From: Flavobacteriaceae bacterium
Lineage (GTDB): Bacteria > Bacteroidota > Bacteroidia > Flavobacteriales > Flavobacteriaceae
Direction: 5' to 3'
Assembly: GCA_013001965.1 (NCBI GenBank)
Contig: JABDLA010000066.1
Span: 1-44,853, forward strand
Length of the DNA: 44,853 nt
Below are positions 1-44,853 of the stretch, one piece after another; the first letter of the stretch is position 1, and every line of letters begins with the position of its first letter. The translations under genes and the position numbers were made by a program. Below the pieces are notes generated by a model. That model did not search any database, was not told the origin of the DNA, and worked only from the letters and a program-made list of their open reading frames with translations.

Positions 1-150
1 AGTAATCACTTGCGATTAGTGATATCGATTAAAAAGGAAGCATATCGTGAACTCATCAGTTCTAATAATATGGTTCAAAAGTTTTCATATGGGTATTACA
101 ATCATAGGATAAAGAATGATATATTTAGTGCAACTCAACAAAATTCATGA
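1..150 (+). CDS. C-terminal fragment of an unidentified protein (5' end outside window)
   Basis: Reading frame 1 is open from the first base to the TGA at 148-150 and gives 49 residues, with no start inside the window. The TGA overlaps the ATG of the next gene as ATGA (147-150), the arrangement typical of translationally coupled genes, and this is the main reason to believe the fragment is real. The residues are polar and basic and show no motif I recognise. Context suggests a polysaccharide-biosynthesis gene, but I assign no function. Confidence 0.5.
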   Translation, partial: SNHLRLVISIKKEAYRELISSNNMVQKFSYGYYNHRIKNDIFSATQQNS

Positions 151-1505
151 ACGAGAACAATAAATATGTGGGAGCTGTAATTCTCCATATTGCCATTGGG
201 GTATTACTATTTTTATTTGGAGAAGGTCTGGCCAAGATCTTTTTTTTCCTCATTGTTCTATATTTCATGATACGAATTGTGTTTTCAGATCATAAGGTTA
301 AAACCCAGGAAGTATTGCTGGCCTGTGCCTATTTTACCGGCGCTGAGGTCTTGTTCAGGATGACCAAAGGAGGAATATCTTATGAAGCCTCCAAGTATTT
401 GGTGATATTATTTATGGTCATAGGGATGTTTTATAAGGGATTATCGGGCAAGGGCTATCCATATTTCTTTTATTTAATTGCCTTGGTACCCGGTATAATT
501 GTAGCATCTATGTCCTTAAGTTATACGGCAAATTTCAGGACCAATATTGCCTTTGTATTAAGTGGGCCTGTTTGCCTGGGTATTGCCACCTTGTTTTGTT
601 ATGACCGGAAGATCAGCCATAAACAACTGCTTGATATTCTCCTGTATATCGCATTGCCTTCCATTGCGATGACTGTGTATCTTTTCCTGTATAACCCGAG
701 TATAAAGGAAACACTATCTGGAACAGCTTCAAATTCGGCGACATCCGGTGGATTTGGGCCTAATCAAGTGAGTACAGCACTTGGTTTGGGAATGTTTGTG
801 ATGGTTGTCCGAATTTTTTTAAAGTCGCCAACCTTTTGGTTAAAAATATTGAACATTGTACTCTTAGGGGCAATGACCTTCAGGGCGATTGTGACCTTTA
901 GTCGCGGTGGCGTATTCGCCGCTGCCATTGTGGTAATTGCGTTTTTAATGACCTTGGTTTATCGTTCATCACTCCAGCAAAAAGGTCAGATCATAGGATC
1001 GACATTCTTGTTTATTTTTGCAATTTCCATTGCCTGGTTCATAAGTTCAAATCAAACCGAGGGCATGATCGATAAGCGTTATGCGAATCAAAGTTCTAAG
1101 GGTATAGAAAAAGAAGATTTGACAACTGGGCGGATCGAGCTTTTTAAAGAAGAAATTGCAGGATTTCTGAGTAGTCCCTTTTGGGGTATTGGAGCGAGCA
1201 GAATTAAAAATATAAGGGTAGAGACCAGCGGACAACATTTACCATCGCACAATGAAATTGGGCGTCTATTATCCGAACATGGGTTTTTAGGGATCATCAT
1301 TCTTATGATCCTTATTATTAAACCGCTTTCTTATCGGGCCAATAATAAAAGAAATTATTTCTTTTATGCCTTTATGGCCTTCTGGTTCGCAACAATAAAT
1401 CATTCTGGAATGCGGATTGCCGCACCTTCACTTTTATATGCTTTCGCACTTTTAAATGTAATACATGAGAAAAATCCTTTACATAGGAAACAACTTAAAA
1501 ACTAA
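147..1505 (+). CDS. O-antigen ligase / polymerase-like membrane protein (Wzy_C / RfaL type)
   Basis: This 452-residue polytopic inner-membrane protein has roughly ten or more hydrophobic segments. It carries the TFSRGG signature near residue 250 that is common in the O-antigen ligase/polymerase superfamily (PF04932). A large periplasmic loop follows at about residues 300-375, with the family-typical sequence LPSHNE before the last membrane segments. Such proteins join lipid-linked glycans to lipid A or polymerise repeat units at the periplasmic face. Its neighbours are a GT4 glycosyltransferase and an initiating sugar transferase, which fits. The sequence alone cannot separate ligase from polymerase. 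It overlaps the upstream fragment by 4 bases and the downstream gene by 41 bases, so the three are surely cotranscribed. Confidence 0.82.
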   Translation: MNENNKYVGAVILHIAIGVLLFLFGEGLAKIFFFLIVLYFMIRIVFSDHKVKTQEVLLACAYFTGAEVLFRMTKGGISYEASKYLVILFMVIGMFYKGLSGKGYPYFFYLIALVPGIIVASMSLSYTANFRTNIAFVLSGPVCLGIATLFCYDRKISHKQLLDILLYIALPSIAMTVYLFLYNPSIKETLSGTASNSATSGGFGPNQVSTALGLGMFVMVVRIFLKSPTFWLKILNIVLLGAMTFRAIVTFSRGGVFAAAIVVIAFLMTLVYRSSLQQKGQIIGSTFLFIFAISIAWFISSNQTEGMIDKRYANQSSKGIEKEDLTTGRIELFKEEIAGFLSSPFWGIGASRIKNIRVETSGQHLPSHNEIGRLLSEHGFLGIIILMILIIKPLSYRANNKRNYFFYAFMAFWFATINHSGMRIAAPSLLYAFALLNVIHEKNPLHRKQLKN

Positions 1506-2475
1506 AAATGCTAATATTTCTTCGATTCAGGCACTGGGAGGTTTTTTGGAACAGGAAGGATTTAAAATGTATTATAGTTCAAGCCAACTGAACAAAATTG
1601 CAAGAATGATCGATATGATCATAACTTTAATGAAGTATAAAAATAAAGTCGATTATGTAATTATTGATACTTATAGCACTCGGAATTTTTATTATGCCCT
1701 GTTAATTAGTCAGTTGTGTAGAATATTTAATATAAAATATATTCCAAATCTCAACGGGGGAAATCTACCGGCACGATTGAACAAGCATCCCGGTTTATGC
1801 AATTTGATTTTTAAAAATTCCTACATCAATGTATCACCTTCTTTTTATTTGAAAGATGAATTTTATAATCATGGACATACCAATGTAAAATATATTCCAA
1901 ATGCTATTGAAATTAAAAATTATGATTTCAGAGAAAAATCTTTTGACAAAATAAAATTGCTTTGGGTACGCTCATTTTCACAGATTTATAACCCAAAATT
2001 AGCGGTTAGAGTCCTAAAAAAATTAACTGATCTAGGTTTCGAAACAGAACTTTGTATGGTTGGACCAGATAGCGATGGCAGTTTGAAGTCTGTAAAGGAG
2101 TTGGCAAAAAGCTTGGATGTAAAGGTTAAATTCACTGGAAAATTAGATAAAAAAGACTGGATCGAACTGGCAAAAGATTACAATATATTTATTAACACAA
2201 CCAACTTCGACAATACGCCTGTAAGTGTCATAGAAGCTATGGCTTTGGGCCTTTCCGTTGTTTCAACCAACGTAGGAGGTGTGCCTTATTTGGTGCAAGA
2301 TCATTATGAAGGCATTCTTGTAGAAAAGAACAATCTCGATGGCATGGTTCAGGCCATTTTAAATATCGTTATTGACCAAAATTTCGCAAATGAAATTGCC
2401 AGAAATGCCAGAAAAAAGGTGGAGCAATTTGATTGGGGGATGGTAAAACGAGCCTGGTTAGATGTTCTTGTTTAA
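1465..2475 (+). CDS. GT4-family glycosyltransferase
   Basis: This 336-residue protein has a two-domain GT-B architecture. The N-terminal half begins with the Rossmann-like start MRKILYIGN. The C-terminal nucleotide-sugar domain carries NTPVSVIEAMALGLSVVST followed by NVGGVP at about residues 245-275, the donor-binding motif of GT4 enzymes. In the usual E-x7-E pair the first acidic residue is Asp here and the second is the Glu of VIEAM. It probably adds a sugar to a lipid-linked glycan at the cytoplasmic face; donor and acceptor cannot be read from sequence. The start is an ATG inside the end of the upstream gene. The residues before the first hydrophobic strand look genuine, so the 41-base overlap appears real. 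Confidence 0.85.
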   Translation: MRKILYIGNNLKTKNANISSIQALGGFLEQEGFKMYYSSSQLNKIARMIDMIITLMKYKNKVDYVIIDTYSTRNFYYALLISQLCRIFNIKYIPNLNGGNLPARLNKHPGLCNLIFKNSYINVSPSFYLKDEFYNHGHTNVKYIPNAIEIKNYDFREKSFDKIKLLWVRSFSQIYNPKLAVRVLKKLTDLGFETELCMVGPDSDGSLKSVKELAKSLDVKVKFTGKLDKKDWIELAKDYNIFINTTNFDNTPVSVIEAMALGLSVVSTNVGGVPYLVQDHYEGILVEKNNLDGMVQAILNIVIDQNFANEIARNARKKVEQFDWGMVKRAWLDVLV

Positions 2476-2534
2476 GGTTTTAAGGAGAACTTTAATGCAA
2501 ATTATCTTTATATTAGCCATAACCTAAGAATGAA

Positions 2535-3923
2535 ATGGCTTCTGATAGAAGAATTAATTTTGAAATATCTGAGCGTAAGATTCTATTGCGCATTTGCGAT
2601 ATTCTGTTTGTTTTAGGAGGCCTTCATCTCATAGGGTCTTACTTCGATTTTGACTATTTCACACTAACACGGGAAAATTGGTATTGGTCATTAGTTCTGG
2701 CTGTTTATATCACCTTAATAGGTACTGTTTTTGAGCTTTATGATCTGCAGTCTTCCAGCAAGTTGGATATCACCTTTAAAAATGTTGTATTAACCAGCTC
2801 GGTCACTGTATTGTTCTATCTCTTAACGCCTTTTTTCACACCTTTTTTACCGGAAAAGCGGATTGAGATCATCTATTTCTATTTGACCATTTTAATCGCT
2901 ATCTTTTTATGGCGAATCATTTATCTTTCCCTATTTAGCTCACCACGTTTTTACAAAAAAGTGTTGCTTATAGGAGAAGTATCCCACATCAAATCCATGA
3001 TTAAGTCATTTGCAGAAATTGACCCGAATTACGATATTATTGGATTTATCAATAGTGAAACTAACAGTGACTTGAAATTAGAGGGTATCGAGGAGTTTGA
3101 TTCACAGGACCTCATTAATATTGTCGCCGATTACAAAATTTCAGAGATCGTCGTAGCAAGTTATAACCCTGACGCCATTACCCCCCAACTCTATAACAGC
3201 TTGATCACCTTGTTAGAAAGCGGTCATGTGATTAGAGAATATACACAGGTGTATGAGAGTTTGGTGCATCGTATTCCGGTTCAGTTTGTTGGAAAGGATT
3301 TTTATAAATATTTTCCATTCAGCCGAAGTAATCAAAACAAATTATATCAATTCTTTAGCAGAACATTAGATGTCATTGTGTCCTTAGTAGGCTTGATCAT
3401 CGGAATCATATTAACGCCTTTTATCATCATCGGGAATTTAATTGGGAATAAAGGCCCTTTATTATATAAGCAGGATCGCGTAGGAAAGAATGGAGAACAT
3501 TTTCAAATTATTAAATTCCGAACCATGGTTATTAATGCTGAAGCTAAAGGTGCGAAATGGGCAGAGGCAAATGACAGCCGGGTGACGCCCTTTGGCCGTT
3601 TCCTTAGGAATACAAGACTGGATGAGATTCCTCAATTCATTAATGTTCTCAATGGTGAAATGGCACTTATTGGCCCAAGGCCCGAACGCCCATTTTTTGT
3701 AAACGAATTATCGAAGGTCATTCCATTCTATGAAACACGACACATCATAAAACCCGGTCTTACCGGATGGGCACAGGTGAAAATGCGATATGGATCATCT
3801 GTAGAAGACAGCTTAATAAAATTGCAGTATGACCTCTTCTATATAAAAAGACGAAGTTTCTTCCTAGATGTTAACGTCATTGTAAAGACGATCAGTACGA
3901 TACTCTATTATCGTGGACAATAA
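2535..3923 (+). CDS. Polyprenyl-phosphate sugar-1-phosphate transferase (WcaJ/WbaP-like)
   Basis: This 462-residue membrane enzyme transfers a sugar-1-phosphate from a nucleotide sugar to undecaprenyl phosphate, the first step of exopolysaccharide or O-antigen assembly. The N-terminal half has four predicted membrane segments (about residues 15-135). A CoA-binding-like Rossmann domain follows (about 140-250, beginning KVLLIGE), then a re-entrant hydrophobic segment near 275-300. The C-terminal bacterial sugar transferase domain (PF02397) contains LLYKQDRVGKNG, FRTM, LDEIPQFINVL, GPRPERP and KPGLTGWAQV. The length is normal for the family. An ATG at 2530 lies in another frame, so 2535 is the start. 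It sits 59 bases after the glycosyltransferase in the same direction. Substrate specificity is not decidable here. Confidence 0.93.
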   Translation: MASDRRINFEISERKILLRICDILFVLGGLHLIGSYFDFDYFTLTRENWYWSLVLAVYITLIGTVFELYDLQSSSKLDITFKNVVLTSSVTVLFYLLTPFFTPFLPEKRIEIIYFYLTILIAIFLWRIIYLSLFSSPRFYKKVLLIGEVSHIKSMIKSFAEIDPNYDIIGFINSETNSDLKLEGIEEFDSQDLINIVADYKISEIVVASYNPDAITPQLYNSLITLLESGHVIREYTQVYESLVHRIPVQFVGKDFYKYFPFSRSNQNKLYQFFSRTLDVIVSLVGLIIGIILTPFIIIGNLIGNKGPLLYKQDRVGKNGEHFQIIKFRTMVINAEAKGAKWAEANDSRVTPFGRFLRNTRLDEIPQFINVLNGEMALIGPRPERPFFVNELSKVIPFYETRHIIKPGLTGWAQVKMRYGSSVEDSLIKLQYDLFYIKRRSFFLDVNVIVKTISTILYYRGQ

Positions 3924-3931
3924 TAGTAGTC

Positions 3932-5113
3932 TTAATTTTGCCTTGCCTTCGAATTAATATGCGAGATTAAAAATACATATCGAATAGCTAGGGCGATTAG
4001 AAAAGGGATTATTCCAATAGCATACACCTGAACACCGATGAGCCAATGTAGTGTCAAAAGACATAATAAGATTACCAATAACTTTAAATATTTACCTAAC
4101 CAAAGCCTAAGCTTGTTTTTAAAAAGCTGGCCGAACACGATCAAATTTAGCGGGAAGGCCCATAATAGATTATAGTTAAATGCCGTGGCTGTATGATCGG
4201 TAGCGAACCATAACAATAAGATGACCACTCCAACAATCCCGGTAAATGTAAATACAAGGACATCCACCCATTTTGATCTTCGTTTTTTCTTAAAATCAAG
4301 ATAAGTAATCAATACGAGCAGAATGCTCATTAGGCCGATAATGAATAGTGGACTTAAAAACCAGTTTGATGATGTGCCAATATCTTTTTTATGATAGAGA
4401 ACCTCAGAAGACTTTACCAAAGGGTTTGAATTTGTTCGTTTCGCTTCATCAAAAAACAGATAAATGTATTCGGGGAGATACATATGCTCATATGCTGTGG
4501 CTTCCTTGTCGATGACAGATCCCAGGGCAAGGTCAATACCAAATGCTCCCCAGCTATTCCGATCAACGTGATCATGAATCAACGCCCGAAATGATTTCTG
4601 CTGAAAATCGTTTGGTGCTCTAAATTCAACATCATTAATTAGAACATCTTCTATGACATCTCTGATTTTTGTGGCACAGTTATCAAAAAAGAAATCGTAT
4701 AAATAATAACGATTTTCGGGCTTATGATTTTCCAGTAAATAATCGAACAATTGTTGTTTTTCAGGCTGGGATAAATTTAAAACCTGCTCTTTGATGGTTC
4801 TGTTTTGACCTGAATATCCGGCGAAGAAATCATCAAAATAATTCAATCCCATTTTATAGTTCAATTTTCCCTGGGCAAATTTTGTATAGAAATTCGGGGC
4901 ATTGAAATCGTAAACACCATAATTGTAAACAAGGTCGTATCCAAGATTGTTGTCCTTAATTCGAAAGGCGTTATGGCCAAATGCATCATTCAGGGACAAA
5001 CCGGGACCAACTGTTAGTACACTAATTTCAGCATCATTGCTAAGCTGATGATCCTGCGCTTGTACAAAAAAGGAAAAGGAGATTAAAGCGAGTAGCGATA
5101 GTTTTATTTTCAT
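3932..5113 (-). CDS. DUF4105 / Lnb-type protein, candidate lipoprotein N-acyltransferase
   Basis: This 393-residue protein starts with a signal peptide ending near VQAQ (about residue 20). A periplasmic domain of the DUF4105 type (PF13387, now named after Lnb) follows and contains AFGHNAF with His47 and FFDNCATK with Cys146, a plausible papain-like His/Cys pair. The C-terminal third (about 253-390) has four or five hydrophobic segments. From family knowledge, the Bacteroides protein Lnb N-acylates lipoproteins in bacteria lacking classical Lnt; transfer of that function to this protein is inference. It is encoded just downstream of a PorV/PorQ-like gene on the same strand (14-base gap) and convergent with the polysaccharide cluster (8-base gap). 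Orthology to Lnb rather than to another DUF4105 clade is not settled. Confidence 0.7.
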   Translation of the reverse strand: MKIKLSLLALISFSFFVQAQDHQLSNDAEISVLTVGPGLSLNDAFGHNAFRIKDNNLGYDLVYNYGVYDFNAPNFYTKFAQGKLNYKMGLNYFDDFFAGYSGQNRTIKEQVLNLSQPEKQQLFDYLLENHKPENRYYLYDFFFDNCATKIRDVIEDVLINDVEFRAPNDFQQKSFRALIHDHVDRNSWGAFGIDLALGSVIDKEATAYEHMYLPEYIYLFFDEAKRTNSNPLVKSSEVLYHKKDIGTSSNWFLSPLFIIGLMSILLVLITYLDFKKKRRSKWVDVLVFTFTGIVGVVILLLWFATDHTATAFNYNLLWAFPLNLIVFGQLFKNKLRLWLGKYLKLLVILLCLLTLHWLIGVQVYAIGIIPFLIALAIRYVFLISHINSKARQN

Positions 5114-5126
5114 CCTTGGTCTTTAA

Positions 5127-6197
5127 CTATCTAAAAATACTAAAATCTAATTTTAATGAAAATACATTGGAATACAAGGCTGCACTTTGGTCACCTATAT
5201 CCGTGAAGGCATAATCCAGTTGAATACCACGATATTTAAAACCAACGCCAAAACTCGGTTGGAAAGTAAGTGACTCCGAATTATCAATTTGAAGTTCGTT
5301 TTGAAAATTCCCTAAGCCGCCTCGCAAAAATACCAGATCGGTATATCCAAATTCAAAGCCTAAAGCCGGATTAACACTAACGAATGAAGTTGAAATAAGA
5401 TCATTATTTTCTTCAAATCGCATAATCAGATCCAATTCGGTTCTTAACGTATAATCATAATTAAACTCGAAGGTTTTAGCAACTCCAATTTGAATTTTTG
5501 GCAAGGTCAATTCGGTTCCGGAAGGTGCCTCCTGGTTTTGACCCTCAATGGCGTTTTGGATATCGGCCAATTTTTCTTCATCAATTGCCCAGGCATTAAA
5601 AGTAGTCGTTATATCTCTTGCCATCAATCCGATATACCAACTATTGTCTGAATGAAATTGAATTCCAAAGTCTAAACCAAATCCCCATGAAGACGCAAAA
5701 TCTCCAATAACACGCCTTATTATTTTAGCATTTACGCCATAATTCAAGCCTGGTACCGGAAGTCGTCTGGAGTAGGAAAATGTTAAACCGTAGTCGGCGG
5801 CCGAAAACAGATTGATATTATCATAATTCACATTGCCTTCTTCATCAATAAGTTGAGTAGTGTCCAGTATATCATCAACACCAAATCGAATAATAGAAAT
5901 ACCTACTGCACTTTGATCATCCAATGGCATGGCATATGCAGCGTAGTTATAATTGGCAATATTCGCAAAATAACTGGAATGCATTAATCCGAGTTGATTG
6001 TCTTCAAGCTGAACCAATCCCGCCGGATTCCAATATCCCGAATTCACATCACCCGAATAGGCCACCACAGCATTGGCCATACCCAAAGCAGCGGCATCCA
6101 CGCCAATATTCATAAATTCATTGGAATATTTTCTGGTGGTTTGTGCGAAAGATAATGCAGAACTCAATAACAGCACTAAAAGTACGGTCTTTTTCAA
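5127..6197 (-). CDS. PorV/PorQ-family outer-membrane beta-barrel protein
   Basis: This 356-residue protein begins with a clear signal peptide (MKKTVLLVLLLSS...SFAQ). The mature part shows the PorV/PorQ (UPF0164) pattern: AAALGMANAVVAYSGDVNS then WNPAGL near the N-terminus, followed by alternating amphipathic strands and ending in an aromatic residue pair typical of barrels. PorV is the T9SS shuttle protein and PorQ anchors the sortase complex; which role, if any, this paralogue has is unclear. I placed the start at a TTG (minus-strand codon at 6197-6195) because it gives a perfect signal peptide. The open frame runs to 6344, but that extension is unlike a signal sequence and would overlap the divergent pssA gene. 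Two T9SS cargo proteins occur elsewhere in the window. Confidence 0.78.
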   Translation of the reverse strand: MKKTVLLVLLLSSALSFAQTTRKYSNEFMNIGVDAAALGMANAVVAYSGDVNSGYWNPAGLVQLEDNQLGLMHSSYFANIANYNYAAYAMPLDDQSAVGISIIRFGVDDILDTTQLIDEEGNVNYDNINLFSAADYGLTFSYSRRLPVPGLNYGVNAKIIRRVIGDFASSWGFGLDFGIQFHSDNSWYIGLMARDITTTFNAWAIDEEKLADIQNAIEGQNQEAPSGTELTLPKIQIGVAKTFEFNYDYTLRTELDLIMRFEENNDLISTSFVSVNPALGFEFGYTDLVFLRGGLGNFQNELQIDNSESLTFQPSFGVGFKYRGIQLDYAFTDIGDQSAALYSNVFSLKLDFSIFR

Positions 6198-6244
6198 ATG
6201 CAAAATTTTTACAAATATGCGTATTATTTTCAACCTATTAAACT

Positions 6245-6252
6245 CAAAAATA
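6245..6252 (-). promoter_or_regulatory. Possible -7 element for the PorV/PorQ-like gene
   Basis: The minus strand reads TATTTTTG here, matching the Bacteroidota -7 consensus TAnnTTTG, 47 bases before the TTG start. No good TTG is seen at the expected -33 distance, so the assignment is tentative. Confidence 0.3.
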
Positions 6253-6325
6253 AAATAGATATTGCCCATTTGTTGTTTTAGACGTAAATAGTTTGTTATT
6301 TTTACTTCTACTAAAAACCGCTTGT

Positions 6326-7066
6326 TTGAAAAGGCATATTCCAAACTTTATTACGCTATTAAATCTATTCTCCGGAAGCATTGCCGTTCTCTTTGCTGTC
6401 AATGGAAATATGAAAATGACAGCTTTATTCGTGTTTCTTGGAATCTTTTTTGATTTTTTCGACGGTCTTCTGGCTCGAAAACTTAAAGTTGAAAGCGAAT
6501 TGGGCCTTCAACTGGATTCGTTGGCTGATATGGTGACAAGTGGATTGGTTCCCGGTATCGTCATGTTTAAATTATTTGAAATGACCCTAACCCAATCCAA
6601 TTCATGGGGAATTTCAAATGACTTTACACTTGGTATGGAATGGTCAGGGATTAATCTCCCATTATTGCCATTTTTTGGGTTATTGATCACTCTGGCATCG
6701 GCTATGCGCCTGGCACGATTTAACATTGCTGTGAATCAGAAAGACAGCTTTTTAGGCCTGCCAACACCGGCGAATGCATTGCTTATCCTGTCTTTTCCAT
6801 TGATCATGGAATATCACGGGAATGACATGATGAATGAAATTATATTGAATAAGTGGTTCCTTATTCTTGTAACAATTACAAGTTGTTTCTTGTTAAATGC
6901 TAAATTAAATTTATTGGCTTTAAAATTTAAGAACTGGTCGTTTAAAGACAACGCGGCGCGCTATATGCTTATCATTTTATCTGCCATCTTGCTTATCATT
7001 TTTAAATTTGCTGCCATTCCTCTTATCATATTACTCTATATTGGTATTTCTCTTCTGAATAAATAA
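6326..7066 (+). CDS. pssA: CDP-diacylglycerol--serine O-phosphatidyltransferase
   Basis: This enzyme makes phosphatidylserine from CDP-diacylglycerol and serine, the precursor of phosphatidylethanolamine, in the inner membrane. The CDP-alcohol phosphotransferase signature is complete: DGLLAR, then eight residues, G, three residues, D, three residues, D (from FFDGLLARK to DSLADM). The 246 residues form about eight hydrophobic segments, as in the bacterial PssA type. The best start is the TTG at 6326, giving MKRHIPNFITLLNLFSG, the usual N-terminus of this family. An earlier in-frame TTG at 6293 would add an unlikely leader. It is divergent from the PorV-like gene with 128 bases between starts. 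TerC follows after 8 bases, probably in the same operon. Confidence 0.93.
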   Translation: MKRHIPNFITLLNLFSGSIAVLFAVNGNMKMTALFVFLGIFFDFFDGLLARKLKVESELGLQLDSLADMVTSGLVPGIVMFKLFEMTLTQSNSWGISNDFTLGMEWSGINLPLLPFFGLLITLASAMRLARFNIAVNQKDSFLGLPTPANALLILSFPLIMEYHGNDMMNEIILNKWFLILVTITSCFLLNAKLNLLALKFKNWSFKDNAARYMLIILSAILLIIFKFAAIPLIILLYIGISLLNK

Positions 7067-7074
7067 TTACTATT

Positions 7075-7866
7075 ATGATTGAAAATATTTTCACCCTGCT
7101 GATGCTCATTTTGTTACAAGCAGTTTTGGGCTTTGATAATCTGCTTTATATTTCGTTGGAAAGTAAAAACGCACCTCAGGAAAAACAGGCATACGTAAGG
7201 AAAATTGGAATATTGTTGGCCATCGTGTTAAGGATAGTCTTGCTTTTCGTCCTATTAAAGGTGATTGACCTTTTTCAGAATCCGGTGATTAAATTGCCTT
7301 TTGAAGGTGTTGCTGAAGGACAATTCAATGTTCATAGTTTAATTGTTTTAGCAGGGGGGATATTTATAATATATACAGCCATGAAGGAGATCTGGCATAT
7401 GGTTGCTATACCTGAAATTGATACCGATGTACAACATCGTGGCAAAAGTTCGATGAATAAAGTAATTGCCATGATCGTTATCATGAATATTGTCTTTTCT
7501 TTCGATTCTATTTTAAGCGCAATGGCACTGACCGATGTGTTTTGGGTCATGGCTACTGCTATAATTATTGGTGGACTGCTAATGATCTGGCTTTCTGATC
7601 GCGTTGCCAATTTTCTCGAGCGCAATAGAATGTACGAGGTTCTGGGATTATTTATTTTATTTATTGTAGGAGTGATGTTGCTAACCGAAGGTGGTCACCT
7701 GGCGCATTTAAAACTATTTGACAATGCTATTATTCCAATGAGCAAAACAACATTCTACTTCGTTATTGGGATTCTAGTGATTACCGATATTGTTCAGGGC
7801 AGATATCAGAAAAAATTAATTGCTGAACAGGACGCCCAATTAGAAAAGGAAAATAAGGAAACTTAA
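7075..7866 (+). CDS. TerC-family integral membrane protein
   Basis: This 263-residue protein has about seven hydrophobic segments. Conserved acidic residues lie inside membrane helices: [10 protein letters not shown] near residue 22 and [12 protein letters not shown] near 145, the TerC-family (PF03741) duplicated signature. Family members have been linked to tellurite resistance and, more recently, to manganese export and metal loading of exported proteins; the substrate here is unknown. It starts 8 bases after pssA. Its stop codon sits within the palindrome TTAA (7863-7866), which also provides the stop of the convergent lptB. Confidence 0.82.
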
Positions 7867-8603
7867 AATTCCAACTTCTTTTTCCGCAATTCAAAGTTTT
7901 GTCCGAGATAGACTTTCCGGACCATATCATCTTCAGCCAGTTCCTCAGGTTTTCCGGCTTTAAGGATGCTGCCCTCAAACATTAAATAGGTGCGGTCCGT
8001 TATGGCCAGTGTTTCCTGGACATTATGATCGGTTATTAATATTCCGATATTCTTTTTAGTGAGTTTCGCCACTATACGCTGAATATCCTCAACAGCAACA
8101 GGGTCAACACCGGCAAATGGTTCGTCGAGCAGAATAAAATTTGGACTAGTAGCAAGAGCCCGGGCAATTTCAGTTCGTCGTCGTTCACCTCCAGATAATA
8201 GATCACCACGGTTCTTTCGTATATGGCCAAGTCCAAATTCCTCTATTAAAGATTCCATTTTATCAACTTGTTCCTTTTTTGAGAGCTTTGTTAATTGAAG
8301 CACACTTAAAATATTGTCCTCAATACTTAATTTCCTGAAAACCGATGCTTCCTGGGCTAGATACCCAATACCATTTTGAGCTCGTCTGTACATGGGATAT
8401 TTAGTGATCTCCGTATCATCGATGAAAATGCGTCCACCGTTGGGTTTAATAAGTCCAACAATCATATAAAAGCAAGTTGTTTTACCGGCACCGTTTGGAC
8501 CTAATAATCCAACGATCTCCCCCTGATTCACAGTTAGGGAAACATCTTGCACGACCTTTCGGCCGCTATAAGATTTCATTAAATTATCTGCTCTTAAGAT
8601 CAT
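7863..8603 (-). CDS. lptB: LPS export ABC transporter ATP-binding protein LptB
   Basis: This 246-residue ATPase energises LptB2FG, which extracts LPS from the inner membrane and drives it across the Lpt bridge. Visible motifs are Walker A GPNGAGKT (35-42), Q-loop YLAQEASVF, signature LSGGE (136-140), Walker B ILLDEP (157-162) and the switch His in ITDHNVQET. The combination LSGGERRR plus DEPFAGVDP plus [14 protein letters not shown] is characteristic of LptB rather than of generic importers. It is followed on the same strand by nothing but the convergent terC. tatC and kpsF lie upstream on the same strand, and kpsF supplies the Kdo part of LPS. Confidence 0.93.
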
Positions 8604-8695
8604 ATTAAGTATATCAACGCCAAAAGTAAGAATTTCATATACAACTTACTTTCAAGCTGTCGTATTTTATTAAAAGATTAACCAAACAGCCAAAA

Positions 8696-9526
8696 TCAAG
8701 GATTGGCAGTTGCCTTTTCTTTTTTCAATTGATTTTTAATGACCAGTTTGGAAATATAGATACTAACCTGATAAAGAATTAATACCGGAATGGCCACGAT
8801 GATCTGACTCGCAATATCCGGCGGTGTAATAATTGCCGATAAGATCAATACGATGATCAAGGCATATTTGCGATATTTCTTTAAGAATTCAGGGGTTACC
8901 AGTCCAACCTTGGTCAGAAAGTAAATGATTATGGGAAGCTCAAATATCAATCCCGAAGCTAATACCGAGGCGCGTACAAGTCCGATATACGAACTTAAGT
9001 CAATTTCATTTAGAACCTCTCCAGAAACCTGATAGGTACCCAGGAAATTGATCGACAAGGGCGTAACGACATAATACCCAAACAATACACCTACAAAAAA
9101 CAAAAAAGAAGATATGATAATGAAGCCTTGGGCGTTTTTGCGTTCGTTCTCATACATGCCAGGACTAATAAATTTCCAGAATTCATAGATTACATAAGGA
9201 AATGCAATGATCAGGCCAGCGGTGATCGATGTCCAAATGTGTGCCGAAAACTGCCCAGCCATTGTACGGTTTTGAATTATGAATGGCAATTCCTCACCAC
9301 AAAAACTGGTATTTATACCAATGAATGTTGCTGCCTTACAAAGCAATTGATAGGTGGGAAAACTCATTTTCTTCGGACCAAAAATGATGGTGTCGAAGAT
9401 AAAATCACTCATGATGAATGCTGCTGTACCGGCGATTAGAATTGCCAGGGTGGCACGAATTAAATGCCAGCGTAATTCTTCAAGATGATCAAGAAATGAC
9501 ATCTCATTTACCTCCTCTTTTGCCAT
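8696..9526 (-). CDS. tatC: Sec-independent protein translocase subunit TatC
   Basis: This 276-residue inner-membrane protein is the twin-arginine signal receptor of the Tat system. The conserved N-terminus MSFLDHLEELRWHLIRA is present, with the essential FLxHLxELRxRL pattern, followed by six hydrophobic segments. The periplasmic loop after the first helix (about residues 45-95) is longer than in E. coli and includes three Cys, which seems usual for Bacteroidota. FWKFISPGMYENER and ILSAIITPPD are family-typical. Its ATG abuts the stop of kpsF with a one-base overlap, implying cotranscription. No tatA is next to it. Confidence 0.94.
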   Translation of the reverse strand: MAKEEVNEMSFLDHLEELRWHLIRATLAILIAGTAAFIMSDFIFDTIIFGPKKMSFPTYQLLCKAATFIGINTSFCGEELPFIIQNRTMAGQFSAHIWTSITAGLIIAFPYVIYEFWKFISPGMYENERKNAQGFIIISSFLFFVGVLFGYYVVTPLSINFLGTYQVSGEVLNEIDLSSYIGLVRASVLASGLIFELPIIIYFLTKVGLVTPEFLKKYRKYALIIVLILSAIITPPDIASQIIVAIPVLILYQVSIYISKLVIKNQLKKEKATANP

Positions 9527-10491
9527 TATATAATGCCTTCTTTAACAAGATCATGCAAGTGAACGACACCTGCATATAATTCATCTTCTTCAACTAACAA
9601 TTGTGATATACCAAAGGTTTCCATAACTTCCATCGCATCTACTGCCATAGCATTGTTATCAATGCGCTTTGGATTGTTACTCATAATATCCTTGGCTTTC
9701 AAATTCGAAATATCATCTCTTTTACTCAGCATTCGTCTAAGATCACCATCGGTAATGATACCAACGATTTTTCTATTCTCAATCACTGCAGTAACACCCA
9801 ACATTTTCTCTGTGATTTCAATGATCACATTTTTAAGATCGGTATCCGGAGACACCTCGGGTTTTTGATTCATGGACGTTAAATCACTCACGCGGAGGTA
9901 TAATTTTTTACCCAGAGAACCACCGGGATGATATTTTGCAAAATCTTTGCTCGAAAAACCTCTCAGCTCAAGAAGGCAGATCGATAGCGCATCACCAATC
10001 ACAAGCTGTGCCGTTGTACTTGTTGTTGGTGCTAAATTATTCGGACAAACTTCTTTTTCCACGTAGGCATTTAAGATATAATCAGCTTGCTGTCCTAAAA
10101 ACGATTCAGTATTTCCGGTTATGGCAATCATTTTGTTCGGACCATTCTTGATCAGGGGTACCAATACCTTAATTTCGGGAGTGTTTCCACTTTTGGAAAT
10201 ACAAATCACGACATCATCCTTCAATATCAAACCAAGATCCCCGTGAATGGCATCACCTGCATGCATAAAGATGGCTGGCGTTCCGGTAGAGTTCAACGTG
10301 GCAACAATTTTGTTGGCGATGATGGCACTTTTTCCAATCCCGGTAATAATCACTCTTCCCTTCGAATTGTAAATCAATTCTACTGCGTTCGCAAAATCAT
10401 CATCGATCAATTCGGCGAGATTAGCGATGGCTTTACTCTCTGAGGTTATGGTCTCCCGGGCTATTTTTTTAATTGATTCGGTCTTACTCAA
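9526..10491 (-). CDS. kdsD: KpsF/GutQ-family D-arabinose-5-phosphate isomerase
   Basis: This enzyme interconverts ribulose-5-phosphate and arabinose-5-phosphate, the first step towards Kdo for LPS. The N-terminal SIS domain includes GIGKSA, STGTPAIFMHAGDAIHGDLG, SKSGNTPE and the conserved YHPGGSLGKKL. Two CBS domains follow (about residues 200-321). The 321-residue length matches the family (E. coli KdsD 328). I chose the TTG at 10491, giving MSKTESIKKIA; the open frame extends to another TTG at 10551, but those 20 residues are not family-like. The symbol kdsD rests on the family and the lptB neighbourhood. It is divergent from recQ with 167 bases between starts. Confidence 0.88.
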   Translation of the reverse strand: MSKTESIKKIARETITSESKAIANLAELIDDDFANAVELIYNSKGRVIITGIGKSAIIANKIVATLNSTGTPAIFMHAGDAIHGDLGLILKDDVVICISKSGNTPEIKVLVPLIKNGPNKMIAITGNTESFLGQQADYILNAYVEKEVCPNNLAPTTSTTAQLVIGDALSICLLELRGFSSKDFAKYHPGGSLGKKLYLRVSDLTSMNQKPEVSPDTDLKNVIIEITEKMLGVTAVIENRKIVGIITDGDLRRMLSKRDDISNLKAKDIMSNNPKRIDNNAMAVDAMEVMETFGISQLLVEEDELYAGVVHLHDLVKEGII

Positions 10492-10658
10492 AATTCGAAA
10501 TTTTTGGTTTGATGCCTCTAAAGATTTTATTATCTTTAAAAGGTAGTACAAAAAAACGAAAAATATTTATGCGAGAAATCTAAATAGGGTATAAATCGGT
10601 TAAGTTACTTCACTTTATCCTGTTTAGTTTGATGTAATATGTGAATATGGAGGGATTA

Positions 10659-12860
10659 ATGCAATCTAAGAAGAGTGAACTTCACGATGCTTTAAAGAAC
10701 TATTTTGGGTTTAGCACATTTAAAGGACTTCAGGAGGAGGTAATCAATAGTATAATTTCGGGGAACAATACATTTGTAATTATGCCTACTGGAGGTGGCA
10801 AGTCCTTATGCTACCAGCTACCTGCACTGATGAAGGAAGGAACGGCCATTGTGGTCTCACCATTGATCGCTCTGATGAAAAATCAAGTTGATGCCATTAG
10901 AGGAGTTTCCAATGATGATGGAATTGCGCATGTGCTGAATTCATCCCTGAATAAAACTGAGGTTAAACAGGTTAAATCTGATATTACTCAAGGGATAACA
11001 AAACTGTTATACGTTGCCCCTGAATCGCTAACCAAAGAAGAGAATGTTGAATTTCTAAGATCTGTGAAGATCTCTTTTATGGCCATCGATGAGGCACACT
11101 GCATTAGTGAATGGGGTCATGATTTCAGGCCAGAATATCGTAACCTGAGGCAAATTGTAACGCGTATTGGCGATGATATTCCAATCATTGGATTAACAGC
11201 TACGGCCACTCCAAAAGTTCAGGAAGATATTCTGAAGAATTTAGGCATTACTGATGCCAAGACATTCAAAGCCTCATTTAACCGTCCGAATTTATATTAT
11301 GAGGTTCGTCCAAAAACCAAGAATGTTGATGCCGATATCATTCGCTTCGTTAAAAAGAATGAACATAAATCCGGAATAATCTATTGCCTGAGCCGGAAAC
11401 GGGTTGAAGAACTCGCGCAGGTTTTGCAGGTTAACGGACTGAAAGCTGTTCCTTATCATGCGGGATTGGATGCCAAGACCAGGGTGCGTCATCAGGACAT
11501 GTTCCTCATGGAGGACGCCGATATTGTTGTGGCGACAATAGCCTTTGGAATGGGAATTGACAAGCCTGATGTTAGATTTGTAATTCATCACGATATCCCA
11601 AAAAGTTTAGAAAGTTATTACCAGGAGACCGGGCGTGCTGGACGCGATGGGGGCGAAGGCCATTGTTTGGCGTTTTATGCCTACAAGGATATTGAGAAAC
11701 TTGAAAAATTCATGTCAGGGAAACCGGTCGCAGAGCAGGAGATCGGCCATGCGCTTTTGCAGGAGGTCGTGGCATTTGCTGAAACATCTGTTTCAAGGCG
11801 TAAATTTATCTTACACTATTTTGGAGAAGAATTTGATAATGAAACAGGTGAAGGTGGCGATCTGGATGATAACGTTCGCCATCCAAAAAAGCAAGTTGAA
11901 GCAAAGGAAGAGGTCAAGATATTATTGAATATTGTTGACGTTACAAATGAAAAATATAAAGCCAAGGATTTAGTTAAGGTAATTATTGGTTCTTCTAATG
12001 CACTTATAACTTCACATAAAACAGATACGCGTCCTGAATTTGGAATTGGAAAGCACAAAGATTCAAAGTTTTGGATGGCCCTGATACGTCAAGTCCTTGT
12101 TGCTGGCTTACTGAGAAAGGACATCGAGACTTATGGTGTTTTGAAATTAACAGAAGCAGGCAAGTCTTTTGCTGAAAAACCAGGATCATTTATGATGAGC
12201 GAGGATCATGTTTATGATGTTGAATCAGATGACGGTATTATCACAGTTTCAAAAGGCGGTGGAGGTACAGGTGATAAGAACCTGATTAAAATGCTAAAAG
12301 ACCTTCGGAAACAAAATGCAAAGAAATTAGGTGTCCCACCATTTGTAATTTTTCAGGATCCGTCACTTGAAGATATGGCCTTAAAGTATCCGCTAAACAT
12401 GGAAGAACTGGCAAATGTTCATGGTGTTGGTGAAGGGAAAGCTAAAAAATATGGAAAGGATTTCGTACAATTGATTTCCAAATATGTCGATGAGAATGAT
12501 ATAGTCCGTCCTGATGATATGGTTGTGAAATCTACAGGTTCCAATTCGGCCCTGAAACTTTATATTATTCAAAATATTGATCGCAAATTACCATTGCCCG
12601 ATATTGCTTCTGCCAAGGGTATGGAGATGAAAGATTTCATTAAGGAAATGGAGGCCATAGTATTCTCAGGCACCAAATTGAATATTTCCTATTGGGTTGA
12701 TGAAGTCCTTGATGAAGATCAACAGGAGGAGATCCATGACTATTTTATGGAATCTGAAACCGATAAGATCTCTAAAGCTGTTGAAGAATTTGAAGGCGAG
12801 TATGAGGATGAGGATCTGCGTCTTTATCGAATTAAGTTCATTAGCGAAGTTGCCAATTAA
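10659..12860 (+). CDS. recQ: ATP-dependent DNA helicase RecQ (zinc-cysteine-less type)
   Basis: This 733-residue SF2 helicase unwinds DNA in recombination and fork repair. Visible are Walker A MPTGGGKS, motif II DEAH in DEAHCISEWGHDFRPEY (the RecQ aromatic loop), SAT-equivalent LTATATP, and helicase C motifs (CLSRKRVE, AFGMGIDKPDVRFV, QETGRAGRDG). An RQC winged helix, an HRDC domain (NMEELANVHGVGEGKAKKYG) and a C-terminal helix-turn-helix-like tail follow. The region that normally holds four zinc-binding Cys (about residues 377-411) has none. Possible starts are GTG 10641, ATG 10647 and ATG 10659; I prefer 10659, which follows GGAGGG and gives the usual length. Confidence 0.93.
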   Translation: MQSKKSELHDALKNYFGFSTFKGLQEEVINSIISGNNTFVIMPTGGGKSLCYQLPALMKEGTAIVVSPLIALMKNQVDAIRGVSNDDGIAHVLNSSLNKTEVKQVKSDITQGITKLLYVAPESLTKEENVEFLRSVKISFMAIDEAHCISEWGHDFRPEYRNLRQIVTRIGDDIPIIGLTATATPKVQEDILKNLGITDAKTFKASFNRPNLYYEVRPKTKNVDADIIRFVKKNEHKSGIIYCLSRKRVEELAQVLQVNGLKAVPYHAGLDAKTRVRHQDMFLMEDADIVVATIAFGMGIDKPDVRFVIHHDIPKSLESYYQETGRAGRDGGEGHCLAFYAYKDIEKLEKFMSGKPVAEQEIGHALLQEVVAFAETSVSRRKFILHYFGEEFDNETGEGGDLDDNVRHPKKQVEAKEEVKILLNIVDVTNEKYKAKDLVKVIIGSSNALITSHKTDTRPEFGIGKHKDSKFWMALIRQVLVAGLLRKDIETYGVLKLTEAGKSFAEKPGSFMMSEDHVYDVESDDGIITVSKGGGGTGDKNLIKMLKDLRKQNAKKLGVPPFVIFQDPSLEDMALKYPLNMEELANVHGVGEGKAKKYGKDFVQLISKYVDENDIVRPDDMVVKSTGSNSALKLYIIQNIDRKLPLPDIASAKGMEMKDFIKEMEAIVFSGTKLNISYWVDEVLDEDQQEEIHDYFMESETDKISKAVEEFEGEYEDEDLRLYRIKFISEVAN

Positions 12861-12889
12861 TTCTTAAAATTTTCAATTTCATTTAGTTT

Positions 12890-12917
12890 TTTGATGTATC
12901 ATAATAATGTATCTTTG
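12890..12917 (+). promoter_or_regulatory. Promoter of the cyclophilin-FKBP gene
   Basis: TTG at 12891-12893, a 16-base spacer, then TATCTTTG at 12910-12917 match the Bacteroidota -33/-7 pattern, although the spacer is shorter than the usual 17-21. The predicted transcript leader is only about 18 bases. An upstream in-frame ATG at 12907 overlaps this box, which argues against it as the start. Confidence 0.55.
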
Positions 12918-12939
12918 CTCCTTTAAAAAAGTAAAAAAG

Positions 12940-13872
12940 ATGCAAGACGGATTATACGCAAAATTCAACACCAGTAAAGGCGAAATTTTAGTCGCTTTGG
13001 AATACACAAAAACCCCTGGAACGGTGGGTAACTTTGTGGCATTGGCCGAAGGTAAGCTTGAAAATGAAGTAAAACCACAAGGAAACCCTTATTATGATGG
13101 CCTTAAGTTTCATAGGGTTATTGCTGATTTTATGATTCAAGGCGGTTGCCCAATCGGAACCGGAACTGGAAACCCTGGCTATCAATTTGATGACGAATTT
13201 CATCCTGACCTAAAACATGATGGCCCTGGAATTTTATCTATGGCAAATGCCGGTCCGGGGACCAATGGCAGTCAGTTCTTCATTACACATATCGCAACAC
13301 CCTGGTTAGATGGCAATCACACGGTTTTCGGAAAAGTTCAGGAAGGCCAGGAGGTAGTAAATGCTATCGCCCAAAACGATGTTTTAGAAAACCTTGAAAT
13401 ACTTAGAATTGGGGAAGAAGCTCTCAATTTTAATGCAGTAGAGGCTTTCCGTCAATTTGAAGGCTCACGGCAAAAACGATTGGAAGAAGAAAAATTGGCA
13501 AAAGAAGCCCAACTTGAAAAAATAGCCTCAGGATTTAATAAAACTGATTCCGGATTACGTTACCAAATCCTTCAGGAGGGCAGTGGCAGAACGGCTGAAA
13601 AAGGAAAAACAGTATCAGTACATTATAAAGGCCAGCTTCCCGATGGTACGGTATTCGATTCATCGTACAAACGCAATGAACCAATTGACTTTGCTTTAGG
13701 GATGGGTCAGGTCATTCAAGGTTGGGATGAAGGCATTTCATTACTCAAAATTGGTGATAAAGCGAGGTTTGTAATTCCAAGCGATCTGGCCTACGGCAGT
13801 CGTGGTGCAGGTGGTGTCATTCCACCTGATGCTACCCTAATATTTGATGTTGAATTAATGGATGTCAAATAG
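12940..13872 (+). CDS. Dual-family peptidyl-prolyl isomerase (cyclophilin fused to FKBP)
   Basis: This 310-residue protein joins two unrelated PPIase folds. Residues 1 to about 165 are a cyclophilin with [28 protein letters not shown] and [14 protein letters not shown]; the Trp of the last motif is the one that contacts cyclosporin in sensitive cyclophilins. A charged helical linker (about 170-200) leads to an FKBP domain (about 205-310) with [29 protein letters not shown] and [14 protein letters not shown], retaining the FK506-pocket residues. There is no signal peptide, so it should be cytoplasmic. ATG 12940 is chosen over 12907 because the latter lies in the promoter. A strong terminator follows at 13909, so it is probably monocistronic. 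Such fusions are known in some flavobacteria. Confidence 0.92.
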
Positions 13873-13908
13873 CTAATTTCATATATAAAGTAAATTAAGT
13901 TAAAATAG

Positions 13909-13939
13909 ATCGTCTCATATTTATGGGACGATTTTTTTT
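13909..13939 (+). terminator. Rho-independent terminator after the cyclophilin-FKBP gene
   Basis: ATCGTCTCAT (13909-13918) pairs with ATGGGACGAT (13923-13932) around a 4-base loop, with one G-U pair, and is followed by a run of T to 13939. It lies 37 bases after the stop codon. Confidence 0.85.
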
Positions 13940-13968
13940 CGTTATTTTATTATCTCATTGAAAATCTC

Positions 13969-14667
13969 ATGAAAACCAAATTATTAATAATAACAATTAG
14001 CCTCTTGCAATTATGCCTGAGTTGTTCTAGAAATGTCAACTTTAGCCAGGAGTTTATCGATAAAACCTCAGGCCGCTATTTATATACTCAGGATGAAATT
14101 CTAACTGTCTATTATGAGAAAAATACGTTATTCTTAAACTGGCGTGGAGCCGAAAGGTTAAAACCGGTGGTTCTGGATCAAAACACCATTTTTGTAGCCG
14201 ATATGTATAAAAAACTTCGATTCGTTGAACATCCGGACACTGAAGAATTTTACCTGGCCACAGTAGACCCCGAAGATGAGGACCTGATAAGCTACGATTA
14301 TTTAAAATTGGCAGATTCGGCTAAAATTCCGAGCAGGCATTTATTGGATGGAGAATTCGACAAGGCCCTTTCCGGCTATATGAAGATTAAAGCAAATGAC
14401 TCTACTGATATATTAATAGATGAAGGAGAATTCAACAGACTTGGTTATCAATATTTAAGAGAGAAAAGGTATCAAAATGCAATAGATGTGTTTAAAATAA
14501 ATGTTGCTTTATATCCCGAAAGCAGTAATGTTTATGATAGCTTGGCGGATGCCTATTTAAGAAGTGGCGATAGCCTGCAGGCGTTTAATAATTACAGTAA
14601 AGCTCTTGAATTGAATAACGGTAACCGACGGGCAAAAGAATATGTGGAAGCCTATCAAAACAAGTAA
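13969..14667 (+). CDS. Lipoprotein with C-terminal TPR repeats
   Basis: This 232-residue protein starts with a lipoprotein signal peptide; the lipobox is LCLSC with the acylated Cys near residue 19. Residues 30-125 form a beta-rich region of unknown fold. The C-terminal half (about 140-230) contains two to three tetratricopeptide-like repeats: FNRLGYQYLREKRYQNAIDVF, then SNVYDSLADAYLRSGDSLQAFNNYSKALELN. The same N-terminal-domain-plus-TPR pattern occurs in Bacteroidota proteins attached to serine hydrolases, but no hydrolase motif is present here, so I propose only a protein-interaction role at the membrane surface. It stands alone between a terminator and the next gene 126 bases on. Confidence 0.72.
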   Translation: MKTKLLIITISLLQLCLSCSRNVNFSQEFIDKTSGRYLYTQDEILTVYYEKNTLFLNWRGAERLKPVVLDQNTIFVADMYKKLRFVEHPDTEEFYLATVDPEDEDLISYDYLKLADSAKIPSRHLLDGEFDKALSGYMKIKANDSTDILIDEGEFNRLGYQYLREKRYQNAIDVFKINVALYPESSNVYDSLADAYLRSGDSLQAFNNYSKALELNNGNRRAKEYVEAYQNK

Positions 14668-14793
14668 CGCTCAGCTGAAATAACATACAGATCGAACTGA
14701 TATCTAACGCTTTAAAGGTCAAATACAGCATATTATCTTTATTTTTTGCTAAACCAGGTGGTTTCTTATAGATTCGTTAGAAAGCTATTAATC

Positions 14794-16404
14794 ATGAAAT
14801 TTAAGATCAATCTCCTTGTTCTATTGTTTTTAGCATGCTCTAATCTCAATGCACAAGACTGGAAAACCTATCCCTATGTTCCTGCCGGAAGCTTAGTTTC
14901 CTTTCCGGTAGATGAAGGAAGACATTCGGGCGAACCCATAGAATGGTGGTATACTGCCGGACATTTAACCGGCCAGACTACGGGAAAAAGTTATAGTTAT
15001 ATGTTTACTTTTTTTCATTATCCTGAATCCGGATTTGACGGATTTAGAATTTTGAATGTAACCGATGACGATACAGGTGTATTCTATCAGGATGTTTTCC
15101 CATTAAATTATACAACACTTTCTACAACAGGTTTTGATATTGAAGCCGATATATTTTTAGGTGCGACCGAACATTGGCGCAATAAGCTGGATGGAAGCAA
15201 TATGCCTATACCCTTTGAATATGAACTTTATGCCACTTCGGGAACAACGACTTTAGACTTGGAACTAATTACCCTTAAGCGTCCTTTAATTCTAGGAGAT
15301 GATGGTTATTTAGATCAGGGTTTAGCTAATTACACCTATTACTATTCACAAACTAAAAATAGTGTCACAGGAAGCATAACTGCCGGAGGCATTACTGAAA
15401 ATGTCATAGGTACAGGATGGATTGACAGACAATATGGTGATTTTAATCCGCTGACCGGTGAAAAATACGAATGGTTCAGCATGCAATTATCAAATGGCAT
15501 GGATATCAATTTATGGAATATTTTTACTGCCGGAAGGACGATCCCAAATACTCCGGAATACCGTATTCTTTCAGCATATGTCGACGAGAATAATCAATAT
15601 ACGACCAGCGATTTTACAATAGAGCGTCTTGGGTATTTCTGTACTCCCGATGAAGTCAACTGTTATTCAAGGCAATGGCGATTGACCTCTCCAACGAATA
15701 ATATCGATCTTACCTTAACAGGAATGCATACAACTACTGAAGTACAACAACCTTTTCGATTTTTCGAAGGATCAATTTCGGTGAGCGGAACGGTAGGAGC
15801 AACCAATGTAACCGGTATTGGTTTCGCCGAACTTTTACATACCTACGAGGACCCAAGTATGACAATTACTGCCCCGGTAGGAGGATTTTATGATAATGCC
15901 ATGCCGATCACCTGGACTCTCGATAATCCGGATGACGGCCGTCCCATCACCTATGATCTTGAATATAGTATTGATGATCAAAATACATTTCTGCCGATCG
16001 TTCAAAATCTGACAAGCCCAAGCTATATATGGAACAGCCCACCAATTAATGAAGGTGATGATGTATGGTTCAAAATTATTGGTAATTCGGTTGATAATAC
16101 CTTAACGAATGAGGTAATCAGTGCTTCCTCATCATCGGCGACCTTATCGTTATCAAACTTTAACCCAAACGGTATTAAAATGTACCCGAATCCGGTTTAT
16201 GATGTTTTGCATTTGGAATTTGATCAAAATTTGAATAATCTCCATATTGAAGTGATTGACATAAACGGCAAACTCTTATATGTTGAGACAAATTCGAATG
16301 TCAGATCTCAGGAGATCTCGATGGAATCTTTTTCCAATGGCTTGTATTTTGTAAGATTATGGTCGGACGAAATGAATGATTTTCTTCGTGTCGTGAAGAA
16401 ATAA
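14794..16404 (+). CDS. Secreted CrtC/lipocalin-like protein with T9SS type A sorting domain
   Basis: This 536-residue protein has a signal peptide ending in LNAQ (about residue 21). Residues 40-350 resemble the lipocalin-like hydroxyneurosporene synthase/AttH family (CrtC, PF07143): EPIEWWYTAGHL at 47-58 and GTGWIDRQYGDF followed by YEWFSMQLSNGMDINLW. An Ig/FN3-like beta domain follows (about 365-450), then a C-terminal sorting domain beginning near FNPNGIKMYPNPV and ending FLRVVKK, which marks type IX secretion. CrtC-type proteins act on isoprenoids or lipids; the substrate here is unknown. The open frame begins at a TTG (14746), but the ATG at 14794 gives a clean signal peptide. No linked carotenoid gene is visible. 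Confidence 0.8.
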   Translation: MKFKINLLVLLFLACSNLNAQDWKTYPYVPAGSLVSFPVDEGRHSGEPIEWWYTAGHLTGQTTGKSYSYMFTFFHYPESGFDGFRILNVTDDDTGVFYQDVFPLNYTTLSTTGFDIEADIFLGATEHWRNKLDGSNMPIPFEYELYATSGTTTLDLELITLKRPLILGDDGYLDQGLANYTYYYSQTKNSVTGSITAGGITENVIGTGWIDRQYGDFNPLTGEKYEWFSMQLSNGMDINLWNIFTAGRTIPNTPEYRILSAYVDENNQYTTSDFTIERLGYFCTPDEVNCYSRQWRLTSPTNNIDLTLTGMHTTTEVQQPFRFFEGSISVSGTVGATNVTGIGFAELLHTYEDPSMTITAPVGGFYDNAMPITWTLDNPDDGRPITYDLEYSIDDQNTFLPIVQNLTSPSYIWNSPPINEGDDVWFKIIGNSVDNTLTNEVISASSSSATLSLSNFNPNGIKMYPNPVYDVLHLEFDQNLNNLHIEVIDINGKLLYVETNSNVRSQEISMESFSNGLYFVRLWSDEMNDFLRVVKK

Positions 16405-16445
16405 AGAACCCAGTTTTGTTTTAGCAGAAGCTTAATATTTAGTAT

Positions 16446-16481
16446 TTTCATCATTCAATAAACAAGCTTTAAATGATGAAA
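16446..16481 (+). promoter_or_regulatory. 10-bp inverted repeat abutting the start of the yfiT-like gene
   Basis: TTTCATCATT (16446-16455) and AATGATGAAA (16472-16481) are perfect reverse complements separated by 16 bases. The right arm ends two bases before the ATG at 16484. In RNA it would form a hairpin against the initiation codon; in DNA it could be an operator. No function is established. Confidence 0.5.
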
Positions 16482-16483
16482 TC

Positions 16484-17029
16484 ATGACTGATCTGGAATT
16501 ACAGGAATTAAGATATCCCATTGGAAAACTACAACTTCCTGAAACTATTACTGAAGCTCATATTAAAGATTGGATTGACGTTTTAGAAGCATTTCCTTCT
16601 AAATTGGAAACACTGGTCAGGAACCTGAATGATGATCAGCTTGACACACCATATCGTCCCAAAGGGTGGACTGTAAGACAGGTTGTTCACCATGTTTCAG
16701 ATAGTCATCATCATAGCTATATCCGTTTTAAATGGGCACTTACTGAAGATAAACCCGTCATCAAGTATTATTTTGAAAAGCTTTGGGCCGAATTGGATGA
16801 TAGCAAAACCGCACCCATTCAAATGTCACTGGACCATTTAAAGGCGGTGCATTTTAAGCTGGCTTACTTGTTGAAATCCTTAACCGAATCTGAATTTAAT
16901 CGCACTTTTATTCATCCGGAATATTCCAACGAATTTTCATTAAAACAAAATACTGCCATTTATGCCTGGCACTGCAACCATCATTATGCGCATATTGAAA
17001 ATTTGATGAAACGGAAGGGATGGAATTGA
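16484..17029 (+). CDS. YfiT-like DinB-fold protein (putative metal-dependent hydrolase / thiol S-transferase)
   Basis: This 181-residue protein has the four-helix DinB fold of the YfiT/BstA branch: LRYPIGKLQLPE at the N-terminus, GWTVRQVVHHVSDSHHHS near 62-80 and an end with AWHCNHHYAHIENL near 160-175. The three histidines expected to hold a metal ion (one in VVHHVSD, two in HCNHHYAH) are present. Bacillus members transfer bacillithiol to electrophiles; flavobacteria are among the groups predicted to use similar thiols, but activity here is inferred. The length is typical (about 175). A 10-bp inverted repeat sits directly before the ATG. The convergent thioredoxin-fold gene ends 14 bases downstream. 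Confidence 0.85.
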   Translation: MTDLELQELRYPIGKLQLPETITEAHIKDWIDVLEAFPSKLETLVRNLNDDQLDTPYRPKGWTVRQVVHHVSDSHHHSYIRFKWALTEDKPVIKYYFEKLWAELDDSKTAPIQMSLDHLKAVHFKLAYLLKSLTESEFNRTFIHPEYSNEFSLKQNTAIYAWHCNHHYAHIENLMKRKGWN

Positions 17030-17043
17030 AGTTAGTTTATTTA

Positions 17044-17601
17044 CTAATTTTTCCATTTAATATTACATCCGATACTTGGTTTTTGCAATTGAGGATTCTC
17101 TTTATTGGCCAATAAACATTTCAATGCAAACCGGAGATCCTTGCCAGTAACCTCAATGCCATTTCCCGGCCTTGAATCATCCAGCTGACCTCTATAAGTG
17201 AGTTGAAGTTCATTATCAAAAAGATATATATCGGGCGTACAAGCCGCGTCGTACGATTTGGCTACTTCCTGGGTTTCATCATATAGATAAGGAAAAGGAT
17301 AACCATTCTCGATGGCATGCTTTTTCATGGGTCCAGGTCCGTCCTGTGGATAATTTATGACATCGTTGCTTGAAATTGCAATGAAACCAATGCCTTTGTT
17401 GATATAGTCATTGGCTAATTTGACAAGCTGTGGATTGACATGAATAACAAACGGACAATGATTACAAATGAACATAATGACAGTCCCCTTTTTTCCACGT
17501 AGGGATTGTAAACTCAAATGTGTATCGCTTACTGTATCTTTTAGTTTGAATTCAGGTGCCTTGGTTCCTAAAGGCAGCATATTTGATAAGGTTCTGGCCA
17601 T
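17044..17601 (-). CDS. Thioredoxin-fold redoxin (AhpC/TSA-like) with CxxC motif
   Basis: This 185-residue cytoplasmic protein has the redoxin fold. LRGKKGTVIMFICNHCPFV contains a CNHC active-site motif in the thioredoxin position, followed by IAISSNDVINYPQDGP and the cis-Pro loop segment ACTPDIYLFD. The group is widespread and annotated as thioredoxin family or peroxiredoxin-like. Retention of a CxxC pair suggests a thiol-disulfide reductase rather than a 1-Cys peroxidase, but the electron donor and substrate are unknown. No signal peptide is present. It is divergent from the csaA gene with only 47 bases between starts, so the two promoters must overlap. Confidence 0.85.
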   Translation of the reverse strand: MARTLSNMLPLGTKAPEFKLKDTVSDTHLSLQSLRGKKGTVIMFICNHCPFVIHVNPQLVKLANDYINKGIGFIAISSNDVINYPQDGPGPMKKHAIENGYPFPYLYDETQEVAKSYDAACTPDIYLFDNELQLTYRGQLDDSRPGNGIEVTGKDLRFALKCLLANKENPQLQKPSIGCNIKWKN

Positions 17602-17648
17602 TTTTATTGATTTTATTACAATATCGCAAATATTCGTATTTTTAAAAA

Positions 17649-17984
17649 ATGAATGACATGATTAGTTTTGAAGATTTTTCTAAAATCGATCTTCGCATAG
17701 GGACCATCACTGAGGTCCAAGATTTTCCAAAAGCCAGACAACCAGCCTATCAGCTTACCATCGATTTTGGGGATTTGGGTGTAAAAAGATCATCAGCTCA
17801 AATCACTACCCTTTACACAAAAGAGGAGTTATTAAACAGACAGATCGTTGCTGTGGTGAACTTTCCAAAAAAACAAATTGCAAATTTTATGAGCGAATGC
17901 CTTGTTCTTGGAGCTGTTTTCGAGAACGATGTGATACTATTGAATCCTGAGCAAACTGTGAAAAACGGTACTGCAGTTTCGTGA
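17649..17984 (+). CDS. csaA: CsaA-type tRNA-binding domain protein
   Basis: This 111-residue stand-alone OB-fold protein belongs to the EMAPII/tRNA-binding family. DLRIGTITEVQDFPKARQPAYQLTIDFG opens the fold, and the C-terminal half contains VNFPKKQIANFMSECLVLGAV, the CsaA signature. CsaA is described as an export chaperone in Bacillus and binds tRNA in other systems; the true cellular role is unclear. The length is typical (about 110). ATG 17649 and ATG 17658 are both possible. Its stop overlaps a GTG of the next gene (GTGA), suggesting translational coupling to the transporter. Confidence 0.88.
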   Translation: MNDMISFEDFSKIDLRIGTITEVQDFPKARQPAYQLTIDFGDLGVKRSSAQITTLYTKEELLNRQIVAVVNFPKKQIANFMSECLVLGAVFENDVILLNPEQTVKNGTAVS

Positions 17985-17986
17985 TT

Positions 17987-18889
17987 ATGCAAGAACTTGA
18001 CAATGTTCAAATTAATTTTGATACACAGGGCCTATGGATTCTCAATATTGCATTAGCCCTGGTAATGTTTGGCGTTGCCTTAGGCATTACATTAAGCGAT
18101 TTCAAGAATTTGATTAAAGAGCCTAAACTGGTCATATTGGGGGTATTGTCCCAATTCATAGTATTACCGTTAATTACCTTTTTATTCATCATATCTATAA
18201 AACCTCAACCCAGCATAGCATTGGGAATGATGATGGTTGCCGCTTGTCCGGGAGGAAATATTTCAAACTTCATGACTCATCTTGCAAGAGGAAATACTGC
18301 GCTCTCTGTTAGTTTAACGGCCTTCGCCACATTTTTGGCCATGATAATGACCCCCTTTAATTTTCAGTTTTACGGGAATTTATATGAGCCAACCGCAACA
18401 CTTTTGAATACTATAGCTTTAGATCCTATGGAATTGGTCAAACTTGTTGTTATGATTCTAGGCGTCCCTCTCTTTTTTGGCATGCTGATGCGACGCAAAT
18501 ACCAACAATTTGCGATCAAGCTGTCAAATATGCTGAAACCCATTTCAATCCTCATATTTATAGCTATTGTGGTCATTGCCTTTTGGAACAATATCGATAT
18601 TTTTAATCAATATGTGCACCATGTTCTTGCTATAGGAATTTCCCATAATTTACTAGCCATATTGACCGGATTAGGTATTGCAACTTTGTTTCGATTGTCA
18701 TTTAAGGATAGGAAAACACTGGCCATTGAAACCGGAATTCAGAACTCCGGATTAGGATTATTGCTCATTTTTACCTTTTTTAATGGTTTAGGAGGCATGG
18801 CGATAATTGCTGCATTCTGGGGAATCTGGCATATCATTTCTGGCTTGCTATTGGCTTCATTTTGGTCAAGGAAAGAAAAAAGAACATAA
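17987..18889 (+). CDS. Bile acid:sodium symporter-family (SBF/BASS) transporter
   Basis: This 300-residue inner-membrane protein has nine to ten hydrophobic segments. MMVAACPGGNISNFMTHLARGN and AIETGIQNSGLGLLLI are the two crossover motifs that form the sodium and substrate sites in the ASBT/SBF family (PF01758). Members move organic acids such as bile salts, pyruvate or pantoate with sodium; the substrate here is not known. ATG 17987 is chosen; a GTG at 17981 overlapping the csaA stop is an alternative. A PlsC-like gene follows after 6 bases, so csaA, this gene and the acyltransferase are likely one operon. Confidence 0.87.
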   Translation: MQELDNVQINFDTQGLWILNIALALVMFGVALGITLSDFKNLIKEPKLVILGVLSQFIVLPLITFLFIISIKPQPSIALGMMMVAACPGGNISNFMTHLARGNTALSVSLTAFATFLAMIMTPFNFQFYGNLYEPTATLLNTIALDPMELVKLVVMILGVPLFFGMLMRRKYQQFAIKLSNMLKPISILIFIAIVVIAFWNNIDIFNQYVHHVLAIGISHNLLAILTGLGIATLFRLSFKDRKTLAIETGIQNSGLGLLLIFTFFNGLGGMAIIAAFWGIWHIISGLLLASFWSRKEKRT

Positions 18890-18895
18890 ATTATT

Positions 18896-19927
18896 TTGAA
18901 AACCCTTTGGTTATATTGTGTTAAGGTTTACTTGCAGATAGGATTGTTTTTTTATTATAAAACCATCAATGTTTCAGGCATGGAGCATATACCTAAAAAT
19001 AAACCCACACTCATCATTTGCAATCACCAAAATGCCTTGATCGATGCGCTCATCATCGCAACACAAATACCTCATTATGCGCATTATTTAACACGAGCAG
19101 GTGTTTTTACCGGTACATTCATTAATAAATTTCTTAATAGCCTTAATATGCTGCCCGTTTACCGAATACGAGACGGATGGAGTAATTTGCCTAACAACAA
19201 TCCAATTTTTAAAAAGGTCACTAAACTCTTAATACATTCTCAAACGGTGGTAATATTTCCTGAAGGAAGCCATAATCTTGTAAGACGTGTAAGGCCGCTA
19301 AGCAAAGGATTTACCCGGATTATTTTCGATGCTTTGGAGGAGAAACCCAATTTGGACTTAAAACTAATACCTGTCGGACTTAATTTTATCAAAGCGGAAG
19401 CTTGTGTTGATGGAATCGCTATGAATGTTGGCCCTCCAATTCCAATAGACTCCTTTGAAAATAGAAAAAAAGGCGAAATTGTAGCTGAAATAAAGTCTAA
19501 GGCCCATAACGCACTATCGCAACTAACCACACACATTCCTGCTGATCGTTATGACGAAATTGTTGGTAAGATCGAGGCATTGAACCTGGACTATCTTGAT
19601 CCAAAGACTATAAATGCCTGTATAGCCACCGGATTTGAAAACTGTAAACCACGACCTCAATCAAAATTGAATTTTATTAAAAGAATATTAAAGTTTTTGC
19701 TGATACTAAACTTGTTGATTCCCTATTTATTATGGAAGTTTTGGGTTCAGCCGAAGATTGTAGAGATCGAATTCACCTCAACATTCCGATTCGGAATAGC
19801 CATAGTTATAGTTCCTATTTACCTGATAGCCATATTTTTCATTCTTTCCAATTGGATTGGAATGCAATGGGCCCTTTATTATATACTTTTTGTTCTTGCT
19901 TTAGACCTCCTAACCGTTAAATTATAA
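18896..19927 (+). CDS. PlsC-like lysophospholipid acyltransferase family protein
   Basis: This 343-residue membrane-associated acyltransferase resembles the 1-acyl-glycerol-3-phosphate acyltransferase superfamily. Motif I reads CNHQNALIDA (His44, Asp50), which is H-x5-D rather than the canonical H-x4-D. Motif II reads VVIFPEGSHN, with His where Arg is usual. Two or three C-terminal hydrophobic segments (about 258-340) distinguish it from plain PlsC. It probably acylates a lipid at the inner membrane; the acceptor is unknown. The start is a TTG at 18896, 6 bases after the transporter stop; the next in-frame ATG would cut off the N-terminal segment. Its end overlaps the convergent M14 peptidase by 6 bases. 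Confidence 0.78.
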   Translation: MKTLWLYCVKVYLQIGLFFYYKTINVSGMEHIPKNKPTLIICNHQNALIDALIIATQIPHYAHYLTRAGVFTGTFINKFLNSLNMLPVYRIRDGWSNLPNNNPIFKKVTKLLIHSQTVVIFPEGSHNLVRRVRPLSKGFTRIIFDALEEKPNLDLKLIPVGLNFIKAEACVDGIAMNVGPPIPIDSFENRKKGEIVAEIKSKAHNALSQLTTHIPADRYDEIVGKIEALNLDYLDPKTINACIATGFENCKPRPQSKLNFIKRILKFLLILNLLIPYLLWKFWVQPKIVEIEFTSTFRFGIAIVIVPIYLIAIFFILSNWIGMQWALYYILFVLALDLLTVKL

Positions 19928-22429
19928 TTCTTCTCTAAAGAATATGGCATTCATTAATAGCTTGTTTGTGCCATACCAAAACGCTCTGAAATTTGTGTTA
20001 TCGGTAAAGGCAACAATCGATCCACGGCCCAGGCCTTTGATTTGAAGTGGTACCGTCAAGCTTAAACTATCTAAGTTTGGTTTAGAAATATAACCACTTA
20101 ATATTGGGTCTTTGGTGTACTTGATCGGATTGTTATAACTGTTTTTATCCGGTTTCATGAATAAGGTTGTATTACGGAATAAAGAGATCTTATCATTTTT
20201 ATAACCAAAATTAATAGGATGTGATCGGTCCTGATCTGCGCCAAAAATAGCACCACCAATAAATTGAGCACCTCTAAAATCACCACGCTCCTCAAAAGAG
20301 ATATTCTTAGCGGTCAGATCATTCTTTTTAAAATCGATCTTTGCCAGTTCACTTTTTTTCAGCCAATTTAACGTACTGCGATAGGCAATTAAGGTCCCGC
20401 CCTCCTGGATCCAGCTTTTGATCTTTTTGGTCTGGTTTTCATCAAGGCCTGATGAACTTGGAATAATGATCGTGTTGTAGCGGTCAAGATCGGTTCTACT
20501 GAAAGACCGTGTGTCTAATTTTGTCACCTTAATATTATAGCGTGTATCAAATAAATGCCAGATTTCACCGGCATCGTAAGATCGGACGCCATCACCAACC
20601 AGAAGCGCGATCTTTGGTTTTTCAAGGGCCCTGAAATTGCTGCTTCCCAGATCAATACCTAAAGTAAGTCCGGTGGAAACCGCATCTATTTGAACATGAC
20701 TTTCCTTGGCATGCTTTAACAGGAAATCGTAAAGTTCCTGAGCATCGAGTTTTTGATTTTGAACAGGAACCATAATAGTGCCATAATCATACTGTTTCCC
20801 ATTCATGCTAAAACGTTTCATAGCCACTTTAGCCTTTAATTTTTTGGACAGAATCTTGTTCAAAATTTTTGGCGTATAGTATTCATGCCATTCCATGAGG
20901 TAGGCGTAATTACTTTTTGATGACACCGACCCCTCTTTTAGCTTAAGATCAGAAACCTCGGCTCCGGCATTTGCAGTTGTTACACCATCGGCATAATCTA
21001 AATTGAAAGCCAGCGGTAAGGTCCATGCCGACACATCATAAAAAAGGCTGTCCAGGAATTTGGTTCTTTTTTCGAACATGGCATTGATAAGACGCGTGTT
21101 TTTTTGATTCTTCGGAACGATATAACTATACCCTTTTTTAAAGCGCTTTCCATTGGCTGTGAAATCTTGACTCACGTCATGAAATTTGATCTGATGCCGC
21201 TTTAAAATTTCGGCCAAATGATAGGTTCTGGCAGCATCTTTCTCATCACCAAATACAATGGCTTTATTGCCTTCTCGAGCCGCTTCATTACGAGCATTTT
21301 TAAAAAAATTATGCTGATAGGTCAATAGGTCCTGTCGCATATTCTTTGCAGCTTCTAAGGTCGACAATGCAGCCGTAAGCTGATTTCTTATGGCAAATGG
21401 AAAAGTAAGAATACCGTTGTCGCTTTCCTGGATATGGCCTCGGGCGCTGGCTTGCTCAAATAAGATTCCAATACTACCATTGATATCGGGGAAAGTTGAT
21501 CCTTTTCCATAATAAAAGTCGTCAAAGCTCTCTTCGCTGTAATAGAGCGAACCTATTTTATCCAAAGCTTTGGCATGATATTGTGCAATGCCTTTGGTGA
21601 GTTCCTGATTGAGTTTCGGTGTTAACGGATGCGTTCGCGATGGAATACCCGGCTGAAAGAAAAAGGTAGCGTTCGTTCCCATTTCATGATGATCGGTTAA
21701 AATATTTGGTAACCATTTATGAAAAGATGCGATACGAACACGAGATTCCGGTAGTTGCACAGGAAGCCAGTCACGATTCATATCGAACCAATAATGGTTT
21801 GTTCTCCCTCCAGGCCATACTTCTCTATATTCTCTGTCATTTGGATCGGCATTGAGATTGATGCTTTTGTTGGTATTTGCCCAATAAGCGAAACGTTGTA
21901 ATCCATCTGGATTAAATGAAGGGTCAAACAATATGACAGCATTGTCCAATAGTTCCTTAACATCATTACTTTCTGAAGCAACCAAATGATAGGCAGCTAA
22001 CATTGCGGCATTAGATCCACTCGCTTCGTTCCCATGAATTGAAAACCCCTGGTAAACAACAATTGGCCGGTTAGTTGTCGTCGTTGAATTACTTTCGGTA
22101 GCAGCAATATGCGCTGTTCTAATGGCATCAATTTGTTGATGATTAGCCGGAGAGGTGATGGTTAGCAACAGCAGTGGCCGCCCCTCGAAGGTTGACCCCC
22201 GGTTTTCTATGGTAACGCGATCAGAGGACTCTGCAAGCGCATACATATATTGTGCAAGCTTATCATGAGTAATGTGCCATTCACCTACCTGGTGTCCCAC
22301 AATACTTTCGGGAGTTGGTATGGATTGATTATACGATGAACTTTGAGGGAGGTAATACGAAAGATCTACTTTGCTTTGTGAATGCACTAACATTGAAAGC
22401 AAAAAGAAACAAAATATGAGTTTTTTCAT
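19922..22429 (-). CDS. Secreted M14-family zinc carboxypeptidase with C-terminal amidotransferase-like domain
   Basis: This 835-residue protein has a signal peptide (MKKLIFCFFLLSMLVHSQ). The metallopeptidase domain (about 40-370) shows the M14 zinc ligands His132 and Glu135 in SIHGNEASG and a third His in LTDHHEMGTN (247/248), the substrate-binding region FNPDG and MNRDW, and the catalytic Glu325 in GILFEQASARG. The later part (about 600-700) resembles a class I glutamine amidotransferase-like fold (KIALLVGDG, NTIIIPSS, SWIQEGGTLIAY). This domain order is common in Bacteroidota exported peptidases. No T9SS sorting domain is seen, so periplasmic or outer-membrane location by another route is likely. 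The specific peptide substrate is unknown. Confidence 0.88.
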   Translation of the reverse strand: MKKLIFCFFLLSMLVHSQSKVDLSYYLPQSSSYNQSIPTPESIVGHQVGEWHITHDKLAQYMYALAESSDRVTIENRGSTFEGRPLLLLTITSPANHQQIDAIRTAHIAATESNSTTTTNRPIVVYQGFSIHGNEASGSNAAMLAAYHLVASESNDVKELLDNAVILFDPSFNPDGLQRFAYWANTNKSINLNADPNDREYREVWPGGRTNHYWFDMNRDWLPVQLPESRVRIASFHKWLPNILTDHHEMGTNATFFFQPGIPSRTHPLTPKLNQELTKGIAQYHAKALDKIGSLYYSEESFDDFYYGKGSTFPDINGSIGILFEQASARGHIQESDNGILTFPFAIRNQLTAALSTLEAAKNMRQDLLTYQHNFFKNARNEAAREGNKAIVFGDEKDAARTYHLAEILKRHQIKFHDVSQDFTANGKRFKKGYSYIVPKNQKNTRLINAMFEKRTKFLDSLFYDVSAWTLPLAFNLDYADGVTTANAGAEVSDLKLKEGSVSSKSNYAYLMEWHEYYTPKILNKILSKKLKAKVAMKRFSMNGKQYDYGTIMVPVQNQKLDAQELYDFLLKHAKESHVQIDAVSTGLTLGIDLGSSNFRALEKPKIALLVGDGVRSYDAGEIWHLFDTRYNIKVTKLDTRSFSRTDLDRYNTIIIPSSSGLDENQTKKIKSWIQEGGTLIAYRSTLNWLKKSELAKIDFKKNDLTAKNISFEERGDFRGAQFIGGAIFGADQDRSHPINFGYKNDKISLFRNTTLFMKPDKNSYNNPIKYTKDPILSGYISKPNLDSLSLTVPLQIKGLGRGSIVAFTDNTNFRAFWYGTNKLLMNAIFFREEL

Positions 22430-22458
22430 GTGAAGTGTTAGTTAAGGTATAAATATAA

Positions 22459-22488
22459 AAAAACCGTTACTAAAAAGTAACGGTTTTT
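22459..22488 (-). terminator. Terminator of the DUF3276 gene (bidirectional form)
   Basis: A perfect stem of 13 pairs, with core ACCGTTACT (22463-22471) and AGTAACGGT (22476-22484), closes a 4-base loop. It is flanked by A runs on the left and T runs on the right, so it can end transcription in either direction. It lies 24 bases past the stop of the DUF3276 gene on the minus strand and 30 bases before the M14 peptidase start. Confidence 0.88.
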
Positions 22489-22511
22489 CATCTTTTAAGA
22501 TTTATAAGGTT

Positions 22512-22895
22512 TTAAATATCTTCAAAATTCACATCAGTAAAATTTTCAGGAGAGGCCGAATCATTTTCTTGGGTTACTTCTGTTGTATTTTCTTCCTTTT
22601 TAAAGTCCTTTTGATGACGTTCGCTTATGACCTCTGTACCTTTTTCATCGATAATGTAATCGGTCATTTCGCCTAATATTTCCTTAAATTCAGTAAAATC
22701 TTCTTTATACAGATAGATCTTATGTTTTTTGTAATAGAAGGAACCATCCTCATTTGTAAATTTCTTGCTTTCGGTAATAGTTAAGTAATAATCTCCGGCT
22801 TTGGTTGCTCTAACGTCAAAAAAATATGTGCGTCTTCCAGCTCTTAAAACTTTCGAGAATATTTCCTCTTTCTCCATCATTTCATTATTGCTCAT
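22512..22895 (-). CDS. DUF3276 (PUR-alpha-like) nucleic-acid-binding protein
   Basis: This 127-residue cytoplasmic protein has a core (about residues 8-85) that matches DUF3276 (PF11680), whose members adopt the PUR fold related to eukaryotic Pur-alpha and Borrelia BpuR and bind single-stranded DNA or RNA. The pattern is IFSKVLRAGRRTYFFDVRATK, YYLTITESKK and HKIYLYKEDF. The tail is acidic and low in complexity (Glu, Asn, Thr, Ser). ATG 22895 is followed by two more in-frame Met (residues 6 and 7), so the true start may be slightly downstream. It is a single gene bounded by a strong terminator. The biological role in Bacteroidota is not established. Confidence 0.85.
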   Translation of the reverse strand: MSNNEMMEKEEIFSKVLRAGRRTYFFDVRATKAGDYYLTITESKKFTNEDGSFYYKKHKIYLYKEDFTEFKEILGEMTDYIIDEKGTEVISERHQKDFKKEENTTEVTQENDSASPENFTDVNFEDI

Positions 22896-22968
22896 AATTG
22901 TGTTGTTAAGATTGATTTTGGTTTATGATGACTCAAAAATCTAAAAAAAAAGTATAGCAACCAACAAA

Positions 22969-24726
22969 TTATGATATTTCTTTTTCGGAGAGTTGTTTAA
23001 GGTAGAGGTCTTTATAATAGCCATCTTTGTTTATAAGGGTTTGATGCTTTCCTTTTTGAATGACCTTCCCTTCGTCCATGACGATGATCTGATCGGCATT
23101 TTTAGCCGACGATATTCGATGACTAACGATGATAGTCGTCTTGCCTCTTGTAACGGCCTCCAGGTTGTTCAAAATACGTTCTTCGGTCTCAGTATCAACC
23201 GCCGATAAGCAATCATCCAAAAGTAAAATATCAGGATCTTTTATGATCGCTCTCGCTATGGACACCCGTTGTTTTTGTCCGCCGGACAGGGTAATACCTC
23301 TTTCACCTAAAACGGTATCATAATCATTGACAAAACCTTTGATGTTATCATGTACTTCGGCATTTTTTGCTGCCTTGATCACATCGATATCGGAAGCCTG
23401 GATCGAACCGAATTTAATATTGTTTTTGATCGAATCGGAGAACAAAAAAGCATCCTGGGGAACATACCCAATACTAGATCTCAAACTTTTAAGATTTAGC
23501 TGTTTTATTGGCCTGCCGTCAATTTTGATCTCGCCTTCATCAATATCATAAAGTCTGCCAATAAGTTCGAGTACGGTTGATTTCCCTGAACCTGTTTTCC
23601 CTATAATGGCCAGCGTATGCCCTTTTTTCAAATTAAAACTCAATTGATCGATGGCCTTAATGTTAGTATCGGGATAGGTATAAGAAACATTGACGAATTC
23701 AATATCCCCTTTAATTGGGGTTTCTTCTTCGATCAGATTTTTGATCTCAGGCTCTTCCTTTAAAAATTCATTGATACGCTTTTGAGAGGCTTCGGCCTCC
23801 TGAACAAGGGAAGTGACCCACCCTATGGCCGCAACAGGCCATGTTAGCATATTGACATATATAATAAATTCAGCGATTGTTCCTATACTTTTAATTTCAC
23901 CATTGATATATTGCATTCCACCAACATAGATGACCAGTAAATTACTTGTTCCAATAAGAAGTATCATTAAGGGAAAGAAGAACGCCCTGATCTTTGCAAG
24001 ATCGATTTGTTTTTGGCGCTGTTCAGTCGATAAAACTTCAAAAGAGGAGCTCGTTTGTGGTTCAATGCCATAGGCTTTTATAATGGAAATTCCACTGAAA
24101 GATTCCTGTGAAAATGTAGATAATTTCGCCAAATATTCCTGAACGATTGTACTTCGTTTATGTATGGCCTTACTCAAGAAATAAATTGCAAATGAGAGAA
24201 CAGGCAAGGGGATAATCGTATATAAGGTAAGCTTGGGTGCCTGATTGAGCATATAAATTAATGCCACAACAAAAAGCGTGATCATATTAAGTGAATACAT
24301 AATAGCAGGTCCGAAGTACATACGCACTTTTCCAACATCTTCACTTATTCTGCTCATGAGATCCCCGGTGCGATTACTCTTGTAAAAGCTCAATGATAAT
24401 CTTTGATATTGCTGATAGATCTCGTTTTTCAGGTCAAATTCAACATAACGAGAAACATTAATTATGGTTTGCCGCATTAAAAAAGTGAACATTCCTGCTA
24501 TTAAGGCGGCAATGAGCAGGTAAAGTATATTCATTGCCAATTCTGACCTGAAGGCTTCGAGTGTAATTTCCCCATTCATTCGTTTTGAAATAACATCAAC
24601 CGACTGCCCAATTAAGCGAGGGGTGAATAAAGCAAATATCTTGGCAGCAATGGTGATGGCTACACCAATGAGAAGCCTTGTTTTATACTTTTGAAAATAT
24701 TTATTGAGGTATCTGAGTTCTTTCAA
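22969..24726 (-). CDS. ABC exporter (fused permease-ATPase) with Asp at the catalytic Glu position
   Basis: This 585-residue half-transporter has an N-terminal exporter membrane domain with six helices (about 15-310) and a C-terminal ATPase. Motifs are Walker A GKTGSGKST (376-384), Q-loop YVPQDAFLF, signature LSGGQ (480-484), Walker B ILLLDD (500-505) and the His-switch SHRIS. The residue after Walker B is Asp505, not the catalytic Glu, as in the degenerate-site subunit of heterodimeric exporters such as MdlA or TM287. No second half is adjacent. The start is TTG 24726, giving MKELRYLNKYFQKYK, the usual N-terminus of flavobacterial relatives. Substrate is unknown; lipids or drugs are typical. 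Confidence 0.88.
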   Translation of the reverse strand: MKELRYLNKYFQKYKTRLLIGVAITIAAKIFALFTPRLIGQSVDVISKRMNGEITLEAFRSELAMNILYLLIAALIAGMFTFLMRQTIINVSRYVEFDLKNEIYQQYQRLSLSFYKSNRTGDLMSRISEDVGKVRMYFGPAIMYSLNMITLFVVALIYMLNQAPKLTLYTIIPLPVLSFAIYFLSKAIHKRSTIVQEYLAKLSTFSQESFSGISIIKAYGIEPQTSSSFEVLSTEQRQKQIDLAKIRAFFFPLMILLIGTSNLLVIYVGGMQYINGEIKSIGTIAEFIIYVNMLTWPVAAIGWVTSLVQEAEASQKRINEFLKEEPEIKNLIEEETPIKGDIEFVNVSYTYPDTNIKAIDQLSFNLKKGHTLAIIGKTGSGKSTVLELIGRLYDIDEGEIKIDGRPIKQLNLKSLRSSIGYVPQDAFLFSDSIKNNIKFGSIQASDIDVIKAAKNAEVHDNIKGFVNDYDTVLGERGITLSGGQKQRVSIARAIIKDPDILLLDDCLSAVDTETEERILNNLEAVTRGKTTIIVSHRISSAKNADQIIVMDEGKVIQKGKHQTLINKDGYYKDLYLKQLSEKEIS

Positions 24727-24786
24727 AGGACGATTTTTTGATCATGCACAAACTGTTAACAATTTCGTAATTTAACACTACTTTTG

Positions 24787-24817
24787 TTGCGCATTTTTCA
24801 ATTATGGGTTATTTTTG
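24787..24817 (+). promoter_or_regulatory. Promoter of the leucine dehydrogenase gene
   Basis: TTG (24787-24789), 20 bases, then TATTTTTG (24810-24817) match the Bacteroidota promoter pattern, leaving a leader of roughly 50 bases before the ATG. A second -7-like box, TACTTTTG, lies at 24779-24786 and overlaps the -33 region, but it has no good upstream element. Confidence 0.65.
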
Positions 24818-24871
24818 CATGCTCTTTTTGTTGATTATTTAATAACTAAATCTACTAAATAAAATCTTTTA

Positions 24872-25975
24872 ATGATCTCTAACGTCATAAATTCAAACGA
24901 TTTACAAAAGATTGACCCAGTTTTCGGACAACTTTCCTTTGATAATCATGAACAAGTCGTTTTTTGCAACGACAAAGATACAGGATTAAAAGCAATAATT
25001 GGAATTCATAATACAGTTATGGGACCGGCTTTAGGCGGTACCAGAATGTGGCAATATGAAAGTGAATGGGAGGCACTGAATGATGTGTTGCGCTTATCAA
25101 GAGGGATGACCTTTAAGGCGGCCATAACCGGACTTAACCTGGGTGGAGGAAAGGCTGTAATCATTGGTGATTCTAAAACTAAGAAAACACCCGAACTCAT
25201 GAAACGCTTCGGTGAGTTTGTACATTCATTGAGTGGTAAATATCTTACTGCTGAAGATGTTGGTATGGAAACCGCAGATATGGATCTCATTCGTGAGGTT
25301 ACACCTTATGTAACGGGGATATCTGAACATATTGGAGGGGCCGGAAATCCATCACCGGTTACGGCTTATGGTGTGTTTATGGGAATGAAGGCAGCGGCTA
25401 AATTCAAATTTGGTACAGATGTCCTTGAAAATAAGACGGTATTTGTGCAGGGAATAGGTCATGTAGGTGAGTCTCTAGTGGAGCATTTGGTAAATGAAGG
25501 CGCTCATGTGGTGATTACCGATATTAATGAAGACCGTTTGAATGCAGTGAGCCAGAAATATGGTGCTGTCATTTATAGAGGTGATACCATTTATGATGAA
25601 GACATGGACATTTATGCACCTTGCGCATTGGGCGCAACTGTAAATGATGATACGATCTATAAGTTAAAGGCTAAAGTAATTGCCGGAGCGGCTAATAATC
25701 AATTGGCTAATGAGAACAAACATGGAAAGCTATTAAAGGATAGAAATATTGTATATGCGCCTGATTTCCTAATAAATGCAGGTGGGATCATTAATGTATA
25801 TGCAGAACTCGAAAATTACGGAAAACAGGAAATCATGAGAAAAACTGAAAATATTTATAATACGACTTTAGAAATATTAGAAAGTGCTCATAATGCCAAT
25901 ATGACCAGTCATCAGGCAGCTTTTAAAATAGCACAGGATCGCATTGAAGCCAGAAAACTAGAAACTTCCAAATAA
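24872..25975 (+). CDS. Leucine dehydrogenase (Glu/Leu/Phe/Val dehydrogenase family)
   Basis: This NAD-dependent enzyme oxidatively deaminates branched-chain amino acids to 2-keto acids. The 367 residues match the leucine dehydrogenase length (about 364). Visible are ALGGTRMW, the substrate and catalytic lysines in MTFKAAITGLNLGGGKAVI, the conserved Asp in TAEDVGMETADM, SPVTAYGVF and the nucleotide-binding segment VFVQGIGHVGESL with Asp in VITDIN favouring NAD. It has its own promoter, divergent from the ABC exporter gene. With HMG-CoA lyase at 32586 it points to leucine catabolism. Preference for Leu over Val or Phe is family inference. Confidence 0.93.
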   Translation: MISNVINSNDLQKIDPVFGQLSFDNHEQVVFCNDKDTGLKAIIGIHNTVMGPALGGTRMWQYESEWEALNDVLRLSRGMTFKAAITGLNLGGGKAVIIGDSKTKKTPELMKRFGEFVHSLSGKYLTAEDVGMETADMDLIREVTPYVTGISEHIGGAGNPSPVTAYGVFMGMKAAAKFKFGTDVLENKTVFVQGIGHVGESLVEHLVNEGAHVVITDINEDRLNAVSQKYGAVIYRGDTIYDEDMDIYAPCALGATVNDDTIYKLKAKVIAGAANNQLANENKHGKLLKDRNIVYAPDFLINAGGIINVYAELENYGKQEIMRKTENIYNTTLEILESAHNANMTSHQAAFKIAQDRIEARKLETSK

Positions 25976-25994
25976 TCCATTTAAAAAATAAGTT

Positions 25995-26002
25995 TAATTT
26001 TG
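25995..26002 (+). promoter_or_regulatory. Possible -7 element for nusB
   Basis: TAATTTTG fits TAnnTTTG, but no TTG lies at the expected -33 distance. If used, transcription would start near 26008, inside the hairpin region that follows. Confidence 0.35.
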
Positions 26003-26005
26003 TGC

Positions 26006-26036
26006 GGTGAAATATAAAAGTTTCACCTTTATATTT
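26006..26036 (+). promoter_or_regulatory. Overlapping alternative hairpins upstream of nusB
   Basis: Stem A pairs GGTGAAA (26006-26012) with TTTCACC (26021-26027). Stem B pairs AAATATAAA (26010-26018) with TTTATATTT (26028-26036). They share bases 26010-26012 and the loop of one holds an arm of the other, so they are mutually exclusive. The pair lies 30 to 60 bases before the nusB ATG and just after the leucine dehydrogenase stop. It lacks a T-run of terminator type. Confidence 0.45.
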
Positions 26037-26067
26037 TATAACTTAATACCCTTAAAGTTCTTTATAA

Positions 26068-27012
26068 ATGCTGAATAGAAGACACATTCGAATTAAGGTC
26101 ATGCAAATACTATATGCCCTTAAAGATGACGAAAGTGATCAATTGCCCATTCAGAAGCAATTTCTTGAAAAAAGTATGGAACGCATGTACGATCTGTATT
26201 TATTATTGCTTTCCCTGATGGCAAATGTTCAGTTAAAAGCCCAGGACCACCTGGTCAAATCGCAGCAGAAACATCTCGCAACTGATAAGGACAAAAACCC
26301 CTCTTACAATTTCGTAAATAACCAAATCTTGCAGTACCTGTCAAACAACAAGTTACTTAAAGAAGCACTGACATCAAGAAAATTAACCAATTGGGATTTG
26401 GATGATGAATATGTCGATTTGATTTTTCGGGCCATATTGAAAAGCCAAATCTATGAGAATTACGTGAACTTGGAGAAATGCAGTTTTGCAGATGATCAAG
26501 CCTTTGTATTGGATTTTTTTAAGACAATAATTGCACCGAATGATAAGTTATATGACTATTTTGAAGATAAGAACATCACCTGGTTGGACGATCTACCTGT
26601 AGTTAATACGGCTATAGTCAAACTTTTAAAGAAAATTAAGCCCAATTCAGCTCAAAATTATATTCTCCCGGGTTTATTTAAAGACAGAGAGGACAAAGAC
26701 TTCGGTTTTGAACTCTTAGACAGCACAATTTCCCATTCAGCCGATGCGAACCAGCAAATTGCTGAAAAAACAACAAATTGGGATAAAGATCGAATTGCCA
26801 ATGTTGATTTGGTCCTTCTTCAAATGGCTATTTGTGAATTTCAACATTTCCCTTCAATTCCGGTGAAAGTTACGATTAATGAGTATTTGGAGATCGCGAA
26901 AGAATATTCTACCCCAAAAAGTAGTGTATTTATCAACGGAATTTTAGATAAATTGGTCAAAGAGTACGAAGCTAAAGGAAAGTTAAATAAAAGCGGTCGT
27001 GGATTGATGTAA
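26068..27012 (+). CDS. nusB: Transcription antitermination factor NusB, long form
   Basis: NusB binds boxA RNA with NusE (ribosomal protein S10) and supports rRNA antitermination. The N-terminus MLNRRHIRIKVMQILYAL and the C-terminal block (about 195-300: ELLDSTISHSADANQQIAEKTTNWDKDRIANVDLVLLQMAICEF... INEYLEIAKEYSTPKSSVFINGILDKL, in pieces) are NusB signatures. At 314 residues it is about twice the E. coli size; an inserted helical region separates the two halves, as is usual in Bacteroidota. It is followed by the DUF1573 and YajC genes on the same strand. Confidence 0.92.
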   Translation: MLNRRHIRIKVMQILYALKDDESDQLPIQKQFLEKSMERMYDLYLLLLSLMANVQLKAQDHLVKSQQKHLATDKDKNPSYNFVNNQILQYLSNNKLLKEALTSRKLTNWDLDDEYVDLIFRAILKSQIYENYVNLEKCSFADDQAFVLDFFKTIIAPNDKLYDYFEDKNITWLDDLPVVNTAIVKLLKKIKPNSAQNYILPGLFKDREDKDFGFELLDSTISHSADANQQIAEKTTNWDKDRIANVDLVLLQMAICEFQHFPSIPVKVTINEYLEIAKEYSTPKSSVFINGILDKLVKEYEAKGKLNKSGRGLM

Positions 27013-27102
27013 TAAAAAATTATTACTTTTATGCGCTGAATATATAGAATTCATATATTAACCCAATCGTTTATCTTGAATAAACAACAAAAAATTAGAA
27101 CA

Positions 27103-27597
27103 ATGAAAAAAGTAATTTTAGGATTAAGTGCCTTATGTATGGTCGCCTTTACATCTTGTAAGGAAGACGCTGCTGCTAAAGTTAAATCTGAGAACGTTTC
27201 TCAGGCTGCCGAAAGAGATGAAGTTTCTGTTGAATTTCCAGCAATGACATTTGACAAAACTGAGCACGATTTTGGTGAAATCGAAAATGGTACTCCTGTA
27301 GAGACCGTATTTAACTATACAAACACAGGAAAAGCACCTTTGGTTATTACCGACATTAAAAGTACATGTGGATGTACAGTACCTCAGGACTGGAGTAAAG
27401 ATCCTCTTCAACCAGGAGAGTCTGCTATGTTTACTGTCAAGTTCAATGGAAAAGGTAAAAACAAGGTTTCCAAAACGGTAACGGTAACGGCTAACACCGA
27501 AAAAGGTAAAGAGACAGTGAAGATCTCTGCATTTGTAAAACCAGATCCAAATGCACCGGCCAGCCCAACAACTCCTGTTCTTCAGAAACAAGGTTAA
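27103..27597 (+). CDS. DUF1573 lipoprotein
   Basis: This 164-residue protein starts with a lipoprotein signal (MKKVILGLSALCMVAFTSC; the Cys is near residue 19). A DUF1573 domain (about residues 45-145) follows, with the typical FGEIENGTPVETVF, YTNTGKAPLVI, STCGCTVPQDWSKDPLQPGE and FNGKGK segments, an Ig-like fold. The function of DUF1573 proteins is not known; they are abundant exported proteins of Bacteroidota. The open frame extends to a TTG at 27076, but ATG 27103 gives the clean signal. The high AAA/GCT codon use hints at strong expression. YajC follows after 22 bases. Confidence 0.85.
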   Translation: MKKVILGLSALCMVAFTSCKEDAAAKVKSENVSQAAERDEVSVEFPAMTFDKTEHDFGEIENGTPVETVFNYTNTGKAPLVITDIKSTCGCTVPQDWSKDPLQPGESAMFTVKFNGKGKNKVSKTVTVTANTEKGKETVKISAFVKPDPNAPASPTTPVLQKQG

Positions 27598-27619
27598 TTA
27601 ATTTAAAACCAATTAACTT

Positions 27620-27913
27620 TTGGAAGGATTAGGTTCATTTGCACCGTTTTTATTAATGTTCGCAGTTGTGTATTTCTTTATGATTGCACCTCAAATGAAA
27701 CGTGCAAAACAAGAAAAAAAGTTTGCTGCTGAATTAAAGCGTGGTGACAAGATTATTACCAAAAGTGGAATACATGGTAAAATTGTCGAATTAAGCGAAA
27801 AAGACAGTACATGTGTTGTTGAAACCTCAGCCGGTAAAATTCGATTTGAACGCTCTGCCATTTCAATGGAGATGAGCAAAAAAGTCAATAAAACCGAATT
27901 GGCAAAAAAATAA
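27620..27913 (+). CDS. yajC: Preprotein translocase subunit YajC
   Basis: This 97-residue Sec accessory protein associates with SecDF. One N-terminal membrane helix (FAPFLLMFAVVYFFMIAPQMKR, in parts) is followed by a cytoplasmic beta domain containing LKRGDKIITKSGIHGKIVEL. The start must be the TTG at 27620: it yields the family N-terminus MEGLGSFAPF, and no ATG precedes the membrane helix. It is preceded by nusB and DUF1573, a gene order I believe is frequent in flavobacteria. A strong terminator follows directly after the stop. Confidence 0.93.
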   Translation: MEGLGSFAPFLLMFAVVYFFMIAPQMKRAKQEKKFAAELKRGDKIITKSGIHGKIVELSEKDSTCVVETSAGKIRFERSAISMEMSKKVNKTELAKK

Positions 27914-27914
27914 A

Positions 27915-27945
27915 AAAAAGCGGCTTCATCGAAGCTGCTTTTTTT
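27915..27945 (+). terminator. Bidirectional terminator between yajC and the YdeI-like gene
   Basis: AGCGGCTTC (27919-27927) pairs with GAAGCTGCT (27931-27939) around a 3-base loop, with one G-U pair. The stem is flanked by an A run before and a T run to 27945. It starts within a few bases of the yajC stop and lies 5 bases past the stop of the convergent gene, so it likely serves both strands. Confidence 0.88.
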
Positions 27946-27949
27946 CTCT

Positions 27950-28552
27950 CTAACAATTTTTATATTTATCATGTAGCCCAACCCCGTCTAGGATCATGGG
28001 CTTAATTTTTTTCAGTCGGTTTAATTTGGTGGCTTCTCGCTTGGCACTAGCAACATGGTCACAATATTCACGCTGCTTGTAAGGAGCAAGATCATAGAAG
28101 GCCGATTTTAAACCGGGATTGTTTTTGAACTCATTAAGAAGCTCATCAGGAACAACCGTTTCCTTTTTACTCCTGTCGGCTTTGACCATTTTACCCGCCT
28201 TTTGGTTTTCAATAGCTTCCTTAACATATTTCATTACCAGGTTTTTGTCGATATCATCAATAGACTTAAATACCATTTGTCGCATGGCCTTTGTTTTGCC
28301 ATCCTGAGCATTGCGTAATAATTTTTCTTCATCCTTTAAAAAAACACCATTAAAGAACCAGATTCCAAAGTGATTTTTAAAAGCGCCTATACCGGCAACA
28401 TTCTTCCCATTAATGGTATAGGTTGGAATGCTCCATTTGATGGTTTCCTCAAATTCAGTAGAGATCATGATCTCTCTTAGAAATTGAAGGGCATCACTAT
28501 ACTTTTCATGCTTTTCTATATATTCTTCAACCGAGCTTATTTTTTCCATCAT
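27950..28552 (-). CDS. DUF1801 / YdeI (OmpD-associated)-like protein
   Basis: This 200-residue soluble protein has two parts. The N-terminal DUF1801 region (about 5-110) contains EETIKWSIPTYTINGKNVAGIGAFKNH in pieces and FFNGVFLKD. The C-terminal segment (about 130-195) of the YdeI/OmdA type contains VPDELLNEFKNNPGLKSAFYDLAPYKQREYCDHVASAKR in pieces. Relatives in other bacteria have been linked to bacteriocin or stress protection, but the biochemical role is unknown. The open frame extends to 28597 into the DinB gene; I chose the first ATG of an ATGATG pair at 28552, which lies 7 bases after the DinB stop on the minus strand and gives MMEKISSVEEYIEKH. Confidence 0.82.
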   Translation of the reverse strand: MMEKISSVEEYIEKHEKYSDALQFLREIMISTEFEETIKWSIPTYTINGKNVAGIGAFKNHFGIWFFNGVFLKDEEKLLRNAQDGKTKAMRQMVFKSIDDIDKNLVMKYVKEAIENQKAGKMVKADRSKKETVVPDELLNEFKNNPGLKSAFYDLAPYKQREYCDHVASAKREATKLNRLKKIKPMILDGVGLHDKYKNC

Positions 28553-28559
28553 ATTATAT

Positions 28560-29063
28560 TTACCAGGTCCCTGCGTAATCGAGATCGTTTCCTGCACGTT
28601 GTTTGAGATAATTATATTTTAGTCTTGTGATTTGCCTGATATGCAAATAATCATGAGCCAGCCAATTCCTTAAAAAATAATCGGCTCGCATGGTTCCAAA
28701 TTTGGAATGCTCAAAAGAGTTGCTCCATTTTGGATCTTTCAAACTGTTTAACCAATCAATGGATGCATCTCTTTCCATTGAAAATTTAATGATCATTTCA
28801 TTAAAATCCTGCTGCAAATACTCATGTTCTTCAAGCCAATTCAAGGGATTAAAAGGAGGCGGGTGTTGATTGGGTTTTTCAAGTACCCATTTGGTCCTGA
28901 GCCTAAAATCAAGACGCTCTTCATCGTAGAGATGACAAATAATTTCGAGCAAACACCATTTCTCCGGCTGCGGGCGCCATAATTGAAGTTCCTTGTCGCA
29001 ATCCTTCATGAGATCAATAAATACCGCTTTGTTTTTCACCAATTCCTCAATGATATATTGCAT
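28560..29063 (-). CDS. DinB-family protein
   Basis: This 167-residue four-helix protein belongs to the DinB/DfsA superfamily. The putative metal histidines are in IICHLYDEER (about residue 44) and LAHDYLHIRQI (about 137 and 141), spaced as in metal-dependent members. QPEKWCLLEII corresponds to the GEWSVLEVL-type motif of the family. Most members have no assigned reaction; thiol transfer is one possibility. It overlaps the stop-start region of peptidase T by one base and is followed by the YdeI-like gene, so the three are likely cotranscribed. It is the second DinB-fold gene in the window, clearly divergent from the YfiT-like one. Confidence 0.85.
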   Translation of the reverse strand: MQYIIEELVKNKAVFIDLMKDCDKELQLWRPQPEKWCLLEIICHLYDEERLDFRLRTKWVLEKPNQHPPPFNPLNWLEEHEYLQQDFNEMIIKFSMERDASIDWLNSLKDPKWSNSFEHSKFGTMRADYFLRNWLAHDYLHIRQITRLKYNYLKQRAGNDLDYAGTW

Positions 29064-30310
29064 CAGTTCTTATGTTTTAATTCTGCGGTTAGCTCTGCAA
29101 TTTTACAAATGACCTCCACAGCCTTCTGCATACTTTCCACCGGCACATATTCATAACGGCCATGAAAGTTGTGGCCGCCGGCAAAAATATTCGGACAGGG
29201 TAATCCTTTGTACGATAATTGCGATCCGTCAGTACCACCACGAATAGGCTTAATTATTGGAGCGATCTCAAGTTTCTTCATGGCTTCCTCAGCAATATCA
29301 ACAATATGCATTACTGGAACTACCTTTTCTTTCATATTGTAATATTGGTCCTTAATGTCAATGGTGAAGATCTCTTTCTCATATTTTTCGTTGATATCAA
29401 AAGCAATCTTCCCCATCAATAATTTACGGGCTTCAAATTTATCTTTATCATGATCCCTTATAATGTATTCCAAATGCGTTTCTTCGACCTTGCCTTTTAT
29501 CGAAGTCAAATGGAAGAAGCCCTGATAGCCTTCAGTATGTTCAGGTGTTTCCATGCGTGGTAAAGCGTTAATGAATTCGGTGGCATAATACATGGAATTT
29601 ACCATCTTGCCTTTGGCATATCCCGGATGAACGATTTTCCCTTGAACTTTAATTTTGGCACTTGCCGCATTAAAATTCTCAAATTCCAATTCACCCACCT
29701 GGCTGCCATCCATAGTATAGGCCCAGTCGGCTGCAAATTTTTCGACATCAAACTTATGGGCGCCGCGTCCAATTTCCTCATCCGGTGTAAAACCAACCCT
29801 AATTTTCCCATGTTTGATTTCGGGATGTTTGATCAAATATTCCATGGCCGAAATGATTTCACATATGCCTGCCTTATCATCAGCGCCTAGAAGTGTAGTC
29901 CCGTCTGTTGTGATCAAAGTTTGCCCTTTATACAATAGCAGGTCATCAAAATAATCGGGAGATAGAATGATGTTCTCTTCTGCATTTAGTATGATATCTT
30001 CACCATTGTAATTCTCAATGATCTGCGGATTAACATTGGCGGCTGTAAAATCAGGTGAGGTGTCAAAATGTGATATAAATCCAATGGTAGGTACATAGTG
30101 CTCAACATTGCTCGGTAATGTTGCCATGATATAGGCGTTTTCATCGATGCTAACCTCCTCCATGCCTATGGCCTTCAATTCGTCGACCAATTTGTTAGCG
30201 AGGTCCCATTGTTTTGCAGTGCTTGGTGTTGTTTCACTATTCGGATCACTTTCAGTATCTATAGTCACATAGCTGGTGAACCGGTCAATAATGAGTTGTT
30301 TATCTACCAT
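29063..30310 (-). CDS. pepT: Peptidase T (tripeptide aminopeptidase)
   Basis: This 415-residue cytoplasmic M20B metallopeptidase removes the N-terminal residue of tripeptides. The metal-site motifs are [12 protein letters not shown] (His ligand and catalytic Asp), LLGADDKAG (bridging Asp), [14 protein letters not shown] (catalytic Glu-Glu pair) and the C-terminal [31 protein letters not shown] region in pieces, with the final His ligand. The length matches PepT (408 in E. coli). ATG 30310 gives the normal N-terminus [15 protein letters not shown]. The gene is divergent from pyrD with 111 bases between starts. Confidence 0.95.
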
Positions 30311-30347
30311 ATTGCTTTGTATTTACTCAAAAATAATTAACGCTTTA

Positions 30348-30365
30348 CTAAGAGACAAGTCTTAG
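30348..30365. promoter_or_regulatory. Inverted repeat in the pepT-pyrD intergenic region
   Basis: CTAAGA (30348-30353) and TCTTAG (30360-30365) are perfect reverse complements with a 6-base centre, about 33 to 50 bases upstream of the putative pyrD -7 box. The arms are short, so chance is possible. Confidence 0.25.
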
Positions 30366-30397
30366 AAGAGTTTCTTTTAAGTTGTTATGATTTAAGT

Positions 30398-30405
30398 TAC
30401 TTTTG
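30398..30405 (+). promoter_or_regulatory. Putative -7 element of pyrD
   Basis: TACTTTTG matches TAnnTTTG exactly and lies 16 bases before the ATG, so the leader would be under about 12 bases. The nearest upstream TTG is only 13 bases away, and the region at the proper -33 distance reads TTTC. Confidence 0.45.
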
Positions 30406-30421
30406 CATTCAAATTATCTTC

Positions 30422-31447
30422 ATGTACAAATTTTTAATCCGACCCATTCTATTTAATTTCGATCCGGAAAAAGTGCATCATTTCACCTTTAATTTCCTTC
30501 GATTCTGTTCAAAATTGCCTTTTGTTGCTTCATTTATCAGAAGGGTCTACAGGGTAGAGGACAATCGCCTGGAAAAACAGCTATTTGGATTGACCTTTAA
30601 AAATCCGGTAGGATTAGCTGCCGGTTTTGATAAAGATGCCAGATTGTATAATGAGCTTGATAATTTTGGATTTGGTTTTATAGAAATAGGAACCCTGACG
30701 CCTAGAGCCCAGGAAGGCAATCCTAAAAAGCGATTGTTCAGATTAAAAAAGGACAATGGTATCATCAATAGAATGGGTTTCAATAATGGCGGAGTTCATG
30801 CTGCAGTTGAACGACTGAAAAATAACCAAACTGTTCTTATTGGTGGCAATATTGGCAAGAACAAGACAACCGATAATGATGAAGCGGTTAACGATTATTT
30901 AATCTGTTTCAATGCACTCTTTGATCATGTCGATTATTTTGTTGTCAATGTAAGCTCTCCCAATACGCCTAATTTAAGAGCTTTGCAGGATAAAGCACCA
31001 TTAACACATTTATTGAATAGATTGAAAGAAGAAAATACTACTAAAACCAAACCAAAGCCCATTTTTTTGAAAATTGCTCCCGACCTTTCCAATGATCAGC
31101 TTCTTGATATCATCTCCATTGTCGAAGAAACCAGAATTGATGGTGTCATTGCAACTAATACAACCATTTCGCGTGAAGGCCTTGAATCTAAAAACAGTGA
31201 AGAGATTGGCGGATTAAGCGGTAAGCCATTAAAGCAGCGATCTACTGATGTGATCCGTTTTCTGGCTGAAAAAAGTAATAAAGCCTTCCCAATCATTGGC
31301 GTAGGAGGCATACATACTGTTGAAGACGCCCTTGAAAAACTTGAAGCAGGAGCAGATCTGATCCAATTGTATACGGGCTTTATTTATGAAGGTCCGGGCC
31401 TGATCAAAAAGATCAATAAGGCCTTGATCGCAAAGGCATCTAATTAA
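30422..31447 (+). CDS. pyrD: Dihydroorotate dehydrogenase (quinone), class 2
   Basis: This membrane-associated flavoenzyme oxidises dihydroorotate to orotate in pyrimidine synthesis and passes electrons to quinone. The 341 residues include the N-terminal helical extension that marks class 2 ([19 protein letters not shown]). Further motifs are [33 protein letters not shown] in pieces, [17 protein letters not shown] with the class 2 catalytic Ser, and C-terminal FMN-binding IGVGGI and QLYTGF. Its end overlaps the convergent spondin-domain gene by 8 bases. It has a very short predicted leader. Confidence 0.96.
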
Positions 31448-32372
31448 AAATTAATTTCTTAGTTAGGCTTTGCCCTTCATCTGAAGTAAGTTTGATCAAA
31501 TACATTCCGGCACTAAGTCCATTTCTTTCTATTGAAATTGTGCGGTCAGAAAGATTGCTGTCCAAGGTTTGAACGAGATTACCAAGAAGATCATAAATCT
31601 GAACAGCTTTTAAATTTTGTTGACTGCCATTGAATATATGGATCCTGTTGGATGCCGGGTTAGGAGAAATGTTGATCCCTTCTTGAAAAGAAACCGTTTC
31701 TGTACTTAGTAATTCTTCGAGTGTGATTAGAATATATCCAACCCGTTGATCATTAAAGGGTGTCATATTGATCCTGCTGAAAATCGGGACCTGAGGGTTT
31801 GATGCAGGATTGCTCATGTCGTAGGCTGTACCATCCTCTGTTCCGGCATCAAATGGGAACATATCGATCATCACATTGTTTTTCCAGTTATTGCTGCCAT
31901 CAAGTAATGAATAACTATTGATCCCTGTAAACCAATCGGGGCTTGGCGCGATCATAGTCGCAAGCGTAAGAAGTGGAAAATTTTCATTCACAATAAAATC
32001 CATGATCACACAACTTCCGGTGGCATTATTCGGATTAAAGGCTTCGCGAAGCCATTGATCGGCATTATTATTTCCTATAGCTGTATTGACTTCAGCTTCA
32101 AAACCATCATTGTTACCCACTTCAGCAACATCTTCTATTCCTGAACTTGCCAATTGACCAACTTCCCAAAAAACAACACTGCTATTATGTGTAGCTCCCA
32201 CCAGGTTTGACCAATGATCATTTGATGGCAACATTCCATGATCCATCGAATTCCATGTGCCCATAAACGTCACCGTATATCTCGCATTTGGTGTTTGTGA
32301 AAAGCCGATAAATGAAACCGACAAAAAGAAAAGTATCAACTTAAATCTGAGGGTAGTGTAATGTGGTTGCAT
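31440..32372 (-). CDS. Secreted spondin_N-domain protein with T9SS type A sorting domain
   Basis: This 310-residue protein has a signal peptide ([15 protein letters not shown], ending near residue 26). A spondin N-terminal-like domain (PF06468; about 28-215) follows, with [32 protein letters not shown] and [12 protein letters not shown]. The C-terminal 75 residues form a type A sorting domain ([32 protein letters not shown]), so the protein should cross the outer membrane by T9SS and be anchored or released. Spondin domains bind extracellular matrix components in animals; the bacterial role is unknown. No partner gene is adjacent. Its stop lies inside the pyrD reading frame on the other strand. 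Confidence 0.85.
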
Positions 32373-32585
32373 AGCTTGAAATTTTTTAATTTAGTACTAC
32401 AATAAGTTAAAACCTTACACAAAAACATTCTTTTTTATTAACAAATGGCCCTTTTCTATGGTTCAGCGATCTGTATCAATTTTAGTATTTGTTGTCTACT
32501 GCAAACAGGACTTTAAGAAAAATGGATTTTCGAAGCCATCTGAAAAATAATAGTATTTTTAAGGTTGGATTAAAGCACTGAAACC

Positions 32586-33449
32586 TTGGATAAGATCAAA
32601 ATCATCGAATGCCCGAGAGATGCCATGCAAGGCATAAAGGATTTTATCCCGACTTCGGAAAAAGTAAAATACATTCAGTCCCTGCTGTCGGTTGGTTTTG
32701 ATACGATCGATTTCGGCAGTTTTGTATCACCCAAGGCCATACCGCAAATGGTAGATACGGCATTAGTACTTGAACAGCTCGAATTGAGCGAAACGAAAAC
32801 TAAATTGCTGGCCATCGTTGCAAATTTACGCGGTGCCAATGATGCGTGTCAACATCCTGAAATCAATTATCTCGGTTATCCATTTTCGATTTCTGAAAAT
32901 TTTCAAATGCGAAATACCCATAAGACCATTTCACAATCAGTTGATATACTTAAAGACATCCTGGAAGTGGCCACCAAAACAAATAAGCAAGTGGTCGCTT
33001 ATTTATCTATGGGTTTTGGTAACCCCTATGGTGATCCCTGGAATGTTGAGATCGTAGGAAAATGGACAGAAACTTTACATGAACTGGGCATCAAAATATT
33101 GTCCTTGAGCGACACCATTGGAAGTTCAAATCCTGAGATCATTGATTATTTATTTTCGCATCTCATTCCGAAATATCCCGACATTGAATTTGGCGCACAC
33201 TTGCATACAACGCCAACAAGCTGGTTCGAAAAAGTCGATGCAGCTTTTAAAGCCGGATGCCGTCGCTTTGATGGTGCCGTTCAAGGGTTTGGGGGCTGCC
33301 CAATGGCAAAGGATGAACTTACCGGAAATATGCCCACGGAGAAACTTTTGAACTACTTTAAAGAGCAAAACGTCAGCCACGTCTTAGATGATAAAGCATT
33401 CGATGTTGCCTTTAAGTCGGCATCAAATATCTTCTCCCAATATCACTGA
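32586..33449 (+). CDS. Hydroxymethylglutaryl-CoA lyase
   Basis: This 287-residue TIM-barrel aldolase splits HMG-CoA into acetoacetate and acetyl-CoA in leucine degradation. The N-terminal motif is ECPRDAMQGIKDFIP where many HMGL enzymes have PRDGLQNE; the catalytic Arg-Asp and Gln are retained. FGSFVSPKAIPQM, HLHTTPTSW (metal-binding His pair) and the loop GFGGCPMAKDELTGN with its catalytic Cys are present. The start is the TTG at 32586 (MDKIKIIECPRD); the next Met lies inside the active-site motif. It is the upstream neighbour of the porin operon but is separated by a full promoter. Leucine dehydrogenase at 24872 acts in the same catabolic direction. Confidence 0.9.
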   Translation: MDKIKIIECPRDAMQGIKDFIPTSEKVKYIQSLLSVGFDTIDFGSFVSPKAIPQMVDTALVLEQLELSETKTKLLAIVANLRGANDACQHPEINYLGYPFSISENFQMRNTHKTISQSVDILKDILEVATKTNKQVVAYLSMGFGNPYGDPWNVEIVGKWTETLHELGIKILSLSDTIGSSNPEIIDYLFSHLIPKYPDIEFGAHLHTTPTSWFEKVDAAFKAGCRRFDGAVQGFGGCPMAKDELTGNMPTEKLLNYFKEQNVSHVLDDKAFDVAFKSASNIFSQYH

Positions 33450-33452
33450 AAA

Positions 33453-33469
33453 AATTATTTAAAATAATT
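33453..33469. promoter_or_regulatory. Upstream inverted repeat of the porin operon
   Basis: AATTATT-TAA-AATAATT, a perfect 7-3-7 inverted repeat, lies directly after the HMG-CoA lyase stop and about 11 bases before the -33 element of the porin promoter. It is pure A/T, so chance is a real possibility; its interest comes from the second palindrome next to it. Confidence 0.35.
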
Positions 33470-33479
33470 CTAAATAAAG

Positions 33480-33510
33480 TTTGAAAATACCATTTTCAAC
33501 CATACTTTTG
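33480..33510 (+). promoter_or_regulatory. Promoter with internal palindromic operator, porin/FMN-binding operon
   Basis: TTTG (33480-33483), 19 bases, then TACTTTTG (33503-33510) is a perfect Bacteroidota promoter. TTGAAAAT-ACC-ATTTTCAA (33481-33499) is a perfect 8-3-8 palindrome that covers the -33 element and most of the spacer, the position of a repressor operator. The predicted leader to the TTG start at 33555 is about 40 bases. The cognate regulator is unknown. Confidence 0.7.
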
Positions 33511-33554
33511 CGACCTATTTATTATCTATTTATAATTAATCTAAATAAAGTCAA

Positions 33555-34718
33555 TTGAAGTTTTATTCCTTAATCGTCTTGTGTTTTATTACCTTTTTGA
33601 GCTACTCACAAACCATTTATAAAGACACAAGCTCTACTAAGAACAATCAGCAAAATGCTGCGCAGACCATCCTACAGGGGGCACTTGCGAAAGGGTTGAC
33701 CGTTGGAGGTTATGCCCAGGTAGATTATAATCAACCTGAAGGCAAAAATGGCAAGCTCGATGTGCATCGTTTGGTACTTTTATTCGGTTATAAATTCAAC
33801 GACAAGGTTCAATTTGTTACCGAAATCGAATTCGAGCATGTTAAGGAAGTTTATGTTGAACAAGCCTTTTTGAATTATAGTGTACATCCCAATATCAATA
33901 TTCGCGGTGGATTGATGTTGGTTCCAATGGGAATTGTCAATGAATATCATGAACCAACGACCTTTAATGGTGTGGAACGCCCCAATGTTGATAGAAGCAT
34001 TGTACCATCAACCTGGCGGGAAATAGGAGTTGGTCTTAGCGGCAAATTAGATAACTTGTCCTTGCGCTATCAAGCCTATATCTTTAATGGATTTGCTTCT
34101 GTAAACGGAGAGAAGGTATTAGGGGGATCAAATGGATTAAGAAATGGACGACAAAAAGGAGCAGAATCGACTATTAATACGCCTAATTTTTCAACGAAGA
34201 TCGACTATTATGGCATTCCCGGATTGCGGCTTGGGGCTTCAGGCTACTTCGGAAGATCACAGGCTGAAGATGAGGTCGATGATCTCGAGGGAACCGATGT
34301 GGGTATCAGTATGTTCGGGTTGGATGGCCGTTATCTCAATGGCCGATTCTCAGCCAGGGGACAATATATTCATGCCATAATTACTGATGCCGATAGCTAT
34401 AATAACTTGTTTGAAACCGATCTCGGTTCGGAACTCAAGGGATGGTATGTTGAAGGGGCCTATAATTTATTACCAATTGGCAATGAACAAAAATTAGATG
34501 CGTTTGTACGCTATGAGCAATACGATACACATGCTGCAACACGAAACGCAAATATTTCAAGAAATTTATCTTATGATCGTCAGGAATTGACCTTTGGATT
34601 AAGTTACCATGTGGCCGCTGGTGCAGTAGTTAAAGCCGATTACCAGCTTTTGAATAATTCAAACCCGGGAAATACTGAAAAAGGTCAATTAAATATCGGA
34701 TTTGGAGTATGGTTCTAA
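33555..34718 (+). CDS. Outer-membrane porin (phosphate-selective porin O/P-like)
   Basis: This 387-residue protein has a signal peptide (MKFYSLIVLCFITFLSYSQ). The mature part consists of alternating short amphipathic strands: LTVGGYAQVDYNQPEGKNG, LDVHRLVLLFGYKFND, VQFVTEIEFEHVKEVYVEQ and INIRGGLMLVPMGIVNEYHEP. It ends in GFGVWF, a C-terminal Phe signal for the BAM machinery. This is the porin O/P style of barrel, with the substrate unknown. The start is TTG 33555, since no ATG precedes the signal peptide. The gene overlaps the FMN-binding gene by 10 bases, so barrel and flavoprotein are made together. An upstream promoter carries a palindromic operator. Confidence 0.85.
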   Translation: MKFYSLIVLCFITFLSYSQTIYKDTSSTKNNQQNAAQTILQGALAKGLTVGGYAQVDYNQPEGKNGKLDVHRLVLLFGYKFNDKVQFVTEIEFEHVKEVYVEQAFLNYSVHPNINIRGGLMLVPMGIVNEYHEPTTFNGVERPNVDRSIVPSTWREIGVGLSGKLDNLSLRYQAYIFNGFASVNGEKVLGGSNGLRNGRQKGAESTINTPNFSTKIDYYGIPGLRLGASGYFGRSQAEDEVDDLEGTDVGISMFGLDGRYLNGRFSARGQYIHAIITDADSYNNLFETDLGSELKGWYVEGAYNLLPIGNEQKLDAFVRYEQYDTHAATRNANISRNLSYDRQELTFGLSYHVAAGAVVKADYQLLNNSNPGNTEKGQLNIGFGVWF

Positions 34719-35269
34719 TTGAAAAACATAGAAGTAAACTTCGAATTCTGAATCTGCTTATTATAGTGTTGTTGGTTTTGCCATTCTTATCCTTTGAGTT
34801 GCCAAAACATATTCAAAAGAAAATGGATAAGGAAATCAAAGCTGTATTCAAGATCGAGACCTTTGAACTGGAATCAAGAACCTTTCCGGAAGGGGTTACA
34901 GAGCTAATTCCATCTGAATTTGGCGACTCCAACCTATATGAGATCAAATTGGATTCTGAACTTCTAGGCTTTGCCTATTTGGGAGAAGCACCGAGTAAAA
35001 CAGATACGTTCGACTACCTTATCCTGTTCGATCAAAATTTTGTAATTAGAAAAACCAAAGTTCTGATCTACCGTGAAGATTATGGCGGGGAAATTGGAAG
35101 CAAGCGCTGGCTAAGACAATTCAATGGTCGATCGACATCAGATGCCTTAGAACTTCATAAAGATATCATGGCTATTTCTGGTGCAACCATTTCTGTACGT
35201 TCAATGACGAAAGCTGTTAATGATGTTTTGAGATCCTTAAAAATTCTACGTCAAAAACAAATGCTATGA
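34709..35269 (+). CDS. Membrane-anchored FMN-binding domain protein (predicted ApbE flavinylation substrate)
   Basis: This 186-residue protein has one N-terminal membrane helix (about 11-30), which would leave the rest in the periplasm. The FMN-binding domain (PF04205) spans about 80-180 and contains the flavinylation segment AISGATISVRSMTKAV: Ser157-Gly-Ala-Thr160, where the Thr would carry FMN through a phosphoester bond made by ApbE, as in NqrC and RnfG. The Asp usually three residues before the Ser is Met154; the nearest Asp is residue 152. No apbE is in the window. The ATG lies inside the porin gene and the stop overlaps the next ATG, so the three genes are tightly coupled. I infer an extracytoplasmic electron carrier. 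Confidence 0.83.
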   Translation: MVLIEKHRSKLRILNLLIIVLLVLPFLSFELPKHIQKKMDKEIKAVFKIETFELESRTFPEGVTELIPSEFGDSNLYEIKLDSELLGFAYLGEAPSKTDTFDYLILFDQNFVIRKTKVLIYREDYGGEIGSKRWLRQFNGRSTSDALELHKDIMAISGATISVRSMTKAVNDVLRSLKILRQKQML

Positions 35270-35766
35270 AATTAAATGGATTAATTTATGACCTTGCAAA
35301 AGAATTAAAACTCCTAATAGGAGTATTCGTAATTGTTTTAAGTATTGGATTTTACACTGGGTTGCTGTTTGTTGGTGAAACAACCTCTGCTAGTCCTGAA
35401 GGAATAGAAGAGCAGTATTTGGGCAATGAAAATGACGAGGATGTCAAGATCATGAAATTTAAAAAAAGTGAACGTGAATTGCTCACTTTGGTTCATGATC
35501 ATATTTTGGGAATGTCGATAATATTCTTCTTGATAGGAGGGATCTTGAGCATGACCAAACTCAATTACAATTTGAAATTATTCCTCATGATCGAACCATT
35601 TGTATCGGTTGTCCTAACTTTTGGTGGAATATATCTTTTATGGAAAGGCATACTGTGGATGAAGTACCTGGTTATGATCTCAGGAGCCTTAATGGTAATT
35701 TGTTTCACTCTTGCTGTGCTTATCATTTTATTCCAATTATTTTCATACCCGTCTTACAGCAAATAA
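35266..35766 (+). CDS. Uncharacterised four-helix membrane protein
   Basis: This 166-residue protein has hydrophobic segments at about 15-37, 80-97, 103-126 and 132-160. A hydrophilic acidic loop (about 40-70) lies between the first two. LLTLVHDHILGM (His77, Asp78, His79) stands at the edge of helix 2, and Glu110 lies in helix 3. I do not recognise the family. The His pair could bind heme or a metal ion, which is inference only. ATGA overlap with the FMN-binding gene implies stoichiometric synthesis, so it is the natural candidate for passing electrons across the membrane to, or from, the flavin. No Cys motif or nucleotide-binding site is seen. Confidence 0.75.
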   Translation: MKLNGLIYDLAKELKLLIGVFVIVLSIGFYTGLLFVGETTSASPEGIEEQYLGNENDEDVKIMKFKKSERELLTLVHDHILGMSIIFFLIGGILSMTKLNYNLKLFLMIEPFVSVVLTFGGIYLLWKGILWMKYLVMISGALMVICFTLAVLIILFQLFSYPSYSK

Positions 35767-35887
35767 GGCTGGTCCAGGCTCAAAATTAATTTTTAATTTG
35801 TAAGGACATCTGGATTAATTCCAAATTACACCTAAATCTTCATTTTAAAAGAAAGATTGCCTATTTTAGTAATTAAATCAGAACAGT

Positions 35888-36394
35888 ATGATTGAAAGTA
35901 TCGAGTCCTTATTAAACGATCAAATCCAATATGAGGCCAGTGCCTCAATGCAATATCTGGCCATGGCATCATGGGCTGACCAAAAAGGATTTAATGGTAT
36001 TGCCAGTTTTTTTTATAGTCAGTCTGAAGAAGAACGTGTACACATGACCAAATTGGTAAAATTTGTAAACGAACGTGGTGGGAATGTCAGCATTCCTTCA
36101 TTAGACAAACCCAAAGGTTCGTTTAATTCGCTCAATGAACTATTTGAGACCTTTTTAGAAAGTGAAATTTTCGTCACTCAAAAGATCAATGAGATTATTT
36201 TTGAATGTCTGGAACGCAAAGACTATAATGTCCACAATTTTATGCAGTGGTACGTCAATGAACAATTAGAAGAAGAGGCACTTGCCAGAACATTGCTTGA
36301 CAAACTGAATATTATCGGTGATGATAAATCGGGTCATTATTTATTCGACCGTGATATCACAAGTTTTGAGGAAGAAGGACAGGAAGGAGAATAG
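35888..36394 (+). CDS. Ferritin (FtnA-type, non-heme)
   Basis: This 168-residue four-helix protein stores iron as a 24-mer cage. Ferroxidase-centre residues align with E. coli FtnA: Glu16, Glu49, His52, Glu91 and Gln124. Typical segments are YEASASMQYLAMASWAD, SEEERVHMTKLVKFVNERGG, FVTQKINEII and FMQWYVNEQLEEEAL. The acidic C-terminal tail (EEEGQEGE) is not part of the core. No heme-ligand Met of bacterioferritin type is evident. It follows the porin/FMN/4-TM operon by 121 bases in the same direction, a possible functional link through iron. A box resembling a -7 element (TATTTTAG) precedes it, but with one mismatch. Confidence 0.94.
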   Translation: MIESIESLLNDQIQYEASASMQYLAMASWADQKGFNGIASFFYSQSEEERVHMTKLVKFVNERGGNVSIPSLDKPKGSFNSLNELFETFLESEIFVTQKINEIIFECLERKDYNVHNFMQWYVNEQLEEEALARTLLDKLNIIGDDKSGHYLFDRDITSFEEEGQEGE

Positions 36395-36553
36395 GTTTCT
36401 CATCAATTGATCATTGAACTGACCCTAATCCGGCTTTGGTCTCTTATTTATCTAGAATGAAATAAATGAAGAACATATTAGATGGGGTAAGTGAATATCT
36501 TCATATGGTCGTTAAAGTGTAAAAATATTTATTTCTAGTCCCTTAAAAAAGCG

Positions 36554-36561
36554 TATATTTG
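36554..36561 (+). promoter_or_regulatory. -7 element of guaB
   Basis: TATATTTG matches TAnnTTTG exactly, 23 bases before the ATG. The -33 region lacks a clear TTG. The predicted transcript leader is only about 18 to 20 bases. Confidence 0.6.
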
Positions 36562-36564
36562 CAT

Positions 36565-36583
36565 GCAATTATAAATTAATTGC
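36565..36583 (+). promoter_or_regulatory. guaB: Leader hairpin / palindrome at the guaB start
   Basis: GCAATTA-TAAAT-TAATTGC is a perfect 7-5-7 inverted repeat lying between the -7 box and the ATG at 36585, with one base between the repeat and the start codon. In RNA the whole leader would be this hairpin; in DNA it would cover the transcription start like an operator. Confidence 0.55.
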
Positions 36584-36584
36584 A

Positions 36585-38057
36585 ATGACATCACATCTGA
36601 ACAAAATTGTTGGAGAAGGTCTAACCTATGACGATGTACTTTTAGTTCCCGCTTTTTCTCAAGTCCTCCCTCGCGACGTTAATATTCAATCTAAATTTTC
36701 TCGAAATATTTCACTCAATGTGCCTATTGCATCGGCTGCTATGGATACTGTGACCGAAAGTCAAATGGCCATCGCTATGGCACGTGAAGGCGGAATTGGT
36801 GTTCTACATAAAAATATGACCATCGAGCAACAAGCTGCCAAGGTTAGGAAGGTGAAGCGTGCTGAAAGTGGAATGATTATCGATCCGGTCACTTTACCAC
36901 TTACTGCGATCGTTCTTGATGCCAAGAAAAATATGGCAGAGCATAAAATTGGCGGTATCCCTGTTGTTGATGATGCCGGTGTTTTAAAAGGCATAGTCAC
37001 CAATCGCGATCTTCGCTTTGAAAAGAATAATCAACGACCTATTACAGAGGTTATGACCAGTGAAAATTTGGTCACCGCAAAAGAAGGGACATCACTTCTG
37101 GATGCTGAAGAAATTTTGCAAGCCAATAAAATTGAGAAATTACCAGTCGTTGATAACAACAACAAGCTAAGAGGATTGATTACCTTCAGAGATATCACTA
37201 AGGTTACTCAAAAACCAATTGCCAATAAGGACCAGTTTGGTCGTTTATGTGTTGCAGCCGCCATAGGCGTAACCGATGATGCTGTAAAACGAGCCGAAGC
37301 GCTTGTTAATGCAGGTGTTGATGCTATCATCATTGATACAGCCCATGGACATACTCAAGGTGTTGTGTTGATACTAAAAGATATAAAAAAGGCATTTCCT
37401 GAACTCGATATTGTCGTTGGGAATATTGCAACGGCAGAGGCTGCTGTTTATTTGGCCGATGCTGGAGCCGATGCCGTTAAAGTAGGCATTGGTCCGGGAT
37501 CAATATGTACTACGCGCGTTGTGGCCGGCGTAGGATATCCGCAATTATCGGCTGTCATGGAAGTAGCCAATGCATTAAAAGACCGGGATGTCCCTGTCAT
37601 TGCCGATGGTGGAATTCGTTATACAGGTGATATACCAAAAGCAATAGCAGCTGGAGCCGATTGTGTCATGCTGGGATCTTTGTTAGCAGGCACTAAAGAA
37701 TCACCTGGTGAAACGATTATCTATGAAGGCCGGAAATTTAAATCCTATCGCGGTATGGGGAGTGTAGAAGCCATGAAACAGGGCAGTAAAGACCGCTATT
37801 TTCAGGATGTAGAAGACGATATCAAGAAATTGGTTCCAGAAGGCATCGTTGGTCGGGTTCCCTATAAAGGTGAACTTTATGAAAGCATTCATCAATTTGT
37901 TGGCGGCCTTAGAGCAGGAATGGGTTATTGTGGAGCTAAAGATATCAACACCTTAAAAGAAGCAGGGCAATTCGTAAAGATCACCGCATCAGGTATTAGT
38001 GAAAGCCATCCGCATAATGTGATGATCACTAAGGAAGCGCCTAATTATTCACGTTAG
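36585..38057 (+). CDS. guaB: Inosine-5'-monophosphate dehydrogenase
   Basis: This NAD-dependent enzyme converts IMP to XMP, the committed step of guanine nucleotide synthesis. The 490 residues match the bacterial length. The catalytic barrel is split by two CBS domains (about 95-210). The active-site loop [11 protein letters not shown] carries Cys308, followed by [14 protein letters not shown] and the flap region [12 protein letters not shown]. The C-terminal [11 protein letters not shown] is also typical. It is preceded by a very short leader formed almost entirely of a palindrome. It is monocistronic, facing the convergent SRPBCC gene with 12 bases between stops. Confidence 0.97.
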
Positions 38058-38069
38058 ATTATCTGAGAT

Positions 38070-38525
38070 TTAATTTTCGGCGACCGAAGATCCTGTTTCT
38101 GCAAATTTCTTGAAATCATTGAGGTACTGACTGGACTGCTTTTTAAATGCGCCGGGCATTAAAAATGCCATCAGACGGATCATAAAGCCCTCTGGTTCAA
38201 ATTCATTCTTATTGATCCATTTGGTATGGCCTTCAGGGGTTTCTTCAAAATAATTATGCTGCACACTGCGCATGCCCTTAGCATCATAAGTAGCATGAAA
38301 TTCATTTGGAAATTCGCTTTTTATTATTGTTTCGATAAGATCGACTTCCCGTTTCCCCATTTTATAATTAAGTTTCATTTTCGCTCCAATCTCTCCCGGG
38401 ACTCCCGATATATGTTCTGCACTTACCAAACCTCGTTGCCAGTGTTTCAAATTTTCAACATTGTCTAATTTTCTAATGACTTCTTCACGAGGCTTTTCAA
38501 TAATGGTTTCAATAGTGTATTTCAT
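38070..38525 (-). CDS. SRPBCC (START/Bet v1-like) domain protein
   Basis: This 151-residue single-domain protein has the helix-grip pattern of polyketide cyclase/START proteins: MKYTIETIIEKPREEVIRKLDN at the start, NLKHWQRGLVSAEHISG, LNYKMGKREVDLIETI and a final amphipathic helix near FKKQSSQYLNDFKKFAE. Such proteins bind a hydrophobic ligand; the ligand here is unknown. The open frame extends to 38648, but the family N-terminus is MKYT, so I chose ATG 38525 (38531 is an alternative two codons upstream). It is divergent from the SurA-like operon, with 273 bases between starts. Confidence 0.83.
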   Translation of the reverse strand: MKYTIETIIEKPREEVIRKLDNVENLKHWQRGLVSAEHISGVPGEIGAKMKLNYKMGKREVDLIETIIKSEFPNEFHATYDAKGMRSVQHNYFEETPEGHTKWINKNEFEPEGFMIRLMAFLMPGAFKKQSSQYLNDFKKFAETGSSVAEN

Positions 38526-38733
38526 ATTCATCGAGTTATTGATTAAAGATAAAGGAGATTTTATTAAAATAAAAATATTGCTGTATTTTCCCCAGCATAA
38601 ACTTTTGACAATGAGTTGTTTAATTTTTGTTTTAGAAGGAAGAACCAAAATTGGTAAACTTTAATCACTAAGAAAATCATTAATTTTTTTCGCAAAACTC
38701 TTTAACACTAAAACTGATTTATTTTCGTTTTTG

Positions 38734-38771
38734 CTAACAACTTGTTAGTTTACCTATAATTAGTATTTTTG
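38734..38771 (+). promoter_or_regulatory. Promoter with palindrome over the -33 element, SurA-like operon
   Basis: TTG (38742-38744), 19 bases, then TATTTTTG (38764-38771) form a consensus promoter. CTAACAA-C-TTGTTAG (38734-38748), a perfect 15-base palindrome, contains the -33 TTG in its right arm, so a protein bound there would block or contact RNA polymerase. The leader to the ATG at 38799 is about 22 bases. Confidence 0.7.
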
Positions 38772-38798
38772 CTGGGATAAAAATAATATGAATACGCT

Positions 38799-40736
38799 AT
38801 GAGATTAAAAATGATATTTCCTCTTTTATTGAGCATTTTAGTTCTGAATGTTCATGCTCAAAATTCGTCTGAAGATATATTATTTACTGTGAACGAAAAT
38901 CCTGTTTTGGCTTCAGAATTTTTGAGGGTATACAATAAGAATTTGGATTTGGTCAAAGATGAATCTCAAAAGAACATTGATGAATATTTGAAGCTTTTTA
39001 TTAATTATAGCCTTAAACTCGAGGAGGCCAAAGCGCTGGGATATGATAAAAAACCGGAATACCTCAGAGAATTTGAAAGCTACAAAAAACAGCTTTCTAA
39101 AAATTATTTAACCGACCATCAAGTGACAGATAAATTAGTGAGGGAAGCTTACGATCGGATCTCATACGATGTAAAGGCAAGCCATATACTAGTGCGTCTT
39201 CCGGAAACCGAAACAGATACTACATTGATCTATAAGCAAATGCTTTCCTTTCGGGATCGCTTGCTTAAAGAAGATTTTGAAACCGTTAAGAAGGAGGTCC
39301 ATAATGGCACTACGGTCTTTGCTGAGGATCTGGGATATTTCTCTGGTTTTAAGATGGTATATGATTTTGAGAATGTGGCTTACAATACAGCGGTAGGTGA
39401 AGTTTCACAACCTTTTAGAACTCAATTTGGATATCATGTATTAAAGGTATTTGATAGGCGGCCTTCCCGAGGGCAGGTGAGTGTTGGTCATATTATGATC
39501 TCTAACCCAAAAGATACACTTAGAGATCCCGCCAAACGGATTCAGGAGATCTATAAGCTGATCGAGCAGGGCGAAGAATTCGAATCCCTGGCCAAGCAAT
39601 TTTCCGATGACCAGAGCTCGGCAAAAAAAGGCGGTAAATTATCGACCTTTAAGAGTGGTCAATTGAGTTCGGTAAAATTTGAGGACATGGCATTTAGCAT
39701 TAAAAATGTTGGCGATATCACTAAACCTTTCAAAACCGATTATGGCTGGCATATTGCTAAATTATATGAGAAGATACCAATTGCTCCATTCGAGGAAATG
39801 AAAGGCAGTTTAGAGAACAGGGTTCAACGTGATTCAAGGTCGCGCATTATAAATGAGACCTTTCTCAATTCATTAAAAGACAAATATAAAATCCCGGAGC
39901 TTTTTGACCTGTCCTATTTTGAATCTATTTTGAATGATGACTACTTTTTACATAAATGGAAAGTTCCAGAGACAATTGATGGAAGTAAACCCTTAGTCAA
40001 AATTGGGAAAGATCAAAAAACCTATTCCGATTTTGCTAAGTATTTAGAGTCGGCACAAAAACGCATTACCGAAAAGCAAAGTATAAAGGGTATTATAGAA
40101 TCGCAGTTTAAGACCTTTCTGGATGTCAATATATTAAAATATCAGGAAGATAATCTTGAGTTTGAAAATGAAGAATACGCCCAGGTTCTGGACGAATACA
40201 GAAATGGTTTATTACTATTTGATTTGATGGAGAATAAGATCTGGAATGCGGTAAAAAAAGATTCGGTGGGACTACAGGAATTTTTTGAAAATAACCGATC
40301 TAATTATGTCTGGCCCGATCGAATTGATGCAAATATTGCAACTTCATCAGATAAAAATCAGATCTTGAAGGTTAAGGAACAGTTTGAACAGAACATTGAC
40401 CTTGAAAGCATCAAAGCTTCAGCCAATTCAAACGAAAAACAAAATGTGATGTTTACATCGGCTGTCATGGACAAATCACATCAGGCGCTTCCTGAAGGTT
40501 TTGAGTTCAAAGCAGGTGTATCTGAACCCTTTATGCATAACAATTCATATCATGTTGTTCATGTTAAATCTGTCATTCCTTCATCACAAAAGACTCTGGA
40601 TGAAGCTAAGGGAAAAGTGATCAGTGATTTTCAAAATGAGGTTGAGAAAAAGTGGTTGGAAAGTTTGGAGGACAAATATAAAGTAATCATTAATACAGAA
40701 GTATTAAAGGAGATTAAGTCACAAATAAGCAACTAA
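38799..40736 (+). CDS. Periplasmic peptidyl-prolyl isomerase with two parvulin domains (SurA/PpiD-like)
   Basis: This 645-residue exported foldase has a signal peptide (MIFPLLLSILVLNVHAQ). A helical SurA_N-like chaperone region (about 25-120) precedes two PpiC/parvulin rotamase domains: the first from VKASHILVRLPE to FGYHVLKVFDR (about 125-225), the second from VSVGHIMISNP to YGWHIAKLYEK (about 228-335). The catalytic-site His of both (SHIL, GHIM) and the closing His (YHVL, WHIA) are retained. The remaining 300 residues are helical with a degenerate third rotamase-like segment near the end (SYHVVHVKSV). It is probably an outer-membrane-protein chaperone. Two related genes follow without gaps. 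Confidence 0.9.
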   Translation: MRLKMIFPLLLSILVLNVHAQNSSEDILFTVNENPVLASEFLRVYNKNLDLVKDESQKNIDEYLKLFINYSLKLEEAKALGYDKKPEYLREFESYKKQLSKNYLTDHQVTDKLVREAYDRISYDVKASHILVRLPETETDTTLIYKQMLSFRDRLLKEDFETVKKEVHNGTTVFAEDLGYFSGFKMVYDFENVAYNTAVGEVSQPFRTQFGYHVLKVFDRRPSRGQVSVGHIMISNPKDTLRDPAKRIQEIYKLIEQGEEFESLAKQFSDDQSSAKKGGKLSTFKSGQLSSVKFEDMAFSIKNVGDITKPFKTDYGWHIAKLYEKIPIAPFEEMKGSLENRVQRDSRSRIINETFLNSLKDKYKIPELFDLSYFESILNDDYFLHKWKVPETIDGSKPLVKIGKDQKTYSDFAKYLESAQKRITEKQSIKGIIESQFKTFLDVNILKYQEDNLEFENEEYAQVLDEYRNGLLLFDLMENKIWNAVKKDSVGLQEFFENNRSNYVWPDRIDANIATSSDKNQILKVKEQFEQNIDLESIKASANSNEKQNVMFTSAVMDKSHQALPEGFEFKAGVSEPFMHNNSYHVVHVKSVIPSSQKTLDEAKGKVISDFQNEVEKKWLESLEDKYKVIINTEVLKEIKSQISN

Positions 40737-41591
40737 ATGTCTCTAAAAAAATTCCTTTTATCCTTTGTTTTAATGGGGATCATGTCTTGTGATATGTTCT
40801 CAAAAAAAGCAGAGGGAGAACCGGTAGCCAGGGTAAATGATGTCTATTTATATGAGGATGATCTTATCGATCTTGTGCCTGAAAATGTGAGCAAGGAAGA
40901 CAGTTTATTGCGCGTTAATAATTTTATTGATCAATGGGCAACTCAGCAGCTATTGATCGAAGGTGCGAAGATCAATCTTGCACAGGAAAAGCAACAGGAA
41001 TTTAATGAATTAATCGAGCAGTATGAAGTCGATCTGTACACCAAGGCCTATATGGAAGCCCTGGTCAAACAAAATATTGATACTACTGTAAGTCAGGATG
41101 AAGCCCTGGCTGTTTATGAACGAAATTTAGAATCCTTCAAGTTAAATGAGGACCTTATCAAATTTAGATATATCAATATCAATGAGAATAATTCGGAGAT
41201 CGATGACATTGAAGAACGACTCCGACGATTCGATGAAGCGGATAAAGCACTTCTTGATTCTATTTCCATTCAGTTCAGGTCCTACTCACTTAACGATTCG
41301 ATTTGGATCAAAGTAAATCAGGCCGTTGAAAAAATCCCGGCCTTAAATCCTGAAAACAGAAAAGAACTGTTAAAAAAATCTAATTTTATACAGCTCAAAG
41401 ATTCATTAGGATTATATTTGATGCAAATTAATGACGTACTTGTGCGGAATGAAATAGCACCAATGGAATACGTCATGCCAACCATAAAACAAATCGTTAT
41501 CAATAAGCGAAAGCTTGATTTCATTAAACAATTAGAAAAAGATATTACCAAGGATGCAATTAAGAATGGACAATTTGAAATTTATAACTAA
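40737..41591 (+). CDS. SurA/PpiC-like lipoprotein with degenerate rotamase domain
   Basis: This 284-residue protein has a lipoprotein signal (LLSFVLMGIMSC; Cys near residue 18). The helical region ARVNDVYLYEDDLIDLV onwards resembles SurA_N chaperones (VARVNGVYLYESDL-type). The later part has the order of a parvulin domain, but it lacks the histidine at the SHIL position (LIKFRYINI instead) and the FGYHI ending (LGLYLMQI instead), so isomerase activity is unlikely. It starts on the base after the stop of the upstream foldase and ends one base before the next gene's ATG. I infer a membrane-tethered chaperone partner of its two neighbours. Confidence 0.78.
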   Translation: MSLKKFLLSFVLMGIMSCDMFSKKAEGEPVARVNDVYLYEDDLIDLVPENVSKEDSLLRVNNFIDQWATQQLLIEGAKINLAQEKQQEFNELIEQYEVDLYTKAYMEALVKQNIDTTVSQDEALAVYERNLESFKLNEDLIKFRYININENNSEIDDIEERLRRFDEADKALLDSISIQFRSYSLNDSIWIKVNQAVEKIPALNPENRKELLKKSNFIQLKDSLGLYLMQINDVLVRNEIAPMEYVMPTIKQIVINKRKLDFIKQLEKDITKDAIKNGQFEIYN

Positions 41592-41592
41592 T

Positions 41593-43002
41593 ATGAAATA
41601 CTTCGCTTTAGCCATAGTGATCCTACTTTCATCTCAAGTGATGGCGCAGGAAATTATCGAGGAACCCAAGGAGGAGAATGTTAAAACCGAAACAGTTTTT
41701 GATAAGCAGGCAAGACGAAAAATTGATGGTGTGGCTGCAGTTGTAGGTGATTTTGTTGTATTAGATTCAGATATCGACCGTCAGTTTGAAATGCTGGCAG
41801 CGAGTGGGGCCTCTATAGAAGACATTACACGTTGCCAAATGTTTGGGAAACTGCTGGAGGATAAATTATTGCAACACCATGCCATTCAGGATAGTATTGT
41901 TGTTAATGATGCCGAAATTAGAGCAAATGTCAACGCTCAGCTAAATGCCTTTGCCCAGCAAATAGGGTCGATGGAAAAACTGATTGAATATTATAAAAAA
42001 GAGACTGAACAACAGCTCAGGGACGAGATGTACGAGCTTAATAAGAGCAATCGTATGGCATCCATGATGCAACAAAAAATTGTTGAAGAGATCGAAGTGA
42101 CACCTGAAGAGGTGCGCCAATTCTATAAAAGTATTCCGGAGGATGAACGCCCAATTTTCGGTACCGAACTTAGGGTTGCCCAGATTGTTGTAATTCCTGA
42201 AACTTCGGAAGAAGAAAAGCAAAAGGTGATCAAAAGACTGGAGGACTTCAAGGCCGATGTCCTTGATAATGGTGCGAGTTTTACCGTAAAAGCAACATTG
42301 TATTCCGAAGATACCGGATCAAAACCCAATGGTGGAAAATATACACTGAACAGAACACGGCCTCAAATGGTAAAAGAGTTCAGGGAGGTGGCTTTTGCAT
42401 TGCGGGAAGGTGAAATTTCTGATCCTTTTGAAACCGAGTTTGGATTTCACATCATCTTGTTGGAAAAGATCAGGGGTCAGGAATATGATATCAGACATAT
42501 CTTGTTACGACCAAAAGTAACCCAGCAGGCCATAGATGAGGCTAAAGCCCTTCTTGAGAAAACACGAGAAAGCATTGTAAACGGAGAAATTACTTTTGCG
42601 GAAGCAGCAAGAGAAGTTAGTGACGAGGAAGAAACGAAGTTCGAAGGTGGCTTATTGATCAATCCTGAAACTCAGGACTATAGCTTTGAATTGACGAAGA
42701 TGGAACCCGAACTTTACGCTCAAATTCAGAATTTAAAGGAAAATGAGGTGAGTATGATCCTAACCGATTCCGATCGCGTCAATGCCACTAAATTTAAAAT
42801 TTTAACGGTTACCGACAGAACCGATGAGCATGAAGCCGATTTTGGTAAAGATTATTTAAAAATTCAAGCCCTTGCACTTCAGGAAAAACAACTCAAGGCT
42901 GTCGAAAAATGGCAGAATGAAAAGATCATTGAAACCTTTGTTAAGATCAATGGCGAACACCGGGACTGTGATTTCAATAGTAATTGGTTAAAAAAACAAT
43001 AA
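41593..43002 (+). CDS. SurA-like periplasmic peptidyl-prolyl isomerase
   Basis: This 469-residue protein has a signal peptide (MKYFALAIVILLSSQVMAQ). A SurA N-terminal chaperone domain contains KIDGVAAVVGDFVVLDSDIDRQ (in pieces) and CQMFGKLLEDKLLQHHA. Two rotamase domains follow: the first (about 175-280) begins LRVAQIVVI, with Gln in place of the usual His, and ends EFGFHIILLEKI; the second (about 285-390) begins YDIRHILLRP with the His present. The size and domain order match E. coli SurA (428) best among the three genes of this operon. The open frame extends to 41554, but the ATG at 41593 gives a clean signal peptide and avoids overlap. MoxR follows after 3 bases. Confidence 0.88.
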   Translation: MKYFALAIVILLSSQVMAQEIIEEPKEENVKTETVFDKQARRKIDGVAAVVGDFVVLDSDIDRQFEMLAASGASIEDITRCQMFGKLLEDKLLQHHAIQDSIVVNDAEIRANVNAQLNAFAQQIGSMEKLIEYYKKETEQQLRDEMYELNKSNRMASMMQQKIVEEIEVTPEEVRQFYKSIPEDERPIFGTELRVAQIVVIPETSEEEKQKVIKRLEDFKADVLDNGASFTVKATLYSEDTGSKPNGGKYTLNRTRPQMVKEFREVAFALREGEISDPFETEFGFHIILLEKIRGQEYDIRHILLRPKVTQQAIDEAKALLEKTRESIVNGEITFAEAAREVSDEEETKFEGGLLINPETQDYSFELTKMEPELYAQIQNLKENEVSMILTDSDRVNATKFKILTVTDRTDEHEADFGKDYLKIQALALQEKQLKAVEKWQNEKIIETFVKINGEHRDCDFNSNWLKKQ

Positions 43003-43005
43003 TTT

Positions 43006-43959
43006 ATGTCGGACGTCGCAGCAATCGAGCAGTTTGTAACGAAATACAAAGCACTACGTAAGGAAATATCAAAAGTAATAGTGGGTCAGGATGAGGTCGT
43101 CGATCAGGTACTCATCTCAATATTCGCGGGAGGACACGCTCTTTTAATAGGCGTTCCCGGTCTGGCTAAGACCTTGATGGTTAATACTATTGCGCAGGCA
43201 CTCGGACTGAATTTCAAACGCATCCAGTTTACTCCCGATTTGATGCCAAGTGATATTCTGGGTAGTGAGATCCTTGATGAGAACCGACATTTTAAATTTA
43301 TCAAAGGCCCTGTTTTCGCCAATATCATTTTAGCCGATGAGATCAACAGGACGCCTCCAAAAACACAAGCCGCTTTATTGGAAGCGATGCAGGAACGCGC
43401 CGTAACCGTTGCCGGTCATCACTATAAATTGGATCTGCCATATTTTGTGCTGGCGACCCAAAACCCAATTGAGCAGGAAGGAACCTATCCTTTACCGGAA
43501 GCCCAATTGGACCGTTTTATGTTTGCGATCAATTTAGATTATCCGTCTTTCAAAGAAGAAGTTGAGGTCGTTAGAACCACAACTTCCGATGATGTGGCAA
43601 CCGTCAATCCATTGTTCACTGCCGAAGAAATTCTCAATTATCAACATGTCATCCGGCGAATCCCTGTTGCCGATAATGTCATTGAATATGCTGTTGAGAT
43701 GGTTGCTAAAACACGCCCAGACAGCGACACTGCAACCGATCTTGTAAAGCAGTATATCGATTGGGGTGCGGGACCAAGAGCTTCGCAGAACTTGATCCTA
43801 GCAGCTAAGACGCATGCGGCCATTCTGGGAAAATTCTCCCCTGATATTGAAAATGTTCAAGTCGTGGCCAACCCAATTCTTCGACATAGGATCATCAAAA
43901 ACTACAAGGCAGAAGCCGAAGGCGTCACCGATGAACAGGTGATCAAGAGCTTGTTTTAA
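43006..43959 (+). CDS. MoxR-family AAA+ ATPase
   Basis: This 317-residue cytoplasmic ATPase carries Walker A GVPGLAKT (about 46-53), Walker B IILADEINRTPPKTQAALLEAMQE in pieces, sensor 1 ATQNPIEQEGTYPLPEAQLDRF in pieces, and sensor 2 GPRASQNLI. MoxR proteins act as chaperones or metal-insertion factors, commonly with DUF58 and VWA-domain partners. None of these partners is next to it here; instead it ends an operon of SurA-like foldases (3-base gap) and is followed 239 bases later by aconitase. Any functional link to the foldases is inferred from position only. Confidence 0.92.
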   Translation: MSDVAAIEQFVTKYKALRKEISKVIVGQDEVVDQVLISIFAGGHALLIGVPGLAKTLMVNTIAQALGLNFKRIQFTPDLMPSDILGSEILDENRHFKFIKGPVFANIILADEINRTPPKTQAALLEAMQERAVTVAGHHYKLDLPYFVLATQNPIEQEGTYPLPEAQLDRFMFAINLDYPSFKEEVEVVRTTTSDDVATVNPLFTAEEILNYQHVIRRIPVADNVIEYAVEMVAKTRPDSDTATDLVKQYIDWGAGPRASQNLILAAKTHAAILGKFSPDIENVQVVANPILRHRIIKNYKAEAEGVTDEQVIKSLF

Positions 43960-44167
43960 GGTTCTTATAAAATTTCATTATTCCTGTATTGCGCATTTCA
44001 ATACGTCTTTTTTACGGTTGAGTCTACATGGTTTTTATTAATTTGATATTTTCAAGGATTCTTTTTTACCAAATCGGTAATTCTTAGTGTTTCAATGGCT
44101 TACATTTTGAGGAATTCTCTAAATAGTTTATCAATTAGCATCAATTTTTATATCCCTTCGGAATTCG

Positions 44168-44175
44168 TATTTTTG
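44168..44175 (+). promoter_or_regulatory. -7 element of the aconitase gene
   Basis: TATTTTTG matches the consensus and lies 23 bases before the ATG. The -33 region reads ATTTTT rather than TTTG. The box and the following bases, GTATTTTTGCTGGG, are identical to those at the SurA-like operon promoter (38763-38776). The rest of the 239-base gap between moxR and aconitase holds no gene and no clear terminator. Confidence 0.5.
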
Positions 44176-44198
44176 CTGGGCATAAAAACCTAAGCATT

Positions 44199-44853
44199 AT
44201 GGCATTTGATATTGATATGATTAAAAAAGTGTATGGAAGCATGGCCGAACGTGTTGATAAAGCGCGTGAGGTGGTTGGGCATCCATTAACGCTTTCGGAA
44301 AAGATCTTGTATTCCCATTTATGGGATGGAAATGCAACAACAGCATATACAAGAGGAAAAGATTATGTTGACTTTGCACCTGATCGTATTGCTTTGCAGG
44401 ATGCCACGGCTCAAATGGCCTTATTGCAGTTCATGCAGGCCGGGAAGAAAAAAGTAGCCGTACCAACAACTACACATTGTGATCATTTAATTCAGGCAAA
44501 GAACGGTGCAAGTATGGATTTGCAAACGGCGCTGAATACAAGTAATGAAGTATTTAATTTCTTAGAGTCCGTTTCAAATAAATACGGATTAGGATTTTGG
44601 AAACCGGGTGCCGGTATCATTCATCAGGTCGTATTGGAGAATTATGCATTTCCGGGTGGTATGATGATAGGAACAGATTCGCATACAGTGAATGCCGGCG
44701 GACTTGGTATGGTGGCCATTGGCGTAGGTGGTGCCGATGCCGTTGATGTTATGGCAGGCATGGCCTGGGAATTGAAATTCCCAAAATTGATCGGCGTTAG
44801 ATTAACCGGAAAATTATCGGGTTGGACGGCGCCTATAGATGTCATTTTAAAGG
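44199..44853 (+). CDS. Aconitate hydratase, N-terminal part (truncated by window end)
   Basis: The frame is open from ATG 44199 to the end, giving 218 residues. The start resembles mitochondrial-type aconitase: [39 protein letters not shown] in pieces, [52 protein letters not shown] in pieces and [12 protein letters not shown]. The Gln-Asp-Ala-Thr, His-Cys-Asp-His and Asp-Ser-His residues of the active site are present; the three Fe-S cysteines lie beyond the window. It isomerises citrate to isocitrate in the TCA cycle. The eukaryotic-like aconitase type is usual in Flavobacteriaceae. Confidence 0.93.

Follow-up and report, generated by a model that had tools for sequence, protein, structure and literature searches.

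A recurrent porin, flavoprotein and membrane protein operon of Bacteroidota as a probable Fur-controlled iron-acquisition module

In a stretch of 44,853 nucleotides from a Flavobacteriaceae bacterium (GenBank assembly GCA_013001965.1, contig JABDLA010000066.1; hereafter the window), three overlapping genes encode an outer-membrane porin, an exported protein with an FMN_bind domain and a small membrane protein with four predicted transmembrane helices (4-TM protein), and a ferritin gene follows them. The original prediction, made from the DNA alone, proposed that they form a redox or iron module, which raises the question of what such a set of proteins does and what iron has to do with it. We argue below that the trio is probably a Fur-repressed iron-acquisition module in which a flavoprotein serves as assimilatory ferric reductase and works with a membrane partner of an undescribed kind. 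The gene layout that had been predicted agrees with the coordinates (Table 1): the porin and FMN_bind genes overlap by 10 bp (34709-34718), the FMN_bind and 4-TM genes share the ATGA at 35266-35269, and 121 bp separate the 4-TM gene from the ferritin gene, whose product matches the Ferritin family of Pfam with 127.5 bits. The operon has its own promoter, an exact bacteroidete-type TTTG-N19-TANNTTTG that can be read directly in the sequence, and the TTTG pattern with a spacing of 18-20 bp also occurs upstream of several homologous porins. Neither feoAB nor FTR1 is present in the window, where ferritin is the sole iron gene adjoining the trio. The promoter is flanked by two 23-bp palindromes, which were absent from the original prediction and which turn out to be central to the argument.

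Table 1. Features of the trio locus, in positions of the window
Feature	Position	Strand	Remarks
Fur box 1, TTATTTAAAATAATTCTAAATAA	33455-33477	.	directly 5' of the -33 element; predicted
Promoter, bacteroidete type	33480-33510	+	TTTG (-33) - N19 - TACTTTTG (-7)
Fur box 2, CTATTTATAATTAATCTAAATAA	33526-33548	.	between -7 and start codon; predicted
Porin gene	33555-34718	+	outer-membrane Porin_O_P with signal peptide; PF07396, E 3.9e-6
FMN_bind gene, exported product	34709-35269	+	PF04205 over cut-off; SGATIS, Thr160 codon 35186-35188
4-TM inner-membrane protein gene, unnamed family	35266-35766	+	invariant His77, His79, Glu110-Pro111
Ferritin gene, optional neighbour of the trio	35888-36394	+	PF00210, E 4.6e-37

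The trio recurs far above chance. When species genomes were scanned for the 4-TM protein, a first set of 19 loci emerged, in all of which the FMN_bind gene lies directly upstream of the 4-TM gene; the porin is present as well in 18/19, and in the remaining locus (L013) the contig starts inside the FMN_bind gene. The 4-TM gene was found in 34 of 345 genomes spread over the phylum, in 15/146 and 31/197 genomes of two further class-level samples, and in 110 of the 300 Flavobacteriaceae genomes sampled. Neighbourhoods were compared for 80 of these 110 family loci, and 75 of them contain porin, FMN_bind and 4-TM genes in this order, mostly between an HMG-CoA-lyase-like gene (present in 70) and guaB (present in 73). 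The trio occurs also in distant families of the phylum, so that the co-occurrence check suggested with the original prediction has a clear positive answer. In these other families apbE is often the fourth gene or otherwise adjoins the trio, after or before it (PF02424 confirmed for one case); in Flavobacteriaceae it does so in 2/80 loci. Two divergent relatives (L119 and L121) pair the 4-TM and FMN_bind proteins with a single-heme cytochrome c; a CxxCH match at another locus (L063) was judged to come from a spurious reading frame.

The FMN_bind protein (186 residues) exceeds the cut-off of its Pfam family (30.6 bits, cut-off 22) and carries the predicted SGAT flavinylation signature, in which Thr160 is invariant in 18 aligned homologues. 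Close homologues share the invariant motifs YRE..G.EI and SGATIS, and alignments demonstrate that YRE..G and the acceptor Thr are kept across the homologues, the distant ones included, in which the first residue of the motif is S, T or A. Proteins with this domain that are flavinylated by ApbE serve as electron carriers outside the cytosol. The AlphaFold model (pLDDT 86) is most similar to RnfG chains (Foldseek E-values 1e-7 to 3e-5) and then to NqrC chains (3e-3 and weaker); with the rnfG subfamily model, however, it scores 23 bits where 102 would be required, and the protein is therefore not a member of RnfG/NqrC proper. It shares with these subunits the FMN_bind fold and the SGAT-type site, but its operon is devoid of Rnf and Nqr genes and it is not a subunit of the pump. 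No Rnf or Nqr genes adjoin the trio in the clustered neighbourhoods, and the genome's own NqrC is encoded separately, in an nqr cluster on contig C178; the earlier statement that no Nqr/Rnf gene is here is correct for the window, but for Nqr it does not extend to the genome. Likewise, the description of the protein as a flavinylated anchor is right as far as a flavinylation-type periplasmic protein is meant, but the word anchor is not secure, because several homologues carry short, ordinary, cleavable-looking signal peptides. The search for apbE that had been proposed as a check retrieved two PF02424 matches over the cut-off, both elsewhere in the genome than the trio: a complete copy on contig C59, in a thioredoxin/ApbE/DUF3570-like cluster, and another that is truncated by the end of contig C131. 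The first protein of the operon was correctly predicted to be an outer-membrane porin; it passes the Porin_O_P threshold weakly (26.8 bits, cut-off 20.9), and a phmmer search of the PDB gave no porin among the matches. Its likeness to OprO/OprP lies in this weak Pfam match, and the regulation and context of the trio porin are of the iron type and not of the phosphate type.

The third protein (166 residues) deserves its description as an unrecognised inner-membrane protein. It matches no Pfam or NCBIfam family, a set of 25 diverse homologues has no consistent family in these databases and contains none of the NapH, MsrQ, PepSY, DsbD, NqrB/RnfD or DUF4405 domains, and neither the comparison of its profile with PDB sequences nor that of its AlphaFold model (pLDDT 77, four long helices) with PDB folds revealed a relative. 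It may resemble proteobacterial membrane proteins; tblastn searches of plasmids found no credible homologue. The residues invariant in both Flavobacteriaceae and distant families are G28, G46, G53, H77, H79, E110, P111 and F119, including a Glu-Pro pair (Glu110-Pro111) in TM3. Of the His77-Asp78-His79 motif that had been proposed, both histidines are conserved but the aspartate is not; position 78 may be G, N, S, T or A without restriction, and the motif is accordingly H-x-H. Together with the hydropathy, an acidic loop (residues 38-72), longer in some of the distant homologues, suggests a periplasmic location for both this loop and the H-x-H motif. The conserved histidines are these two alone, two residues apart in one helix, and because they sit on one helix a bis-His heme of the PepSY, MsrQ or DUF4405 type is not evident.

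The regulation of the operon provides the strongest link to iron. A palindrome scan of the upstream regions of porin genes yielded a recurrent motif, refined to the pattern TTATTTANNNNNNNTCTAAATAA, to which box 1 of the window corresponds without mismatches and box 2 with one. In Riemerella anatipestifer, which is also a flavobacterium, a Fur box ATTTAGAATTATTCTAAAT has been derived, binding of Fur to promoters has been demonstrated by EMSA, and the Fur site of hmuR reads ATTTAAAATTATTCTAAAT (PMC5609570). The window sites ATTTAAAATAATTCTAAAT and ATTTATAATTAATCTAAAT differ from the Riemerella consensus by 1 and 2 mismatches, respectively, and no site with at most 2 mismatches to it appeared in dinucleotide-shuffled windows. 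As the boxes nearly match an EMSA-backed Fur box and are missing from shuffled windows, we assign them to Fur with good confidence on sequence grounds; the genome encodes one Fur-family protein (a PF01475 match on contig C94). Another palindrome, TTGAAAATACCATTTTCAA (33481-33499), was rejected as an operator, as it is not conserved in relatives. Among the 75 Flavobacteriaceae loci, 74 have a box with at most 2 mismatches upstream of the porin, and 62 have two; in a mixed sample such a box occurs in 44 of 64 porin upstream regions, with a shuffle p <= 0.01 in 44. Where the operon begins with fur, feo or some other gene, the box is found at its head, clearly so in L055, L102, L103 and L104 (in L055, L102 and L104 directly before fur), with 2 mismatches in L065 and L116-L118 and with 3 in L073, L113 and L114. 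A genome-wide search with the box pattern in 15 trio-bearing genomes, in which Pfam confirmed a representative set of the downstream genes, placed it before feoA-feoB (four cases), feoB (one), fur itself (five), TonB receptors (three) and Fe-S assembly genes (two). The reversed pattern is far rarer in Flavobacteriaceae genomes; this does not hold for some AT-rich genomes from a different family, so that single sites there can be due to chance. Because boxes also precede hemA (two cases), nqrA (one) and cytochrome c genes (four), Fur control alone does not prove a role in uptake.

The neighbours of the trio add such an indication. The order fur-feoA-feoB-porin-fmn-4TM-apbE is found in L055 and L102, and fur-FTR1 (FtrD-like)-porin-fmn-4TM-apbE in L104; feoB lies upstream of the module in L103, fur lies two genes upstream of the trio in L073, L113 and L114, and in L013, which is a Kordia MAG, and in L314 the 4-TM gene is followed directly by feoA-feoB. 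In L065 and L117 the operon is headed by a gene for a solute-binding protein, which we would guess to be an iron binder. A feoB label in L068 was set aside, as the 332-residue protein resembles another GTPase. Ferritin, which had been seen as the sink of the module, is near or adjoining the trio in 11/80 Flavobacteriaceae loci, sometimes upstream, sometimes downstream and once inverted (an inverted copy occurs also in L074). Some 0.3 ferritin loci would be expected by chance (an estimate from 1-2 ferritin genes per ~3.5 Mb and 8.5-kb windows, with the relatedness of the genomes ignored), and ferritin is therefore a real, recurrent associate, but an optional one: with 11/80 loci, and 2 of the first 19, it was rejected as a constant component. 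A Fur-box-like site in the ferritin promoter (35808-35826) has 4 mismatches, which is at chance level (0.9 per shuffled window). With the predicted Fur boxes and the adjacency of feoAB, fur and FTR1, the connection with iron is much stronger than when it was first put forward.

The simplest reading of the trio is an assimilatory ferric reductase, because it accounts together for the Fur control, the porin, the ferrous importers and the flavinylation-type protein, and we regard it as probable. Taking the operon, its conservation, the predicted Fur boxes, the FMN domain and the iron-gene neighbours as they are read in the sequence, we infer the following chain. When iron is scarce, Fur would leave both boxes and the operon would be transcribed; the porin would let small ferric species into the periplasm; ApbE would attach FMN covalently at Thr160 of the exported FMN_bind protein, and the flavinylated protein would reduce Fe(III) to Fe(II). 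Electrons from the membrane, most likely from quinol, would reach this flavin through the 4-TM protein, with the involvement of His77, His79 and Glu110; this entry of electrons is the weakest step of the proposal. Fe(II) would then be taken up by the ferrous importer of the genome, FeoAB or FTR1 in relatives and perhaps a protein of the Nramp type here, and the imported iron may go to ferritin. Several observations speak against a ferric reductase: Fur boxes also stand at iron-using respiratory genes, a bis-His heme is not evident in the 4-TM protein, FeoB was not found in this genome, which is 87% complete (an Nramp homologue was), and apbE is seldom adjacent to the trio in Flavobacteriaceae.

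It is unlikely that iron is the signal and not the substrate, with the flavoprotein and the 4-TM protein standing in for carriers that contain heme or Fe-S clusters on a redox route in the periplasm, as flavodoxin replaces ferredoxin. The predicted Fur box at the trio, the similar boxes at respiratory genes, the nature of the FMN domain as a general electron carrier and the pairing with a cytochrome c in the two divergent relatives would all suit such an iron-sparing role, but it leaves unexplained both the porin in 75/80 loci and the operons shared with feoAB, FTR1 and fur. We consider it quite improbable that the porin and the 4-TM protein make up an import route for iron or another divalent metal, in which the 4-TM protein would be the permease by virtue of its H-x-H motif and Glu and the flavoprotein would keep the metal ferrous: the invariant His77, His79 and Glu110 are indeed residues of the metal-ligand type, and the iron-gene context and the failure to find FeoB in this genome are in its favour, but feoB or FTR1 stands in the same operon as the 4-TM gene in several families, which would make such a permease redundant, and this genome possesses an Nramp homologue, a known type of ferrous or manganous importer. 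Release of iron from imported ferri-siderophores by periplasmic reduction, analogous to FoxB-type reductases and with the porin unrelated to substrate entry, is very improbable, as the conserved partner is a porin and the neighbourhoods that were clustered contain no recurrent siderophore or TonB-receptor gene next to the trio, even though TonB receptors stand under the same predicted Fur box and PepSY-type reductases with a link to siderophore reduction are treated in PMC8238504.

An assimilatory ferric reductase of this kind would belong to a known type of system. Flavinylation-based iron assimilation has been put forward mainly for systems linked to PepSY, MsrQ and P19, with Fur control reported for PepSY clusters (PMC8238504). 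The trio resembles these systems in its extracytosolic protein, predicted to be flavinylated by ApbE, its membrane partner, its iron-transporter neighbours and, for PepSY, its predicted Fur control; it differs from them in that its membrane part is an unrelated 4-TM protein with neither a Pfam family nor the usual paired heme histidines, and in that a porin is its near-constant partner in the Bacteroidota genomes compared. DUF4405/FezC membrane cytochromes (PMC11334425) likewise are membrane partners of small size that have been connected to flavinylation or to iron; DUF4405 proteins have six transmembrane helices and four central histidines and bind heme b, whereas the trio protein has four helices, one H-x-H, the E-P motif and no Pfam match. 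Neither the porin-flavoprotein-4TM architecture nor its membrane component is described in the portions of these two flavinylation surveys considered here, and neither was found in the main texts of the open-licence literature searched. As far as these sources go, the kind of system is known, and the membrane component and the architecture are new.

We put forward more tentatively, as a possibility that we would not yet favour, that the H-x-H/E-P family of 4-TM proteins is an undescribed class of transmembrane carriers of electrons from quinol to a covalently flavinylated periplasmic protein, which together with a dedicated porin would form an envelope-spanning, flavin-based pathway of iron reduction and a standard iron-starvation system in much of Flavobacteriaceae and in other families of Bacteroidota. 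If the ferric reductase reading is confirmed, the 4-TM protein would add a class of membrane partners to flavin-based electron transfer, would explain what a large number of unnamed genes under iron regulation do in abundant Bacteroidota, and could serve as a marker of iron stress for those Bacteroidota that carry it.

In four divergent 4-TM/FMN_bind pairs (see table) the 4-TM protein retains H-F-H, has lost the E-P motif and possesses a long acidic loop, and its FMN_bind partner carries SGATWTS. A single-heme cytochrome c joins the pair in L119 and L121, and no iron genes were recognised in the four neighbourhoods. Perhaps these pairs represent a respiratory branch.

In L074 (genome G158) a DUF6607 (PF20311) gene takes the porin's place, with the FMN_bind and 4-TM genes and the Fur box retained, and ferritin adjoins this module in inverse orientation. 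Some Flavobacteriaceae (L009, L010, L015 and 10 of the 80 family loci) have a Haem_bd (PF14376) gene, encoding a single-heme protein, immediately 5' of the porin gene; in L010 and L015 it is preceded by a gene for a large (~500 residues) exported protein that looks like a nucleotidase/phosphoesterase. The region 3' of the trio in L072 (G342) encodes two proteins that each contain 19 CxxCH motifs, together with a membrane protein resembling cytochrome b and another protein resembling a ferredoxin/NAD(P)H reductase. In the window, the sequence TTGAAAATACCATTTTCAA, which lies between promoter elements -33 and -7, forms a perfect inverted repeat that is absent from the relatives compared.

The complete apbE of the source genome (L134, G000:C59) resides in a thioredoxin-like/ApbE/small lipoprotein-like/DUF3570-like cluster, which is a second flavinylation system; a similar cluster directly follows the trio with ferritin in L003.

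Coordinates of the features discussed
Feature	Location
Divergent 4-TM/FMN_bind pair	L119:5581-7342
Divergent pair	L121:624-2243
Divergent pair	L120:3183-3794
Divergent pair	L133:4861-6073
Haem_bd gene	L010:3559-4038
Haem_bd gene	L015:3643-4119
Haem_bd gene	L009:1-399
DUF6607 variant	L074:5920-7870
Region 3' of trio	L072:1-5865
Inverted repeat	window:33481-33499
nqrA	L188:1083-2432
hemA	L189:2777-4042
4-TM remnant	G611:C2:464039-464516
4-TM remnant	G587:C10:1188901-1189059
4-TM remnant	G666:C1:3027419-3027559

Decayed 4-TM remnants with stop codons in certain Flavobacteriaceae genomes suggest that the module was lost repeatedly in this family. The Fur box was also found upstream of nqrA, hemA, a multi-domain cytochrome c gene (L180, L176, L187, L205) and Fe-S assembly genes (L183, L209), which suggests a broad Fur regulon covering respiration in Bacteroidota.
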